Part shown: positions 1-64,000 of the stretch, in pieces | Position numbering within the stretch: position 1 is the stretch's first letter | Layout: each line of letters opens with the position of its first letter | NCBI RefSeq assembly: GCF_021278025.1 | Contig: NZ_JAIBHJ010000007.1 | Span: 81,851 to 145,850 of the forward strand | Direction of reading: 5' to 3' | From: Motilimonas sp. E26 | Lineage (GTDB): Bacteria; Pseudomonadota; Gammaproteobacteria; Enterobacterales; CBDFNC01 | Length of the DNA: 64,000 nucleotides | Made by a program: the position numbers and the translations under genes | Notes under the pieces: model-generated | Databases searched by the model: none | Seen by the model: only the letters and a program-made list of their open reading frames with translations | What the model was told of the DNA's origin: nothing

Positions 1-1823
1 ATATCGAGGCAGCAGGTCGTGGTGCAAAAATCCAACTCAAATTAACGTCCATTGATGGTATCAATGTCGGTACGCCTATTGTTTATAAGGGTTTTAAGGC
101 AGGTAAAATCACTCAAATAGAGTTGGATGAAGAGCAAGGGTTATTTGTTGCCAATGCCGTAATTGAACCTATGTTTAGAGAGCAACTTAGTGAAAATACA
201 CGGTTTTGGCTCGAAAAAGCAAAACTCACTATGGCCGGAGTAGAAAACTTAAGTAACTTAATCAAAGGGGATTTTATTGCCTTTGAGCCTGCAAATGGTA
301 ACCCGATGCGGACTTTTGTTGTGTCTGATAATAAAAACGTTTCTGACACGGCGATGCGCGTTGAACTGTTTGCCGATGATGCCAGTGGCATAGAGCCAGG
401 TGATGCTGTTTATTATCGACGCGTTTCTGTTGGTCAAATACAAAACATTACACTCAATGAAAAAGCAGATGGCGTGACTATCACACTGACCGTTGAACCA
501 AGTTTTCAGCACCTCATCGCTGGCAATACCCGCTTTTACAAAACAGGAGGCATCTCTCTGAAGGCCTCATTAAAAGGCATGGAGCTAAGTGCTGAGCCTC
601 TACCTAGCTTACTTAAAGGGGGGATAAGCCTGTATAACCCCGATAATAAAACCAAAGGTAATCCCCTATCCCAATATCGACTATATCCCGACCGCGCGTT
701 GGCTGAGCTTGGCAGTGCTGCATTTGCAAGACCCCTTAAGGTTACCGTCATTAGCGACAAAATGAGTTCAGTTACGTTAGGATCTCCCGTATATTTTCGT
801 AAACTCCCCGTCGGTGAAGTCAGTCATTATGACTTAACCGCTACGGGAAAGGTGGCCATTGAGCTGGAGATTGCGGGCCAGTATCGACATTTAATCACAA
901 AAAATAGCTTTTTCTGGGATGTCAGTGGCATTGATATCAAGGGGGGCTTGTCTGGGCTCGAAATAAAAACCGATTCCCTGCTAGCGATAGCAGCAGGCGG
1001 TATTGCCTTTGACAATAAAACAACGGCAACACCTAAGGTAGACGGACACTTCCCTCTGTTTTCCAGTTTTGAGGCCGCGACTCAAGTCAATTACAATATT
1101 TATCTCAGTTTTGCACGTGCCGATAATGTTAAGCCTGGAACTCAAGTGCGTTACAAGGGCATTGTCATTGGCGCAGTGGAAAGCCTGAATTTAAATGAAA
1201 GAAATGACAACGTACAAGCAAAAGTCAAAATAAAACAAGATTTTGCTGATCGCTTTCGACGTCAAGGCAGTCAGTATTGGTTAGTCAATGCTAAGGTTTC
1301 GTTAGCGGGCGCTGAAAATTTGGACACTGTGCTAGCAGGCCCTTATATCGAAGCCCTACCCGGCTCAGGTAAAGCGCAAACTAGTTTTACCGCAGGCCAA
1401 CAAGCGCCATTACTGTCTCGCGAACAAAAGGGCTTGAGCCTAACCTTAACCGCGCCAAGAGCTGGCTCCCTCAGTTTGGGCAGCCCTGTCTATTTCAGGC
1501 AAATTCAAGTCGGTGAAGTCACTGAATTCGCGGTTGCCAGTGCAGGCGATCAAGTCGAGATAAGTATCAATATTGAGCCACAATACCAACACTTGGTTAG
1601 AAACAATTCCGTATTTTGGCAGGCTTCTGGGTTTAACATGGATGTCGGCATAACAGGCGCAAGCCTAAAAGCAGAGTCTTTAGAAGCTATTATTCGTGGT
1701 GGTATTTCGTTTGCTACCCCCGATGGAAAAATTCAAGCTAAAGCTAAAATCGGTCAGCGATTCAGTCTAGAGCAAGAATTTAAACAAAAATGGCTTGATT
1801 GGCAGCCTAAAATTCCACGTTAA
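1..1823 (+). CDS. letB: MCE-domain lipid-transport protein LetB/YebT-like, 5' end outside window
   Basis: Periplasm-spanning MCE (MlaD-family) protein that in E. coli forms a stacked-ring tunnel moving lipids between inner and outer membranes. The reading frame is already open at base 3, so the gene starts before the window. At least five MCE repeats are visible, each with the hallmark G-x-P/A-V-x-Y/F-(R/K)-x-x-x-V/A-G strand: near bases 69, 405, 780, 1140 and 1475. E. coli LetB has seven repeats, so one or two plus the N-terminal membrane anchor are probably missing. Direct linkage to rsmF (39 bases) matches the E. coli order letA-letB-rsmF and favours LetB over PqiB. The alternative is another multi-MCE protein of the PqiB type. 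Confidence 0.9.
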   Translation, partial: IEAAGRGAKIQLKLTSIDGINVGTPIVYKGFKAGKITQIELDEEQGLFVANAVIEPMFREQLSENTRFWLEKAKLTMAGVENLSNLIKGDFIAFEPANGNPMRTFVVSDNKNVSDTAMRVELFADDASGIEPGDAVYYRRVSVGQIQNITLNEKADGVTITLTVEPSFQHLIAGNTRFYKTGGISLKASLKGMELSAEPLPSLLKGGISLYNPDNKTKGNPLSQYRLYPDRALAELGSAAFARPLKVTVISDKMSSVTLGSPVYFRKLPVGEVSHYDLTATGKVAIELEIAGQYRHLITKNSFFWDVSGIDIKGGLSGLEIKTDSLLAIAAGGIAFDNKTTATPKVDGHFPLFSSFEAATQVNYNIYLSFARADNVKPGTQVRYKGIVIGAVESLNLNERNDNVQAKVKIKQDFADRFRRQGSQYWLVNAKVSLAGAENLDTVLAGPYIEALPGSGKAQTSFTAGQQAPLLSREQKGLSLTLTAPRAGSLSLGSPVYFRQIQVGEVTEFAVASAGDQVEISINIEPQYQHLVRNNSVFWQASGFNMDVGITGASLKAESLEAIIRGGISFATPDGKIQAKAKIGQRFSLEQEFKQKWLDWQPKIPR

Positions 1824-1862
1824 TCATGATAATATGTCGCCTCTATCTATGAGGGGCGACCA

Positions 1863-3302
1863 GTGGCAAATCAAATATTCTTACCCGATACTTTTTTATC
1901 TTGCATGGCCAAAATCATGCCTAATGAGTTATCCATGGATGACTTTGTTGCAATTTGTAATCAGCCATTACGCAAAAGCATTCGGGTTAACACCTTAAAA
2001 ATTAGTGTTGACGTCTTTAAGCAACGCGCATTAGAGCACCAATGGCAACTTAGCCCCATTCCTTGGTGTGATCATGGTTTTTGGATCAGCAGAGAAGATG
2101 AATCAGTCCCCCTTGGCAATAGTGCTGAACATTTAGCAGGGCTATTTTATATTCAAGAAGCAAGCTCAATGATGCCTGTGACTGCGTTGTTTCATTTATG
2201 GCAATCAGAGACAGCTGATCCCGTTGTACTTGACGCAGCGGCGGCCCCCGGCTCTAAAACGACACAAATAGCGGCATTAATGAATAACCAAGGCTTGTTG
2301 ATTGCAAATGAGTTTTCTTCTAGCCGAGTTAAAGTGTTACACAGTAATCTTATGCGCTGTGGTATTAAAAATACTGCCCTTACCCACTTTGACGCTCGCG
2401 TGTTTGGTAGCTGGCTGACAGAAAGTGTCGATGCTATTTTATTAGATGCTCCTTGTTCAGGTGAAGGCGCAGTGCGTAAAGATGACAATGCAATGAAAAA
2501 CTGGAGCGAAAGCTCCGTCTCAGAGATTGCCAACACACAAAAAGCGCTAATAGAAAGTGCTTTTTATGCTCTCAAACCTGGTGGCACCCTAGTGTATTCT
2601 ACCTGCACCTTAAACCAGAGTGAAAATCAGGAAGTATGCCAACACCTACTTGAAACCTTCGGTGATGCCGTCGCCGTACTGCCCCTGACAAATTTATTTC
2701 CCGATGCCGCAAACGTTGCTACCACTGAAGGTTATCTCCATGTTTGGCCACAAGTGTTTGACAGTGAAGGCTTCTTTGTCGCTGGCTTCAGAAAACTGGG
2801 ATCGGCTCAACCAAGTGAGAAAAACCGCCATCGCGGCAAGTTTCCATTTAGCTTTGCAACTAAAGAGAAAACTGAAAACTTTTTCAATTATCTGGATAGT
2901 CAATTTGGCGTAAATGCCGATCAACTCATCGGTGATGTTTGCATACGCGATGCCGAATACTGGCTTTTCCCAAAAGCGTTCTCGGGTATTAAAGGCAAGA
3001 TGAAGTATGACCGAGTCGGCATAAAATTAGCTGAAGCGATTAAGAAGAGCTTTCGTATTACTCACGAATTAGCGCTCGTCATAGGCCAAATCGCTAACAA
3101 AAACACCTTTGAGCTCAATGCTAACCAATGTAAAGAATACTACATGGGTAGGGATATTCATTTGGAGCAGGTACTCGGCAAAGGTGAAGTTATCCTCCTC
3201 TACCGAGGTGCGCCGGTAGGCTTAGGAAAGTGGGTAAACAACAGAATTAAAAATAGTTACCCAAGAGATCTGGTACGTGATTACCATCTTTTTGACTTTT
3301 AA
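1863..3302 (+). CDS. rsmF: 16S rRNA m5C1407 methyltransferase RsmF
   Basis: S-adenosylmethionine-dependent methyltransferase that makes m5C1407 in 16S rRNA. 479 residues, GTG start; the N-terminus aligns with E. coli RsmF (YebU) from the first residues, including the PLR-SIRVNTLK segment near residues 35-46. The SAM-binding loop DAAAAPGSKT lies at about 124-133. The Pro-Cys motif DAPCSGEGA has Cys198, and the Thr-Cys motif STCTL has Cys248, the expected release and nucleophile cysteines of RNA m5C methyltransferases. A C-terminal PUA-like extension completes the usual length. It follows letB closely, as in E. coli, and ends at a terminator shared with the convergent membrane gene. Confidence 0.96.
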   Translation: MANQIFLPDTFLSCMAKIMPNELSMDDFVAICNQPLRKSIRVNTLKISVDVFKQRALEHQWQLSPIPWCDHGFWISREDESVPLGNSAEHLAGLFYIQEASSMMPVTALFHLWQSETADPVVLDAAAAPGSKTTQIAALMNNQGLLIANEFSSSRVKVLHSNLMRCGIKNTALTHFDARVFGSWLTESVDAILLDAPCSGEGAVRKDDNAMKNWSESSVSEIANTQKALIESAFYALKPGGTLVYSTCTLNQSENQEVCQHLLETFGDAVAVLPLTNLFPDAANVATTEGYLHVWPQVFDSEGFFVAGFRKLGSAQPSEKNRHRGKFPFSFATKEKTENFFNYLDSQFGVNADQLIGDVCIRDAEYWLFPKAFSGIKGKMKYDRVGIKLAEAIKKSFRITHELALVIGQIANKNTFELNANQCKEYYMGRDIHLEQVLGKGEVILLYRGAPVGLGKWVNNRIKNSYPRDLVRDYHLFDF

Positions 3303-3365
3303 GCTCGCAGATCGCGCTTTTTCTACTAATCTTAATTGTCATAAAAAAGAGTTTATCTTCCCCTA

Positions 3366-3401
3366 GCTCGGGTACGTAGGAATTGTCCCGAGCCCTTTTT
3401 T
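3366..3401 (+). terminator. rho-independent terminator after rsmF
   Basis: Seven-base stem GCTCGGG (3366-3372) with CCCGAGC (3387-3393), 14-base loop, then a run of six T at 3396-3401. The T run overlaps the stop codon of the convergent gene at 3400. Confidence 0.75.
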
Positions 3402-4017
3402 ACCGAGGACCGATCATAAAACGCTCTGGGTAACTAATATTAAATCGGATCGCAATAAAGCGGAAAACGGCAACCACGAAAAAACCAATCGCAGCAGGTA
3501 GCCCTGGAGGTAAGCTGGTTTCTTTTAAAATGACATAACAAATACTGCCCACTAATACGGGCGTTGCATATAGCTCTTTCGTCGATAACAAGGTGGTATG
3601 GCCGGTCATCACATCGCGCATAACCCCACCCATAATAGCGGTGATCACTGACATTAATACCGCCACTACTGCTGAATATCCGACACCTTGTACTTTATCA
3701 ATGGCTTGAACGGCAAATAAAGCAATGCCTAAGCCATCTAAGTACAGCACCCAATGGTAGCGTTTGCGCATGCTTGGTTCGCTAAGGAAAGTAACCAGCG
3801 ATCCGAGCAAGGCAACCCACAGATAAGTTTCATCAACAAGCCAGAAAACCGGCTGGCCTATCAACAAATCACGTAGTGTTCCACCACCAAGAGCGGTGAT
3901 CATGCCAGTCAGTAACACACTGACTAAATCAACCCGCTTTTTACTGGCGGCTAACACGCCAGTGGCAGAAAAAACAAATACCGCCAGTAAGCCAAAGAAG
4001 TAAAGCATAAAATTCAC
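3400..4017 (-). CDS. UPF0126/TRIC-family small membrane channel or transporter
   Basis: 205-residue integral membrane protein with about seven hydrophobic segments. Two tandem copies of the family repeat are visible, each with the GG-x-x-RD signature: ALGGGTLRDLL near residue 42 and IMGGVMRDVM near residue 128. This is the Gly_transporter/UPF0126 family (E. coli YicG, YadS), whose structures resemble trimeric intracellular cation channels; the true substrate is uncertain. It stands alone, convergent with rsmF and upstream of nothing obvious; the tatD-type gene ends 19 bases away in the same direction, so it may be the last gene of that operon. Confidence 0.9.
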   Translation of the reverse strand: MNFMLYFFGLLAVFVFSATGVLAASKKRVDLVSVLLTGMITALGGGTLRDLLIGQPVFWLVDETYLWVALLGSLVTFLSEPSMRKRYHWVLYLDGLGIALFAVQAIDKVQGVGYSAVVAVLMSVITAIMGGVMRDVMTGHTTLLSTKELYATPVLVGSICYVILKETSLPPGLPAAIGFFVVAVFRFIAIRFNISYPERFMIGPR

Positions 4018-4036
4018 TTACCCCATTGCAGGTGGA

Positions 4037-4819
4037 TCACTCAGTAGGGGTTGCTGTGTTGAACAACCGGAAAAAGTTAGCCGTGGTTTGCTCTGCAAGG
4101 GTTGCCAATGTAACCCCTTTTAGCTGCGCAACAAATTCAGCGACTGCACGGGTATGACCAGGCTGGTTTTGTTCACCGCGATAAGGCACAGGTGCCAAAT
4201 AGGGCGAGTCTGTTTCTACCAGTAATCTATCAAGTGGTAGTTGCTCTACTACTTCTCGTAGCTCATTGGCGGTTTTAAAAGTAACAATACCTGAGATTGA
4301 AATATAAAAACCCATTTCAATCGCGGCCTTAGCCATGGCTAGCGATTCCGTAAAGCAATGTAATACACCGGTTACTTGACCTTCCCCTTCCTGTTGCAAG
4401 ATGGCTAAGGTATCTTCTCGTGCGTCTCGGGTATGAATGATCAAAGGCTTATTTACTTGCCTTGCAACGCGGATATGGCGACGAAAACAGGCTTGTTGCT
4501 GCTCTTTATCATCGGGGGAATAAAAATAGTCGAGGCCCGTTTCACCCACGGCGACCACGTTATCTTGCTGGCAGTAACGCAATAATTTTGCTTCATCTTG
4601 ATCTGAATTTTGGTGCAATGGGTGGATACCGCATGAGAGAAATACGTTATCAAAAGGGGCAACTAAGGATTCAAGGGCTTCAAATTCACCTAACTCGACC
4701 GCGACTGCAAGCATATGGCTAACACCACGCTGTTTGGCTTTGGCTATTACATCTGCGACATCAAGGTGTTTATTTTCGTAGTCTAATTTGTCGAGGTGAC
4801 AATGGGAATCAACAAGCAC
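4037..4819 (-). CDS. ycfH: TatD-family metal-dependent hydrolase (YcfH-like)
   Basis: 260-residue TIM-barrel hydrolase of the TatD DNase family. The N-terminal metal motif DSHCHLD (residues 4-10), the GIHP segment (about 64-67), the VGETGLD glutamate motif (about 91-97), HTRDA (about 128-132) and TDSP near residue 203 are all present. GTG start with a strong ribosome site GGAGG five bases upstream. It begins one base after the holB stop codon, so the two are translationally linked. Same position as ycfH at the end of the pabC-mltG-tmk-holB operon in E. coli. TatD relatives act as 3'-5' exonucleases or D-aminoacyl-tRNA deacylases; the in vivo role of YcfH is not settled. Confidence 0.93.
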   Translation of the reverse strand: MLVDSHCHLDKLDYENKHLDVADVIAKAKQRGVSHMLAVAVELGEFEALESLVAPFDNVFLSCGIHPLHQNSDQDEAKLLRYCQQDNVVAVGETGLDYFYSPDDKEQQQACFRRHIRVARQVNKPLIIHTRDAREDTLAILQQEGEGQVTGVLHCFTESLAMAKAAIEMGFYISISGIVTFKTANELREVVEQLPLDRLLVETDSPYLAPVPYRGEQNQPGHTRAVAEFVAQLKGVTLATLAEQTTANFFRLFNTATPTE

Positions 4820-4820
4820 A

Positions 4821-5786
4821 CTAACCTCCGGGCTTATTTTTTAGGTCGATAAAGTATTGGCTAAGTAACAGGTCTTTTTTCAAACCTGAATGAGAGATAA
4901 ATTGCTGTTTCAGGTTTAGCCACGCTTCCGCAAGATGATAGCCTGTAACAGCTGACCATTGTTGGCTACAACGAACAAGTAATGTGTGGTAGTTACTAAA
5001 AATGAGTTTATCCTTCGCCACTCCAAATTGCACTTTTTGCATATCATGGAGCAAGTAATAAAACCAATTCATCCTGGTATCAAGATCTTGACTAATAAAG
5101 TCGGCTAACTGGAAACTGCTACTCTTGCCTTGTATGAATTGATCAAACTCGACTGCGATTTGCTCGTATTCAGTAGCGTTTTGCTGTTTTAACGCCTGCA
5201 ATACGGCTAATGGCGCACCTTGATAAAGCTGAATTAAGCCCGCAGGTACATCACTATAACCTTGCTGTGTTAGCCATGGCAGACAATCATTGGGGGCATG
5301 GAGCAAAATTTTCTGGCAGCGGCTGGTGATCGTCGGCATTAACCGACCAACACTTTCACAAAGTAGAATAAAGTAACTGTTATCGGTTGGCTCTTCTAAG
5401 GTCTTTAATAAAGCATTAGCTGATGATTCGTTAAAGCTTTCTGCATTATCAAACACCACGACTTTTGCGGTACCTTGCTGGGCACGTTCGGCAACCACTT
5501 TATTAAGCTGACGCACGGTATCAATGCTAATCAGCCTTTTTTCAGTTTCATTAATTTGATGAAAGTCGGGGTGATTCCCAGCCAAAAACAATTGGCAACT
5601 GTGGCAAACGCCACAACTACCGTAATGATGTGGCTGCGCGCACAATAACCGCTGTGCCAACTCCTTCGCTAAATCATGCTTACCTAGGCCAGCAATACCA
5701 GACATTAATAAAGCATGATGCAATTTGCCTTGGTCCGCTTGCGTAAATAGCTGCTGAGATAAAGCCTCAAGCCAAGGATATATCAC
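4821..5786 (-). CDS. holB: DNA polymerase III delta' subunit
   Basis: Clamp-loader subunit of the replicative polymerase, 321 residues (E. coli 334). Visible: a degenerate P-loop [13 protein letters not shown] near residue 30, the zinc-binding cysteines C-x8-C-x2-C-x2-C near residues 49-64, and the TSRCQK motif with the SRC signature that inserts into the neighbouring subunit's ATP site. GTG start overlapping the tmk stop codon by four bases (GTGA). Gene order tmk-holB-tatD is typical, but the pilZ gene found between holB and tatD in many pseudomonads and vibrios is absent, as in E. coli. Confidence 0.95.
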
Positions 5787-6415
5787 AATATTTGCTCTGC
5801 GACCTGAGTAAGTTGTTGTTCAATTTGCAAGGTAACTTCTGGCAAGGTTTGACTGGCATCGATGACATAAGCATGGGGGTCTTGTGCCACTAAGCTTAAA
5901 TATGTCGCTCTGGTACGTTGGAAAAAATCGATGGCTTGTTGTTCAATGCGATCTAACTCCCCGCGGGCACTTGCCCGTTGTAAACCCTGAACCGGGTCAA
6001 TATCCATATACAAAGTCAAATCAGGGTGAAAGTCAGCCAGTACCGCGCCTTTAATTTGCTGGATCAACGCCAAATTAATACCTCGACCACCACCTTGGTA
6101 TGCCTGAGAGGATAAATCATGGCGGTCACCGATGACATAAGCGCCTCGCGCTAAAGCCGGTTTGATCACTGTCTCAACCAATTGCACCCGTGCCGCGTAC
6201 ATCAACAATAATTCAGCTTTGTCACTCAAGATTTCGTCGGTATTGTCCTTAACAATGCTACGCATTTTTTCCGCTAATGGCGTTCCACCCGGCTCACGTG
6301 TACATACAATTTCTTGCACACCATTGGCGCTAAGCCAAGCTTTAACACCTGCAACTGCGCTGCTTTTACCCGCACCTTCGAGTCCTTCAATTACAATAAA
6401 TTTACCGCTGTTCAT
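5783..6415 (-). CDS. tmk: thymidylate kinase
   Basis: Phosphorylates dTMP to dTDP for DNA synthesis. 210 residues, usual length. P-loop [10 protein letters not shown] at residues 9-18, the TREPGGTP motif at about 39-46, the [15 protein letters not shown] motif at about 97-111, and an arginine-containing lid ([10 protein letters not shown]) near residues 147-156. Starts four bases from the mltG stop and overlaps holB by four bases, so it is embedded in the operon. Confidence 0.97.
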
Positions 6416-6419
6416 AAGA

Positions 6420-7421
6420 TCACTTTTTTAATATGTATTTTCTAACCGCACGGTTGTGCTCAGCCAAATTCTTCGAAAAATAATGTTCGCCGTTACCCAT
6501 ACTAACAAAATAATAATAAGGCGTATCCGCAGGATTCAATGCGGCATTTATCGCATCTTTACCCGGCATGGCAATCGGTGTTGGTGGTAAACCATCAATA
6601 ACGTAGGTGTTATAGGGCGTTGCTTCACGCAAATCTTTCCGCCTGATATTGCCATCATAACGATCGCCCATACCATAAATAACGGTGGGGTCAGTCTGTA
6701 ACCGCATGTTGGCATTTAAACGGTTGATAAACACCGATGCAATGGTTTTACGCTCTGGTGCATGGCCACTTTCTTTTTCGATGATAGAAGCCAATATCAG
6801 CGCTTCATAAGGTGTCTTCAAAGGTAAATTTTTAGCTCGATTTTGCCATGCTTCATCTAAGTCTTTTTGTTGCGCAGCATAAGCGCGCTCTATTACTTCC
6901 AAATCTGTTGCATGATAAGGAAACAAATAGGTTTGCGGCTGTAAGAAGCCTTCTAGTTTTGATTGCGCTAGGCCTAATTTTTTCGCGAGCGCGGCTTCAT
7001 CATCAAGCACCCCAGTTAAAGTGACTCCTTCAACTTGCTCAATTTGCTGTTTCCATTGCTTATAAGTACTGCCCTCAATGAGAGTCAATTTAAACTGATA
7101 CTCTTTACCATCAACAAACTGTTGTAATACCTGCTCTATTGTCCAATTTGCTTGTAAGTGATAGGTCCCGCTCTTCAATGGTGTTAACTCAGGATATAAG
7201 CGCCCTAACCAGACATAATAAGGGCTCGGTTTAATGATACCTGCTGCCACCAATTGCGATTCTAATTGGCGAAAGTGACTACCACTGGGCACAGTGAACA
7301 CAGTATCTTCTTTGATCACCGCAGTGGTTCGGTAGTTTTGTAGTTGATGCCATAAATAACTAATAGCACCTGCGCAAATCAATAATGAAAAGAGAAACAG
7401 CAAAAATATTTTTTTAATCAT
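6420..7421 (-). CDS. mltG: endolytic murein transglycosylase MltG
   Basis: Inner-membrane lytic transglycosylase that cuts nascent glycan strands and is thought to terminate their elongation. 333 residues with one N-terminal membrane helix (about 5-25), a LysM-like region, and the YceG catalytic core. The catalytic glutamate lies in ASIIEKES (Glu217), followed by the conserved N-R-L-x6-L-Q-T-D-P-T segment. Overlaps the end of pabC by eight bases. Position between pabC and tmk is conserved in gammaproteobacteria. Confidence 0.96.
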
Positions 7422-8220
7422 CTTTTATTTCTTGTTGAAGTCTTTGTACCAAAGAGAAATCCGTTAGGACACGTTGTTGAAACTGCTTGATAGGCACTAG
7501 ACCCATTAACGCGTTGGTGATAAACATGCTATCCACTTGAGCTAATTGCTCAAGTTTGAACTTTACAATATTAACCGGTATTTCAAGTTGCTGAGCACAG
7601 CGCAACACTTGCTTACGCATCACGCCATTGACACCGGCTTGAGATAAGTCAGGCGTATAAAGAGTTCCCTGTTCGAACCAGAATACGTTAGCAGCACTGG
7701 ACTCAACTACATGGCCATTCACATCACAAACAATCACATCATCCACATCAAGAGATTCAAGCTCTTGTTTGATTAACACCTGATCAAGACGATTCAATGT
7801 TTTGTAGCCTGCAAGTTGAGGATTTAAGCCGAGTTGATATTGACAAGAAGTCAGTGAAATTCCTTCTGTTTGCCACTGTTGATACTGGGCAGGCCATGGC
7901 GTCACGGTGATGATCCGTGTCGGATTATCACAACCAACACCACTGTAGCCTCTGCCCCCTTCACCGCGGGTGATTAGGATTTTTAAGCAACCTAGCTCCA
8001 CTTCAGCTATCGCCGTTTGCACTTCGCTAAATAAAGTCAGCAAGCTTGGCAGCTCAATAGCAAACTTTTTACTCGACAGCATCAAACGCTCGACATGATC
8101 ACGCCAAAACTCAACTTTACCTTGTACCACTTTTGCCGTGGTAAAAAAGCCGTCACCGTAAGCTAAGCCTCGATCAACAGCCGATATTTGACAATTGGGC
8201 TCGCCGTTAATTAGCATCAT
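7414..8220 (-). CDS. pabC: aminodeoxychorismate lyase
   Basis: PLP enzyme of fold type IV that converts 4-amino-4-deoxychorismate to p-aminobenzoate and pyruvate for folate synthesis. 268 residues (E. coli 269). Visible: DRGLAYGDGFFTT near residues 16-28, the PLP lysine in GYKTLNRLDQVL (about 137-148), and the E-S-S-A-A-N-V-F-W motif (about 173-181). Two ATG codons in tandem open the gene. No Shine-Dalgarno sequence is visible; the T tract of the fabF terminator ends only about nine bases upstream. Its partner pabB lies at the other end of the window. Confidence 0.95.
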   Translation of the reverse strand: MMLINGEPNCQISAVDRGLAYGDGFFTTAKVVQGKVEFWRDHVERLMLSSKKFAIELPSLLTLFSEVQTAIAEVELGCLKILITRGEGGRGYSGVGCDNPTRIITVTPWPAQYQQWQTEGISLTSCQYQLGLNPQLAGYKTLNRLDQVLIKQELESLDVDDVIVCDVNGHVVESSAANVFWFEQGTLYTPDLSQAGVNGVMRKQVLRCAQQLEIPVNIVKFKLEQLAQVDSMFITNALMGLVPIKQFQQRVLTDFSLVQRLQQEIKDD

Positions 8221-8229
8221 AGTAAATAC

Positions 8230-8260
8230 AAAAAAGCCTGATAAATAATTATCAGGCTTT
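8230..8260 (-). terminator. rho-independent terminator/attenuator between fabF and pabC
   Basis: Perfect 12-base inverted repeat, 8233-8244 with 8249-8260, four-base loop, followed on the minus strand by a run of T (complement of 8230-8235). It sits between the fabF stop and the pabC start, inside the operon. Confidence 0.85.
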
Positions 8261-8285
8261 ATACCAGAAAATGGCCTTTATGGCA

Positions 8286-9524
8286 TTAAACGCGTTTAAA
8301 GATGAGTGACCCGTTAGTGCCACCGAAACCAAACGAGTTTGATAAGGCATATTCTAGGTTCGCTTTACGCGCACCGCCCACAACGTAGTCTAAATCACAA
8401 CCTTCAGACGGGTTTTCTAAATTGATGGTTGGCGGCGCGACTTGATCGCGCAACGCTAACACCGTAATGATCGCTTCTATCGCACCCGCAGCCCCCAATA
8501 GATGACCTGTCATCGATTTGGTTGAACTAACAAGTACAGATTGAGCGTGCTCGCCAAACACAGATTTAACTGCCTGCGTTTCAGCAATGTCACCGGCAGG
8601 TGTTGAAGTACCGTGAGCATTGATGTAACCAATTTGGTTTGCTTCAATCTTGGCATCTTCAATGGCATTTTGCATCGCAGCCGCCGCACCTTCGCCATCA
8701 GCGGGAGGCGACGTCATGTGGTAAGCGTCACCGCTCATACCAAAGCCAACTAATTCAGCGTAAATTTTTGCGCCGCGTGCTACTGCATGCTCGTATTCTT
8801 CTAACACGATAACACCCGCACCGTCTCCCAATACAAAACCATCACGGTCTTGATCCCAAGGGCGACTGGCTTTAGTTGGATCATCATTGCGAGTAGAAAG
8901 TGCCTTAGCCGCACCAAAGCCACCCATGCCTAATTCTGTAGAGGCTTTTTCTGCACCGCCAGCCAACATCACATCGGCATCGCCGTATTGGATCATACGC
9001 GCAGCTAAACCAATACAGTGTGAGCCAGTGGTACACGCCGTAGTCACAGCAATGTTAGGCCCTTTTAAGCCCTTATTGATTGAAACATGGCCTGACACCA
9101 TGTTGATAATGGTCGAAGGAACAAAGAATGGGCTGATTTTACGCGGGCCCGATTTTTGTAGGTTAATAGCATTCGACTCAATTAAACCAAGGCCACCGAT
9201 GCCTGAACCAATGGCAACACCGATACGACGAGCATTTTGCTCATTTACTTCCAATTGGCTATCTTGAAAGGCTTGCTCGGCCGCAATCACACCGTATTGA
9301 ATGAATAAATCCATTTTACGGGCATCTTTGCGGCTCATGTAATCTTCAACATTTAAGTCTCGGATCAAGCCGGCGAATTTAGTTGAATAAGCCTCGGTAT
9401 CAAAATGATCGATATTTGAGATACCACTTTTACCCGCTAACAAGGCTTGCCAAGAATCGTCAACTGAATTACCGACAGGGGATAACATTCCCATACCAGT
9501 CACAACTACTCTGCGCTTTGACAC
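8286..9524 (-). CDS. fabF: beta-ketoacyl-ACP synthase II
   Basis: Condensing enzyme of fatty acid elongation, responsible in E. coli for temperature-controlled cis-vaccenate synthesis. 412 residues, usual length. Catalytic triad motifs are intact: the nucleophile cysteine in [10 protein letters not shown] (about 161-170), His in [11 protein letters not shown] (about 303-313), and His in [15 protein letters not shown] (about 331-345). It follows acpP after a hairpin, the conserved arrangement. Confidence 0.98.
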
Positions 9525-9560
9525 GTCAAAATCTCCGGATGGTAGATAAAATAAGTAGAT

Positions 9561-9586
9561 AAATAAAAGGCGGTCAAAAGACCGCC
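9561..9586 (-). terminator. intra-operon terminator between acpP and fabF
   Basis: GGCGGTC (9569-9575) and GACCGCC (9580-9586) form a seven-base stem with a four-base loop. On the minus strand it is followed by TTTTATTTAT, so it would stop or attenuate transcription after acpP. Confidence 0.75.
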
Positions 9587-9619
9587 CCCATAAAATTAAC
9601 TGTTTAAGTTAAGCTGCAA

Positions 9620-9856
9620 TTATTCTGCGTTGTTCACTACGTAATCGATAGCTGCTTGAACTGTAGTAATTTTTTCAGCTTCTTCGTCTGGGATCTCTGT
9701 GTCAAATTCTTCTTCAAGAGCCATAACAAGTTCAACTGTATCTAGTGAATCTGCGCCTAAGTCATCTACGAAAGAAGATTCGTTTTTCACTTCTTCTTCT
9801 TTAACACCAAGTTGCTCAATGATGATCTTTTTTACGCGTTCTTCAATATTACTCAT
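9620..9856 (-). CDS. acpP: acyl carrier protein
   Basis: Carries growing acyl chains on a 4'-phosphopantetheine arm. 78 residues from the ATG at 9856, opening [10 protein letters not shown] as in other AcpP proteins. The modified serine is in [10 protein letters not shown], and the acidic helix II that binds partner enzymes (VMALEEEF) is present. A TTG at 9862 would add two residues; the ATG is preferred by homology, with AAAGGA eleven bases upstream. The gene has its own promoter in the fabG-acpP gap and is followed by an attenuator, both in line with the high AcpP level cells need. Confidence 0.98.
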
Positions 9857-9895
9857 GATCAATTTTTTCCTTTAGAAAATACGCTAATTGCGTTA

Positions 9896-9931
9896 GTCGC
9901 GATAGTGTATTCCATCGCTCGAAAGTTTCAA
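9896..9931 (-). promoter_or_regulatory. predicted sigma-70 promoter of acpP
   Basis: Minus-strand -35 box TTGAAA (complement of 9926-9931) and -10 box TACACT (complement of 9904-9909), 16 bases apart. The start point would fall near 9897, about 40 bases before the acpP ATG. Good match to consensus; not experimentally shown. Confidence 0.6.
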
Positions 9932-9940
9932 CCCCGAGAT

Positions 9941-9957
9941 GACTGGTCTAACCAATT
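9941..9957. promoter_or_regulatory. candidate FadR-type operator upstream of acpP
   Basis: The 17-base palindrome GACTGGTCTAACCAATT resembles the E. coli FadR operator AACTGGTCNGACCAGTT with three mismatches. Its centre lies about 50 bases upstream of the predicted acpP start point, an activator-like position. Confidence 0.45.
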
Positions 9958-10015
9958 TTTTCGTGATTTTTATCGAAAAAATGGGCTAAAACAACATCTC
10001 GTTAACAATATGGCA

Positions 10016-10750
10016 TCAAACCATATACATCCCGCCGTTAACATGCAACGTTTCGCCGGTGATATATGCAGCACTGTCAGACGCTAAAAAGCATACAGTT
10101 TCCGCAATCTCTTTTGGATCGCCTAAACGACCCGCTGGAACTTGACCTAAAATGGCCGCTCTTTGTTCATCGTTGAGCGCCTTGGTCATGTCCGTTTCAA
10201 TAAATCCTGGTGCAATTGCATTCACGGTAATACCCCGTGATGCAACTTCACGAGCAAGTGATTTAGTAAAGCCAATTACGCCCGCTTTTGCCGCTGCATA
10301 GTTAGCTTGACCCGCATTGCCCATGGTTCCTACCACAGAGCCGATGCTGATAATACGACCGTGACGTTTTTTCATCATTGCACGTAGTACTGCTTTACTA
10401 AGGCGGAATACAGACGTTAAGTTAGTGTCGATTATATCTTGCCACTCATCATCTTTCATGCGCATCATCAAATTATCACGAGTAATGCCAGCGTTATTAA
10501 CCAACACATCGATATCGCCATAGTTTGCTTTAATATCAGCAAACAACTGCTCAATAGAAGCCGGGTCGGTCACATTCAGCTCAAGGCCTCTGCCGCTTTC
10601 TCCTAAATATTCACTAATAGCAGCTGCGCCGTTTGCGCTGGTAGCAGTTCCTATTACTGTGGCACCTTTAGCTACAAAACTCTCTGCAACTGAGCGGCCA
10701 ATACCACGGCTTGCTCCTGTTACCAGTACGATTTTGCCTTCAAAGTTCAT
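10016..10750 (-). CDS. fabG: 3-oxoacyl-ACP reductase
   Basis: NADPH-dependent short-chain dehydrogenase that reduces beta-ketoacyl-ACP. 244 residues, the same as E. coli. Nucleotide-binding GASRGIG at 12-18, NNAG near 86-89, catalytic Ser in SIGSVVG and the YAAAKAG motif (Tyr-x3-Lys) near 151-157, and the IAPGFIETDMT segment that contacts ACP. Starts three bases after fabD. Confidence 0.98.
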   Translation of the reverse strand: MNFEGKIVLVTGASRGIGRSVAESFVAKGATVIGTATSANGAAAISEYLGESGRGLELNVTDPASIEQLFADIKANYGDIDVLVNNAGITRDNLMMRMKDDEWQDIIDTNLTSVFRLSKAVLRAMMKKRHGRIISIGSVVGTMGNAGQANYAAAKAGVIGFTKSLAREVASRGITVNAIAPGFIETDMTKALNDEQRAAILGQVPAGRLGDPKEIAETVCFLASDSAAYITGETLHVNGGMYMV

Positions 10751-10753
10751 CTT

Positions 10754-11695
10754 TTATCCCTCGTTCGTCGCTGCTAGCGCTGCATTTAAGCCAGCAACAT
10801 CATTTATCGCTTGTGCCGCGATGGTTTTATTAATTCTTTTCACTAAACCTGATAATACTTTACCCGGACCCGCTTCAATTTCTAAGGTGACATCAAGCTT
10901 AGCCATCGTTTCAACAATTTCAGTCCAACGCACAGGCAAGTAAAGCTGACGCACTAGGGCATCTTTGATTGCTTCGGGGTTAGTTTCTTGAGCCACGTCG
11001 ACATTATTAATCACGGGTATGACAGGCGTATTAAATTGAATATTTTTTAATGCTTTAGCCAGCTCATCCGCTGCTGGCTTCATTAATGCGCAGTGTGATG
11101 GCACACTGACAGGTAAAGGCAGTACACGTTTTGCACCCGCTTCTTTACATAGTACGCCTGCACGCTCTACCGCAGCTTTATTACCCGCAATCACCACTTG
11201 GCCGGGTGAATTAAAGTTTACTGGCGAAACAACTTCATCTTGCGCAGCTTGAATACACGCATCGGCAATCCCTTGGTCATCAAGGCCAATAACCGCAGCC
11301 ATTGCACCAACACCCTCCGGCACTGCTTGTTGCATTAATTGACCACGCAGCTCAACCAGTTTAATTGCATCTTTAAATTCAATCACTCCAGCACACACTA
11401 GTGCTGAATATTCACCTAAGCTATGACCGGCCATAATCACAGGCGCTGCACCGCCCTTTTCTTGCCATACTCGCCAAATAGCTACCGATGCAGCTAATAA
11501 AGCAGGCTGGGTTTTAAAAGTCTTGTTTAATTCTTCAACTGGACCTTGTTGCACCAATTGCCAAAGGTCGTAGCCCAATACATCACTGGCCTGTGCAAAT
11601 GTGGCTTCAACAGTGGCAAACTCTGCTGCCAACTCTGCCAACATACCCACGCTTTGTGAGCCTTGGCCTGGAAATGCAAGTGTAAAAGTGGTCAT
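10754..11695 (-). CDS. fabD: malonyl-CoA:ACP transacylase
   Basis: Transfers malonyl groups from CoA to ACP. 313 residues. The oxyanion loop FPGQGSQ (8-14), the nucleophile serine in GHSLGEYSALV (about 91-101), the arginine in VELRGQLMQ (about 117) and the catalytic histidine in VPSHCALM (about 201) are present. Lies between fabH and fabG with a 12-base gap to fabH. Confidence 0.98.
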   Translation of the reverse strand: MTTFTLAFPGQGSQSVGMLAELAAEFATVEATFAQASDVLGYDLWQLVQQGPVEELNKTFKTQPALLAASVAIWRVWQEKGGAAPVIMAGHSLGEYSALVCAGVIEFKDAIKLVELRGQLMQQAVPEGVGAMAAVIGLDDQGIADACIQAAQDEVVSPVNFNSPGQVVIAGNKAAVERAGVLCKEAGAKRVLPLPVSVPSHCALMKPAADELAKALKNIQFNTPVIPVINNVDVAQETNPEAIKDALVRQLYLPVRWTEIVETMAKLDVTLEIEAGPGKVLSGLVKRINKTIAAQAINDVAGLNAALAATNEG

Positions 11696-11707
11696 TATTA
11701 TTCCTTA

Positions 11708-12667
11708 CTACATTCGAATCAGTGCTGAGCCCCAGGCAAAACCACCGCCAAAGGCTTCTAATAAGACTAAATCACCCGCTTTAATACGGCCGTCACGCAC
11801 CCCCTCATCTAATGCGATGGGCACCGATGCAGCGGAGGTATTACCGTGTTTTTCTAGCGTTAAAATCACACGCTCAAGAGGCATGTTTAATTTTTTTGCC
11901 GTTGCGTTGATGATTCTATAGTTAGCTTGATGAGGCACTAACCAATCTAATTCAGATTTATCTATATTGTTCGCTTCAAGGGTTTGAGTGACAAGTTCAC
12001 TTAACTTTGTCACCGCCACTTTAAATACGTCATTGCCTTTCATAAACATGTACGACTCAAGCTCGCTGCCTGATAAGCCACGTTTGGGGTTAGGCAACTT
12101 TAATAAATCACCAAAGCGCCCATCAGCATTGATCTGGGTAGACAATATGCCCTGTTCGTTACTGGCTTGGGCAACGGCTGCGCCTGCGCCATCACCAAAC
12201 AGAATGATGGTGCCACGGTCTTCAGGGTCACAAGTATGAGACAGGGCATCGGCACCTATCACCAATACGGTTTTGTACATGCCACTACGAATAAAGTTAT
12301 CGGCCACACTTAATGCGTAGGTAAAACCGGCGCAGGCCGCACCTAAATCAAAAGCTGGAATGTTGGTTAAACCTAATAAGGCCTGAACTTCACACGCAGC
12401 TGCAGGAAAAGCATTGTTGGCTGATGTGGTCGCCAAAATGATCAAATCAACATCGGTGGCTGGTATATCCGCAGCAGCTAAAGCTTGCTCGCCAGCCTTG
12501 TAAGCCATGTATGACACGGTTTCTTGTTCACTGGCAATACGACGTTCTTTAATCCCTGTGCGAGCGGTGATCCACTCATCACTGGTTTCAACCATTTTTT
12601 CTAAATCTTCGTTAGTGCGAACAGACGTTGGCAAATAACTTCCGGTTCCAATAATTTTTGTATACAT
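11708..12667 (-). CDS. fabH: beta-ketoacyl-ACP synthase III
   Basis: Starts fatty acid synthesis by condensing acetyl-CoA with malonyl-ACP. 319 residues (E. coli 317). Catalytic Cys in [13 protein letters not shown] (near 113), His in [11 protein letters not shown] (near 246) and Asn in [10 protein letters not shown] (near 276). The ATG lies six bases downstream of the plsX stop, so the genes are co-transcribed. Confidence 0.98.
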
Positions 12668-12673
12668 AAGGAA

Positions 12674-13702
12674 TTAAGAATCTCTTTCTAGTAGTACTGC
12701 TTCTAATTTATCCGTTATTTGCGCCGGGACCTGTCGCTCAATTTCTTTAATGGCAGCTTTAATTGCATTTAAAAAAGCCTTGCTTTGCGCACTGCCGTGG
12801 CTTTTTATTACTATGCCCCGTAGGCCGATTAAACTCGCGCCATTATATAGATCTGGATTCATATGAGCCAGTTGTGGCTTTAGAGAGGGTTTTAATAAAA
12901 ACCCAACACAGCGGGTAAACCAATTCTGATTTATACTCGAAATTAGCTGTTGTTTAAAGAGTTTTGCTAAGCCTTCACAGGTTTTTAGGGTGACATTGCC
13001 GACAAAACCATCAGCGACGATAACATCGGCCTTACCACTGAACAAATCATGACCTTCTATAAAGCCCGTGTAATTAATTTGTGAACAAGCGGATAGTAGC
13101 TGTGCGGCACGTCTTACTTGATCGTTACCTTTCGTTTCTTCTTCACCAACATTGAGCAAAGCAATTTTTGGAAAAGCCTGTCCTTCGACTTTTTCAGAAA
13201 GTACTGAGCCCATTAAGGCAAATTGAAATAAAGTATCCGCATCACAGCTGATATTTGCCCCTAAATCCAGCAAGTAAGTGTGCCCACCTTGTATATTAGG
13301 TAATGCAGTAATAAGTGCCGGCCTGTCAATACCAGGTAATACTTTTAAAATCGTTTTCGACAACGCCATCAAAGCGCCAGTGTTGCCACTACTCACACAT
13401 GCCTGAGCATCGCCTGATTTAACCAAATTAAGCGCAACACGCATCGATGAGTCTTTCAAACCACGCAGGGCAAGTAACGGTTTATCATTCATAGCGACGT
13501 TTTCGCTAGCATGAATTAGCCTAAGTCTTGGGTGTTGAAGCAGATGATATTGTTGGATCAGAGGATCTATTTCAGCCAGGTTACCAACTAAAATAAGATG
13601 CAATTGAGGGAACAAATTTAGTGCCTGCTGGGCTGCAGGCACCGAAACCTGGGGGCCGAAGTCGCCCCCCATGGCATCTAGCGCGATCGTCAGATCGTGC
13701 AA
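12674..13702 (-). CDS. plsX: phosphate acyltransferase PlsX
   Basis: Makes acyl-phosphate from acyl-ACP for the PlsY route of phospholipid synthesis. 342 residues. The N-terminal [11 protein letters not shown] motif and the conserved SSGNTGALM segment are present. No ATG fits the N-terminus; the start is TTG at 13702, with TAAGG nine bases upstream overlapping the rpmF stop codon. This suggests translational coupling with rpmF. The order yceD-rpmF-plsX-fabH is the E. coli order. Confidence 0.96.
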
Positions 13703-13713
13703 TGCAGATAACC

Positions 13714-13884
13714 TTACAGGTTAACTACTTTTTGGCCACGGTAGTAACCGTCAGCAGTTACATGGTGACGTAGGTGTAACTCACCAGAAGTAGCATCTAC
13801 AGAAAGTTGTGTAGGTACTAGTGCATCATGTGAACGACGCATACCGCGCTTAGAACGAGATTTTTTGCTCTTTTGAACAGCCAT
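13714..13884 (-). CDS. rpmF: 50S ribosomal protein L32
   Basis: 56-residue basic ribosomal protein. It opens [20 protein letters not shown] and ends [17 protein letters not shown], matching E. coli L32 along its length. It has the non-cysteine form without a zinc ribbon, as in E. coli. It lies 10 bases downstream of yceD and its stop codon overlaps the plsX ribosome site. Confidence 0.97.
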
Positions 13885-13894
13885 GGCTGACTCC

Positions 13895-14419
13895 TTACTT
13901 ACTTTTGCGTTTTAGAGATTCTAAAACTGCAAATGGGTTAACGCGCTCTTCTTCTACAATTTCACCGAACGAGGTATCAAATTCTTTGAGTCCACAATCT
14001 GCAACATCATGCATAGCAATCAGTGGCAGGTTAAGAATCAATTCATCTTCTACAAGCTGATGAAGGTTTATCTCACCTTCTTCATCACGTTCAATGATAT
14101 CGTAAGCGCTAGGTAAATCGGTATCCTCTGCACCGAAGCGCACAGGTGTGTATAAAAACTCAGCTTTACAAGTATACTGAAATGCGTCTGAGCACCTCTG
14201 ACACTCAAGTATTACGTCTACTTCGGCCGTCCCACGAATAGTAGGCAGCTTCTGCAGATCGAAATCGAAACTCAAGTTTGTTTCAATATCATTGCAAATA
14301 CCTTTTGTTGATTCTGCAAGTCTACTCAAGTTGGATGCAGGAACAATGCCCTGAATATCCAGTTTTTTTTGAGCAGCGCGAACAGGGTCAACGCTAATTT
14401 GAATCTTAAGTCTTTGCAT
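13895..14419 (-). CDS. yceD: 23S rRNA accumulation protein YceD (DUF177)
   Basis: 174-residue DUF177 protein, first gene of the yceD-rpmF-plsX-fab cluster. In E. coli and plants the family is needed for normal 23S rRNA accumulation. Two cysteine pairs are visible: C-x-x-C in ECQRC near residue 70 and a single Cys in VADCGLKEF near 145. The C-terminus is the acidic-to-basic tail common in the family. A 128-base gap separates it from divergent yceF and should hold the promoters. Confidence 0.92.
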
Positions 14420-14547
14420 AAGGCGCGCATAATATAGATTCGGTGAAATAGAGTCAAAGGAAAAACCTCTTTTTTCCGCTTATTCTCGCTTTCTGCTCAC
14501 AGGTTAAAATACAATAGCCTAAAACACCCTAACAGAATGATTCTAAA

Positions 14548-15129
14548 ATGAACAAAAAACTTATTTTGGCTTCAACGTCGCCATACCGAAAAGCGTTACT
14601 GGAAAAGCTAAACCTTCCTTTTAGCACGGCTAAACCAGATACTGATGAAACACCCCTAGCTAATGAAACCGCATTAGAGCTTGTCGAACGCTTAGCCATC
14701 GCAAAAGCACAGGTCATCGCTAAACAGCACTCCAATGCCATTATCATTGGCTCAGATCAGGTCTGTGTTAGTCATGGCGACATTCTTGGCAAACCGGGTA
14801 ACTATGAAAATGCATTTGCCCAATTAAAAGCTGCCAGTGGAAATAAAGTCACTTTTTATACTGGTCTTGCGGTGATCGACAGTGAAACACAGCAGGTAAC
14901 CTCACTAGTGGAACCTTACATTGTCCACTTTCGTCAATTAACCGATGAAATGATCGACCATTATTTGACGGTCGAACAGCCTTATGACTGCGCTGGCAGC
15001 TTTAAAAGTGAAGGGTTTGGCATTAGTTTATTCGGTAGGCTTGAAGGAAGAGACCCCAATAGCTTAATTGGCTTACCGCTGATTTCATTAATAGAGATAT
15101 TAGATGAAGCTGGACTAAGGGTGATTTAA
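14548..15129 (+). CDS. yceF: Maf-like nucleotide pyrophosphatase YceF
   Basis: 193-residue Maf-family enzyme; the E. coli YceF subgroup hydrolyses 7-methyl-GTP. Family motifs: LILASTSPYRK at the N-terminus, IIGSDQVC near residue 66, KPGNYENAFAQL near 80 and the SFKSEGFG segment near 150. The Ser-Pro-Tyr-Arg opening and the QVC after the catalytic Asp are those of YceF rather than of the dTTP/UTP-specific YhdE. Same divergent position between yceD and rluC as in E. coli. Confidence 0.93.
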   Translation: MNKKLILASTSPYRKALLEKLNLPFSTAKPDTDETPLANETALELVERLAIAKAQVIAKQHSNAIIIGSDQVCVSHGDILGKPGNYENAFAQLKAASGNKVTFYTGLAVIDSETQQVTSLVEPYIVHFRQLTDEMIDHYLTVEQPYDCAGSFKSEGFGISLFGRLEGRDPNSLIGLPLISLIEILDEAGLRVI

Positions 15130-15157
15130 TTTCCTTAGCCAGCAGTTAAACGATGTT

Positions 15158-15187
15158 AAAAAGCGCTTACACTATTAAGCTCTTTTT
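15158..15187. terminator. bidirectional terminator between yceF and rluC
   Basis: AAAAAGCGCTTA (15158-15169) pairs with TAAGCTCTTTTT (15176-15187) with one mismatch. It has A and T tracts on both sides and covers the 3' end of rluC between two convergent genes. Confidence 0.55.
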
Positions 15188-16122
15188 AACTGACCTAACA
15201 CAGCGACCAATTCAGGGCTCAGTGGCGCTTCTACTGTCATTGTTTGTTCAATGCCAGGATGAAAAAAATCCAGTTGAGCAGCATGTAAGAACAACCTTGT
15301 TAATCCTTGTTTTTTCATCTCTGCGGCAAACACATCATCACCGTATTTATCATCACCGGCAATCGGGTGACTATTGCAAGCCGTGTGCACACGAATTTGA
15401 TGGGTTCGTCCAGTTACTGGGCTTGCTTCTACTAAGGTGCAGTGCTGATAACGCTGCAAAATTTTAAACCGAGTTTCACTTGCCTTACCTTCTGGATGTA
15501 CCTGCACTAAGGACTGTTCTGCCTTTTTTAACAATGGCTCAGTGACAACACGAATAGATTTTGGCCACGACCCTTGCACTAATGCATGATAACGCTTGCG
15601 CATGGTTTTATTACGTAACTGCTCATGTAACGAACGTAATGCACTGCGCTTTTTAGCAATTAATAGGCAACCTGATGTATCTCGGTCAATCCGGTGTACT
15701 AGTTCAAGAAAGCGGCATTGTGGTCGCAATGCCCGTAATCCTTCAATCACGCCAAAGCTTAAGCCACTGCCACCATGCACAGCCAAACCAGAAGGTTTGT
15801 TAAGCACAATCAACCAGTCATCTTCAAATAAAATTTGCGACTCAAGGGCGGCAACTTTGTTTAACTTAACCGAAGGCGGCGCATCGGCTTCAGCTACGCG
15901 TAGCGGGGGCACTCGAACCACATCTCCCACAAGCAACTTGTATTCCGGTTTAACCCGCTTTTTGTTTACCCGCACTTCACCCTTACGCACAATACGGTAC
16001 ACCAAGCTTTTCGGCACACCTTTTAAACGCGCAATAAGAAAATTGTCTATCCGCTGGCCTTGATATTCATCGTCGATGTCAAGGAACTGGACTGTTTTAT
16101 ATAATTCATTCATGGCGCGCAT
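15175..16122 (-). CDS. rluC: 23S rRNA pseudouridine synthase RluC
   Basis: Makes pseudouridines 955, 2504 and 2580 in 23S rRNA. 315 residues: N-terminal S4 domain (about 20-85, with RIDNFL and VRVNKKRVKP) and the RluA-type catalytic domain with the aspartate in HRIDRDTSGCLL near residue 146. Start is uncertain between ATG 16122 and an in-frame ATG at 16113; neither has a strong ribosome site. Divergent from rne across the rne leader, as in E. coli. Confidence 0.95.
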   Translation of the reverse strand: MRAMNELYKTVQFLDIDDEYQGQRIDNFLIARLKGVPKSLVYRIVRKGEVRVNKKRVKPEYKLLVGDVVRVPPLRVAEADAPPSVKLNKVAALESQILFEDDWLIVLNKPSGLAVHGGSGLSFGVIEGLRALRPQCRFLELVHRIDRDTSGCLLIAKKRSALRSLHEQLRNKTMRKRYHALVQGSWPKSIRVVTEPLLKKAEQSLVQVHPEGKASETRFKILQRYQHCTLVEASPVTGRTHQIRVHTACNSHPIAGDDKYGDDVFAAEMKKQGLTRLFLHAAQLDFFHPGIEQTMTVEAPLSPELVAVLGQLKRA

Positions 16123-16468
16123 TCTACCAGAAGCGCAGCCAGATCAAATAGAAATAATACCTTGCTAAAAACACTAATAAAATGGGATAATCGGCAGGTT
16201 TTTCCCGCCAAAACGGTAAAAATCAAAAAATACAGGCTGAAAAATTTTAAGCAGTAATGAAACAGCTGTAACAGCGTCGCATTCCGAGAAGAGAACGAGC
16301 CTGCTAGGCGAATTAGCATAAAACCACTATAAAACAGTCAAAAGGTTTTATGTAGCCGAAACAGCGCCCCATGCATTCCAACCGTGAGGTTGCATCCATG
16401 CTAACGACCCGGGGCCAAGCAGCCAAAGGGTGCGGCGATTTATGACACCGAATTTAATAGAGTAAAAA
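16123..16468 (+). promoter_or_regulatory. rne 5' leader with conserved-type hairpins (rne5-like)
   Basis: A 346-base gap precedes rne, close in length to the 361-base autoregulatory leader of E. coli rne. It holds a hairpin with an AACC/GGTT stem closed by a GTGA tetraloop (16380-16391) inside an ATGC/GCAT outer helix (16371-16374 with 16392-16395). A GC-rich segment follows at about 16406-16440. This resembles the Rfam rne5 element, through which RNase E binds and cuts its own message. The resemblance is from reading, not from a covariance search. Confidence 0.6.
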
Positions 16469-19400
16469 ATGAAAAGAATGTTAATTAACGCAACTCAAGC
16501 AGAAGAGTTGCGCGTTGCCCTAGTTGATGGGCAAACTTTGTATGATTTAGATATAGAAAGCCCTGGACACGATCAAAAGAAAGCCAACATCTATAAAGGT
16601 AAAATCACCCGCATTGAACCGAGTTTAGAAGCAGCATTCGTTGAATACGGTGCAGAACGTCATGGTTTCCTTCCACTTAAAGAAATTGCCAAAAATTACT
16701 TCCCAAAAGACTACTCTTACAAAGGTCGTCCGAATATTCGAGAAGTATTAAAAGAAAACCAAGAAGTCATCATTCAAGTTGATAAAGAAGAGCGTGGTAA
16801 CAAGGGTGCAGCGCTCACCACTTTTATCAGTTTAGCGGGCTCATACCTAGTATTAATGCCAAATAATCCTCGTGCAGGGGGTATCTCTCGCCGCATTGAA
16901 GGTGACGAACGCACTCAACTGAAAGAAGCGCTAAGTAATATCACCTTGCCTGATGGCATGGGGTTAATCGTGCGCACAGCAGGTGTAGGCAAGTCTGCAG
17001 AAGAGCTTGAGCATGATTTGAAAATGTTGATCAACCACTGGTCACACATTACCGAAGAGTCGGATAAACGCGCAGCACCTTGTCTGCTTCATCGTGAATC
17101 AAACGTCATTGTTCGCGCTATTCGTGACTATTTACGTCGCGACATTGGCGAAATCTTAATTGATCACGGAAAGACTTACGAGCTTGCTAAACAACATATT
17201 GCCATGGTTCGTCCTGACTTTTTAAGTCGCGTAAAACTCTATCAATTAGAGTCACCTATGTTCACTCACTATCAAGTAGAGAGCCAGATTCAGTCGGCTT
17301 TCCAACGTGAGGTTCGTCTGCCTTCTGGTGGCTCAATTGTTATCGACCCAACCGAAGCCTTGACGTCCATTGATATCAACTCCGCACGCTCTACCCGCGG
17401 CGGTGATATTGAAGAAACAGCACTAAACACGAACCTAGAAGCTGCAGACGAAATTGCCCGTCAATTACGTCTACGTGACTTAGGCGGTTTAGTTGTTATT
17501 GACTTCATCGACATGTCACCAGTACGCCATCAACGTGAAGTTGAAAACCGTATGCGCGATGCAGTACGTCAAGACCGTGCGCGGGTTCAACTTGGTCGCA
17601 TCTCTCGTTTTGGTTTGATGGAAATGTCGCGTCAGCGTCTACGCCCTTCATTAGGTGAATCTGCTTCTCACGTTTGTCCTCGCTGTAATGGCCAAGGTAC
17701 CATTCGTGATAATGAATCACTGGCTCTGGCCATTCTTCGCCTGATTGAAGAAGAAGCGATTAAAGAAAACACAGTACAAATTCAAGCAATGGTGCCTGTT
17801 GCCGTGGCAGCTTATTTGCTGAATGAAAAACGTCGCGCGGTGGCCAAAATTGAAAAACGCCACAATGTTGAAGTTTACATCATTCCAAATGAAAACCTGC
17901 AATCACCGCACTTTGAAGTTTCTCGTTTACGTAAAAACGATGAAGTTGAAGTGATTGATTACAATAGTTTAGAGCGCACTGCTGAGGTATATCAGCCAGG
18001 CCAAATTAGCTCACATCGTTCAACCGAAGAGCCTGCTGTACATGGTTTTGTTACTAGCAATGAGCCGACTACAGTAGCAGATAAGCCGGCGGCTCCAACA
18101 GCAAAAGTGGCTCCTCAACCAACGTCTTTATTTAGCCGCTTGTTTAAAGCAATTGGCGACTTCTTTGCCCCAGCAGAGCCTGTGGTTGAAGAGAAAAAGC
18201 AAACAACAGAAAACAAAGCTAAAGAAGATAAACCGCAGCGCGCACGTCGTAATAACGACTCACGCCGTCGCAACCGTCGTAATGAAGGTCAAGGCGAGCG
18301 AAATGGGAATGATCGCACGGAACGAAGTGAACGTCCAAAACGCCGCGCTAAGGCTAAACCCGACCAACTAGAAAACGAAAACCAAGGGCAACCAGCCAAA
18401 GCTGAACGTCAAGAAAAACCACAGCGTCAACGTCAAGAGCGTACCGAAGGCAAGAACGACAAAGAGCAAGTCGTTGCCGAACGTCGTCAGCGCCGAAATA
18501 TGCGTAAGAAAGTACGTGTAAAACAAGAGTCTACTGAAACGTCTGACGTCTCGGCAGAGCAAGCTAATGTTGAAGCGGCACAAGCTACGCCACAGCCAGA
18601 GAAAAAACCGCGCCGTAAGCCAATCAAGAAAAAACAGATACAAGAGCAAGCTCTCGCTGCCAAAGATCCTGTTACTGAACAATCGGCCGAACCAGCCACT
18701 GAGCCAACCAACACGGCAACTCCCGTGGTAGAAGCTCAGCTGGCCGATACCGTTGCACCACAACAACCAGAGTCACAACCGGTTGTTGAGCCAACGACTG
18801 AAACAGTAACGACTGAAACAGCAGAAGTTGAGAAAACTGAAGATGAAGGTAAACGTTCTCGTCGTACCCCGCGCCACCTTCGCACTGGTAACTATCGTCG
18901 CAAACGTTTTAGTGACCAGCGTGAGCAAGAAGGTAGCAATACAGATATAGCCGCTGAGAATAAAACAGATGATCCCGTTGTATCTCGTTACCCTGAGCAA
19001 GCGGAACAAGCTGAGCCATCTAAGGTTGAATCTAAGCCTGCTGAAGCAGCCAATATAGACTCAGCATCTGCTGTTTCACAACCACAACCTGCACCAGCTG
19101 AAACAGAAGTGAAGGTGACCGAAGCAGAGAAAGCACCAACAATTGATGAAGCTAAAAATTCAGTTAAGGTGGAAGCTAAAACGGAATCTGTAGTGCAAGA
19201 GAGCTCTGCCATGCCTGCAGCAGTAGCAAGCGCCGCTCCTATTGCACCACAGCCAGAAACAACTATTGCTAGCGAAGTGGTGGCAACACCCAAAGCAGCA
19301 TCAACAGAAAAATTGGCGGCAGCTAAGCCAGTGATTCTAGCAAAAGGACACGCAACATCTGGCATGACTAAGCCAAATTTTGCACCTTCTAATGCACCTA

Positions 19401-19519
19401 AAGTAGCAACACGTATTGCAGCTAGTCGAGCGCCTATCACTAAATCGGTTAAGCAAGCTGGTAGCTTAAATGCTTCAAGCAGTGCAACTAGCGAGATGAG
19501 CCGGCCACAGCAGTCATAA
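16469..19519 (+). CDS. rne: ribonuclease E
   Basis: Main endonuclease for mRNA decay and RNA processing, and scaffold of the degradosome. 1016 residues. N-terminal half: S1 domain (about 36-118), DNase I-like catalytic site with Asp302 (SIDINSARS) and Asp345 (VIDFIDM), and the zinc-link cysteines CPRC at 403-406. C-terminal half is unstructured: an amphipathic helix at about 552-570 ([14 protein letters not shown]) like the E. coli membrane-targeting segment A, arginine-rich RNA-binding stretches (about 592-685), and [17 protein letters not shown] at about 798-814, matching the E. coli AR2/helicase-binding region. The acidic Ala/Pro/Glu-rich tail follows. Confidence 0.98.
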
Positions 19520-19541
19520 AATGCACTATTAGCGTTAAACG

Positions 19542-19569
19542 AAAAAGACCGCATTAGGCGGTCTTTTTT
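19542..19569 (+). terminator. rho-independent terminator after rne
   Basis: AAAAAGACCGC (19542-19552) pairs with GCGGTCTTTTT (19558-19568), with a five-base loop and a run of six T. Confidence 0.88.
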
Positions 19570-19627
19570 CATCTAAAATTTGGTTGATGTGATATTAACC
19601 TCACCCTCAGAAAAGAAGATTTACAGC

Positions 19628-21199
19628 ATGTTTGAGTTCCCCAAATTTACTAAGGTCAGCGTGAAAAATGACGTTTTGTCTGGCCTTACAGTTGCCCTCG
19701 CCCTTGTCCCTGAGGCGGTAGCGTTTGCCTTTGTCGCTGGTGTCGACCCGATGATTGGCCTTTATGCTGCCTTTATGGTGGGGTTAATTACTGCGGTTTT
19801 TGGCGGTCGACCTGGAATGATTTCCGGTGCTACTGGCGCCATGGCGGTGGTGATGGTGTCACTGGTTGCCAGTCATGGCGTGCAATACCTTTTTGCTGCG
19901 GTTTTACTCACCGGCCTGCTGCAAATTTTAGCGGGTATATTTCGCCTTGGTAAATTTATCCGTATTGTGCCGCACTCGGTAATGATAGGATTTGTTAACG
20001 GCTTGGCTATCGTCATTTTCTTAGCCCAGTTTGGTCAATTTAAAGAGAAGATTGGCGTTGATGAAAACGGCGATAATATCTACCAATGGCTAGCAACTGA
20101 GCAGCTCAGTATTATGATTGCTTTGATCCTTCTCACCATGGCTATCATTCACTTTTTACCTAAACTAACCACCGCAGTCCCATCATCATTAGTCGCGATT
20201 GCCACAGTAACATTAATCGCTATCGGATTTGATTTAGATACCCGAAACGTTCAAGACTATCTGATCAATATGACAGGTGATATTAATGCAACGGTACAAG
20301 GTTCATTGCCGAGTTTTGCATTACCTGAGGTGCCACTATCTTGGGAAACATTACAAATCATTTTGCCCTATTCACTGATCTTAGCGGCGGTGGGTTTAAT
20401 TGAATCCTTACTCACATTAACCGTGATCGATGAAATGACAGATACTCACGGTAACAGCAATAAAGAATGTGTCGCGCAAGGTGTCGCGAACATGACAAAT
20501 GGCGTGTTTGGCGGCATGGGCGGTTGTGCCATGATCGGTCAGTCGATGATCAACATCAATTCCGGTGGCCGTGGTCGTTTATCTGGGATCACCGCAGCGT
20601 TAGGCTTACTTGCCTTTATCCTGTTTGCCTCAAGTGTAATTGAAGTCGTGCCGTTGGCCGCTTTAGTAGGCGTCATGTTCATTGTGGTATTAGGCACTTT
20701 TGAATGGGCTTCTTTTAAAGTGATGCGTAAAGTGCCAAAGCATGATGCCTTTGTGATTGTACTAGTAACAGTGGTAACAGTATTTACTGACTTAGCTATC
20801 GCGGTATTTGTCGGCGTAATAGTGTCAGCCTTAGTGTTTGCTTGGCAACACGCTAAACACATCTATGCTGATAGCTCTCAACCTGATACAGAGCATAAAA
20901 TTTACCAACTTCACGGCCCATTATTTTTTGGCTCAGTCAGTCACTTTCTCGCTCTGTTTGATGTTAAAAACGACCCCAAGGATGTGATCATCGACTTTGC
21001 TGGTTCACGCGTGGTAGACCACTCGGCTCTTGAAGCTATTGATACCCTTGCTGAACGCTATATCAATCAAGGAAAAACGTTGCATCTTAAACACCTAAGT
21101 CCTGAGTGTCGTCAATTACTCACGCGAGCTGGCGATCTGGTTGAGGTGAATATGATTGAAGATCCAAACTATAAAGTGATGACAGATAGCTTAGGCTAA
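19628..21199 (+). CDS. SulP-family anion permease with STAS domain
   Basis: Inner-membrane anion transporter of the SulP/SLC26 family, 523 residues from the ATG at 19628. The frame is open further upstream to a TTG at 19580, but the sequence typical of the family begins at MFEFPKF. About eleven to fourteen hydrophobic segments occupy residues 20-410; the family signature region runs from [23 protein letters not shown] domain fills the C-terminus (about 425-515), with [17 protein letters not shown] as its phosphorylation-loop-like motif. Substrate (sulfate, bicarbonate or other) cannot be told. No bicarbonate-associated carbonic anhydrase gene is adjacent. Confidence 0.92.
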
Positions 21200-21206
21200 T
21201 GTTATT

Positions 21207-21233
21207 TGCGCTCAGGTATTGTGCCTGAGCGCA
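21207..21233. other. strong hairpin between convergent genes
   Basis: TGCGCTCAGG (21207-21216) and CCTGAGCGCA (21224-21233) form a perfect ten-base stem with a seven-base loop. No T tract follows on either strand, so it is not a classical terminator. It may still stop transcription or protect the 3' ends of the two convergent messages. Confidence 0.5.
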
Positions 21234-21261
21234 CTGGCCCCCGGCGATACATCTCCCTCCT

Positions 21262-21720
21262 TTACTTGCTACGGCGCTGATACTGGCTAATCAATTTATC
21301 AAGGCCATTAGCAAAGGCCATTTTATCTTTATTATTCAATGGTGCAGGCCCACCCGATTGAACGCCACTGCTACGTAGCGTGTCCATAAAATCGCGCATA
21401 TTTAAGCGCTGGCGAATGTTTTCTTTTGTCAACAGCTCACCTCTTGGGCTTAATACCCAAGCACCTTTGCTAATCACTTCATCAGCTAATGGAATATCCG
21501 CAGTGATCACAATATCCCCATTATCAACCCGCACAACAATTTCATCATCGGCAACATCAAAACCGGAAGCAACCTGTAGCGTATGCAAATAAGGCGAAGG
21601 AGGTGTTGGCATACTGGCATTAGCCACTAAGGTAGTATGAATACTCGCTCTTTGCGCAGCTCGAAAAATTATTTCTTTAATTACCACCGGGCAAGCATCT
21701 GCATCAACCCAAATATTCAT
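21262..21720 (-). CDS. DUF188/YaiI-YqxD family protein
   Basis: 152-residue protein of the YaiI/YqxD (UPF0178) family, related in fold to PIN-type nucleases. It opens [17 protein letters not shown], the family signature, and has the D-x-A-D acidic motif near residues 6-9, [11 protein letters not shown] near 70-80 and the GG-P-A-P segment near 124-128. Single gene, convergent with the SulP gene. Function is not established for the family. Confidence 0.93.
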
Positions 21721-21839
21721 TTATCACTCCAGAACATTTTTATCTATTAAAATATATGGTTACCTACCTGCTTTATGCCCCTTTCTCATCTATCATTGAG
21801 CTAATTATTGCTATTTACTCACTATAATAAGGGCTTGAA

Positions 21840-24578
21840 TTGGTTTCCATCTCAGTCTATTCACGCAATATTGTACTATACCTTGCTCTTTGCCTGAGTT
21901 ATTTCTTCTGTGGCGTATTACTTGCGGATTTCTTTTCTCAGTCACAAGTCGTGCCTGTTTGGTTGCCCGCTGGTATTGCCTTGTACGGTTGTTATGTCTG
22001 GCGCTGGCGGTTTGTACCAGCTGTATTTATCGCATCAATAAGCTTTAACTTATACAGTCACTTTCCACTTAGCCCGGCAGACGTCACCTTCGACTTAATG
22101 CTTGAGGTGGGCATGATTGCATCGGGTGCAACAATACAAGCGCTGGTTGGCGCCAGCATACTTCTTTATTGGATTGGTAGCCCCCTGCACTGCCGGTCAG
22201 ACTTAAAAGTGATCGCCTTTATTTTAATTGTTGGCCTACTGACTAACCTTATTTCCAGCAATATCGGCGTTTATGCTCTGAGTTTATTCAATCCCTACTA
22301 TGACTTTGCACATCATTGGCGCAACGTATTAAACTGGTGGTTAGGAGATTCACTGGGGGTATTGATCGCGACGCCCTTGTTACTTTCTCTACTCCATTTG
22401 AATCAACTCGATAGTCAGACTAAAAAATCACGTAGTTTGATCTTACTTACCGCCACGGTGCTGTTTATATCAGCTTCATTTACGACTTTGTTTTTTGTCC
22501 ACAACAGTCAACAAAATGCTTTTATGCTAGCTAAAAAAGAAATGAAAGTACTTGAAAACAGCTTATATCGACAGTTCAATAACAGCATATCAACCGTTCA
22601 AGTTTTATCCAGCTATCTACATAATACCACTCATATTAGTCGACATAACTTTAATCAATTTGCCAGTAAACTCATCGCGCAACAATCAGGTGTCAAAGCG
22701 TTATCTTGGAATCTTTTAGTGCCCGCCTCACGCCAAAAGGAAGTAGAGCAGCAAATAAGCAGTTACTATAAAAGAGAAATCAGCGTTAAAGGAGCCCCTC
22801 TACAACCTGATGATCCGATTGTCGTAATAGGATTAATTTACCCAGAGCAAGGCAATGAAGCTGCTATTGGCTTTAATGTTTTTTCAGATCCAGCTCGTAA
22901 ATCAGCTCTCAATAGCGAACTATTGCCCTACCGCCCCATCGCCACACCCATTATTCGATTGGTTCAATCTGTTATCCCTGAGCCAGGTTACTTATTATTT
23001 GCGCCTGTCTATCAACACGGCACGAAAAATGATGATCACACTCCAAGTGGCTATGCGACCGGTGTTTTCTTGGTACAACCTATGATAGATCAGGCCTTCA
23101 ATACCACGCATTCCTCAATATTTAATTATCAACTATATGAGGAAGGTGCCAACAAGCCATTTATCAACCATACCGAAGGCCCTGCCGCTGTAGCGAGTGA
23201 GCCACAAGTCATTTACTTTAATGTCGCCGGACAAACTTGGCGTCTTAACCTAGCAATTAAATCCAGCTTTGTTCAGCAATACCAAAGCCAATGGTCACAA
23301 CTGCTTTTAATCATCCAACTCATTATCATTGCATTTGTTATGTTATTAATTTTGTTGATGAATAATCGTCGCCACAGTCTTGATTTAATGGTGCAAGCCC
23401 GCACCATTGAATTAGAAAAAGCAAAGCAAGAATCAGATAATGCCAATCAGGCAAAAAGTCGTTTTCTAGCCCATATGAGCCATGAAATACGAACCCCACT
23501 CAATGCCGTAATAGGTTTCACCCAATTGGCTGAGTTAAGTGATGATAAAGAAGAAATAAAAACCTATCTGGCTAAAACCCAGCAATCATCTTGCGCTTTA
23601 CTCAACATCATTAACGACATATTAGATATAGCTAAAATCGAAGCCAACAAGCTTGAGCTCGAGTCTATCCCTTTCAATTTACAGAACATATTATCCAGCA
23701 TGCAAACGCTGTTTGAACCAAGTGTAATTAATAAATCATTAACTTGGCGAGTCGTTAATCATGTCGATGAAGACCAATGGTTTATCGGTGACCCTTTACG
23801 CTTAGAACAGGTATTAATGAACCTGTGTTCAAATGCGTTTAAATTTACCGAACAAGGTTTGATTGAATTATCTGCAGAGTTGACAAACTACCAAGAAAAC
23901 ACATCAGCATTAATCATCAGTGTCAAAGACAGCGGCATTGGCATATCTAAAACACAACAAGCTAATTTGTTTAAAGCCTTTACTCAAGCGGATTCATCGA
24001 CTTCTCGTCGTTTTGGCGGTACTGGGTTAGGTTTAGCCATCAGCAAACGCTTAACCGAGTTAATGCAAGGTAAGCTTACTGTTGAAAGCCAGATTGGTGA
24101 AGGCTCATGCTTTTGCTTAACGATACCGCTAGCGACCTGTGAGCCACCAAAAGTGGATCAATCAATTAAGCCAAATACCACACCTCTGTCACAGTTAGCC
24201 GTCCTTGTCGCCGAAGATAACATGGTAAACCAAATGGTTATTAAAGGTATGCTTAATAATTTTGCTATCGAGCCTGTTGTCGTATCTGATGGACAGCAAG
24301 CTATCGATGCGGTTAAACAACAAGCCTTTGATATCGTATTGATGGATTGTCAAATGCCTATACTAGATGGCTATGAAGCAACTAAAATCATTCGACAAAT
24401 CCCCGAGTTTATTGATCTCCCAATCATTGCGCTCACTGCAGATGTGATGCAGGATGAAAAAATTTATGCCATCGAAATTGGCTTTAACGCACATATAGCC
24501 AAACCCATTGATATGGACAACCTCAAAGCCACGTTAATCCAGTTTGGCACAAAAAATGGAGGCGAGATCATCGTCTAG
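21840..24578 (+). CDS. hybrid sensor histidine kinase with MASE1 and CHASE sensor regions
   Basis: 912-residue membrane sensor. MASE1-type membrane region with about eight helices (roughly 10-220), a periplasmic CHASE-like region (about 225-470), a further helix (about 486-507), then HisKA with His548 in MSHEIRTPLN, an HATPase domain with N box NLCSNAFKF (about 661-669), G1 box DSGIGIS (697-703) and G2 GGTGLGLAIS (726-735). The C-terminal receiver domain carries acidic residues at AEDN and phosphoacceptor Asp836 (LMDCQMP). Start is TTG, supported by AAGGG seven bases upstream. No response regulator or output gene is adjacent, so its target is unknown. Confidence 0.93.
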   Translation: MVSISVYSRNIVLYLALCLSYFFCGVLLADFFSQSQVVPVWLPAGIALYGCYVWRWRFVPAVFIASISFNLYSHFPLSPADVTFDLMLEVGMIASGATIQALVGASILLYWIGSPLHCRSDLKVIAFILIVGLLTNLISSNIGVYALSLFNPYYDFAHHWRNVLNWWLGDSLGVLIATPLLLSLLHLNQLDSQTKKSRSLILLTATVLFISASFTTLFFVHNSQQNAFMLAKKEMKVLENSLYRQFNNSISTVQVLSSYLHNTTHISRHNFNQFASKLIAQQSGVKALSWNLLVPASRQKEVEQQISSYYKREISVKGAPLQPDDPIVVIGLIYPEQGNEAAIGFNVFSDPARKSALNSELLPYRPIATPIIRLVQSVIPEPGYLLFAPVYQHGTKNDDHTPSGYATGVFLVQPMIDQAFNTTHSSIFNYQLYEEGANKPFINHTEGPAAVASEPQVIYFNVAGQTWRLNLAIKSSFVQQYQSQWSQLLLIIQLIIIAFVMLLILLMNNRRHSLDLMVQARTIELEKAKQESDNANQAKSRFLAHMSHEIRTPLNAVIGFTQLAELSDDKEEIKTYLAKTQQSSCALLNIINDILDIAKIEANKLELESIPFNLQNILSSMQTLFEPSVINKSLTWRVVNHVDEDQWFIGDPLRLEQVLMNLCSNAFKFTEQGLIELSAELTNYQENTSALIISVKDSGIGISKTQQANLFKAFTQADSSTSRRFGGTGLGLAISKRLTELMQGKLTVESQIGEGSCFCLTIPLATCEPPKVDQSIKPNTTPLSQLAVLVAEDNMVNQMVIKGMLNNFAIEPVVVSDGQQAIDAVKQQAFDIVLMDCQMPILDGYEATKIIRQIPEFIDLPIIALTADVMQDEKIYAIEIGFNAHIAKPIDMDNLKATLIQFGTKNGGEIIV

Positions 24579-24631
24579 AGGTCCGTTATACCCCAATTTT
24601 GATAAGGCTAAACAATTTAACAGTTGTAAAT

Positions 24632-24663
24632 GCTTGGTTATTCGGCACAATAAATAACCAAGC
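24632..24663. repeat. 11-base inverted repeat upstream of malic enzyme gene
   Basis: GCTTGGTTATT (24632-24642) and AATAACCAAGC (24653-24663) are perfectly inverted, ten bases apart. They lie 38 bases before the malic enzyme start codon. There is no T tract. Could be an operator or a leader hairpin. Confidence 0.5.
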
Positions 24664-24700
24664 TATAGAGCTACTTTATTCATAACTTTGAGCCATACCT

Positions 24701-26380
24701 ATGCCATTTCAACGCCCGTTATACATACCCTTTGCCGGACCGGCTTTGTTGGAAACGTCTTTGCTAAACAAAGGCAGTGCGTTCTCCCAAGAAGAGCGCG
24801 ACAGCTTTAATTTAACTGGTTTATTGCCGCACAATATTGAAACCATTGAAGAGCAAGCCGCAAGGGCTTACCAGCAGTTTTCCTCCTTTAAATCAGACTT
24901 AGACAAGCACATTTATTTACGTAACATTCAAGATACCAATGAAACCTTATTTCACCGTCTGATTGATCATCATCTTGAAGAGATCATGCCGCTGATTTAT
25001 ACCCCCACTGTGGGTTTGGCATGTCAGAAATTTTCAAAAATCTACCGTCGTAAACGAGGCCTATTCATCTCTTATCCTGAGCGCGATAAAATCGACGACA
25101 TGTTACAAAATGCAACCAAACAAAATGTAAAAGTGATAGTGGTAACAGATGGCGAACGGATTTTAGGCCTTGGCGACCAAGGCATTGGGGGAATGGGTAT
25201 TCCGATAGGAAAACTGGCTCTTTACACTGCTTGTGGTGGTATTAGCCCAGCCTATTGTTTACCCATAGTGCTCGATGTTGGTACTAACAATACACAGTTA
25301 CTCAGCGATCCTATGTACATGGGCTGGCGTAATCCACGCATTGATGGTGAACAGTATGCCGAGTTTGTTGACGAATTTATTCAGGCAGTAAAACGTCGCT
25401 GGCCAGAAGTGTTATTGCAATTTGAAGACTTTGCACAAGCTAATGCCACCCCCTTACTGCAAAAATACCGCAACCAACTGTGCTGCTTTAACGATGACAT
25501 ACAAGGCACAGCGGCGGTTTCGGTCGGCACATTGATAGCAGCATGTCAAAACAAAGGGCAAAAGCTCAGTGAGCAAAACATCGCCTTTCTCGGGGCTGGC
25601 TCAGCAGGCTGTGGCATCGCAGAGCACATTGTAAAACAAATGCAACGTGAAGGCTTGTCTGAGCAACAAGCAAGATCCCAAGTATTTATGGTTGACCGAT
25701 ATGGCCTATTAACCGATGACATGCCTAATTTACAAGGCTTCCAACAGCCATTAGTGCAAGCCAAAACACGTATTTCCAACTGGCCGACGCCCGCTCCATT
25801 GGGCTTACAGCAGGTAGTCGAACAAGGCAAAATTACCGTATTAATAGGCGTTAGTGGCCAACCTGGGCTGTTTACACAAGAAATCATCGAACAACTTTGC
25901 GTTAATACTCCACAACCGATCGTACTCCCCTTATCCAACCCAACGTCACGGGTTGAAGGCACTCCGTCAGATATCATTCATTGGAGCCAAGGGAAAGCAA
26001 TCGTAGCGACGGGCAGTCCATTCCCGCCGGTGGTATACCAAGAACAAACCATTGAAATATCGCAGTGTAATAACAGCTATATTTTCCCCGGTATAGGACT
26101 TGGCGTGTTAGCGGTTGCCGCTAAATCAATCAGTGACAATATGTTAATGGCAGCTAGCCAAGCATTGGCCGATGCGTCAATGGCTTACCAAGAAACGGAT
26201 GGCCTGTTACCACCGCTAGCTGAAATACAAACGGTCAGCAAAAAAATCGCTAAAGCGGTTGCGATGCAAGCCATTGAAGATGGTCTGGCCTTACCTGTTG
26301 CGGAAGAAGTGTTAGATCAAGAACTAATCAATCAATTTTGGCGACCAGAGTATCGCCAATACCGACGTACGTCATTCTAG
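24701..26380 (+). CDS. maeA: NAD-dependent malic enzyme
   Basis: Oxidatively decarboxylates malate to pyruvate. 559 residues (E. coli MaeA 565) without the phosphotransacetylase domain found in MaeB. Motifs: [10 protein letters not shown] (about 104-113), [21 protein letters not shown] (about 150-170), [11 protein letters not shown] with metal-binding acids (about 245-255), the NAD-binding [10 protein letters not shown] (about 298-307) and LSNPTSR (about 412-418). Single gene with its own terminator. Confidence 0.95.
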
Positions 26381-26387
26381 GTATGTT

Positions 26388-26416
26388 ACATCAAGCCAGT
26401 CTGGCTGGCTTGATGT
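26388..26416. terminator. hairpin between maeA and phosphatase gene, probable bidirectional terminator
   Basis: ACATCAAGCCAG (26388-26399) and CTGGCTTGATGT (26405-26416) form a perfect 12-base stem with a five-base loop between convergent genes. The T tract is weak (TATTAT), so termination is likely but not certain. Confidence 0.55.
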
Positions 26417-26418
26417 TA

Positions 26419-26904
26419 TTATAACGCAGACTTAGTTTGCACCTTCGTGTGTTGCAGATAATCAAGCAAGCTGTCACTGGCTTGCTCAATCAAATCAATC
26501 ACTTTGTTAAATCCCCCAGCTCCGCCGTAGTATGGGTCAGGTATTTCTGCGACATCACCATTGGCAAAACTCAAAAATAAAGCTAACTTGTGCTGTTGGT
26601 CAACTGGACAGATGGCTGTTAAATCTCTCAAGTTTTGCTTATCAGCAGCCAAGATCAAATCAAATTCAGCAAAATCATCGACGCTGATTTTACGTGAATA
26701 AATCCCAGTAAACTGATAACCCCTTGATTCACCAGCTATCACACTGCGACTATCCGGCCCTTCGCCGGCGTGAGCCGCAATGGTCCCCGCTGAGTCAATC
26801 ACCAAATCAAATCCTCGCAGTTTAGCCTTATGACGCAGCACAGCCTCTCCAGTAGGAGAGCGGCATATGTTTCCCAAACAAACGACTAGGATTTTTTTAA
26901 CCAT
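26419..26904 (-). CDS. low-molecular-weight protein-tyrosine phosphatase
   Basis: 161-residue phosphatase with the complete active-site loop CLGNICRSP (residues 9-17, C-x5-R-S) and the general-acid motif IPDPYYGG near residues 120-127. Wzb-type relatives dephosphorylate tyrosine kinases that control polysaccharide export, but no kinase or capsule gene is nearby. It follows the AsmA-like gene by 14 bases, so the two probably share a transcript. Confidence 0.93.
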   Translation of the reverse strand: MVKKILVVCLGNICRSPTGEAVLRHKAKLRGFDLVIDSAGTIAAHAGEGPDSRSVIAGESRGYQFTGIYSRKISVDDFAEFDLILAADKQNLRDLTAICPVDQQHKLALFLSFANGDVAEIPDPYYGGAGGFNKVIDLIEQASDSLLDYLQHTKVQTKSAL

Positions 26905-26918
26905 GAATGCCTCGTGTA

Positions 26919-28838
26919 TTAATTAAATAAACCTTTAAGGGGTAATTTTTTCAGTAACTCTTTGGCGCCTTCATCTTTCACTTTGTCATCGATAGCTTGC
27001 TCGAGCTTCTCTTTTAACTGCTCGCCATGCTGTTTCATTTCCTGCTTCAGTAACGCTTCCATGTCTAGTGCGAAAGCAGGCGCTTGCCAAGATCCTGAAA
27101 CTTTTATTGGCACGTTAAAGCCTGCTAACTCGTCTTCTGACTTACCACCTTGCCCTTTCAAAGAACCCACTACAGTGACATCAACAAGAAAATCCAAACT
27201 CTCACTGACTAAATTGGTATGACCTTTACCATTTACCCGCAGTGCTGGGGATTCCATCTTGATATCTTGCGTGCGTGCCACACCTTTACCAATTTGGAAA
27301 CTGCCAGTAAGTGCTGAAAAGTCGGTTTTCTTTTCTGCCACCTCATCAACACTTTGACCTTTGAGCTGCGCTTTTCCTTTGCGTACCATTTGCGCAATAT
27401 TAATGCCGTGTAACGCGCCATCAGTAAACTTCAGCTTGGCTTCACCGGCCAGACTTTTCCTGATTTGAGGATCCGTTAACCCTGTACCAGTCAGATTAAT
27501 ACTAGCATTCATCGTGCCCGCCAATTTGTCCATTTCTGCAACAGCCGTCATTAATGGTCTTACTTGCACGCCCGTTAAAGTTTGCTGCACTTTAAACGTA
27601 GGCACCTTAGTCTTACCATTAAGGGTTAGATTGCCCTTTAACTGGCCTTGATAAAGTTGCGCTTGAATGCCTGACAATTGTGCAATGCCTTGGCTAATTT
27701 TGGCCTGCATTTTAACTTGTTCAATTTGTGCGTTTGATACAGCAACGTTACTGATGGACAAATCACCCAATAAATCAATTGCTGACAAAATGGATAGATC
27801 GGTTGATGCTGGCGATTTAGCTTGCTCTGTTTCCTTGGCTGTTTCTTCAGTGGCTGCTGGTTGCGCGGTGGTTGATTGATTTGAGTCAGTAAACTGGGCC
27901 AACAAATTATCTACATCCAGTTGCTCAGACGAAAGATTAAAACGAATTTTGGGGATCTTAGCTTGCTGCACAGAAGCACTGCCTGTTAGCTCATGGGCAA
28001 AAGCATTTAGCTTCAGATTCGTTATTGTTGCTAAATTATTACCTAGCTCATAACGTAAATCTGCATTCATTTGAATGGTTTGCTGCCCCTTTGGAATGGC
28101 GTCCCCTGCTAATTCAGCCTTAGTCTGCATAGTTGTGATAGTTAAAACATCAAGCTGGGCGTTAACCAATAAGTTAAAACTACTTTCGAATCTCGCTACC
28201 AGCCCTTGCTCCGCGTAATCAGCAGATACACTAACGGGAATGGCTTTTTCTAAAGCAATGTCAGAAGTGCTAAAGTCAATATTTGAGACTAACTGCTGCT
28301 TTTTACTCACTTCATCACGTAATAACAACTGACCTTGCTCAATATTAATCCCCGCAACACTGATGCTGAATTCAGGTCTTTCGCTCGGTTGATTCGGCTT
28401 TGTTGGTTGCTCTTTAGTGGATTGTTCTTTGTTTTGCTCGGTGATACCTTGGCTAAATTCATCGACATTCGTTTCACCGTTAGCTTTGGTCAAAATATTA
28501 ATTTTCACGCCAGAAAAGGTTACTTGACCGACTTCAATTTTTCTGTCGAACAAAGGTTTAACTGCCAAGTCCATGCTCGCACTTTTAAACTCAATCAAGT
28601 TTTGCTCTGAGTAGCCGGCTGCATTACGCAATTCTGTTTGGCCCAACGTAAAACCTAAGCTAGGGAAAAAGCGCCACGACAGATCGCCCGACACCACTAA
28701 ATCAGCACCAGTTGCCGACTTTACCTGTTCCGACAGCATCGCTTTCACCCGGTCGGTGTCCACTAAACTGGTGATGGTGACGATAGCAATGATAATTAAA
28801 AGCACGATGGCTACAAAGGCATAGAGGAGTTTTTTCAT
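26919..28838 (-). CDS. AsmA-family inner-membrane protein
   Basis: 639-residue protein with one N-terminal membrane helix (about 4-27) and a long periplasmic part. AsmA_N-type sequence follows the helix (TDRVKAMLSEQVKSATG, then SWRFFPSLGFTLG) and an AsmA_2-type C-terminal domain (SINLTGTGLTDPQIRKSLAGEAKLKFTDGAL region, about 440-500). AsmA-like proteins are bridge-like lipid transporters affecting outer-membrane assembly. ATG at 28838 has AAGGA six bases upstream; a TTG 15 bases upstream is less likely. A Glu/Thr/Gln-rich linker lies near residues 140-155 and 325-345. Confidence 0.88.
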   Translation of the reverse strand: MKKLLYAFVAIVLLIIIAIVTITSLVDTDRVKAMLSEQVKSATGADLVVSGDLSWRFFPSLGFTLGQTELRNAAGYSEQNLIEFKSASMDLAVKPLFDRKIEVGQVTFSGVKINILTKANGETNVDEFSQGITEQNKEQSTKEQPTKPNQPSERPEFSISVAGINIEQGQLLLRDEVSKKQQLVSNIDFSTSDIALEKAIPVSVSADYAEQGLVARFESSFNLLVNAQLDVLTITTMQTKAELAGDAIPKGQQTIQMNADLRYELGNNLATITNLKLNAFAHELTGSASVQQAKIPKIRFNLSSEQLDVDNLLAQFTDSNQSTTAQPAATEETAKETEQAKSPASTDLSILSAIDLLGDLSISNVAVSNAQIEQVKMQAKISQGIAQLSGIQAQLYQGQLKGNLTLNGKTKVPTFKVQQTLTGVQVRPLMTAVAEMDKLAGTMNASINLTGTGLTDPQIRKSLAGEAKLKFTDGALHGINIAQMVRKGKAQLKGQSVDEVAEKKTDFSALTGSFQIGKGVARTQDIKMESPALRVNGKGHTNLVSESLDFLVDVTVVGSLKGQGGKSEDELAGFNVPIKVSGSWQAPAFALDMEALLKQEMKQHGEQLKEKLEQAIDDKVKDEGAKELLKKLPLKGLFN

Positions 28839-28951
28839 TATGGTCCTTTTCAATATCTAGCGAGTATTAATTGGAAATAACTAAACGCATCAGCACTTCT
28901 CTTAAAACGCCCATTAACATGGGCAAGAACCTAAGTGCAAATATGCGATTA

Positions 28952-29596
28952 TTAATTCTTCAAAAATTGACGAATGCGAGCTGTTAACAAGTCTATTGCA
29001 ATCACATTTTTACCGCCTCGAGGCACTATGATATCAGCATATTGTTTCGATGGTTCAATGAATTGCATAAACATTGGTCGCACCGTGGCTTGATACTGGG
29101 CCAACACAGATTCCATTGAACGTCCCCGTTCAGCCACATCCCTTTTCAAACGTCGAATCAAGCAAATATCCAATGGGGTATCCATAAACACACTGGTATG
29201 CATCAATTCACGTAATTCCGGTACATTCAATAATAGAATACCTTCAAGAATAATGACTTTTTTTGGCTTAAACTCTGTCGTTTCCGCCATACGGGTATGC
29301 TCTGTATAGGAATAATTCGGTAATTCAACAGCTTGACCCATTTTGAGTGCTGTTAAGTGTTTAACCAACAACTCATGCTCCATGGCATTAGGGTGATCAT
29401 AATTGGTTAACACCCGCTGCTCCATCGGCAGATGAGTTTGATCTCGATAATATCTATCCTCTGAGATAACACCTATCTCTTGTGAGCTAAAGTCCTTTCT
29501 CAATTTTCTATAAATAGTTTGTGCTATCAGGCTCTTACCTGAGGCTGATGCACCTGCAATGGCGATAATAACCGCTTCATTTTGATCGCTAGACAT
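28952..29596 (-). CDS. udk: uridine kinase
   Basis: Phosphorylates uridine and cytidine in pyrimidine salvage. 214 residues (E. coli 213). P-loop GASASGKS at about 14-21, [13 protein letters not shown] near 45-57, [13 protein letters not shown] near 64-76, and [13 protein letters not shown] near 148-160 for nucleotide binding. Single gene in the same direction as apbC and the AsmA-like gene, with 113- and 128-base gaps. Confidence 0.96.
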
Positions 29597-29724
29597 GGGG
29601 GCTCATTATGTGGTTAAGGTAATAAGGAATATCTCTTTTATTATAGAAAGTTAGATCTGTTTGGGGCAAGTCAAGTTTACAGCAGCTTCTACTGTTATTT
29701 AACTACTCCGCCCCTATATAGGCT

Positions 29725-30789
29725 CTAATCAACTGAAACAACAGAAATTGTCTGTACACCTAACGCACAATCTTGATACAACTTTATGGCAACCTTTTCT
29801 GCTAACTCAAGATAGGCTTGGCTTAATGGTGAATCTGGCGATTTGATGACCGTTGGCGTCCCCGCGTCGGTATCTTCACGATATTGTCGGTGTAGTGGCA
29901 ATTGCGCTAGGCATTCACTGTTATGCGCATGAGCCAACGTGACGCCACCGCCTTGATCAAAAATAGCTTCTTCATGACCACATTGACTGCACACATGCAT
30001 ACTCATGTTTTCCACCAGCCCGAGCACAGGTACATTTACTTTTGTAAACATATTGATGCCTTTAGTGGCGTCTGCCAATGCGACATTTTGCGGCGTGGTC
30101 ACTATCAATGCAGAGGTAACTGGTACTTGTTGTGCCATGGTTAATTGAATATCCCCGGTTCCTGGTGGCATATCCACCACTAAGTAATCGAGTTCACCCC
30201 ATTGGGTTTCACGCAAAATTTGCGCTAGTGCTTTACTGGCCATAGGTCCGCGCCAAACCGTGGCATCGTTTTTATCCACTAAAAAACCAATGCTATTGGC
30301 CACCACACCATGGGCCTTAATGGGTAACATAGTTTTGCCATCATGGCTTTCCGGTTTTGCTTCTGACTGTCCCAACATTAATGGCATCGACGGGCCATAA
30401 ATATCAGCATCAAGAATACCTACTTTTGCCCCTTTCACAGCAAGCGCCAACGCGAGATTTACCGACACGGTGGATTTACCAACGCCGCCTTTTCCTGACG
30501 CAACCACCAACACATTTTTAATGCCTGCAATGGGGCTGGCAATATTAGATTGCAAGGTAGCAACTTGATTCTGGCAATGTAACGTTATACCAAGTGCGGC
30601 CAATTTTACCTGCGTTTTTGCTTTTAAGGTGTCAAACCATGTGGGCGCATAAAACGGCATTCTCAACGTTAAAAGGCCGTCGCTCAATTTAAAAGCACCT
30701 CGGGAATGCAAGGTTTTGATAAGTTCATTACCGCCCGAGGCAGCTAATACCGCCATTGCTCTATCCAATTTACCGTCCATATTGATCAC
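29725..30789 (-). CDS. apbC: iron-sulfur cluster carrier ApbC/Mrp
   Basis: P-loop NTPase that delivers iron-sulfur clusters. 354 residues: N-terminal DUF59-like part shortened or diverged (about 1-85), then the ATPase with SGKGGVGKSTVSVNLALAL (about 97-115), DADIYGPSMP (about 124-133), MPPGTGDIQLT (about 202-212) and the cluster-binding CxxC in CSQCGHE (about 268-274). GTG at 30789 is the longest start; the in-frame ATG at 30780 has a better ribosome site (AAGTGA six bases upstream). Divergent from metG, as in E. coli. Confidence 0.95.
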   Translation of the reverse strand: MINMDGKLDRAMAVLAASGGNELIKTLHSRGAFKLSDGLLTLRMPFYAPTWFDTLKAKTQVKLAALGITLHCQNQVATLQSNIASPIAGIKNVLVVASGKGGVGKSTVSVNLALALAVKGAKVGILDADIYGPSMPLMLGQSEAKPESHDGKTMLPIKAHGVVANSIGFLVDKNDATVWRGPMASKALAQILRETQWGELDYLVVDMPPGTGDIQLTMAQQVPVTSALIVTTPQNVALADATKGINMFTKVNVPVLGLVENMSMHVCSQCGHEEAIFDQGGGVTLAHAHNSECLAQLPLHRQYREDTDAGTPTVIKSPDSPLSQAYLELAEKVAIKLYQDCALGVQTISVVSVD

Positions 30790-30911
30790 TTCGCTGGAAA
30801 TTTGCGCCAGTGTAGCAAAAATCCCGCTATTTTCATGTCATCACTGGGATTTATAGCCTCTATTAGGTAACATTCAACTCAGATTAATCACTGGAAGTTA
30901 GTACGGATATT

Positions 30912-32972
30912 ATGGCGAATCAAGCACGCAAAATTTTAGTTACCTGCGCCTTGCCTTATGCAAACGGCTCAATTCATTTAGGTCACATGTTAGAGCACAT
31001 CCAAGCGGATGTATGGGTGCGTTACCAACGAATGCGTGACAACCAAGTTCACTTTATTTGTGCAGACGATGCCCATGGCACGCCAGTGATGTTAAAAGCA
31101 CAAGAGCTGGGAATTGAGCCTGAAACCATGATTGCCCAAGTAAGCAAAGAGCATCAACGTGATTTTGCTGGCTTTAATATCAGCTTTGACAACTATCACA
31201 GCACTCATAGTGAAGAAAACCGAGAGCTATCTGCTTACATTTATGAACAGCTCAAAGGTAAAGGCTATATTAGCAGTCGCACGATTTCTCAATTATACGA
31301 TCCGGAGAAAGAAATGTTCTTGCCTGAGCGTTTTGTGCGCGGTATTTGCCCAAAATGTAAAGCGCCGGATCAATATGGCGATAATTGTGACTCGTGTGGC
31401 GCAACCTATGGCTCTACTGAGCTGATTGATCCACGCTCAACTGTATCCGGTGCCACGCCGGTCATGAAAGACACCGAGCATTTCTTCTTCGACCTGCCGC
31501 AATTCACCGACATGTTAAAAGGCTGGGTACGCTCAGACGCAGTACAAGATGAGGTAGCAAATAAATTAGAAGAATGGTTTGAAACCGGATTAAAGCAATG
31601 GGATATCACCCGTGACGCCCCCTACTTCGGCTTTGAAATCCCCGGCGCTGCAGGCAAATTTTTCTACGTCTGGCTAGATGCTCCTATCGGCTATATGGGC
31701 TCATTTAAGCATCTATGTGATCGTACTGACGGCCTTAATTTTGATGATTATTGGTCTGCGAAAAGCGATGCCGAGCTTTATCATTTCATTGGTAAAGACA
31801 TCGTTAACTTCCACTGCCTATTCTGGCCCGGCATGCTTGAAGGTTCAGGTTTTCGCAAGCCGACGGCAGTAAACGTGCATGGTTATGTCACCGTTAACGG
31901 TGAGAAAATGTCTAAATCAAAAGGCACGTTCATTAATGCGTCAACCTATTTAAAACACCTTGAGCCAGAGTGTTTACGTTATTACTACACTGCTAAACTT
32001 TCTAGCCGCGTGGATGATTTAGACTTAAACCTTGATGACTTTGTGCAACGTGTTAACTCAGATGTGGTCAACAAACTGGTTAACTTAGCGTCACGTAATG
32101 CCGGCTTTGTCAGCAAGAAATTCGATGGCATGTTAGCCGCAGAGTTTGCTGAGCCTGAGTTATACCAACAGTTTGCGGATAAAGCAGAAGTGATAGCTAA
32201 CGCCTACGAAACGCGTGAGTTTAGTAAAGCTATTCGTGAAATTATGGCCTTAGCCGATGTCGCTAACCGTTATGTAGATGAAAAAGCACCATGGGTACTG
32301 GCAAAGCAAGAAGGTGCTGAAGCACAAGTACAGGCCGTATGTTCAGTCGGCATTAACTTGTTCCGTATTTTAATGGGTTATTTAAAACCTGTTATGCCTG
32401 AGTTGGCTGCGCGCTCTGAAGGCTTTTTAAATGAAGAGTTAACCTGGGATGGCATTCAAACGCCACTTACTAACCACCAAATTAGTAAATTTAAAGCCTT
32501 GTTCCAACGTGTTGATCCAAAGCATGTGGAAGCCATGATCGCAGAAGAAAAAGCCAGTTTTGAGGCAGCCAATAAAGCCAAAGAAGCGGCGGCGAAAAAA
32601 GCGCAGCAAGCGTCACAGTCTGAGTTAGATAAAGAGCCTATCGCTGCAGAAATCAGCTTTGATGATTTTGCTAAGGTTGACTTGCGTGTTGCCCGTATCG
32701 TTAAAGCTGAGAGCCTAAAAGAAGCGAAAAAATTGCTTAAACTGACTTTAGACTTGGGCGGTGAAACTCGCCAAGTATTTGCTGGCATTAAATCCGCTTA
32801 CGAGCCAGAGCAATTAGAAGGAAAACTGACTGTCATGGTGGCTAACTTAGCACCACGTAAGATGAAGTTTGGCGTTTCAGAGGGCATGGTTTTAGCAGCA
32901 GGCCCTGGCGGAGAAGAAATCTATATTCTTAACCCCGATGATGGTGCCCAACCGGGCATGCGCATCATGTAG
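30912..32972 (+). CDS. metG: methionyl-tRNA synthetase
   Basis: Charges tRNA-Met. 686 residues, dimeric long form. HIGH-type motif [10 protein letters not shown] (about 20-29), zinc-knuckle cysteines CPKCKAP and CDSCG (about 146-164), KMSKSKGT (about 336-343), a lysine/alanine-rich linker (about 545-570) and a C-terminal EMAPII/Trbp111-like tRNA-binding domain (about 583-686, [14 protein letters not shown]). Ends at a bidirectional terminator. Confidence 0.98.
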
Positions 32973-33004
32973 CAGCAAGCTTAGTCCCCAGACTAAACCA
33001 ATTA

Positions 33005-33030
33005 AAGCCAGCTTTTTAAGCTGGCTTTTT
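33005..33030. terminator. bidirectional terminator between metG and acyP
   Basis: AAGCCAGCTT (33005-33014) pairs with AAGCTGGCTT (33018-33027), three-base loop, followed by T residues to 33030. It reaches the acyP stop codon, so it can serve both convergent genes. Confidence 0.8.
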
Positions 33031-33301
33031 AGCTTGAGGTAAAAGAAATAAGGTGTTTAACCGGGATTTCTTTGGCCACTAAATGCTCAACCATCGCCGT
33101 TTTCGGACCATGCTCTAAAAATGCCAAAAAGTTTTTGATCGCCTCCGGCTCACCAAAAGCTTCAATATCAACTTCGCCAGATTCCAAATTCCGTACATGC
33201 CCAACAATGCCTAAACGCTCTGCTTCACGGACAGTAAAAAAACGAAAGCCAACCTCTTGCACCGTACCTGATACCACCACATGGACACCAATTTTAGACA
33301 T
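33029..33301 (-). CDS. acyP: acylphosphatase
   Basis: 90-residue acylphosphatase (E. coli YccX 92). The catalytic arginine lies in GTVQEVGFRFFT (about 12-23) and the asparagine in HVRNLESGEVDIEAFG (about 36-51). Strong ribosome site AGGAGG seven bases before the ATG. Divergent from rlmI, the partner next to which yccX also lies in E. coli. Confidence 0.95.
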   Translation of the reverse strand: MSKIGVHVVVSGTVQEVGFRFFTVREAERLGIVGHVRNLESGEVDIEAFGEPEAIKNFLAFLEHGPKTAMVEHLVAKEIPVKHLISFTSS

Positions 33302-33439
33302 ATCACTCCTCCTGTTTTAACTAGTTTATGCAATAAAAAAACATTTTTCCTGCACCTTGCCCACAGTTTATTGCTCTTTTGCCTATTAAAAAAGCTAGCC
33401 AAGTCGTAGAATTGGGCAAATTTTTTCAAGGCCCCAACT

Positions 33440-34633
33440 ATGCCACTTACTGTTACCCTTGCCAAAGGCAAAGAAAAATCGTTATTACGTCGTCATCCAT
33501 GGATTTTCTCTGGTGCGATAAAATCTACCCAAGGAAAAGCCCTGTCAGGTGAAACTGTAGACATAGTTGATGCCCATGGCAACTGGCTAGCAAAAGCAGC
33601 TTGGTCTGATAGCTCACAAATTCGCGCAAGGGTGTGGAGTTTTGAACCAAATGAATCCATCGACTTAGCTTTTTTCACCAACAAAATCAAACAGGCACAA
33701 ACATTGCGCGATGATTTGATTGCCGAAAAAGGCCTCACTGGCTATCGCCTCATTGCTGGAGAAGCGGATGGTTTGCCCGGCATTACTATCGATCGCTACA
33801 ATAATGTCATGGTTTGCCAACTGCTGTCGGCCGGCGCTGAATTTCAAAAACCGACCATCATTGGCGCTCTGCAAGCCCTTTACCCAGACTGCGCTGTCTA
33901 TGAACGTTCAGATGTGGCGGTAAGAAAAAAGGAAGGCTTAGCTCTGACTCAAGGCTTGCTCGCTGGCACTATGCCAGAAGGTGACATCGTCATTAGTGAA
34001 AACAACGGCGTTAAAATCAAAGTGGATATAGTTAACGGCCATAAAACCGGCTTTTACTTAGATCAACGTGACAATCGCGCCATCGCTGCAAAATACGTTA
34101 AAGATAAAACCGTACTTAATTGTTTCTGCTACACCGGCACTTTTGGCGTTTATGCCCTAAAAGGCGGTGCTAAACACGTACAAAATGTCGATGTATCAGA
34201 TCTAGCGCTGGCCACCGCTAAAGAAAACGCACAACTTAATCAGCTAGATTTATCAAAAGCCGAATTTATTAATGAGGACGTATTCTCCCTGCTACGTCGT
34301 TACCGCAACGAAGGGCGCACCTTCGATACCATTATTCTCGATCCGCCTAAGTTCGCCGAAAACAAGTCACAAGTAGTAAAAGCATGCCGCGGTTACAAAG
34401 ACATTAATATGATCGCCATGCAACTACTTAATGAAGGAGGCACATTGTTAACTTTTTCATGCTCAGGCTTGATTTCGGGCGAGCTGTTTCAAAAGGTAGT
34501 GGCAGATGCGGCAGTAGACGCAGGTAAAGATGCCTATATTGTTGAGCGTATGTCTCAAGCTGGCGATCATCCGGTCAAAACAAACTACCCAGAAGGCTTT
34601 TACCTTAAAGGGCTAGTCGTTAAGGTTTATTAA
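33440..34633 (+). CDS. rlmI: 23S rRNA m5C1962 methyltransferase RlmI
   Basis: 397 residues (E. coli RlmI/YccW 396). N-terminal PUA domain (about 1-75, with [11 protein letters not shown]), then an EEHEE-type domain and a Rossmann methyltransferase domain. Motif I is [17 protein letters not shown] (about 230-246) and the active-site DPPKFAENK is near 309-317; FSCSGLIS near 342-349 carries the conserved cysteine. Single gene with an extended hairpin terminator. Confidence 0.96.
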
Positions 34634-34647
34634 GCTTGGTTATTAAA

Positions 34648-34680
34648 CAGTAAAAACCACGCTAGTGCTGGTTTTTACTG
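34648..34680. terminator. bidirectional terminator between rlmI and the TIGR02808-like gene
   Basis: CAGTAAAAACCA (34648-34659) pairs with TGGTTTTTACTG (34669-34680) and the stem extends by GC/GC after a bulged base. A and T tracts on both sides allow use by both convergent genes. Confidence 0.75.
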
Positions 34681-34684
34681 TTAC

Positions 34685-34825
34685 TTATTCGGGTAACGAC
34701 TTTGCCCCCGTTAGCTTTAATATCCATAGCGAAACAAAAAACACCCCAATAAACCCACCTAAAAAGATGACAGGCATTACGCCATAGCCTAGTACATGCC
34801 ATATAATTGACTCGAGAGTACTCAT
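34685..34825 (-). CDS. 46-residue membrane protein, TIGR02808-like
   Basis: Short ORF opening MSTLESIIWHVLGYGVMPV, with one hydrophobic stretch from about residue 14 to 38 and a short charged tail. The IIWHVLGY-x-x-MPVI pattern recalls the TIGR02808 family of roughly 42-residue membrane proteins in Vibrio, Shewanella and relatives; this is recalled, not searched. A strong ribosome site AAGGAG lies eight bases before the ATG, and a terminator follows the stop, so it looks like a real monocistronic gene. Function unknown. Confidence 0.85.
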   Translation of the reverse strand: MSTLESIIWHVLGYGVMPVIFLGGFIGVFFVSLWILKLTGAKSLPE

Positions 34826-34876
34826 ATAAATTGCTCCTTATTTGTGTTGAGTATAAGCCGGAAAAAAAGCCAGAAA

Positions 34877-34890
34877 TTGTGATACATCAA
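34877..34890. promoter_or_regulatory. candidate FNR/CRP-like site upstream of the 46-residue protein gene
   Basis: Minus-strand TTGATGTATCACAA has one perfect FNR half-site (TTGAT) and a weak second half (CACAA instead of ATCAA). It lies 52 to 65 bases upstream of the start codon. The match is weak. Confidence 0.25.
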
Positions 34891-35070
34891 ACTTTCCCGT
34901 AAACATCTCTAAAGAGGTAACCGCCGTTTTTATCCAACACTAACGATAAATGCAGCTGACCTATAGCTGGAAAAAATGTCGGCAACCCAGCATCCATCGC
35001 TTTCAGCCACTATCATATTAGATAAAATTTAGTCACTTAACCGTTTACATGAAGAAACAAGGCTCAACTA

Positions 35071-35718
35071 ATGCTTGATAAATATGCTCTTAAAATCATC
35101 AACCCCCTTACCCAACTAAGCGCTCAGCAGCTTGATAAGGTTGGACTATCGGCTAATCAGGTTTCTCTCATTGGCTTCATTCTCGGCTTAATAGCGGTGC
35201 CATTATTAGCATTACAATATTACCTACCAGCCTTATTTTTTATTGCATTAAACCGCATTGCTGATGGCTTAGATGGCGCGCTGGCAAGACGTCATGGCGC
35301 GACCAGTGCAGGTGCCTTCTTAGATATTAGTTGTGATTTCATTTTTTATTCTGCGATTGTACTGGGCTTTGCCCTTGCAAATCCAAACGAAAATAGCATT
35401 GCTGCTACGACCTTGATCCTAAGTTTTATGGCTACGGGATCAACATTTTTAGCCTTTGCCATTCTTGCGCAAAAACATCAATTAGAAAACATTGAATACC
35501 CCAGTAAAGGCTTCTATTACATTGGTGGGATCACCGAAGGTACGGAGACTATTTTATTATTTTTAGTATGCTGCTTACTGCCACAGCATTTCAGCATTAT
35601 TGCTTACGGGTTTGCCTCGCTTTGTTTTATCACCGCCGCCATTCGTCTCTATAGCGGTTTCGTTACGTTACAGAAATTCGAACAACGGGTTGCGGTTAAA
35701 AACCGGCCAGTGCCTTAA
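35071..35718 (+). CDS. CDP-alcohol phosphatidyltransferase family protein
   Basis: 215-residue membrane enzyme with about five or six hydrophobic segments. The full family motif D-x2-D-G-x2-A-R-x8-G-x3-D-x3-D is visible in residues 69 to 95 (ADGLDGALARR, then GAFLDISCD). These enzymes join a CDP-alcohol to a second alcohol, as in phosphatidylglycerol-phosphate or phosphatidylinositol synthesis. The alcohol substrate cannot be read from the sequence. It stands alone; PssA, elsewhere in the window, is of the unrelated phospholipase D type, so this is not a duplicate of it. Confidence 0.9.
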   Translation: MLDKYALKIINPLTQLSAQQLDKVGLSANQVSLIGFILGLIAVPLLALQYYLPALFFIALNRIADGLDGALARRHGATSAGAFLDISCDFIFYSAIVLGFALANPNENSIAATTLILSFMATGSTFLAFAILAQKHQLENIEYPSKGFYYIGGITEGTETILLFLVCCLLPQHFSIIAYGFASLCFITAAIRLYSGFVTLQKFEQRVAVKNRPVP

Positions 35719-35766
35719 CGATAATATCCTCTATACCCATTTATTGCCTTAGGCTACGTTAGCTAG

Positions 35767-35780
35767 GTCACAGTTGTGAC
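35767..35780. repeat. palindrome GTCACAGTTGTGAC
   Basis: Perfect six-base inverted repeat with a two-base centre, 49 bases after the CDP-alcohol transferase gene. Orientation is opposite to a CRP site. Candidate operator for an unknown dimeric regulator. Confidence 0.4.
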
Positions 35781-35959
35781 GATAAAAAGAGTTACAGTTA
35801 ACGCTTTATCAAACAGAAAATTGATTTCAATCCATGTCAGATTTAATCTTTGTGTTATGCGCCCACGTGAATAATAAGAAAAAGAGTGGAGCTCGGTTGT
35901 TTGGTTAATGCAGTGTCATTAGCTTAGTAAGAGTTAACGCGCCATCTACACCGCAAATT

Positions 35960-36012
35960 GCAACGCTTATTTTATTGGCCCTTACTCCAATAAAATAACG
36001 TTGCATTTTTTT
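35960..36012 (+). terminator. long hairpin followed by T tract
   Basis: Left arm 35960-35978 (GCAACG, a bulged C, then TTATTTTATTGG) pairs with right arm 35987-36004, about 18 base pairs, eight-base loop. It is followed by seven T at 36006-36012. A strong rho-independent terminator on the plus strand, 240 bases beyond the nearest plus-strand gene. Confidence 0.75.
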
Positions 36013-36233
36013 ATCCGCTATTTTTATCTCTAATTACCCCAAGTTCTGGATAAGTAAAACAGTATAGTTTTCCTGCAAAAATGCGATAAATAGGCCCACC
36101 TAAAACATAACGTTTAACTTTGCTTTTTGGCATTGTTGCGGGAAATACCCTGTATTCGTTCGTAATTGGCTTAAGTAAAGCTGAAGTGAATGATCTCTGC
36201 TCTATCTCAAGCTATCTGCCAACACGGCAAAAT

Positions 36234-36265
36234 AAAAAGCCCAACACGAAAAAACATGATGGGCT
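36234..36265 (-). terminator. terminator of the LplT-Aas fusion gene
   Basis: AGCCCAACACG (36238-36248) pairs with CATGATGGGCT (36255-36265) with one mismatch and a wobble. On the minus strand it is followed by a run of five T (complement of 36234-36238). Confidence 0.7.
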
Positions 36266-36293
36266 CGAACTTCCAGTCTAGCTAAACCGTAAC

Positions 36294-39200
36294 TCAACTT
36301 GCCATTGCTAAAGCCTTAGCTTGGCTAAAGTCGGTTTTACCTGAGCCTAATTTAGGCACTTGCTCAACCGACATCCAACTTGATGGGATCATCAAGGGGT
36401 TAACGCCCGCCTCTAACATTGCTTTTCGCACTTGGTCTGTGGCTAACTCACCTTCATATAACAAAACAATCTTCTCACCTTTTTTATCATCGCTCAGTGC
36501 AACAGCGACAATTTGCTGATCAGGGGCTAAATGTTTAGCGACCGCTTGCTCAAGCGCTCCCAAGCTGATCATCTCGCCGCCAAGCTTAGCAAAGCGAGAA
36601 TACCTATCGATGATAGTTAAGAAGCCATCTTTATCTATTTGCCCTTTATCTCCCGTCACATACCACCGGGCACCATCGATTTCTTTAATTACTTCTGCCG
36701 TTTTTTCAGGGTTGTTGAGGTAGCCTTGCATTACCTGCGCCCCACCAATTAAGATCATGCCAGCTTCGCCGGTCGGCAACTCGGTAAAATCGTTCGGATC
36801 AACCACTTTAAAGCTAGTGCCCGGTAGTGGCATGCCCACAGTGCCAACTTTGCCACCTATTTGCACTTGCCACCACTGCGTATCCAGTTGATCAGGCAAA
36901 TTCACACTGGCCACAGGGGTCGTTTCCGTGGTGCCGTAGCCTTCTAAAATAGGACGATTGAATTTAAGCTCAAAGCTTTGTCTGACTTCTGGATTAAGGC
37001 GCTCAGCACCTGCCACCACTAAGCGTAATGAACTAAACATTAATGGATGAAGTTTCTTACTCTTACTGTAGATGCGTAAGAATGTAGATGTACCACACAT
37101 AATAGTCGCGTTATGCTTGGCTACCGCCTTACCGATACCAAGGGCATCTGTTGGGTCGCTATGACACACCATAGGCAAGCCTTCAACCAACGGCATAAAT
37201 TGTGTTACCGTCAAACCAAAGGCATGGAATAACGGCAATGACGCCATCACCACGTCACTTTCCTGGGTGTTGAGCACATCTGAAATCTGCTTAAGATTCG
37301 CCATAATATTCTTATGACTTAGCATGACCCCTTTGGGTGTACCTTCACTGCCACTTGAAAACAATATCGCCGCCGTCGCGTCAGGTTTAACCTTTTTGCA
37401 GTACAACAATCGCAACAACCAAGCGGGTAATAAGCGTACTGAGAATAAGGTCAACGCCTTTTCACGCATGCTAATACCTTGGTTTAACTCCTCAAGATAA
37501 ATAACCTCTTTACCTTCAAGCACAGGGGCTAAATCAATGCCACGTTTTTCTAGCTGCTTAATAAAGCGTTTCGCGGTATATATAGTGTTAACATTGGCTT
37601 GTTCAAGCCCCGCAATAAGCGCATCACTACTGGCAGTGTAGTTTAAGTTTACTAAGGTTTTTCCCCGTAATATCGCTGCCATATTAGCCAACACACCACC
37701 GACACTAGTGGGCATTAAAATGCCCACGTTTTGTCCCACTATTTGTTTTTTCATCCGCCTTGACATGCAGATGGCACCTGTTAACGCTTTGTATGCCGAT
37801 ACATCACCGCTGATGCTATCCGTTAATGAGACATTGTTTTTAACCCGCTTTACACTACTCACCCAAGCACTACCAATGCTCGGTAAAGTTTCCACATGGC
37901 TCTGCCAAGAATGCACTGATAAATCAAACACGCGGCGCTTTAGTACATCAACAGGCGTGTCTTTGGCTAATGCAGGGCCGAAAGCCACAATTAAATCACG
38001 AGACATTCCTTGAGCACTGGTGCGCTTTAATCGTTCTGATGACCGGCTAAATTGACTGCCCCATAAACCACGCAAATAAAACGGCACGATTTTAATTTCT
38101 GTTTCACAGGCATCACAAGCCTTCTCATAGCCACGTCTAAACTCGGCTAAGTGGCCGGTGCGACTAATGGTCCCTTCTGGGAATAGAGCCACTGCTTCAC
38201 CTGCATCCAGTAACTCTGCGATAATGTTTAACGACTTAACACTTGAGGCGCCAGATTCAATAGGCACGCAACCCACCAAATCAAAAAACCACTTTAGGTA
38301 CCAGCGTTGATATATTGCCTTAAGCATCACAAACCGAATTGGTCGTGGGCAAGCAATTTGTAAAATCGCCCAGTCAATCCAACTAATATGGTTACCGAGT
38401 AATAGCACACCGCCTTCACTAGGAATATTCTTTATCCCTTGCACTGATATTTCATAGCGGCGCGATAATACCCAACGAACCAAAATACGCAGTAAACTCT
38501 GTGGCAATTTGAAGATAGTATAAGCACCACCAATAACAGCAACCACAGCAGTAAAACCAAGCAAAAACTTGCTGTCTAAACCATAAACCGCAGCCCCTGC
38601 CGTGATCAGTAAAAAGCTGGCCATAGCCACGTTTTGTACCCAGTTATTAACGGCTAACACACGGCCCATTTCATGCTCGCCAGCATGAAATTGAATTAAA
38701 GCATTAAGGGGCACAATGAAAATACCGCCCATGGTGCCCACCACAAGGAAGCAAATGGCTTGGGTTAAAGAAGAGTCCATATATGGCAAGGCCCACAGCG
38801 CGAGTGATATACCCACCGCGCCAATAGGAACTAACCCCGTTTCAATATGAGACTTTGACCAACGACCAGCCAACCATGAACCCAACGCAATACCAACCCC
38901 AGTTGTGGCAATAGTACCTTGGATCACTAAAGTGTTGGTCACATCAAAGTATGCTTTGGCATAAGCGGGAAATGCCGCTAGCAGCATTTGACCAATCGCC
39001 CAAAACATCGCAAGGCCAATAATAGATAAACGGATCACCATGCGATCTTTAAGGGGACTTAAGCTTTGCTTCATTAAACGGCCAGTGCGATAAGCAGACC
39101 AGTCAAAATCGTTGGTTTGGTCGTCAGCTTCAAGTTGTGGCAATCGATACACCATCACCAGCTCAATCAAAGCATTAGCGATTAGAATCCAGCCTAATGG

Positions 39201-39743
39201 CGCAATCAATAGTAATATCGCTTCAGGTGTCACGGCGTCAGGCTGATAAAAAATTTCAAACAGCAACGAATAAACTAACGTACCCGATAAAATTGCAACG
39301 ATAGACACCGCCTGTACCATACCGTTTGCCTGCGCTAAACGCTCTTTACCAAATAAGGGTTTGATATAACCAAACTTGGCCGGCGAATAAAGCGCTGATT
39401 GCACTGCTAATAAGAAGGTCATGGCAAACGCTGGCCAAAATAAGCCGAGATAGTAACAAGCGGTGATACCGATAGTCAGAGCGACAGCGGCCCAAGCGGC
39501 CCCGCGCATCACCTTATTTTTCGGATGGCGATCCGATAAAAAACCCGCGGGTGAAAGCAACAATATAAAAGGAAGCAAAATCAGCGCATTGACAATAGCG
39601 GTCAAAATAATTTGCTGCTGACCATCGTATACCTTAAATACCGTATTTTGAATGATAATTTTATGCCCTAAATCGACAAATGAATTCAAAAAAACAGCAA
39701 ACAAATACGGTAATGCACCGGCATATTGCCAAAGCTTTTTCAT
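36294..39743 (-). CDS. LplT-like transporter fused to Aas (acyltransferase and acyl-ACP synthetase)
   Basis: 1149-residue, three-part protein for lysophospholipid repair. Residues 1-410: major-facilitator transporter like LplT, about twelve hydrophobic segments. Residues 430-630: PlsC-type acyltransferase with NHISWIDW (H-x4-D) and FPEGTISRTG. Residues 640-1149: AMP-binding acyl-ACP synthetase with the phosphate loop LFSSGSEGTPKGV near 800 and YGTTETTP near 950. In E. coli these are two adjacent genes, lplT and aas, so the fusion directly links flipping and re-acylation. Ribosome site AAGGGA five bases before the ATG; own terminator. Confidence 0.92.
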   Translation of the reverse strand: MKKLWQYAGALPYLFAVFLNSFVDLGHKIIIQNTVFKVYDGQQQIILTAIVNALILLPFILLLSPAGFLSDRHPKNKVMRGAAWAAVALTIGITACYYLGLFWPAFAMTFLLAVQSALYSPAKFGYIKPLFGKERLAQANGMVQAVSIVAILSGTLVYSLLFEIFYQPDAVTPEAILLLIAPLGWILIANALIELVMVYRLPQLEADDQTNDFDWSAYRTGRLMKQSLSPLKDRMVIRLSIIGLAMFWAIGQMLLAAFPAYAKAYFDVTNTLVIQGTIATTGVGIALGSWLAGRWSKSHIETGLVPIGAVGISLALWALPYMDSSLTQAICFLVVGTMGGIFIVPLNALIQFHAGEHEMGRVLAVNNWVQNVAMASFLLITAGAAVYGLDSKFLLGFTAVVAVIGGAYTIFKLPQSLLRILVRWVLSRRYEISVQGIKNIPSEGGVLLLGNHISWIDWAILQIACPRPIRFVMLKAIYQRWYLKWFFDLVGCVPIESGASSVKSLNIIAELLDAGEAVALFPEGTISRTGHLAEFRRGYEKACDACETEIKIVPFYLRGLWGSQFSRSSERLKRTSAQGMSRDLIVAFGPALAKDTPVDVLKRRVFDLSVHSWQSHVETLPSIGSAWVSSVKRVKNNVSLTDSISGDVSAYKALTGAICMSRRMKKQIVGQNVGILMPTSVGGVLANMAAILRGKTLVNLNYTASSDALIAGLEQANVNTIYTAKRFIKQLEKRGIDLAPVLEGKEVIYLEELNQGISMREKALTLFSVRLLPAWLLRLLYCKKVKPDATAAILFSSGSEGTPKGVMLSHKNIMANLKQISDVLNTQESDVVMASLPLFHAFGLTVTQFMPLVEGLPMVCHSDPTDALGIGKAVAKHNATIMCGTSTFLRIYSKSKKLHPLMFSSLRLVVAGAERLNPEVRQSFELKFNRPILEGYGTTETTPVASVNLPDQLDTQWWQVQIGGKVGTVGMPLPGTSFKVVDPNDFTELPTGEAGMILIGGAQVMQGYLNNPEKTAEVIKEIDGARWYVTGDKGQIDKDGFLTIIDRYSRFAKLGGEMISLGALEQAVAKHLAPDQQIVAVALSDDKKGEKIVLLYEGELATDQVRKAMLEAGVNPLMIPSSWMSVEQVPKLGSGKTDFSQAKALAMAS

Positions 39744-39987
39744 AGTGTTCCCTTAATATAATTCCTATCTGCAACATGATACATGGATAGGTTAATCCGT
39801 CAGCTTAATAAACGTGACAAATTCTACATTATAGTGAGGAGTTTTTGATAGATAAGATTAACTCAATGGCAAAGCTTTACTTTTTCATCGTTAATTGCAA
39901 GGGAATATAAAGTTATTATCATATGAATATTGCACCAGTGTTATATCACTGTTAATGTTGGCTAAATTTTAAAATGAGTGAAACATC

Positions 39988-40722
39988 ATGCGTAAACTAT
40001 TTACTTATTCATTATTAAGCTTAGCTATCAGCACTGCTCCTGCCCTTGCTTTTGAAATAAATACCGGTCTCCTTGATGCAGCCAAAGACGCTGGCAAAGC
40101 GATCACCTTATCGGATGCGGAAATTATCGAATTAGGTCGCGAATCGGCAGCGGCTTATGATGAACAAAGCAAAGTATCACCGGCCGATTCAGAGTACAGC
40201 AAGCGTTTGGCTAAACTAACCAAAAAACACTTAAAAGAAGATGGGTTAAATCTGAACTTTAAAGTATATGAAGATTCGAATGTAAATGCTTTTGCCCTAC
40301 CTGATGGCAGCATCCGTGTCTATTCTGGCTTAATGGACATGATGACAGATGAAGAACTGATTGGTGTGATCGGTCATGAAATTGGCCACGTTAAATTACA
40401 GCACACTAAAACGCAGTTCCAAAAAGCTTACGCTGCCAGTGCTGCGCGTAAAGGCGTTGCCTCTCAAGGAGGTGTGGCTGGTAATCTCGCCAAGTCACAG
40501 CTAGTCGATTTAGCCGATGAAGTCATGAAAGCGCAATTTTCTCAATCAGACGAGCTAGGCTCAGATGATTACTCATTTAAGTTTATGAAAAAACATGGCT
40601 ACAAGCGTGAAGCCCTTGTAAGCAGCTTTAGAAAGCTAGCCAGTTTAGGCGATGTCGACAGCATCACTTCAAGCCATCCCGCTCCATCTAAACGTGCAGA
40701 GCGATTAGAGAAACAACTGTAA
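39988..40722 (+). CDS. periplasmic M48 metalloprotease, LoiP/YggG-like
   Basis: 244 residues. Signal peptide at 1-22 (LAISTAPALA then FEIN). The zinc motif HEIGH is at about 130-134 and the third ligand region SDELGSDDYS near 185-195. Strong similarity to E. coli LoiP: ADSEYSKRLAKL, VNAFALPDGSIRVYSGLMDMMTDEE and the C-terminal SHPAPSKRAERL. E. coli LoiP is an outer-membrane lipoprotein, but this protein has no lipobox cysteine, so it is probably soluble in the periplasm. A terminator follows. Confidence 0.92.
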   Translation: MRKLFTYSLLSLAISTAPALAFEINTGLLDAAKDAGKAITLSDAEIIELGRESAAAYDEQSKVSPADSEYSKRLAKLTKKHLKEDGLNLNFKVYEDSNVNAFALPDGSIRVYSGLMDMMTDEELIGVIGHEIGHVKLQHTKTQFQKAYAASAARKGVASQGGVAGNLAKSQLVDLADEVMKAQFSQSDELGSDDYSFKFMKKHGYKREALVSSFRKLASLGDVDSITSSHPAPSKRAERLEKQL

Positions 40723-40760
40723 CGCTAGTTTTAACGCAAAAGACTGCAATCTAAGCGTTT

Positions 40761-40788
40761 GCCGGCCATTTATGGCCGGCTTTTTCTT
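40761..40788 (+). terminator. rho-independent terminator after the M48 protease gene
   Basis: GCCGGCCA (40761-40768), four-base loop, TGGCCGGC (40773-40780), then TTTTTCTT. Confidence 0.88.
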
Positions 40789-40984
40789 ATCTGCTCGCAT
40801 TTGAAACTGGCTAAGCCATAACTTTGATAAGCAACATAGTTAATTCACCCTATCGCCAAGCTGGCCATGAATGTACCGCCGAGTTAACTCGGCAGTTTGT
40901 ATTGAAACTTACTAAAACCAACTATTAGCGAAAGCATACTTTTTTTCACTTATCTAAAGGTAAGTATCAGCTGAGCTTCATTCA

Positions 40985-43900
40985 TTAGCCGTCCTTTGAT
41001 TGATTAATACTTGCTGTATTTTCTGCCGTTTTCACTGCAGTCGCCCCGCTCAACCATGCTCCGCCTTGGGTATAGCTAACAAACCACCATTTACCCCATT
41101 TAATTAACTGTGTCGCAATCCATAGCGACCAGAGCAACATCAGCACACGATAAACCCAAATAGGTAAACTATAAACCTGCACTAAAGGTAACGCGCCAGA
41201 TGTCACTTGGTCTTGAAAAAACTTATACAGATAAGCGCTGCTGCCATTACCCACCACTTGCATATCCGGTGTCGCCAATAAGCCGACAGGGATAACCAGC
41301 AGTAAAATAACTAAACAAATAAAAGTCAGTAACAAGAGCCCGACTTGCAACATGTTAAACTGCCACTGCGCCAACTTGTTGGGCACAACAAATTGATTTC
41401 GATAAGCGGTCGCGAAAAACAACAGTGCAAACGGCACTACGCCATAGCTACTCACAGTTGAAAAACCTAGCCCTAATAAAACCCAAGCCATGGTGTTAAC
41501 CGGTAAAGTAAGGCTTAACTTTCTGGCCAGCACAGGGAGGGCTAGCGCACCTAACACAATCACACCTAACATGCCCCAATACAGCATAGAGGCACCTAAT
41601 GCAGGCCCAGAGATAAACAATAACCAACGATCACGAGGTAATTCAAACTCGATATCAATATTGGATACTTTGCCCGGCAGTTGAATGTTTGCACTGGTTT
41701 CAGCCCAACTTAGCACCCTAGGCAACTGAAATTTAACCTCAATTTCTTGCTCACCTGGATGCAATTGCACCACCGCACTGGTAGGGCTATTGATACTTAA
41801 ATTTCGACCGTTATGCGTTAACGCCATAATGTTGGCATCCGCTGCAAGGTCTATCTTATAGTCGATTCCTTGACTGGCCCGAACCTTTAGTTTCAAGGTC
41901 ATGGCTTGGGTATTTTTACCTGCGACATGTAACAATGTGGCTTTTTCAGTGGTGAATACACTGCCACTAACGCCTTCTGGGCGTTGTACCTGAATGTCTA
42001 ACTGCTCACCAGCCCAAGGCTTCCAGAGTGGTTGCAACTGCTCAGCCTGAGCATCAGATTTGACCGCTGCAATACCACTAAAGTTAACATGCCAGAGCGA
42101 AGATGGGATCACACGCCAACGCTCAGAATATGCATTGCTTTTCCCAGCTTGTAAGCTTATCACTGGCGTCGCTGGCAAAGTAGAATGCCACACATAAGTT
42201 CTTTGCCCGTTAGGGATCTGTATCGTCACCGCGCCATCATTACGAACCTCAAGACCTGACAACACTTGCTCGCCCGGTAGTAAAGCAACTGTGAAAGTTG
42301 CCGACTCATTCAGGGGCGATAATTTTTCAACTTGGGTTTCCACTTGCCATTGATTCCCCAAGCTAATTTTCCGATGTACGATGGCATAAGGTTTCACTGG
42401 TAATGGTGTCAAGTTATCATTCGTATCAACGGCCATGGCTTTTTTTGACACCAGGCCAATGTTATTTTTCAACACCACGCCATCTTGTATGCCATCAACC
42501 AACCAATCCGGTGTATAGCTGGTAAAATTATGGATAGCTAAAGGTAAACTAATCGCAATTTGATCATTTAAAATAGGCCCTTGCAGCACTACCTGATGTT
42601 GTCCTTTTGCGACATAGATAAACGGGTTACCTTTGTCTTTACGTAAGATAGCTGATTGATTATCAAGACTAATGGAATCGGCTTGCCAAGTATTACCCGC
42701 GCTAGGTAGCGCAATTGCTACATCAACACTTGCCACTACATTAAACGACAAACGTAATTGCCCTTCACGGATTTCTAAATGGCCTTGGTCGAGTGACACA
42801 CAATGAGGTAAACAATCTGGCGCAGCCAATAATCTTGCCTCATATTCCGTCAGTAAATACTCAGGTGGGAAATCTTGCGCTTGACTTGGCTCACTGATTA
42901 ACGTGCCAGTGCTTGCTAAGGCAATAAGCAAGCCTATCGAAGCCATTGAACTGGTATTTTTAGAAGTCTGGCTTGTCCCCTTTGTGCCGGCATCTAGCGA
43001 TGATTTAAAGCGGCCCACTTGCACTAATTTCATCACTGTCACTAACGCCATCGCACTTAATAATAAGACATTTAACACTCGCCATAGGGCCGTCATCCAA
43101 GGGGATGAATAAATGACATCAATGCTCTGCGTGGCCAAGACAACACCTGTCGCATTAATATAGAAGCGATTCCATTGCCAAGTCGGTACTCCTGGCCCAG
43201 TTTGTACGCGATCATTTTCTCCCACTTGATAAGGAGATAGCTCTTTAACGCCAGCATAACTGTCAGGACGCCCACTGCGTTGCAGCTTTTTCAAATCTTG
43301 ACTGCTACTTTGCTGCTCTTTTATCGCCAACGGACTAGCACTTTTTTGGGATAATTCGGCCAAGGGATCAATTTCATCAAAACTATTCTCAACTGCAGAC
43401 TCAAGCTCAAGATGGGTGTTCATCGCATAATGGCTAATACCAGGCTTCTCTAAACTGGGGTACAGCGCCAAACGCAGTGATGACACACTAAATACCACTA
43501 TGCTAAGCACTAAAATAAACACAGGGAACAAGGCAAATCGCGACACCCACACTTTGTACTTTCCGATGGGCAGTGAGGCCAAACCAATCAATAACAACAA
43601 TAGGGCCCACAACAAATTGGGCGCTTTATCTTCATGAAAACTTAATATCAACGTTACGGCCATCAGCATAGCCCCTTTCACGCCCAATAACTTATTCGCT
43701 ACCGCAACCAAAATCATCAACCAAAAGATATCCCATAAGTTCCACTGTTGGATCCAAGTGCCTGCTACACCGTCGACACCACTGGCATGAAGTGCTCGCC
43801 AACCCGGTGGTAAATGAATGCTGGCACTGAAATCTGTCACGTCATTTTGCCAACCCACCGCATTAAAATGACGAATATCGTTAAGAGAACTTACCGCTTC

Positions 43901-45136
43901 AAGGTTGATTTGTGGACTGCGTATCTCTACCCCTTGCTGACCGTCAAGCTCTGTTATTAACACTGCTTGCTCATTAACTAACGCACGACCAGCCTGCATT
44001 TCACTATCAGCATTGAGACGCCAGCCTTGATTCATTTCGCCACGAACTAAGTCTTTAACCACAGCACCTTGACCATTAAATGCCAGCCAAATTTCGCGTC
44101 GAATATTGATGGTATTGCTATGTCCCTTACTGGCCTGTGATGTTTTGCTAGTAAGTTGCAAGGCTTGATTAGCCTGTAGCCGATAAGTGGGTAAATTTTT
44201 CCATTGTGCGGGAATATCAACTAAAGACGTATCAACACTTGTTGCACCGGTTAGGGTAACCTCACGCCAATGGGGATCACTAGCGAAACTAATGTATTCA
44301 TGTTCAGGCCAAGCCGTAGATAACTTATTGGTTTGAAATGAGGTGATATTACCAACCACACGACTTTGCAATTTTATTTCATGGACCCCGGGCTTAACTT
44401 GCACCCTTAACATGCCATTCTCTTCTAATCGAGCGGGTAGGTTTGACTCGAGTTGAAGCGTTTTAATGTTATCCCATGAGACCTGGCCGATTTCTACTTC
44501 ACGCGACTTACCACTAACAAACAGTTTAATCTGCGTTGTTAAGCCCATCGGCACATCATCGCTTAACATGCGATACACTTCTACGCGCAAGGTATCTTTA
44601 GCACTCTCCGTCCCTGTCAGTTTTTGTGCAAAAATCAGTTGGTTGTTGTTAATGGTGGTGGGAAACCGCTGATCATTTTTGACAATATTCAGCAAAGCTA
44701 AATCATCTGGTAATGCTAGGCTTGTCGGCAAACGTGACCAAAGGTACGTTCCGGTGATCAGGTGACGCCCTTTGCTTAATTGCACATAGGGCTTACCTCC
44801 CTTATCAAGAACCAACGCGGGTTGTTGATTGACCAAGAGTTGTGTTGGCCAATGAGATTGATTGCCTGGTAAACGTACCTCACTCGCGCGCGAAAATACT
44901 TCCACTTGCATCTCAAAACGCATCCCCTCGCTTATTAATTCACCTTTAAATTGTGCAGGCCAACTACAGACTCGTTGTTTGCTAGCCGACATCAACCAGG
45001 GACAGTCAAGCTCAGGATGCCGCTCTTCTACCCATTGTTGCCAGCTTGGTGAAAGGGCAGGATCATCGGCAGCTTGGGCGAGATTAAACAAACAACTGCA
45101 TAAGATGAATATAAGAAACAAGCGAGTTAATCGCAT
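40985..45136 (-). CDS. 1383-residue membrane protein of unknown function, internally duplicated
   Basis: Not recognised. Signal peptide at 1-22 (ends AQA-ADD). Residues 23-460 look periplasmic and strand-rich; hydrophobic helices follow at about 465-555. A soluble part rich in Ser/Gln (570-675), a helix near 680-705, and a second signal-like hydrophobic stretch near 732-754 ending SQAQD. A second periplasmic region (755-1165) repeats the first: compare DCPWLMSASKQRVC (44-57) with DCLPHCVSLDQ (774-784), and LDKGGKPYVQLSKGRHLITG (110-129) with LRKDKGNPFIYVAKGQHQVV (831-850). Further helices at about 1170-1345. AAGGA lies seven bases before the ATG. Monocistronic. Confidence 0.85.
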   Translation of the reverse strand: MRLTRLFLIFILCSCLFNLAQAADDPALSPSWQQWVEERHPELDCPWLMSASKQRVCSWPAQFKGELISEGMRFEMQVEVFSRASEVRLPGNQSHWPTQLLVNQQPALVLDKGGKPYVQLSKGRHLITGTYLWSRLPTSLALPDDLALLNIVKNDQRFPTTINNNQLIFAQKLTGTESAKDTLRVEVYRMLSDDVPMGLTTQIKLFVSGKSREVEIGQVSWDNIKTLQLESNLPARLEENGMLRVQVKPGVHEIKLQSRVVGNITSFQTNKLSTAWPEHEYISFASDPHWREVTLTGATSVDTSLVDIPAQWKNLPTYRLQANQALQLTSKTSQASKGHSNTINIRREIWLAFNGQGAVVKDLVRGEMNQGWRLNADSEMQAGRALVNEQAVLITELDGQQGVEIRSPQINLEAVSSLNDIRHFNAVGWQNDVTDFSASIHLPPGWRALHASGVDGVAGTWIQQWNLWDIFWLMILVAVANKLLGVKGAMLMAVTLILSFHEDKAPNLLWALLLLLIGLASLPIGKYKVWVSRFALFPVFILVLSIVVFSVSSLRLALYPSLEKPGISHYAMNTHLELESAVENSFDEIDPLAELSQKSASPLAIKEQQSSSQDLKKLQRSGRPDSYAGVKELSPYQVGENDRVQTGPGVPTWQWNRFYINATGVVLATQSIDVIYSSPWMTALWRVLNVLLLSAMALVTVMKLVQVGRFKSSLDAGTKGTSQTSKNTSSMASIGLLIALASTGTLISEPSQAQDFPPEYLLTEYEARLLAAPDCLPHCVSLDQGHLEIREGQLRLSFNVVASVDVAIALPSAGNTWQADSISLDNQSAILRKDKGNPFIYVAKGQHQVVLQGPILNDQIAISLPLAIHNFTSYTPDWLVDGIQDGVVLKNNIGLVSKKAMAVDTNDNLTPLPVKPYAIVHRKISLGNQWQVETQVEKLSPLNESATFTVALLPGEQVLSGLEVRNDGAVTIQIPNGQRTYVWHSTLPATPVISLQAGKSNAYSERWRVIPSSLWHVNFSGIAAVKSDAQAEQLQPLWKPWAGEQLDIQVQRPEGVSGSVFTTEKATLLHVAGKNTQAMTLKLKVRASQGIDYKIDLAADANIMALTHNGRNLSINSPTSAVVQLHPGEQEIEVKFQLPRVLSWAETSANIQLPGKVSNIDIEFELPRDRWLLFISGPALGASMLYWGMLGVIVLGALALPVLARKLSLTLPVNTMAWVLLGLGFSTVSSYGVVPFALLFFATAYRNQFVVPNKLAQWQFNMLQVGLLLLTFICLVILLLVIPVGLLATPDMQVVGNGSSAYLYKFFQDQVTSGALPLVQVYSLPIWVYRVLMLLWSLWIATQLIKWGKWWFVSYTQGGAWLSGATAVKTAENTASINQSKDG

Positions 45137-45335
45137 CTCTAAATCCTTTTTAAATAGGCATAAAATTGATAAAAAACAATCGTAAACTTATTTAACCTGT
45201 AGAGCTTTAGTTAGGGTTACGTTTTCGATATAAATATGAGTAATAAGTCATTAACGTTGCCTGGCTCACATTTTAAGCCGAGGCTGATATTCGAGGCAGA
45301 GGTGTAGAAAAGAATATTGTTCGGGTAAGATAAGG

Positions 45336-45357
45336 CTTTGGGGTCAGCCCTTATATT
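45336..45357. repeat. lone imperfect hairpin resembling REP-type repeats
   Basis: The stretch ATAAGGCTTTGGGGTCAGCC followed by CTTAT forms an imperfect inverted repeat (AAGGCT with AGCCCTT). It recalls REP-like elements with GGGGTCAG, but no second copy was seen in the window. Confidence 0.25.
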
Positions 45358-45382
45358 GTTAGTCGCGAAGAAGGTATAAAAA

Positions 45383-45916
45383 GTGAAAAACGTGGGCTTT
45401 GGCTGCAGCAATTTTAGTCTGGCAGTATATATCGAAAACAAACCTGCTATGGTGGCTTATGAAAACTTGGATGTGATAAAGCCATTAAGCACTGGTGAGA
45501 TACAACATATTGGCTTGGAATGTGGAAACGGTTGGCGCAAGGTGTTTAATGTATACAGTAAACTGTTATATGCCCTTGATCTAGACTGGTTTAAGTTTGC
45601 TTGTGCCGCCCCCTCTTGGCAAGCATACCGAGATCAACATTTGCTGCAACAAGGCAGTGCTACCGCACTATTATTTAGCCCACCAGTAATAAACCATGAG
45701 AGCCAAGCCTTACACATTATTAGTGGTAAAACCTATGCCAACAAATTGATCCTCGCTGGTAAAATCAACTCCGGTCTAATTTGGCTTGATGAGCAATTTG
45801 CCATTGATGTAAAAAGCAGACTAATTGTCTGCCCTTACTTTGATTACAGACAACTGTCTAATGAAAAAATTGACCGTGTAGCAGATTACTTAATTCAGCT
45901 GGTGAAAACCAAATAA
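45383..45916 (+). CDS. conserved hypothetical protein, possibly DUF6942
   Basis: 177-residue soluble protein with GTG start and AAGG eight bases upstream. No signal peptide or membrane segment. Notable: a C-GNGWRKVFNVY segment near residues 47-58, a tryptophan-rich stretch (FACAAPSWQAYRDQHLL, about 73-89) and ALLFSPPVINHES near 95-107, which recall a family of marine gammaproteobacterial unknowns that I associate, without certainty, with DUF6942. Convergent with the next small gene, six bases apart. Function unknown. Confidence 0.75.
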   Translation: MKNVGFGCSNFSLAVYIENKPAMVAYENLDVIKPLSTGEIQHIGLECGNGWRKVFNVYSKLLYALDLDWFKFACAAPSWQAYRDQHLLQQGSATALLFSPPVINHESQALHIISGKTYANKLILAGKINSGLIWLDEQFAIDVKSRLIVCPYFDYRQLSNEKIDRVADYLIQLVKTK

Positions 45917-45921
45917 AGTAC

Positions 45922-46194
45922 CTACTCCATTTTGAGCTGTGTTCCACAAAATGGGCAATAATTAACTAAAATCATGCTGTGGTATATGATCTCACCAACG
46001 GCTTCTGCTTCTCCCATTGCCACTTCTTCTTCATCAGCGTAGTGAATACCGTGTAGTTGCCACGCATCTACAGGCTCATCTTGACTGATGTTGCAATGCA
46101 CTAATCGATCAAATTTTGGATAAGCATTTTGTTGGCAACAATGTTCTGCGTCATATTCGCAGTCGGTCATTTCACCTAATTCAACTAAATTCAT
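45922..46194 (-). CDS. small cysteine-rich protein of unknown function
   Basis: 90 residues, acidic, with seven cysteines: a CxxxxxxCC cluster near residues 12-20 and a C-terminal CPFCGTQL that looks like half of a zinc ribbon. The C-terminal CPFCG is common in small zinc-binding proteins. Ribosome site GAGG four bases before the ATG. It lies in the same direction as the DUF3283-like gene, 28 bases downstream of it. Function unknown. Confidence 0.75.
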   Translation of the reverse strand: MNLVELGEMTDCEYDAEHCCQQNAYPKFDRLVHCNISQDEPVDAWQLHGIHYADEEEVAMGEAEAVGEIIYHSMILVNYCPFCGTQLKME

Positions 46195-46222
46195 AGATCC
46201 TCAAGGGGTATTTTGGTGTGCT

Positions 46223-46426
46223 TTAAATTAACGTCTTATACAGATCAACAGCTTGTTGATAACGGCTTAGCTGCTCGGGGTCGCTCATCTTGGCTTTTTG
46301 TTGCTCAAGATAAAACTCTGGCTCTTGGCCACTGCGTACTTTCCATACATCGTATGCCGCTTGTTTATCTAGCTCTATGGCTTGTTTCTCGTCCGCTGGC
46401 AATAAAGCCAAATTAAAGGTCGTCAT
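46223..46426 (-). CDS. DUF3283-like small protein
   Basis: 67 residues, no signal peptide, opening MTTFNLALLPADEKQAIELDKQA. The NL-x-LLP-x-x-EK-x-x-IELDKQA pattern matches my memory of DUF3283, a family of short Vibrio and Alteromonadales proteins. An overlapping plus-strand frame of the same length exists, but this strand carries the recognisable sequence. Function unknown. Confidence 0.75.
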   Translation of the reverse strand: MTTFNLALLPADEKQAIELDKQAAYDVWKVRSGQEPEFYLEQQKAKMSDPEQLSRYQQAVDLYKTLI

Positions 46427-46439
46427 TGCATTTCCAAAT

Positions 46440-46463
46440 AAAAAATCGCCCGTAGGCGATTTT
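46440..46463 (-). terminator. terminator of the leuCD-synthase operon
   Basis: AAAATCGCC (46442-46450), loop CGTA, GGCGATTTT (46455-46463). On the minus strand it is followed by a run of T (complement of 46440-46445), 29 bases after the synthase stop. Confidence 0.8.
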
Positions 46464-46491
46464 AACGAAAGTGATGCAGCCTAACCAGCAT

Positions 46492-48039
46492 TTAAACGCT
46501 AGCAGTGTGCTTACTGTGTAGCTTAATGTTGATCATACGTAACGTGGCGCCAATACCGGCCAAAACTTGGTTAGTGTTAACCCCGCGAGTACGTAATACC
46601 TTACCATCATCACGCCATGTCACAATACACTCGGTTAATGCACTGGTTTGCCCACCGGGCGGAATACGCAGCTCGTAATCAAGCAATTCAGGAAAATCAA
46701 ACTGCTCTTCTTCATTCAGCACTTGTTTCATCGCACTGATAAAGGCATCAAAGCCACCGTTACCACTGCCTGCTGATTTACGAATGCTGCCATTAACCGA
46801 CACGCGGATACTGACAACAGACTCTAAATCCATCCCCGAGGTGATCGAGCAATTAAGCAATTGAACGTGGTTATAATCTTTACGCTCGAGCAAATCAGCC
46901 ACTAAAAACGGTAAATCTTCAGGTGTGATACTGGCCTTTTGATCGCCCAGTTTAACAATACGTTTGAGTAGCATGCGTTGCTGTTCGTCGCTGAGCTCAA
47001 TGTCCATGGCTTCTAGGTTTTTCGCCAGCGACGCTTTGCCGCTCATTTTACCCAGCGCATAGCTGCGCTCACGGTTAAAGCGTTCAGGAGTTAAGGCTGA
47101 CATATACAAGCCGCCTTTTTTATCGCCATCAGCGTGAATACCACTGGTTTGAGTAAACACATCAGCACCAACAATCGGAGTATTATCTGCTATTCGCTTA
47201 CCAGAAAAATTTTCCACTAACTGGCTAATATGATGCATTTGACTTTCATCAATGCCCACTTCTAAACCCAGCTTATCTTTTAACACCACCGCCACTTCAG
47301 CAAGAGAAGCATTACCGGCACGCTCACCTAAACAGTTTACGGTACAATGAATAGAGCTAATGCCCGCTTTAACCGCAAACATCGCATTGGCGGTGGCTAA
47401 GCCGTAATCATTATGAGGATGGAAATCAAACTTAGTGTCAGGGAAACGAGTTAACATATCTGACAGGCTATCGAATACCTCATCAGGTGACATCACACCT
47501 AAAGTGTCAGGCAGCATGAAATGCTCAATGCCACTGTCAACTAACTTTGCCACCATATCATAGACATACTGGGGGCTATCTTTATAACCGTTAGACCAAT
47601 CTTCGAGATAAATATTCACCCGTAAGCCTTGGCTTAAGGCATAGTCAACGGTTTGTTTAATATCGGCAACATGCTGATCAAGGGATTTCTTAAGCTGCTC
47701 GCTGCAATGCTTTAAACTGCCTTTAGCAAGCAAGTTCAGTACCTGTCCACCCGTCTCTTTGATCCAATCAACACTTAAGGTATGGTCAACAAAGCCTAAT
47801 ACCTCAATACGTTCAACTAAACCTTCAGCCGTTGCCCATTCGTTGAGCTTCTTAACCGCTTCTTTTTCACCCTCTGATACACGAGCCGAGGCAACTTCAA
47901 GGCGGTCAATCTTAAGCTTTTGTAACAGCGCTTTGGCTATACTGACTTTTTCAGTTGGAGGAAAAGACACCGACTGCGTCTGTTCACCATCACGAAGGGT
48001 TGTGTCCATTAAAAGCACACGGCGGTTTAATTGTCCCAT
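46492..48039 (-). CDS. 2-isopropylmalate/citramalate synthase-type enzyme with LeuA regulatory domain
   Basis: 515-residue acyl-CoA:2-oxoacid condensing enzyme. Catalytic TIM-barrel motifs: LMDTTLRDGEQTQ (10-22), the metal HxH in FHPHNDYGLA (about 205-214), and NCLGERAGNASL (about 234-245). A LeuA-type regulatory domain occupies about 385-515 (GGQTSALTE near 472). The sequence is closer to the Bacteroidetes-type synthases next to leuCD than to canonical E. coli LeuA. It could use 2-oxoisovalerate (leucine route) or pyruvate (citramalate route to isoleucine); LeuCD serves both. Ribosome site AAGGA eight bases upstream. Confidence 0.85.
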   Translation of the reverse strand: MGQLNRRVLLMDTTLRDGEQTQSVSFPPTEKVSIAKALLQKLKIDRLEVASARVSEGEKEAVKKLNEWATAEGLVERIEVLGFVDHTLSVDWIKETGGQVLNLLAKGSLKHCSEQLKKSLDQHVADIKQTVDYALSQGLRVNIYLEDWSNGYKDSPQYVYDMVAKLVDSGIEHFMLPDTLGVMSPDEVFDSLSDMLTRFPDTKFDFHPHNDYGLATANAMFAVKAGISSIHCTVNCLGERAGNASLAEVAVVLKDKLGLEVGIDESQMHHISQLVENFSGKRIADNTPIVGADVFTQTSGIHADGDKKGGLYMSALTPERFNRERSYALGKMSGKASLAKNLEAMDIELSDEQQRMLLKRIVKLGDQKASITPEDLPFLVADLLERKDYNHVQLLNCSITSGMDLESVVSIRVSVNGSIRKSAGSGNGGFDAFISAMKQVLNEEEQFDFPELLDYELRIPPGGQTSALTECIVTWRDDGKVLRTRGVNTNQVLAGIGATLRMINIKLHSKHTASV

Positions 48040-48056
48040 GCTGCATTTCCTTGTTT

Positions 48057-48077
48057 CACGTAACAGTTACACGTAAA
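48057..48077. promoter_or_regulatory. inverted/direct repeats in the leader of the synthase gene
   Basis: On the minus strand TTACGTGTAACTGTTACGTG holds two TTACGTG copies and a GTAAC-T-GTTAC palindrome, 18 to 38 bases before the start codon. Candidate operator. Confidence 0.35.
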
Positions 48078-48088
48078 AATAATGGTGT

Positions 48089-48116
48089 AAAAAAAAGGCG
48101 CAGCGAATGCCGCGCC
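48089..48116 (-). terminator. terminator/attenuator between leuD and the synthase gene
   Basis: Arms 48097-48104 and 48109-48116 make an eight-pair stem with one G-U pair in minus-strand RNA and a four-base loop. Eight T follow (complement of 48089-48096). Confidence 0.8.
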
Positions 48117-48148
48117 CTTCATCAACTAAGGTTGCATAAGCGCGAAGC

Positions 48149-48763
48149 TTATTTCCACAACCAAGGTAGTTGTTGTTTATGCTTTTCTTCGAAAGCTGTG
48201 ATTTTGTCTTCGTGCTTGAGTGACCAGGCGATATCGTCTAATCCTTCAAGTAAACTTTGCTTGCGGAATGCGTCAACTTCAATTTTGATGACAATCCCAC
48301 CTGGGGTAGTTAACTTTTCCGCTTCTAAATCGACAGTAAACTCAACGCCTTCATTAGCACGAATTTCATCCATTAAGCTGTCCAGCTCAGCTGGCGTAAC
48401 TTTAATAGGAATGATGCCGTTTTTGAAACAGTTACTGAAAAATATATCAGCGAAGCTAGTAGAGATAACCGTATTAAAACCGTAATCTTCAATTGCCCAT
48501 GGCGCATGCTCACGAGATGAACCACAACCGAAGTTGTCACCCGCCACTAAAATTTTAGCGCCTTTAAAAGCAGGATTGTTCAGTTCAAAATCTGGATTTG
48601 GCGTGATACCGTCATCCAGAAAACGCCAATCGTGAAACAAGTGGATACCAAATCCAGTACGCTCAACCTTTTTTAGGAATTGCTTTGGAATGATTTGGTC
48701 AGTGTCTACGTTACTGCGATCCATTAATGCCGCAATACTAGTGTGTTTTTTATATGGTTGCAT
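48149..48763 (-). CDS. leuD: 3-isopropylmalate dehydratase small subunit
   Basis: 204 residues (E. coli 201). Family motifs: NVDTDQIIPKQFL (about 18-30), FHDWRF (about 43-48), GDNFGCGSSREHAPWA (about 75-90) and the swivelling-domain core. Forms isopropylmalate isomerase with LeuC, adjacent upstream by 36 bases. Confidence 0.97.
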   Translation of the reverse strand: MQPYKKHTSIAALMDRSNVDTDQIIPKQFLKKVERTGFGIHLFHDWRFLDDGITPNPDFELNNPAFKGAKILVAGDNFGCGSSREHAPWAIEDYGFNTVISTSFADIFFSNCFKNGIIPIKVTPAELDSLMDEIRANEGVEFTVDLEAEKLTTPGGIVIKIEVDAFRKQSLLEGLDDIAWSLKHEDKITAFEEKHKQQLPWLWK

Positions 48764-48799
48764 TTATTACTCCAAACAACTTAGTGAGGCGATTAAGGA

Positions 48800-50203
48800 T
48801 TAGTCCCAATCACGGATGTCAACAAACGTACCCGCAACAGATGCGGCAGCGGCCATAGCAGGTGACAGTAGGTGTGTACGTCCCCCTTTACCTTGGCGAC
48901 CTTCAAAGTTACGGTTTGATGTAGACGCACTGCGTTGTCCTGGTGCTAATTGGTCACCATTCATCGCTAAACACATTGAACAGCTTGGCTCACGCCATTC
49001 CCAACCAGCTTCAACAAAAATTTTGTCTAGGCCTTCGGCTTCCGCTTGATTCTTCACTAAGTAAGAGCCTGGTACCGCGATGGCTTGAATGCCTGGCGCC
49101 ACTTTTTTACCTTTTAACAACTCAGCAGCGGCGCGGAAATCTTCAATACGACCGTTGGTACAAGAACCGATAAAGATGATGTCTAATTTTACATCTGTTA
49201 ACGATTGGCCTGCTTCTAAGCCCATGTATTTAAGCGCTGATTCAGCGGCTTGTTTTTTGATTTTGTCATCAAAGTCATCTGGGCCAGGAATTGGCGCATT
49301 AACATTAATTACTTGTTCAGGTGACGTACCCCAGGTTACTTGTGGTGCAATTTCAGCAGCATCAAGTTCAACCACAGCATCAAATGTTGCGCCTTCGTCA
49401 GAAACTAGAGATTTCCAGTAGGTAACAGCCGCATCCCAATCATCGCCTTTAGGTGCAAACTCTTTGCCTTCAAGGTAATCAAATGTCGTTTGATCTGGCG
49501 CGATCAAGCCTGCACGAGCACCACCTTCAATCGCCATGTTACAAAGGGTCATGCGCCCTTCCATGGTTAGGTTACGAACCGCTTCACCAGCAAACTCGAT
49601 AACATAACCAGTACCACCAGCTGTGCCTATTTTGCCGATTACCGCCAGTGCTATATCTTTTGCGGTTGCAAATTTGGTTAGCTTGCCATCCACTTTGACT
49701 AGCATGGTTTTAGATTTCTTCTGTTGCAGCGTTTGTGTCGCCATAACGTGTTCAACTTCAGAAGTACCAATACCAAATGCCAGCGCACCAAACGCACCGT
49801 GAGTGGCTGTATGGCTATCGCCACAACAAGCCACCATTCCTGGATGAACAAAGCCATGCTCAGGTACAACAATATGAATAACACCATTATTTGGGTTTTC
49901 CATATCGTAAAGATTTAAACCGTGCTCTTCACAGTTTGCAGCCATGGTTTCAATTTGCTTTTTCGCAATTGGATCCACTAGCACTGCGCGGCCTGCTTTA
50001 GTTGTTGGCACACAGTGATCCATAGTAGCAAGTACACTATGTGGGTTACGGATTTTACGATTCTTCAGCTTCATGCCTTCAAAGGCTTGTGGGCTGGTTA
50101 CTTCGTGCATGAGCTGTCTGTCAACGTATAGCAGAGGCGTGCCGCCTTCTGGCTCGTGAACTAAATGACTGTCCCATATCTTTTCATACATCGTTTTATT
50201 CAT
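48800..50203 (-). CDS. leuC: 3-isopropylmalate dehydratase large subunit
   Basis: 467 residues from the ATG at 50203 (E. coli 466); a GTG 15 bases upstream is possible but less likely, since AAGGGA sits before the ATG. Aconitase-family iron-sulfur protein: [13 protein letters not shown] (about 129-141), [16 protein letters not shown] with one cluster cysteine (about 345-360), and [12 protein letters not shown] with the other two (about 406-417), then [12 protein letters not shown] (about 425-436). First gene of leuC-leuD-synthase. Confidence 0.97.
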
Positions 50204-50584
50204 TGCTTCCCTTACCACTCTTCACTTTGCGTTACCACGCAAATCAACCGCTGATAATAGTATTAAAATCTTACCCATCATTTCGGTGGATCAGCTGAAA
50301 ATCGCAATATTAAATGATCGATAGAATTGGCTCAAGCTAGAAATAATAAATTAAGCCAACACTGCAGTTTAAAATGCTAACTCAAGGTCGAGCTAGCCAA
50401 TAAAAAAAGAACATAACACCAGTTAAAGATAAATACTTAGTATATTCAACCTTAAAAAGACTTATACTCAGAAACATAAACTATAAATATAAAAGCCGCC
50501 TTATTTGAATATTTATGAATTTTTTAGGCTTTTTTATGCATGATAATGCATGTTTATGTTTAGGTTAACACCCTAACGCCAAAT
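50204..50584. other. 381-base gap between leuC and the MliC-like gene
   Basis: AT-rich region that should hold the leuC promoter on the minus strand. I see no leucine-rich leader peptide. An AAAAGCC (50491-50497) and GGCTTTT (50527-50533) pair could close a long-loop terminator for the MliC-like gene, and ATGCATG is repeated at 50536 and 50546. Nothing else convincing. Confidence 0.4.
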
Positions 50585-50884
50585 TTAACCTTGTTTTAGA
50601 CATTGCTTATGTAGATTTTGCCCTTCGCCAAGCATGGCTTCATTTTGATGGGACCAAAACATATGCTCATCACTAACGTATTTCGCGCCTGAGCCAGCAG
50701 GAACAGACGTTAAGGCTTCTTCTTTGCCTTTAAAATACAGGGTTGCAGTTTTGTCATCATTAATATCAATGTAGAACTCCACCTTATCTTGGCAGACATA
50801 CTTGTCACCAGCAGGCGCTTTAGAACAAGCTGAAAGTGTTGCAACGGCTAAAACGCCTGTAACTGCCAGCATGATACTTTTCAT
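50585..50884 (-). CDS. MliC-like lysozyme-inhibitor lipoprotein
   Basis: 99 residues with a lipoprotein signal (LSAC lipobox, Cys20). The mature part fits the MliC/C-type lysozyme inhibitor family: Y-x-C-x-x-K near 29-34, beta strands, then GSGAKYVSDEHMFWSH-x-EAML and a terminal HKQC that would pair with the first cysteine. MliC proteins sit in the outer membrane and protect against host or competitor lysozyme. Assignment is by motif pattern only. Third gene of a tight operon, three bases after the DUF1415 gene. Confidence 0.78.
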   Translation of the reverse strand: MKSIMLAVTGVLAVATLSACSKAPAGDKYVCQDKVEFYIDINDDKTATLYFKGKEEALTSVPAGSGAKYVSDEHMFWSHQNEAMLGEGQNLHKQCLKQG

Positions 50885-50887
50885 GGT

Positions 50888-51445
50888 TTAATCCTTATAT
50901 AAATATGAAAAAAGGTGTTTCTTTTCAGTGTTTGTTAGTGCGCTAACACGCGCAATATTACGCTCAGGGATTTTGTCATGATCCGGGTAGCTATCCAATG
51001 CTCGGTTCATGCTCTCCTCCCTGATCAGGTGAAAAATAGGGTATGGCGCTCGGTTAGTTAAATTCTCATCATCTTCGGGGTCTGTTCCAGCAAACTGATA
51101 ATGAGGATGAAAACTGGCAATTTGATAAACGCCATACCAGTCTTGCTCGGCGAGTAATGCATCGGCCCAATCGAGCGCATCATTAAAGTCCATAAAATCG
51201 GCAAATAAATCCGGCGTGGCAAACAAAACCGTATCTAATGTTTTAGCATCGGTGTTCGCTAGTAATCCGAATGCGTGCGCTAAATCATCCAAAAACTGCT
51301 GTGGCTCATTGGCATCACTTAATAACACTTTAATTTGCTTATTGCGGTGCGGTTTGTTGGCAAAAGGACATAGGTTTAAACCTATGACCACTTGCTCTAA
51401 CCAAGTCCAAATTTTTTGCTCAATTTCTGCTTCTTTAATGATCAT
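50888..51445 (-). CDS. DUF1415 family protein
   Basis: 185-residue soluble protein matching DUF1415 as I know it: GLNLCPFANKP near 22-32, FATPDLFADFMDFNDALDWADALL near 75-98, and YQIASFHPHYQFAGTDPEDDENLTNRAPYPIFHLIREES near 107-145. The HPHYQF and NRAPYP-HLIRE segments are the family's best conserved parts. Start ATG overlaps the stop of the upstream lipoprotein gene (ATGA). Biochemical role unknown. Confidence 0.92.
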   Translation of the reverse strand: MIIKEAEIEQKIWTWLEQVVIGLNLCPFANKPHRNKQIKVLLSDANEPQQFLDDLAHAFGLLANTDAKTLDTVLFATPDLFADFMDFNDALDWADALLAEQDWYGVYQIASFHPHYQFAGTDPEDDENLTNRAPYPIFHLIREESMNRALDSYPDHDKIPERNIARVSALTNTEKKHLFSYLYKD

Positions 51446-51609
51446 TTAAATACACAATGCTTGGCATAATCGGCTGCTTCATTTGCGGTAATATCGCCTG
51501 CTGATTTTTCTTTAATTTGCTGGCACCATTCCTCTGAGCCAACTTCCGGTGAGCACGCCGTTAGAAACAGCATAAAAATGCCAGCAAAAAATACGTTAAT
51601 TAATCTCAT
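51442..51609 (-). CDS. DUF3012-like small lipoprotein
   Basis: 55 residues from the ATG at 51609, which has GAGAG nine bases upstream; a TTG farther upstream would add twelve residues of poor signal-peptide character. Signal peptide ends in a lipobox FLTAC. The mature 35 residues, opening SPEVGSEEWCQQIKEK and ending ADYAKHCVFK, match DUF3012. Two cysteines besides the lipid one could form a disulfide. First gene of the operon with DUF1415 and the MliC-like gene. Function unknown. Confidence 0.88.
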   Translation of the reverse strand: MRLINVFFAGIFMLFLTACSPEVGSEEWCQQIKEKSAGDITANEAADYAKHCVFK

Positions 51610-51835
51610 CAAGGCTCTCTCAATTTGTAATAAGTTGTTTTTCAAATATTACTACAATTGTCATAAAGGCTTAATAGTTAGCGCAAAATTAATACTTAAT
51701 ATCATTCAATCAGCAACGATTAACCTTCCAGCTAAGACATAATCTCATTTCATTTTGGTTATGCAATAGTTTGATGGACTTCACAACAATTATCTAATAC
51801 CTTATTGAGCCCACTATTTTATTTGGCAATAATCG

Positions 51836-53053
51836 ATGAATCCAACTAAGCCAAGCCTATTATTGCTTGTCATCCTAGGATCTTTGTCTGGACTGACCCC
51901 TCTTGCAGTGGATATGTATCTTCCAGCGATCCCGACCATAACCCAAGCATTAGACACCCGAATCAGTTTGGTGCAATTAACATTAAGTGTCTTTTTAGTT
52001 GGCTTTGCTATTGGCCAAATGATCTACGGCCCTCTCTCTGACAGCTTAGGCCGGAAAAAAGTATTACTATCTGGCTTATTCATTTTTGTCGTCAGCAATG
52101 GATTGGTGTACTTTGCACAAGACATTACCACTTTAATGATATTACGATTTATTCAAGCGATCGGAGGTGGCGCAGGTGCGGTTATTGTCAGCGCTTTATT
52201 ACGCGACATGTTTGCCAAAGATGCTTTTTCTAAAGTGATGTCGTTTGTAATTTTAATCATGACCGTCGCCCCTTTAGTCGCCCCTTTGCTAGGAGGGCAA
52301 ATCCTCATCATTGCTGATTGGCGCGCTATTTTCTATTTTCTGTCAACCGCAGGCTTACTCACTGCAATAGCAGTTATGGTATTTATTCCAGAAACCTTAC
52401 CTGAGGAAAACCGGATCCCATTGCGACTAGGCAGTGTGGCGCGCAATTACATAAAAGTGCTTAAACATCGCCGGGTACTAGGCTTTATCCTCACCAGTGG
52501 CTTTTCATTTTCTGGTATGTTTATTTTTTTAACCACCTCACCCTATGTCTACATTGAATTTCTCGGCATTCCCACCGAACAATACGGTTATTATTTTGGC
52601 TTGAATATCATATTTATGATGATCTTAACCTGGTCAAATGGCCGCTTTGTTGAAACTAAAGGCTATATATACATGCTACAGCTGGGTTTGAGCCTGTTGG
52701 GTTTTGCTGCTTTGATGATGTTGCTGATTATGTTATTCAATGTGAATAGTCGGTTGTTCATCGTGGCTGCTGTGGTCAGTTTTGTTGGCGTTATGTCATT
52801 AATTGGCTCAAATGGCATGGCTGGTATTCTAAACGAATTTAGTGACATGGCGGGTACTGCTACCGCCCTTACAGGTACCCTCAGGTTTGGTATGGGCGCC
52901 GTGGCAGGCGCCATCGTCAGCATGTTTCACAGCAATAATGCCGATTCAATGGCTGGAGGAATGTTTGTCTGCGCGGTACTCTCCATAGCAAGTTATCTCT
53001 GGCTGGTTAAACCCACTAACGACAAAAATATGACGACGGTTGACGCAGCCTAA
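51836..53053 (+). CDS. Bcr/CflA-family drug efflux transporter
   Basis: 405-residue major-facilitator protein with twelve hydrophobic segments. The Bcr/CflA features are visible: PLAVDMYLPAIPTI in helix 1 (about 22-35), IGQMIYGPLSDSLGRKKVLL motif A (about 58-77) and GG-x-GAVI-V-S-ALLRDMF motif B region (about 108-123). Members export bicyclomycin, chloramphenicol or sulfonamides; the real substrate is unknown. Ends 31 bases before the convergent pssA. Confidence 0.92.
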   Translation: MNPTKPSLLLLVILGSLSGLTPLAVDMYLPAIPTITQALDTRISLVQLTLSVFLVGFAIGQMIYGPLSDSLGRKKVLLSGLFIFVVSNGLVYFAQDITTLMILRFIQAIGGGAGAVIVSALLRDMFAKDAFSKVMSFVILIMTVAPLVAPLLGGQILIIADWRAIFYFLSTAGLLTAIAVMVFIPETLPEENRIPLRLGSVARNYIKVLKHRRVLGFILTSGFSFSGMFIFLTTSPYVYIEFLGIPTEQYGYYFGLNIIFMMILTWSNGRFVETKGYIYMLQLGLSLLGFAALMMLLIMLFNVNSRLFIVAAVVSFVGVMSLIGSNGMAGILNEFSDMAGTATALTGTLRFGMGAVAGAIVSMFHSNNADSMAGGMFVCAVLSIASYLWLVKPTNDKNMTTVDAA

Positions 53054-53075
53054 GATAACCAACACTGTAAGGCAG

Positions 53076-53100
53076 TAAGCGCATTTAAAGAATGCGCTTA
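53076..53100. other. ten-base inverted repeat at the convergent ends of the efflux gene and pssA
   Basis: TAAGCGCATT (53076-53085) and AATGCGCTTA (53091-53100), five-base loop, overlapping the pssA stop codon. No T tract. Possible terminator. Confidence 0.4.
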
Positions 53101-54449
53101 ACCATATTATCAGCACGAAACACCCGCATTCGCCCTAGTAGTCTCTGCACTTGCTGAGGGTAATCTTCTAAGGTTTCTATTTGCTTGTAGTGATTAATAC
53201 GAGTGGTGTGAGCAAGAATGAGCTCCAACTCTTTTTCTTGCATATCTGCTAAAGCACCACTTTTGTCTTGAAGTAATAAACCGTTTTCAAGATCTAAACG
53301 CCATGCCCTAGGGTTGAGGTTATTACCCGTCAGTAACATTGTTTGGCTGTCTGAATAAATTCCTTTAAGGTGGAAGCTGTTAGTTTCATGGCGCCATAAA
53401 TGAATATTAAGGCTACCTTGATCAATATATTTGTTATGTCGCTTGGCAAACTTGCGTAAGTTAACTTCATACAAATACGGTAAACCAGCAATGGTTTTAA
53501 AGGGCTCAGATGGCGGAATGTAAAAGTCATTAGCCGTTTTATCGCCAACAACCAAGGTGATGCTAACGCCGCGTTTTAACATGGCGGCAATATCACGCGA
53601 CAATGCCGCAGGAAAATTAAAATAAGGTGTAAATAAGATCAATTCACGACGTGTGCTGTGAAAGATGTGGCGTATCATTTGGTTTAATTTATTACCGCGA
53701 GCACCAAAACCAGCTAATGGTGCAACCCCAATGCAATCAGGTTCGATTTTTTTCGGCAACACGTGGCCGGAATATTGATACTGGGCTCTTTTCAAATGGC
53801 GACGCAACTGCTTATGCTGCCCTTTCATCTCGGTCAACGTGGGGATTGGCGCAATATTTAACGGCACGACCGCAAAGTCACCTTTGATTAGATCGTCGAT
53901 ATAGTTAACAAAACTATCGGCCAATTCATTGTGCTTAATAAGACAATAGCGATCGTAGCGATAACGGTCTTTCTTATTCAAATAGATGTTATTTAAACTT
54001 GCACCGCTGTAAAGCACTTGGTCGTCGAACACAAACCCTTTTAAATGCAACACGCCAAATAATTCACGGCTTTTAACTGGTATGCCATAAATATTAAAGT
54101 CACTATTAAAGGTTTGTGCAAACTGTTGATAAAAAGTCGCATTAGTGGAATCCGCTGCTTGGCCAATAAGACCACGCTGTGCGCGATGGAAATCAACAAG
54201 CACCACTACTTCTAGTGCTGGATTACTTTGCTTCGCTTGATTAAGTGCGTGCCAAATTTCTTGTCCGGCCTCATCATCTTCTAGATATAAAGCGGTCAAA
54301 TAAATACGATGCTTGGCATTAGCGATCGAAGCGAGAATGCACTTTCTGAATTCAGCAGCCTCATACAAAAACTGTATATCACTGATATGACTGATCAGAA
54401 AGGGTTGCTCAGCTATAAAGGTTAAACTTCGATTGATTCTGTCCATCAT
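53085..54449 (-). CDS. pssA: phosphatidylserine synthase, phospholipase D type
   Basis: Makes phosphatidylserine from CDP-diacylglycerol and serine, the step toward phosphatidylethanolamine. 454 residues from ATG 54449 (E. coli 451); a TTG farther upstream adds seven residues and is less likely. Two HKD motifs: HLKGFVFDD near 134-142 and HLKGIYSD near 355-362, each followed by a GN/GAS-LN segment. High similarity to E. coli PssA, for example VGDKTANDFYIP and TGNNLNPRAWRLDLENGLL. Single gene. Confidence 0.96.
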   Translation of the reverse strand: MMDRINRSLTFIAEQPFLISHISDIQFLYEAAEFRKCILASIANAKHRIYLTALYLEDDEAGQEIWHALNQAKQSNPALEVVVLVDFHRAQRGLIGQAADSTNATFYQQFAQTFNSDFNIYGIPVKSRELFGVLHLKGFVFDDQVLYSGASLNNIYLNKKDRYRYDRYCLIKHNELADSFVNYIDDLIKGDFAVVPLNIAPIPTLTEMKGQHKQLRRHLKRAQYQYSGHVLPKKIEPDCIGVAPLAGFGARGNKLNQMIRHIFHSTRRELILFTPYFNFPAALSRDIAAMLKRGVSITLVVGDKTANDFYIPPSEPFKTIAGLPYLYEVNLRKFAKRHNKYIDQGSLNIHLWRHETNSFHLKGIYSDSQTMLLTGNNLNPRAWRLDLENGLLLQDKSGALADMQEKELELILAHTTRINHYKQIETLEDYPQQVQRLLGRMRVFRADNMVKRIL

Positions 54450-54579
54450 GCCCAAAATTCTTATACTCAATGTTGTAAAAGCGGCGATATTATATCAAGT
54501 TATTTACAAATCATCTGTTTAACTATTCACCTTTATCGCAAATTACCAAAACAAATATGATTTTTTAGGTCGTTTCAGT

Positions 54580-54608
54580 TAAAAAAAAAGCCCCTTTCGG
54601 AGCTTTTT
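54580..54608 (-). terminator. terminator of the chbP-mutase operon
   Basis: Arms 54585-54594 and 54599-54608 make a stem with a GAAA tetraloop in minus-strand RNA and one G-U pair; nine T follow (complement of 54581-54589). Confidence 0.82.
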
Positions 54609-54622
54609 GATAACACTAAGTA

Positions 54623-56035
54623 TTACACGTTCAGGAATGCTTTAACTTGTGCAACCACGGCTTCCGCCGTTGGCTGGTCTTCCATCTCAGCAAAAATACG
54701 CAGTAAAGGCTCAGTACCAGAGAAACGAGCAATCACCCAACCGCCATTTTTGAAGTACACTTTCGCGCCGTCTTCATAACTGACTTTTTCGATTTCGTAA
54801 GCAAACTCTGGCAGCTCTTTATCTTCATAAATACGCTTGTATAGCGCTTCTTTAGCAGAAGGTTTAAACGTACAGTCGCCTTCTGCGGTGTAAGCGTAAC
54901 CGTACTTGCCGTAGATTTCTTTTAGTAACTCGCCTAGTTTTTTACCTGTTACACAGATCATTTCAACTAATAGGCTTGACGCGAATACGCCATCTTTACC
55001 TTTAATATGGCCACGAATAGTTAGGCCACCCGAGCTCTCACCACCGATAAGGGAATCGTCAGCTTCCATTTGCGAACTAATGTGTTTAAAGCCCACTGGA
55101 ACCTCAAAGCTCTTTTCACCATGATCCGCAGCAATTTTGTCCAATAGGTGCGTCGTCGCGATATTACGTACCACAGACCCTTTAAGGCCTTTATATTCAA
55201 GTAGGTAGTAATACAACAGCAGCAGTACTTCATTTGGATGAATAAAGTTACCTTTCTCATCAATGATACCTAAACGGTCAGCATCGCCATCAGTGCCAAT
55301 ACCAATGTCGTAACCTTCATGCGCAACAAGGTGTTTTAGTCGGTACAAGGTGGCTGCACTTGGGCTTGGCATTAAACCACCAAAACCTGGGTTTTCACCA
55401 TCGTTGATCACGTCAACTTCACAGCGCGCTGAAATCAACACAGTTTGCAGTGCATTTTTTGCTACACCGAACATAGGGTCAATCAACACTTTTAAATTTG
55501 CTTTTTTGATTGATTCAACGTCTAAGTAATTCAAAATTGAGTCAACAAATTCATTCATTGGGTTGATTAGCAATATTTTGCCATCTGCAATCGCTACGTC
55601 TATATCCAATGATTTCACATCAGCTAGGGTTAAGTTAGCGATTTGTGCTTCAATTTTTTGTGTGATCACTTCATCAGCATCGCGGCCGCCTTCAATGAAC
55701 ACTTTAATACCGTTGTAATCAGCAGGGTTATGAGAAGCAGTAATACAGGCTGAATATTGACAGCCCATTTCACGACACTTAAACATCACGATCGGAGTCG
55801 GTACATATTTATCGATGAAACTAACGGTAATACCGTTACCAGCAAGCACTTCCGTTAGCCAAGTCGCCGCTTTTTTCGAGATAAAACGACGGTCAAAACC
55901 AACGACAAAACCATTACCCGCTGCATTTTCTGTATTAATAATATTAGATAGTGCTTGGCCAACTAAACGTACATTATCTTTAGTGAACTCTTCACCAATA
56001 AATGCACGCCAGCCGCCTGTTCCAAATTTAATCAT
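54623..56035 (-). CDS. phosphohexomutase, probably N-acetylglucosamine-1-phosphate mutase
   Basis: 470-residue alpha-D-phosphohexomutase. Phosphoserine loop TASHNPADYNG near residues 99-109, metal loop DGDADR near 243-248, sugar-binding GGESSGG near 327-333 and phosphate-binding RFSGTEPLLRIF near 432-443. It follows the chitobiose phosphorylase gene by 91 bases with an attenuator-like hairpin between. In Vibrio the equivalent pair (VC0611-VC0612) converts chitobiose to GlcNAc and GlcNAc-1-phosphate and then to GlcNAc-6-phosphate, so that role is inferred here. It is distinct from GlmM, which normally sits with folP. Confidence 0.85.
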   Translation of the reverse strand: MIKFGTGGWRAFIGEEFTKDNVRLVGQALSNIINTENAAGNGFVVGFDRRFISKKAATWLTEVLAGNGITVSFIDKYVPTPIVMFKCREMGCQYSACITASHNPADYNGIKVFIEGGRDADEVITQKIEAQIANLTLADVKSLDIDVAIADGKILLINPMNEFVDSILNYLDVESIKKANLKVLIDPMFGVAKNALQTVLISARCEVDVINDGENPGFGGLMPSPSAATLYRLKHLVAHEGYDIGIGTDGDADRLGIIDEKGNFIHPNEVLLLLYYYLLEYKGLKGSVVRNIATTHLLDKIAADHGEKSFEVPVGFKHISSQMEADDSLIGGESSGGLTIRGHIKGKDGVFASSLLVEMICVTGKKLGELLKEIYGKYGYAYTAEGDCTFKPSAKEALYKRIYEDKELPEFAYEIEKVSYEDGAKVYFKNGGWVIARFSGTEPLLRIFAEMEDQPTAEAVVAQVKAFLNV

Positions 56036-56064
56036 TACTTTCCCTACACTCTAAAAATAAAAAC

Positions 56065-56097
56065 AAAAAAGGGGCGCTGCATGACTGCCCGCCCCTT
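56065..56097 (-). terminator. hairpin with T tract between chbP and the mutase gene
   Basis: AAGGGGCG (56069-56076) and CGCCCCTT (56090-56097) form an eight-base stem; on the minus strand six T follow (complement of 56065-56070). Likely attenuates the mutase relative to chbP. Confidence 0.65.
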
Positions 56098-56126
56098 AAA
56101 AATCACATTATGATTGAGGCTGAGGC

Positions 56127-58532
56127 TTAGCCCATTACCACAACAACTTCGTTCACGCTGCCTTCAGCCTGAACAGGAATGGCACCTTCTACGGCAACAC
56201 CATTAAGGGTTACAGAGGCAACACCTTTACTTACGCCATTTGGATTTTCAACTTTGATGTTGAACTTAGCACCACGCCATTCGCGTTGTACTTCAAATCC
56301 AGGCCAGTTAGTTGGTACACATGGGTCAACAATTAGGCCTTCAAAGCTTAAACGCACACCCAGAATAAAGTTAGTTACCGCAAAGTAAGCCCAACCAGAA
56401 GTACCTGTTAACCATGGGTGGTTAGCACGACCATGATCTTCATGATCACGACCCATGATAAATTGTACATATGAGTATGGTTCAACAACACGTTTGTCCA
56501 TATTCTCATTTTGGTTGTATGGGTTTAGTGCATCGTAGAACTTCATCGCACGGTCACCACGACCTAGTTTCGCTTCCGCTACCCAAGCCCATGGGTTTGG
56601 ATGTGAGAAGATTGCACCGTTTTCTTTAACACCTTGGTAAACGCGAGTAACGAAACCGATGTCGTCGTTTGGCGTTGAGAACGAAGGTGAATTTAGGTGT
56701 AAGCCGTATTCTGAGTATAAGTTCTCATCAACCGCATCCATCGCTTTTTCACCGCGCTCTTGCGAAACCGCACCTGAAAGCACAGCCAGTGTGTTTGACT
56801 CTAAGTGAACGCGACCTTCAGCTTGTTGCGCAGTACCAATTTTGTCACCGTCTTTAGTTAGACCACGGATGTACCAGCCACCCTCTTCGTCCCATAGGTG
56901 CTCTTCACAGGCTTTTTGCACGCCTTGCGCCATTGCCGTGTACTTAGCAACGTCATCTTCTTTACCTAGGTATTTAGCAAGGTCGATAAACTCTTGTAAT
57001 GCCCAGTAATGAAGGAAAGAAACCATGGCTGACTCACCACCGCCTAGGTTTAGACAGTCGTTCCAGTCGGCGCGAAGACCTTTACAGATACCCGTTTGGC
57101 CAACATATTCAGCAGAGAAGTCTAACGCTGCTTTCATGTGGTCGTAAACAGACGCTGTGCCACCGTTTGCGTAAGGAATTTGCTCGTCGAAGAAGCTTTC
57201 TTCGCCAGATTCCATTACGTATTTACAAATCGTAGGAACGATCCATAAGTGGTCATCAGAACACGTATCTTCGATGCCGTGAATTTTGTCATCATCAGAC
57301 GGTGTAGGTACTACCGTTGGTGATTTAGATGGTTTAACGTCCGCTTTTTCTGGATCGAACCAATCTGGATCGAATAAGTGTAGGCCGTAACCTTCTTTAA
57401 CTTGACCACGTAATAAGTCAACAAGACGCTTACGTGTCATTTTCGGGTTAGCATGAGGTACTGAGATAGCGTCTTGCGCAGTATCACGGTAACCCAAACC
57501 AGTACGACCACCTACTTCAATGAATGAAGCAAAACGTGACCAAACCACACAAGTTTCAGCTTGGTATAAGGTCCAAGCATTGATCATTGAGTTAAGACCA
57601 GCATTTGGTGACTTAACTTGGAATTTGCTACAACGCTCTTCCCAGTGATCAAGAATACCTTGGAAAGCTGCGTCAACATTAGCTAGGTCTTGGTATTTCT
57701 CACGTAGACGATCGCCGTTACCTTTACCGATACCAAGAATAAAGGCAAAACGTACTTTCTCACCAGGTTGGATAACGAACTGCTTGTGCAGAGAACCACA
57801 GTGGTTGTAACAAGTTTTAACTGTGTTAGAACATTTACCGTTTTCAACCGCAATTGGGTTAGCTTCATCACGGTATGCACCTAGGAAGTTATCACGTTGA
57901 CCATCGTATGAGTCAGGGCTAAACGTTGATGCTAGGTAGTAGAAACCTTCGAAATCATTAGTGTTGTAGTATAGGTCGTATTCAATCACACCTTCAGTGT
58001 AAGACGTACCTGCAGAGTACAAAGACATCTGATGGTTTTGGTTGTCTGACTGAATATGAGAGAAAGAGAACTCAACAAAAGAGAAAGCTGAGATAGTACG
58101 TGGCTTATCGCCCGTGTTTTCAATAACCACATCCCATACTTCTGCATCTTCGCCTTTTGGTACGAATAATGTTTTAGTCGCTGTGATGCCGTTATATTCA
58201 CATTTGAATTTTGAATAAGAAAGACCGTGGCGAACTTCATACTTCGCTTCGTCTAGGCTTTTCGCTACTGGCTGCCATGAGATAGACCAGTAATCACCTG
58301 TTTCATCATCACGTAAGTAAACGTAATGTCCAGGGCGGTCAAAAGACGCGTTTGGACGGAATTTAGTAACACGGTTGTACTCAGGAGAATTGTAGAAAGA
58401 GTAACCGCCAGCATTGTGAGAGATAACAGTACAGAACTTTTCTGTACCTAAGTAGTTGGTCCACGGCGCCGGTGTATCCGGACGCGTGATCACGTACTCT
58501 CGATTTGCATCATCAAAAAAACCGTATTTCAT
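56127..58532 (-). CDS. chbP: N,N'-diacetylchitobiose phosphorylase (GH94)
   Basis: 801-residue GH94 phosphorylase, the length of the characterised Vibrio proteolyticus enzyme, and close to it throughout as I recall. N-terminal beta-sandwich (about 1-270), helical linker, (alpha/alpha)6 barrel (about 310-725) and C-terminal sheet. The general-acid aspartate in RADWNDCLNL is residue 492, the position reported for the Vibrio enzyme. The barrel segment CSDDHLW and the sequence GGRTGLGYRDTAQD fit chitobiose rather than cellobiose phosphorylases. It is cytoplasmic; no signal peptide. Clustered with a phosphohexomutase. Confidence 0.9.
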   Translation of the reverse strand: MKYGFFDDANREYVITRPDTPAPWTNYLGTEKFCTVISHNAGGYSFYNSPEYNRVTKFRPNASFDRPGHYVYLRDDETGDYWSISWQPVAKSLDEAKYEVRHGLSYSKFKCEYNGITATKTLFVPKGEDAEVWDVVIENTGDKPRTISAFSFVEFSFSHIQSDNQNHQMSLYSAGTSYTEGVIEYDLYYNTNDFEGFYYLASTFSPDSYDGQRDNFLGAYRDEANPIAVENGKCSNTVKTCYNHCGSLHKQFVIQPGEKVRFAFILGIGKGNGDRLREKYQDLANVDAAFQGILDHWEERCSKFQVKSPNAGLNSMINAWTLYQAETCVVWSRFASFIEVGGRTGLGYRDTAQDAISVPHANPKMTRKRLVDLLRGQVKEGYGLHLFDPDWFDPEKADVKPSKSPTVVPTPSDDDKIHGIEDTCSDDHLWIVPTICKYVMESGEESFFDEQIPYANGGTASVYDHMKAALDFSAEYVGQTGICKGLRADWNDCLNLGGGESAMVSFLHYWALQEFIDLAKYLGKEDDVAKYTAMAQGVQKACEEHLWDEEGGWYIRGLTKDGDKIGTAQQAEGRVHLESNTLAVLSGAVSQERGEKAMDAVDENLYSEYGLHLNSPSFSTPNDDIGFVTRVYQGVKENGAIFSHPNPWAWVAEAKLGRGDRAMKFYDALNPYNQNENMDKRVVEPYSYVQFIMGRDHEDHGRANHPWLTGTSGWAYFAVTNFILGVRLSFEGLIVDPCVPTNWPGFEVQREWRGAKFNIKVENPNGVSKGVASVTLNGVAVEGAIPVQAEGSVNEVVVVMG

Positions 58533-58840
58533 TTATTATCCATCCTTACTTATGTTGCGTACTTTGGTGCTTCCAAAATACCAAAATGTGATACTCGCAA
58601 AAAAATAAAACTAAAAGTTAAAAATCACTTTGTATCATAATGGTTGCTTTTAATTAGTGTCTAAATCAAAACACCGTGAAATAACAACTTTTCAATAATA
58701 AATAAAAGCTGATATTCACAAGGCCCAACAACCTGATAGCTTCCCTGTGAAAAAATCCTTTTCTAACGCCGTGTTTTTTACCACATTGTACCACTGAAAC
58801 AAAGCGCGAATAGGCATTCAAGGTCTCTGTTCTTAGATAC

Positions 58841-58856
58841 TGTGATAGCTGTCACC
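58841..58856. promoter_or_regulatory. candidate CRP site upstream of chbP
   Basis: TGTGATAGCTGTCACC matches TGTGA-N6-TCACA except for the last base. It lies about 309 bases before the chbP start. Confidence 0.5.
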
Positions 58857-58957
58857 TAGTCTAAAAAACTCAAGATTAAAGCATTGTATTTCTTAATGTT
58901 TCATAAGCTCTACAAGATTGGTTCTACTGACTTTCAAGGCTTAACAGCGGCTTAGGT

Positions 58958-58981
58958 TAACGTAATTAACGGAATTAACGT
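58958..58981. repeat. three TTAACG repeats with nine-base period
   Basis: TTAACG at 58958, 58967 and 58976, separated by TAA and GAA. Located about 425 bases upstream of chbP. Confidence 0.55.
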
Positions 58982-59066
58982 AGGCTGATGTCAATGTTGT
59001 TTACAGCGCGATTACATATATTCACGTTTACATTACTTTAATGCTGCACATCGGCAAACATCAGGC

Positions 59067-59094
59067 AAAAAAAACGCTGCAATTAGCAGCGTTT
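59067..59094 (-). terminator. terminator after aspC
   Basis: AAACGCTGC (59072-59080), five-base loop, GCAGCGTTT (59086-59094); eight T follow on the minus strand (complement of 59067-59074). Confidence 0.85.
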
Positions 59095-59113
59095 ATTTTT
59101 GTACTAAAGTGAA

Positions 59114-60304
59114 TTAAACCACCTTAGCAATACCTTCACACAATGCATCCATATTTGATTTGGTCATACCTGCAACTGAGATACGGCCAGAGCCAACAAT
59201 ATAAATGCCGTGAACATCTTTTAATGTCGCCACTTGCTCAGGAGTTAAACCAGAGAAAGAGAACATACCATTTTGACGTTCAATAAAGCTGTAATCGCCT
59301 TGTACGCCTTTGTCTTTTAACGTTTGCACAAACAAGGTACGCATTTCTTGAATGCGGTCGCGCATTTCAGCAACTTCTTTGTCCCACTCAGCATAAAGTT
59401 CAGGATCATTTAGAATTTCAGTTACCACAGCCGCGCCGTGTGCTGGCGGGTTTGAATAGTTAGCACGAATACCGCTCTTAACTTGACTGAAGGCCACTTC
59501 AGCCACTTGCGTAGTCGCTGCAACTAACGTTACCGCACCCACGCGCTCGTTGTATAAACCAAAGTTTTTCGAGAAAGAATTCGCAATCAATAACTCTTGA
59601 TTGTACTGCGCGAAAATACGTAAACCCTGCGCATCTTCTTCAACGCCCTTAGCGAAACCTTGGTAAGCAAAGTCGAATAATGGCAGTAAGCCTTTAACCG
59701 CGCACAGCTTAGCTAAAATTTCCCACTGCTCAGCCGTTGGATCAATACCCGTTGGGTTATGACAACAACCGTGGAACAGCACTAAATCACCTGCTTGCGC
59801 TGTTTCTAGTGACGCTAGCATAGCGGCAAAATCTAAATCGCGCGTTTCAGCGTTGTAGTAATCATAAGTGACAACTTCTAAACCAGCTGTTTTAAATACA
59901 TTGCCGTGGTTCGCCCACGTTGGGTTACTGACCCAAATTTTGTTAGAAGGTAAATGTTTAACAGCAAAATCTGCCGCTGTACGCAGTGCACCGGTACCAC
60001 CTGGTGCTTGTGCAGTAAATGCGCGGTGATTAACAACAATATCGCTGTCTTTACCAAAAAGCAGCGCTTGTACCGCTTTACCGTAAGCAACATTACCTTC
60101 AATGCTTAAGTAACTTTTAGTCGTCTCAGAAGCCAAAAGACGTGCTTCAGCTTTCTTAACTGTTTCTAGAATTGGCGTTTGGCCATCTTCATTTTTGTAA
60201 ATACCTACACCTAGGTTAATTTTCTCTGCGCGCTCGTCTTTTTTAAACGCTTCAGTTAAACCAAGAATTGGATCTGCAGCAGCTTCAACGACCTTCTCAA
60301 ACAT
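59114..60304 (-). CDS. aspC: aspartate aminotransferase
   Basis: PLP-dependent class Ia transaminase linking oxaloacetate and aspartate. 396 residues (E. coli AspC 396). PLP lysine in [15 protein letters not shown] near 243-257, [14 protein letters not shown] near 177-190, DFAYQGFA near 211-218 and [12 protein letters not shown] near 280-291. Overall closer to AspC than TyrB, though aromatic activity is possible. Single gene with its own terminator. Confidence 0.93.
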
Positions 60305-60499
60305 TGTAATCCCTCAATAATATGACTAAAAGTTGCAACTCAGTTATACCATTGCGCCAATTACGAACAAAGTAGAAAGTCACATTTTGGTGTAATTTTA
60401 CTGCTTTTTTTTATTTTTCAGGCAAAAAAACTGAAAAAAAGAATGTTAATAACAAACCAATAACAAATCTGCACATTATCGAACCGTATTCGTCGATCA

Positions 60500-60525
60500 A
60501 AAAAGCCGGCTCTTGCCGGCTTTTT
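60500..60525 (-). terminator. terminator of the class I fumarase gene
   Basis: AAAAAGCCGGC (60500-60510), loop TCTT, GCCGGCTTTTT (60515-60525); T tract on both strands. Confidence 0.88.
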
Positions 60526-60546
60526 GCATATTTATTCTACTTTCAC

Positions 60547-62067
60547 TTACTTTAATGCATTAGCATCAGCAATATTAGCACGCCAAATAGCTGGGCCTTG
60601 CTCATGAGCATTAGCACCGGTTGAGTCTACTGCTACCGTCACTGGCATGTCTTCTACTTCAAACTCGTAGATTGCTTCCATCCCTAAGTCCTCAAACGCT
60701 ACGACACGAGACTGCTTAATCGCCTTAGCGACTAAATATGCAGCGCCGCCAACTGCCATCAAATACACAGCTTGGTGTTTTTTGATTGATTCAACTGTTG
60801 CTGGACCACGCTCTGCTTTACCTATCATGCCCATCAATCCGGTTTCTTCAAGCATGAAATCCGTAAACTTATCCATTCGCGTTGACGTGGTTGGGCCTGC
60901 TGGACCAACTACCTCTTCGCCTACCGCATCAACAGGGCCAACGTAGTAAATGAAGCGACCATTGAAATCAACTCCTTCAGGTAAGCCTTTACCCGACTCC
61001 ATCAATTCTTTAATACGCTTATGGGCAGCGTCACGGCCAGTAAGGATTTTGCCTGACAGTAACACTGTCTCCCCCATCTTCCATTCTTGCATTTCGGCTT
61101 TGGTTAACGTATCTACGTTAACCCGACGAGCATTCTCGCCCACCTCAAATGTTACCTCAGGCCAGTCTTCTAAACGTGGCGGTTTAAGTTCCGCAGGACC
61201 GCTGCCATCAAGGGTAAAATGCGTATGACGCGTGGCGGCACAGTTTGGGATCATCACCACCGGCTTAGAGGCGGCGTGAGTTGGGCAACTTTTGATTTTA
61301 ATATCAAGAACAGTCGTCAAGCCACCTAAGCCTTGTGCACCAATACCAAGGTTATTGACTCTATCCATAATATCTAAACGTAGCTTTTCATCTGTGGTTT
61401 GCGCGCCACGCTCACGAAGCTCATGAATATCTACCGGGTCCATTAATGCTTCTTTTGCCATTACCGCGGCTTTTTCCGCCGTACCGCCAATGCCTATGCC
61501 TAACATCCCCGGCGGACACCAACCCGCCCCCATCAGCGGTACGGTTTTTTCAACCCAAGCTGCGACATCATCGGAGGGATTGAGCATGACCATTTTCGAT
61601 TTGTTTTCTGAGCCGCCGCCCTTAGCCGCTACCATCACTTCCACTTTATCGCCCGGCACCATTTCAATGTGAACCACGCCTGGGGTATTGTCTTTGGTGT
61701 TTTTACGTGCGCCAGCAGGATCGGCCACTATGGAAGCGCGCAATGGGTTATCAGCATTGTTATAAGCACGACGAATACCTTCATCGATCATCTGCTGTAC
61801 CGTTAAATCACTTTCCCACTGTACATTCATACCAATTTTAACAAATGCAGTCACAATACCAGTGTCTTGACAAATTGGTCGGTGACCTTCGGCCGACATC
61901 CGCGAGTTGATGAGAATTTGCGCCATTGCATCTTTAGCGGCTTGGCTTTCTTCTTTGTTATACGCCTGTTCCAGCGCTTGAATAAAATCCAGCGGGTGGT
62001 AATAAGAAATAAACTGCAGCGCATCCGCTACACTTTCAATAAGGTGTTCTTTTTTTATCACTGACAT
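60547..62067 (-). CDS. class I fumarate hydratase
   Basis: Iron-sulfur, oxygen-sensitive fumarase of the single-chain FumA type, 506 residues. Catalytic alpha domain (about 1-290) and beta domain (about 330-506). Cluster cysteines are in RPICQDTGI (near 66), near GAGWCPPGMLG (near 190) and in PNCAATRHTHF (near 278). KGGGSENKS (about 150-158) is conserved in the family. It is nearer to the Pseudomonas-type fumarases than to E. coli FumA (548 residues). Divergent from pabB. Confidence 0.93.
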   Translation of the reverse strand: MSVIKKEHLIESVADALQFISYYHPLDFIQALEQAYNKEESQAAKDAMAQILINSRMSAEGHRPICQDTGIVTAFVKIGMNVQWESDLTVQQMIDEGIRRAYNNADNPLRASIVADPAGARKNTKDNTPGVVHIEMVPGDKVEVMVAAKGGGSENKSKMVMLNPSDDVAAWVEKTVPLMGAGWCPPGMLGIGIGGTAEKAAVMAKEALMDPVDIHELRERGAQTTDEKLRLDIMDRVNNLGIGAQGLGGLTTVLDIKIKSCPTHAASKPVVMIPNCAATRHTHFTLDGSGPAELKPPRLEDWPEVTFEVGENARRVNVDTLTKAEMQEWKMGETVLLSGKILTGRDAAHKRIKELMESGKGLPEGVDFNGRFIYYVGPVDAVGEEVVGPAGPTTSTRMDKFTDFMLEETGLMGMIGKAERGPATVESIKKHQAVYLMAVGGAAYLVAKAIKQSRVVAFEDLGMEAIYEFEVEDMPVTVAVDSTGANAHEQGPAIWRANIADANALK

Positions 62068-62199
62068 CGACGTTGCCTCACTGTTCCTTGCCCCAACCTA
62101 GGAGCATAATTAGCTTTATTGTTATACCCCGTATGATACTCTTGCGCGAACCTTGCATCCAGCAAGTGTGTTAAAAACTCTGGTATGGTTTGAAAAAAG

Positions 62200-63609
62200 A
62201 TGTCGTTAGTTGTTAAAAAAAACTTGTCTTTCTCTATGGCAGCGCTAAATCGAATAAAAATTGCGCTATCTCAACAACCTTGGGCCATAATTTTGGGCGG
62301 CCAGCCGCCACTAAGCCAACATAATCGCTACCAAATTATTAGCGCAGAGCCCATCGCTTGCATTGAAACTTATGGTAAAACCAGCCAAGTCAGCTATCAA
62401 CAGCAGCGGCTAACCACCAATCAAGACCCACTCGCTTTAGTACAAGATTGGCGTAAGAAGTTATTTAGCCAAGATTTAAGTCAGCCTTGTTGCTTAATTG
62501 ATGACGCCCTCCCGCTAACAGAATTGCCCTTTAACGGCGGTGCCATGGGCTGTTTTAGCTATGATTTAGGTCGTCAATTTGAGCGAATGCCTAATCAAGC
62601 ACAGCATGATTTGCCCTTGCCTGACATGGCGGTAGGTTTCTACGATTGGGCTTTGATTATTGACCATCAAATACAACAAGTTCATCTGGTGGCTAATGGA
62701 CCAAAGGCAACACAGATTATTGAACAGCGCTTAGCTTGGTTGCATCAATTAACCGTTAATAAAACAAATACAGTACCGTTCGCTCTTGAATCCGATTGGC
62801 AATCCAACATGAGCCAACGCCAATACCAGGAAAAATTTGAGCAGGTACAAAGCTACTTACATAGTGGCGACTGTTATCAAGTTAATCTGGCGCAGCGCTT
62901 TATGGCGCAATATCGTGGTGATGAATACCAAGCCTATTTAACATTAGTGCAAGCCAATCAGGCACCGTTTTCTTGTTTCATGCGCCTGACACAAGGCTGC
63001 GTGCTATCAATTTCTCCTGAGCGCTTCTTAAAACTCGAAGACAATAAGGTAGAAACAAAACCAATAAAAGGGACAAGGCCGCGAATGACAGAGTCACAAG
63101 CGGATGCAGCCATGAGGCATGCGTTAGCGACAGCAGAAAAAGATCGCGCCGAGAACCTGATGATAGTCGATCTACTACGCAACGATATTGGCAGAGTGTG
63201 CACACCTGGCAGTGTTGCGGTACCAGAGCTGTTTGCAATTGAAAGCTATCCTGCGGTGCATCACTTAGTCAGCACGGTAACCGGTGAGTTAGCCCCGCCC
63301 TATGAAGCAGAAGACTTACTCAGAGCATGTTTTCCGGGGGGCTCGATTACTGGTGCGCCAAAAATTCGTGCCATGGAGATAATAGAAGAGTTAGAGCCAC
63401 ATCGTCGCAGTTATTATTGTGGTAGCTTGGGCTATATTAGTGCTGAAGGTAACATGGATACTAACATTGCCATTCGCACTGTGGTATGCGTTCACAACCA
63501 GCTTTATTGTTGGGCAGGCGGGGGCTTGGTGGCAGACTCAGAGGTCGCTGCAGAATATCAAGAAACCTTTGATAAAGTGGCGAAAATATTACCATTGCTG
63601 ACCGTGTAA
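62200..63609 (+). CDS. pabB: aminodeoxychorismate synthase component I
   Basis: Forms 4-amino-4-deoxychorismate from chorismate and ammonia. 469 residues (E. coli 453). The nucleophile lysine motif PIKGTRPR (about 287-294) distinguishes it from anthranilate synthase (PIAGT). Also visible: ENLMIVDLLRNDIGRVC (about 317-333), FPGGSITGAPKIRAMEIIEELE (about 384-405) and RRSYYCGSLGYIS (about 408-420). Works upstream of pabC at the other end of the window; followed by nudL as in E. coli. Confidence 0.96.
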   Translation: MSLVVKKNLSFSMAALNRIKIALSQQPWAIILGGQPPLSQHNRYQIISAEPIACIETYGKTSQVSYQQQRLTTNQDPLALVQDWRKKLFSQDLSQPCCLIDDALPLTELPFNGGAMGCFSYDLGRQFERMPNQAQHDLPLPDMAVGFYDWALIIDHQIQQVHLVANGPKATQIIEQRLAWLHQLTVNKTNTVPFALESDWQSNMSQRQYQEKFEQVQSYLHSGDCYQVNLAQRFMAQYRGDEYQAYLTLVQANQAPFSCFMRLTQGCVLSISPERFLKLEDNKVETKPIKGTRPRMTESQADAAMRHALATAEKDRAENLMIVDLLRNDIGRVCTPGSVAVPELFAIESYPAVHHLVSTVTGELAPPYEAEDLLRACFPGGSITGAPKIRAMEIIEELEPHRRSYYCGSLGYISAEGNMDTNIAIRTVVCVHNQLYCWAGGGLVADSEVAAEYQETFDKVAKILPLLTV

Positions 63610-63642
63610 TCAGTGACGTTGAGTAAGTTGGAGGGAAATGAG

Positions 63643-64000
63643 GTGCGCCATATATTTCATCGTTTTACTCTACAACAAGCACTGCCCCATAATCATCAAG
63701 CACCACGGGGTCGCTCAGCTGCCGTCCTCGTTGGGTTGTATCGGCATCAGCACCAATGGCAAGTGTTATTAACTCAGCGAGCCCTACACTTACGTCATCA
63801 CAAAGGGCAAATATCTTTTCCCGGAGGAAAAGTAGAGCCAACGGATCCATCTTTGGTGCACACCGCCCTAAGAGAAACGCAGGAAGAAGTTGGCTTAACA
63901 TCGGAGTTTATTAATGTGCTAGGCACCCTGCCCACTTTTCACACTGGCAGTGGTTTTACGATCACGCCAATTTTGGCTAAATTGCAGCCTGGCTTTAACT
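63643..64000 (+). CDS. nudL: Nudix CoA pyrophosphatase NudL-like, 3' end outside window
   Basis: Partial gene of at least 119 codons. The GTG at 63643 has GGAGG eight bases upstream; in-frame TTG codons at 63628 and 63619 are alternatives. The CoA-type signature LTQRALHLRHHKGQISFPGG is followed by a full Nudix box from GGKVEP to REtQEEVGL (codons about 67-92). In E. coli NudL (YeaB) likewise follows pabB. Confidence 0.92.
   Translation, partial: MRHIFHRFTLQQALPHNHQAPRGRSAAVLVGLYRHQHQWQVLLTQRALHLRHHKGQISFPGGKVEPTDPSLVHTALRETQEEVGLTSEFINVLGTLPTFHTGSGFTITPILAKLQPGFN

Follow-up and report, generated by a model that had tools for sequence, protein, structure and literature searches.

A duplicated inner-membrane protein with a conserved internal signal-peptide-like segment represents an undescribed bacterial family

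In the window, which is the whole 64,000-nucleotide stretch of Motilimonas sp. E26 DNA that was analysed, an open reading frame on the minus strand (40985-45136) encodes a 1383-residue precursor. The sequence and ORF check bore out the coordinates, strand and length that an earlier reading of the sequence alone (the sequence-only reading) had given, and the gene was further supported by homologue searches. It stands alone between a convergent gene for a LoiP-type M48 protease and a divergent DUF6942 gene (45383-45916, plus strand). The convergent gene (39988-40722, plus strand) encodes a metalloprotease near LoiP that scored under the NCBIfam cut-off, and in the sister species (locus L031) an ORF of equal size occupies its position. 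Farther out are a gene for a 1149-aa fusion of an MFS transporter, an acyltransferase and an acyl-ACP synthetase of the PRK08633 type (36294-39743, minus strand) and one for a LeuA-like enzyme (46492-48039, minus strand), whose best model, matched under that model's own cut-off, is the Leptospira-type (R)-citramalate synthase, the substrate being uncertain. Clustering of the ORFs around 100 family loci revealed no operon partner, as no neighbour recurred beyond a lineage, common families aside. The neighbours that did recur were lineage-specific: in the Zobellella/Oceanimonas group, downstream genes that look like a transporter set, and in Desulfobulbaceae, conserved blocks. With a stand-alone gene and no cross-lineage neighbour in 100 loci, the proposal in the sequence-only reading that the protein is a candidate for an undescribed envelope system gained no support.

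The 1383-residue protein matched no family in Pfam, NCBIfam, PADLOC, PHROGs or PDB sequences, as the sequence-only reading had supposed, and no full-length match to a characterised family was found. Aligned members of the family were likewise without a family in Pfam, NCBIfam and PDB, and PDB sequence searches with whole- and half-length profiles returned nothing meaningful. Weak Pfam matches (DUF5462 and others) were rejected, being under the curated cut-off and varying between members. The protein is a member of a real, conserved and undescribed inner-membrane family, of which a GTDB genome scan confirmed 364 loci. Among the best 80 of these 364 are loci from Motilimonas, Psychromonas, Zobellella, Methylobacter and Thiomargarita, as well as Desulfobulbaceae, Nitrospira and Magnetococcales. 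The distribution is patchy and extends to Desulfobacterota and Nitrospirota: carriers make up 27 of 295 genomes of the source's order (including two of four in its own genus), 28 of 398 genomes of its phylum and 20 of 297 genomes of the phylum of one Desulfobulbaceae carrier. Members are 1313-1523 residues long (100 loci) and, fragments aside, occur as a single copy per genome in which the two halves share one reading frame. Partial matches came mainly from short draft contigs; no true relative of half length came to light, and among the members seen none was split over two separate genes. A betaproteobacterial copy lies on the 738-kb megaplasmid pAZKH of Azoarcus sp. KH32C (locus L134, 7884-11978), where it shares 4 bases with a gene for an isoaspartyl peptidase; a mobilizable replicon can thus carry the family.

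The precursor can be divided into two halves of similar layout (all features that follow are on the minus strand). The first begins with an N-terminal signal peptide (residues 1-22, 45071-45136), assigned from the sequence, in which AQA precedes residue 23, and from an N-terminal motif test in homologues. A cysteine pair, C45/C57 (44966-45004), likely forms a disulfide. Beta domains N1 (residues 56-173, 44618-44971) and N2 (residues 178-335, 44132-44605) follow, delimited by the AlphaFold2 model and by profile comparison, and then the first part of a third beta domain, N3 (residues 336-463, 43748-44131), which by model and structure comparison resembles the N-terminal domain of M1 aminopeptidases. 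N3 is interrupted by a transmembrane bundle (residues 467-558, 43463-43738), recognised by hydropathy, model and charge pattern, and would be completed by a hairpin (residues 653-679, 43100-43180) that holds a conserved QTGPGxPxWxW motif. The half ends in a fifth transmembrane helix (residues 679-708, 43013-43102; hydropathy and model), after which comes a putative internal signal peptide (residues 726-753, 42878-42961).

The second half repeats this order. It opens with the cysteine pair C775/C779 (42800-42814), and the pairs noted in the sequence-only reading are indeed conserved in both halves, C775 and C779 being invariant in homologues and C45 and C57 invariant or at least 90% conserved. 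The repeated L-x-K-G-x-P-Y-V motif also exists in both, if not letter by letter (LDKGGKPYVQLSKGRH vs LRKDKGNPFIYVAKGQH). Beta domains C1 (residues 778-912, 42401-42805) and C2 (residues 915-1056, 41969-42394), placed by model and hhalign, lead to the first part of C3 (residues 1057-1185, 41582-41968), which is M1 N-terminal-domain-like by structure comparison and by a marginal profile match. Its inserted transmembrane bundle (residues 1186-1287, 41276-41581; hydropathy, model and charge pattern) is followed by the GNGS motif, the completing hairpin (residues 1300-1327, 41156-41239) and a fifth helix (residues 1326-1356, 41069-41161; hydropathy and model). Overall, hydropathy placed hydrophobic segments at about residues 473-552, 687-705, 729-747, 1185-1283 and 1324-1342.

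Self-alignment showed the two halves to be related, weakly by single-sequence blastp (E 1.8e-4, 21% identity) and strongly by profile-profile comparison. Based on 101 homologues, hhalign gave 98.7% (E 2.7e-16) over 399 columns at 17% identity, pairing residues 55-481 with 777-1201, the register named in the sequence-only reading for its two related modules. By domain, the values were 98.1% for N1-C1, 95.1% for N2-C2 and a weak 36.6% for N3-C3, with reversed-profile controls at or below 23%, and profile comparison found no likeness in sequence between the transmembrane bundles of the two halves. Likeness to C3 was also found for N1 (90.3%) and C1 (93.8%); inside each half, the beta domains thus seem to be repeats of one another too. 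A tree built from 202 half-sequences resolved N halves and C halves into fully separate clades joined by a long branch with support 1.0, and this complete split points to one ancient duplication as the origin of both halves.

AlphaFold2 models of the halves (pLDDT 85 and 89) contain beta domains in both, and the two resemble the same solved folds, in agreement with the structural similarity between halves that the sequence-only reading implied. Ost1/ribophorin I was the top Foldseek match for the C half (E 3.2e-9) and the N half (E 2.5e-6), and Ost1 was the top VIA match for both (Z 14.8 and 11.8), the structural alignment in the first half beginning at N2. The tandem Ost1 alignments are loose, with an rmsd of 11-31 over 270-315 residues of predicted models, and thus show domain order rather than superposition. 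Closer agreement was obtained with the N-terminal domain of M1 aminopeptidases, onto which the model of C3 was placed with Z 13.6 and rmsd 2.9 over 150 residues and that of N3 with Z about 11 and rmsd about 3.1. The C3 profile matched M1 N-terminal domains marginally (37.6%, E 3.4e-4; reversed control 0.4%), in roughly the same register as the structural match. These comparisons argue that the membrane-proximal beta domain of each half has an M1-aminopeptidase N-terminal-domain fold. The HExxH zinc site, however, is present in 0 of 101 homologues, which excludes identity as an M1-type peptidase.

In both halves, the alignment to the M1 N-terminal domain spans the transmembrane bundle (residues 313-654 of the first model and 335-602 of the second). 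Since the hairpin after the bundle completes N3 or C3, the bundle would be an insertion with an even number of membrane crossings. The charge pattern fits four crossings and a fifth helix: the K+R fraction is 0.19-0.25 in most predicted cytoplasmic loops and 0.00-0.07 outside, the exception, at 0.06, being a single loop of the first half. There, the modelling resolves fewer distinct helices than this pattern implies; the N3 bundle probably makes four passes where the model draws three helices.

The mid-protein stretch at about residues 726-753 carries S-Q-A at 751-753 and corresponds to the second signal-peptide-like segment, ending SQAQD, that the sequence-only reading had picked out. Its type is conserved across the family. 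In most homologues, the stretch ahead of residue 754 starts with basic residues, continues in a short hydrophobic core and closes with an A-x-A-like motif, with P/S at -6 and E/D/Q at +1, and then comes a conserved proline. The predicted cytoplasmic stretch ahead of it has a K+R fraction of 0.20, and several members have long low-complexity linkers immediately after the putative cut site. Of 101 homologues, 92 have an [AVST]xA motif behind the internal hydrophobic core (91%; strict AxA, 50%), compared with 72% at the N-terminal signal peptide (strict AxA, 40%) and 5-37% behind eight other transmembrane segments of the same proteins (strict AxA, 0-18%). The segment before residue 754 is therefore likely a signal peptidase I site with a putative cut after A753, and the likeliest reading of these sequence statistics is a precursor that signal peptidase I divides into two chains. 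As for whether the protein arose by fusion of secreted modules or undergoes internal processing, alternatives that the sequence-only reading had left side by side, the modules appear to have been joined through ancient duplication and processing is now favoured as well. A literature search on internal signal peptides and on the M1-N likeness of ribophorin I yielded no usable paper.

The same segment could instead be an ordinary transmembrane anchor between tandem modules of an uncut polypeptide that acts as a membrane scaffold or sensor. Both halves do stay in one frame in homologues, and duplicated modules joined in tandem by a linker helix are common among proteins. A plain anchor, however, has no need of a signal peptidase I signature, and here that signature is found in 91% of members, exceeding its frequency at the N-terminal signal peptides. 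We regard an uncut protein as possible, if rather unlikely.

The explanation we prefer, to which we give about an even chance, is an internally cut inner-membrane precursor that yields two paired chains forming a non-catalytic periplasmic scaffold. The duplicated architecture on which it builds is well supported. The precursor would be exported in diderm bacteria through Sec by its N-terminal signal peptide and would place three beta domains of the first half in the periplasm, the third split by the transmembrane bundle; the half would end in a helix whose tail is cytoplasmic. The internal signal peptide would then restart export, and cleavage by signal peptidase I after A753 would release chain A (about residues 23-753) and chain B (residues 754-1383). 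As two copies of one ancient module, the chains might sit as a pseudo-symmetric pair, with periplasmic domains whose order resembles that in the luminal portion of Ost1/ribophorin I. We infer the cleavage and the pairing from these features. The likeliest role would be that of a non-catalytic scaffold at the inner membrane, holding a polypeptide or a partner enzyme, a function at which we can only guess. Several observations count against the two-chain scaffold. The signal-peptide-like segment may escape cutting and serve as a membrane anchor; among the members seen, none is encoded on two separate genes, though cleavage would permit it; the N3-C3 profile similarity is weak and the bundles are unlike in sequence; the Ost1 tandem likeness perhaps reflects domain order and not a common ancestor; and neighbourhood and co-occurrence tests indicate no pathway.

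The co-occurrence tests also bear on whether the protein does in bacteria what ribophorin I (Ost1) does in eukaryotes, helping a periplasmic protein glycosyltransferase. That Ost1 is the best structural match of both halves, with tandem beta domains and then a helix in each case, speaks for such a role. Against it, Pfam Ribophorin_I (PF04597) had no match among 22 members even with the E limit set at 1, STT3 over the cut-off was found in 0 of 295 genomes of the source's order, and a PglL-type ligase was present in 15 of 27 carriers and 14 of 44 non-carriers, giving p 0.08 uncorrected for kinship and no link. We consider this role improbable. Neither exosortase, which 10 of the 27 carriers possess (p 0.16), nor rhombosortase, absent over the cut-off from the f25 carriers, tracks the family, so that the constant presence of a sortase expected of an exosortase or rhombosortase sorting system is not observed.

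We see similarly little prospect that the protein is a transporter or lipid-handling membrane protein in which the transmembrane bundles do the work and the beta domains bind. The several transmembrane segments per half and the conserved membrane-near motifs QTGPGxPxWxW and GNGS would suit such an activity, against which stand the differing bundle sequences of the two halves and the finding that no transporter family scored meaningfully.

The family is thus widespread and unnamed, with an unusual, testable architecture. Its conserved internal signal peptide implies that one gene may give rise to two membrane proteins that act as partners. Unusual too is the interruption of an M1-N-like domain by a transmembrane bundle. 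A bolder version of the scaffold, for which we see just an outside chance, is an ancient bacterial relative of Ost1/ribophorin I that became a duplicated, signal-peptidase-processed, two-chain periplasmic protein-maturation scaffold in diderms. If the likeness to Ost1 did reflect descent, an OST1-type module would exist in bacteria, compared with the range given in a published survey, in which OST1 was confined to eukaryotes and to TACK and Asgard archaea (PMC11417166).

Among named systems, Ost1 has two similar beta-rich luminal domains and a single helix and binds glycosylated peptides (PMC7226087); ribophorin I/Ost1 has a single transmembrane helix, with a cytosolic helix bundle in the human and Asgard forms (PMC11417166). 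Like Ost1/ribophorin I (8agb_E, 8pn9_E), the family has a signal peptide, appears to be non-catalytic and, in loosely superposed predicted models, carries M1-N-like beta domains in tandem on the outer side, with a transmembrane helix behind them. Unlike Ost1, it has three beta domains per half, two halves, an internal signal peptide, a transmembrane bundle inside the last domain and several transmembrane segments per half, and it is without the cytosolic helix bundle, a sequence match or STT3 in the tested genomes. The membrane-proximal beta domain resembles that of M1 aminopeptidases and LTA4 hydrolase (PF17900; 4qhp, 1z1w) at an rmsd of about 3 over 140-150 residues, but the family lacks their catalytic domain along with HExxH, and is membrane-anchored with a transmembrane insertion. 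CreD (PF06123) likewise combines a big periplasmic part with a C-terminal inner-membrane bundle, and its membrane motif looks alike by eye. The homology this suggested was rejected, as hhalign gave a probability below 1% for every part, and a separate CreD is encoded in the same genome. A further parallel is provided by Bradyrhizobium FbcH (cytochrome b/c1), a precursor for which internal cutting by signal peptidase has been demonstrated. The proteins are unrelated and in our family the cut is predicted from sequence, but the likely plan is that of FbcH: one gene, an internal signal peptide and two membrane products.
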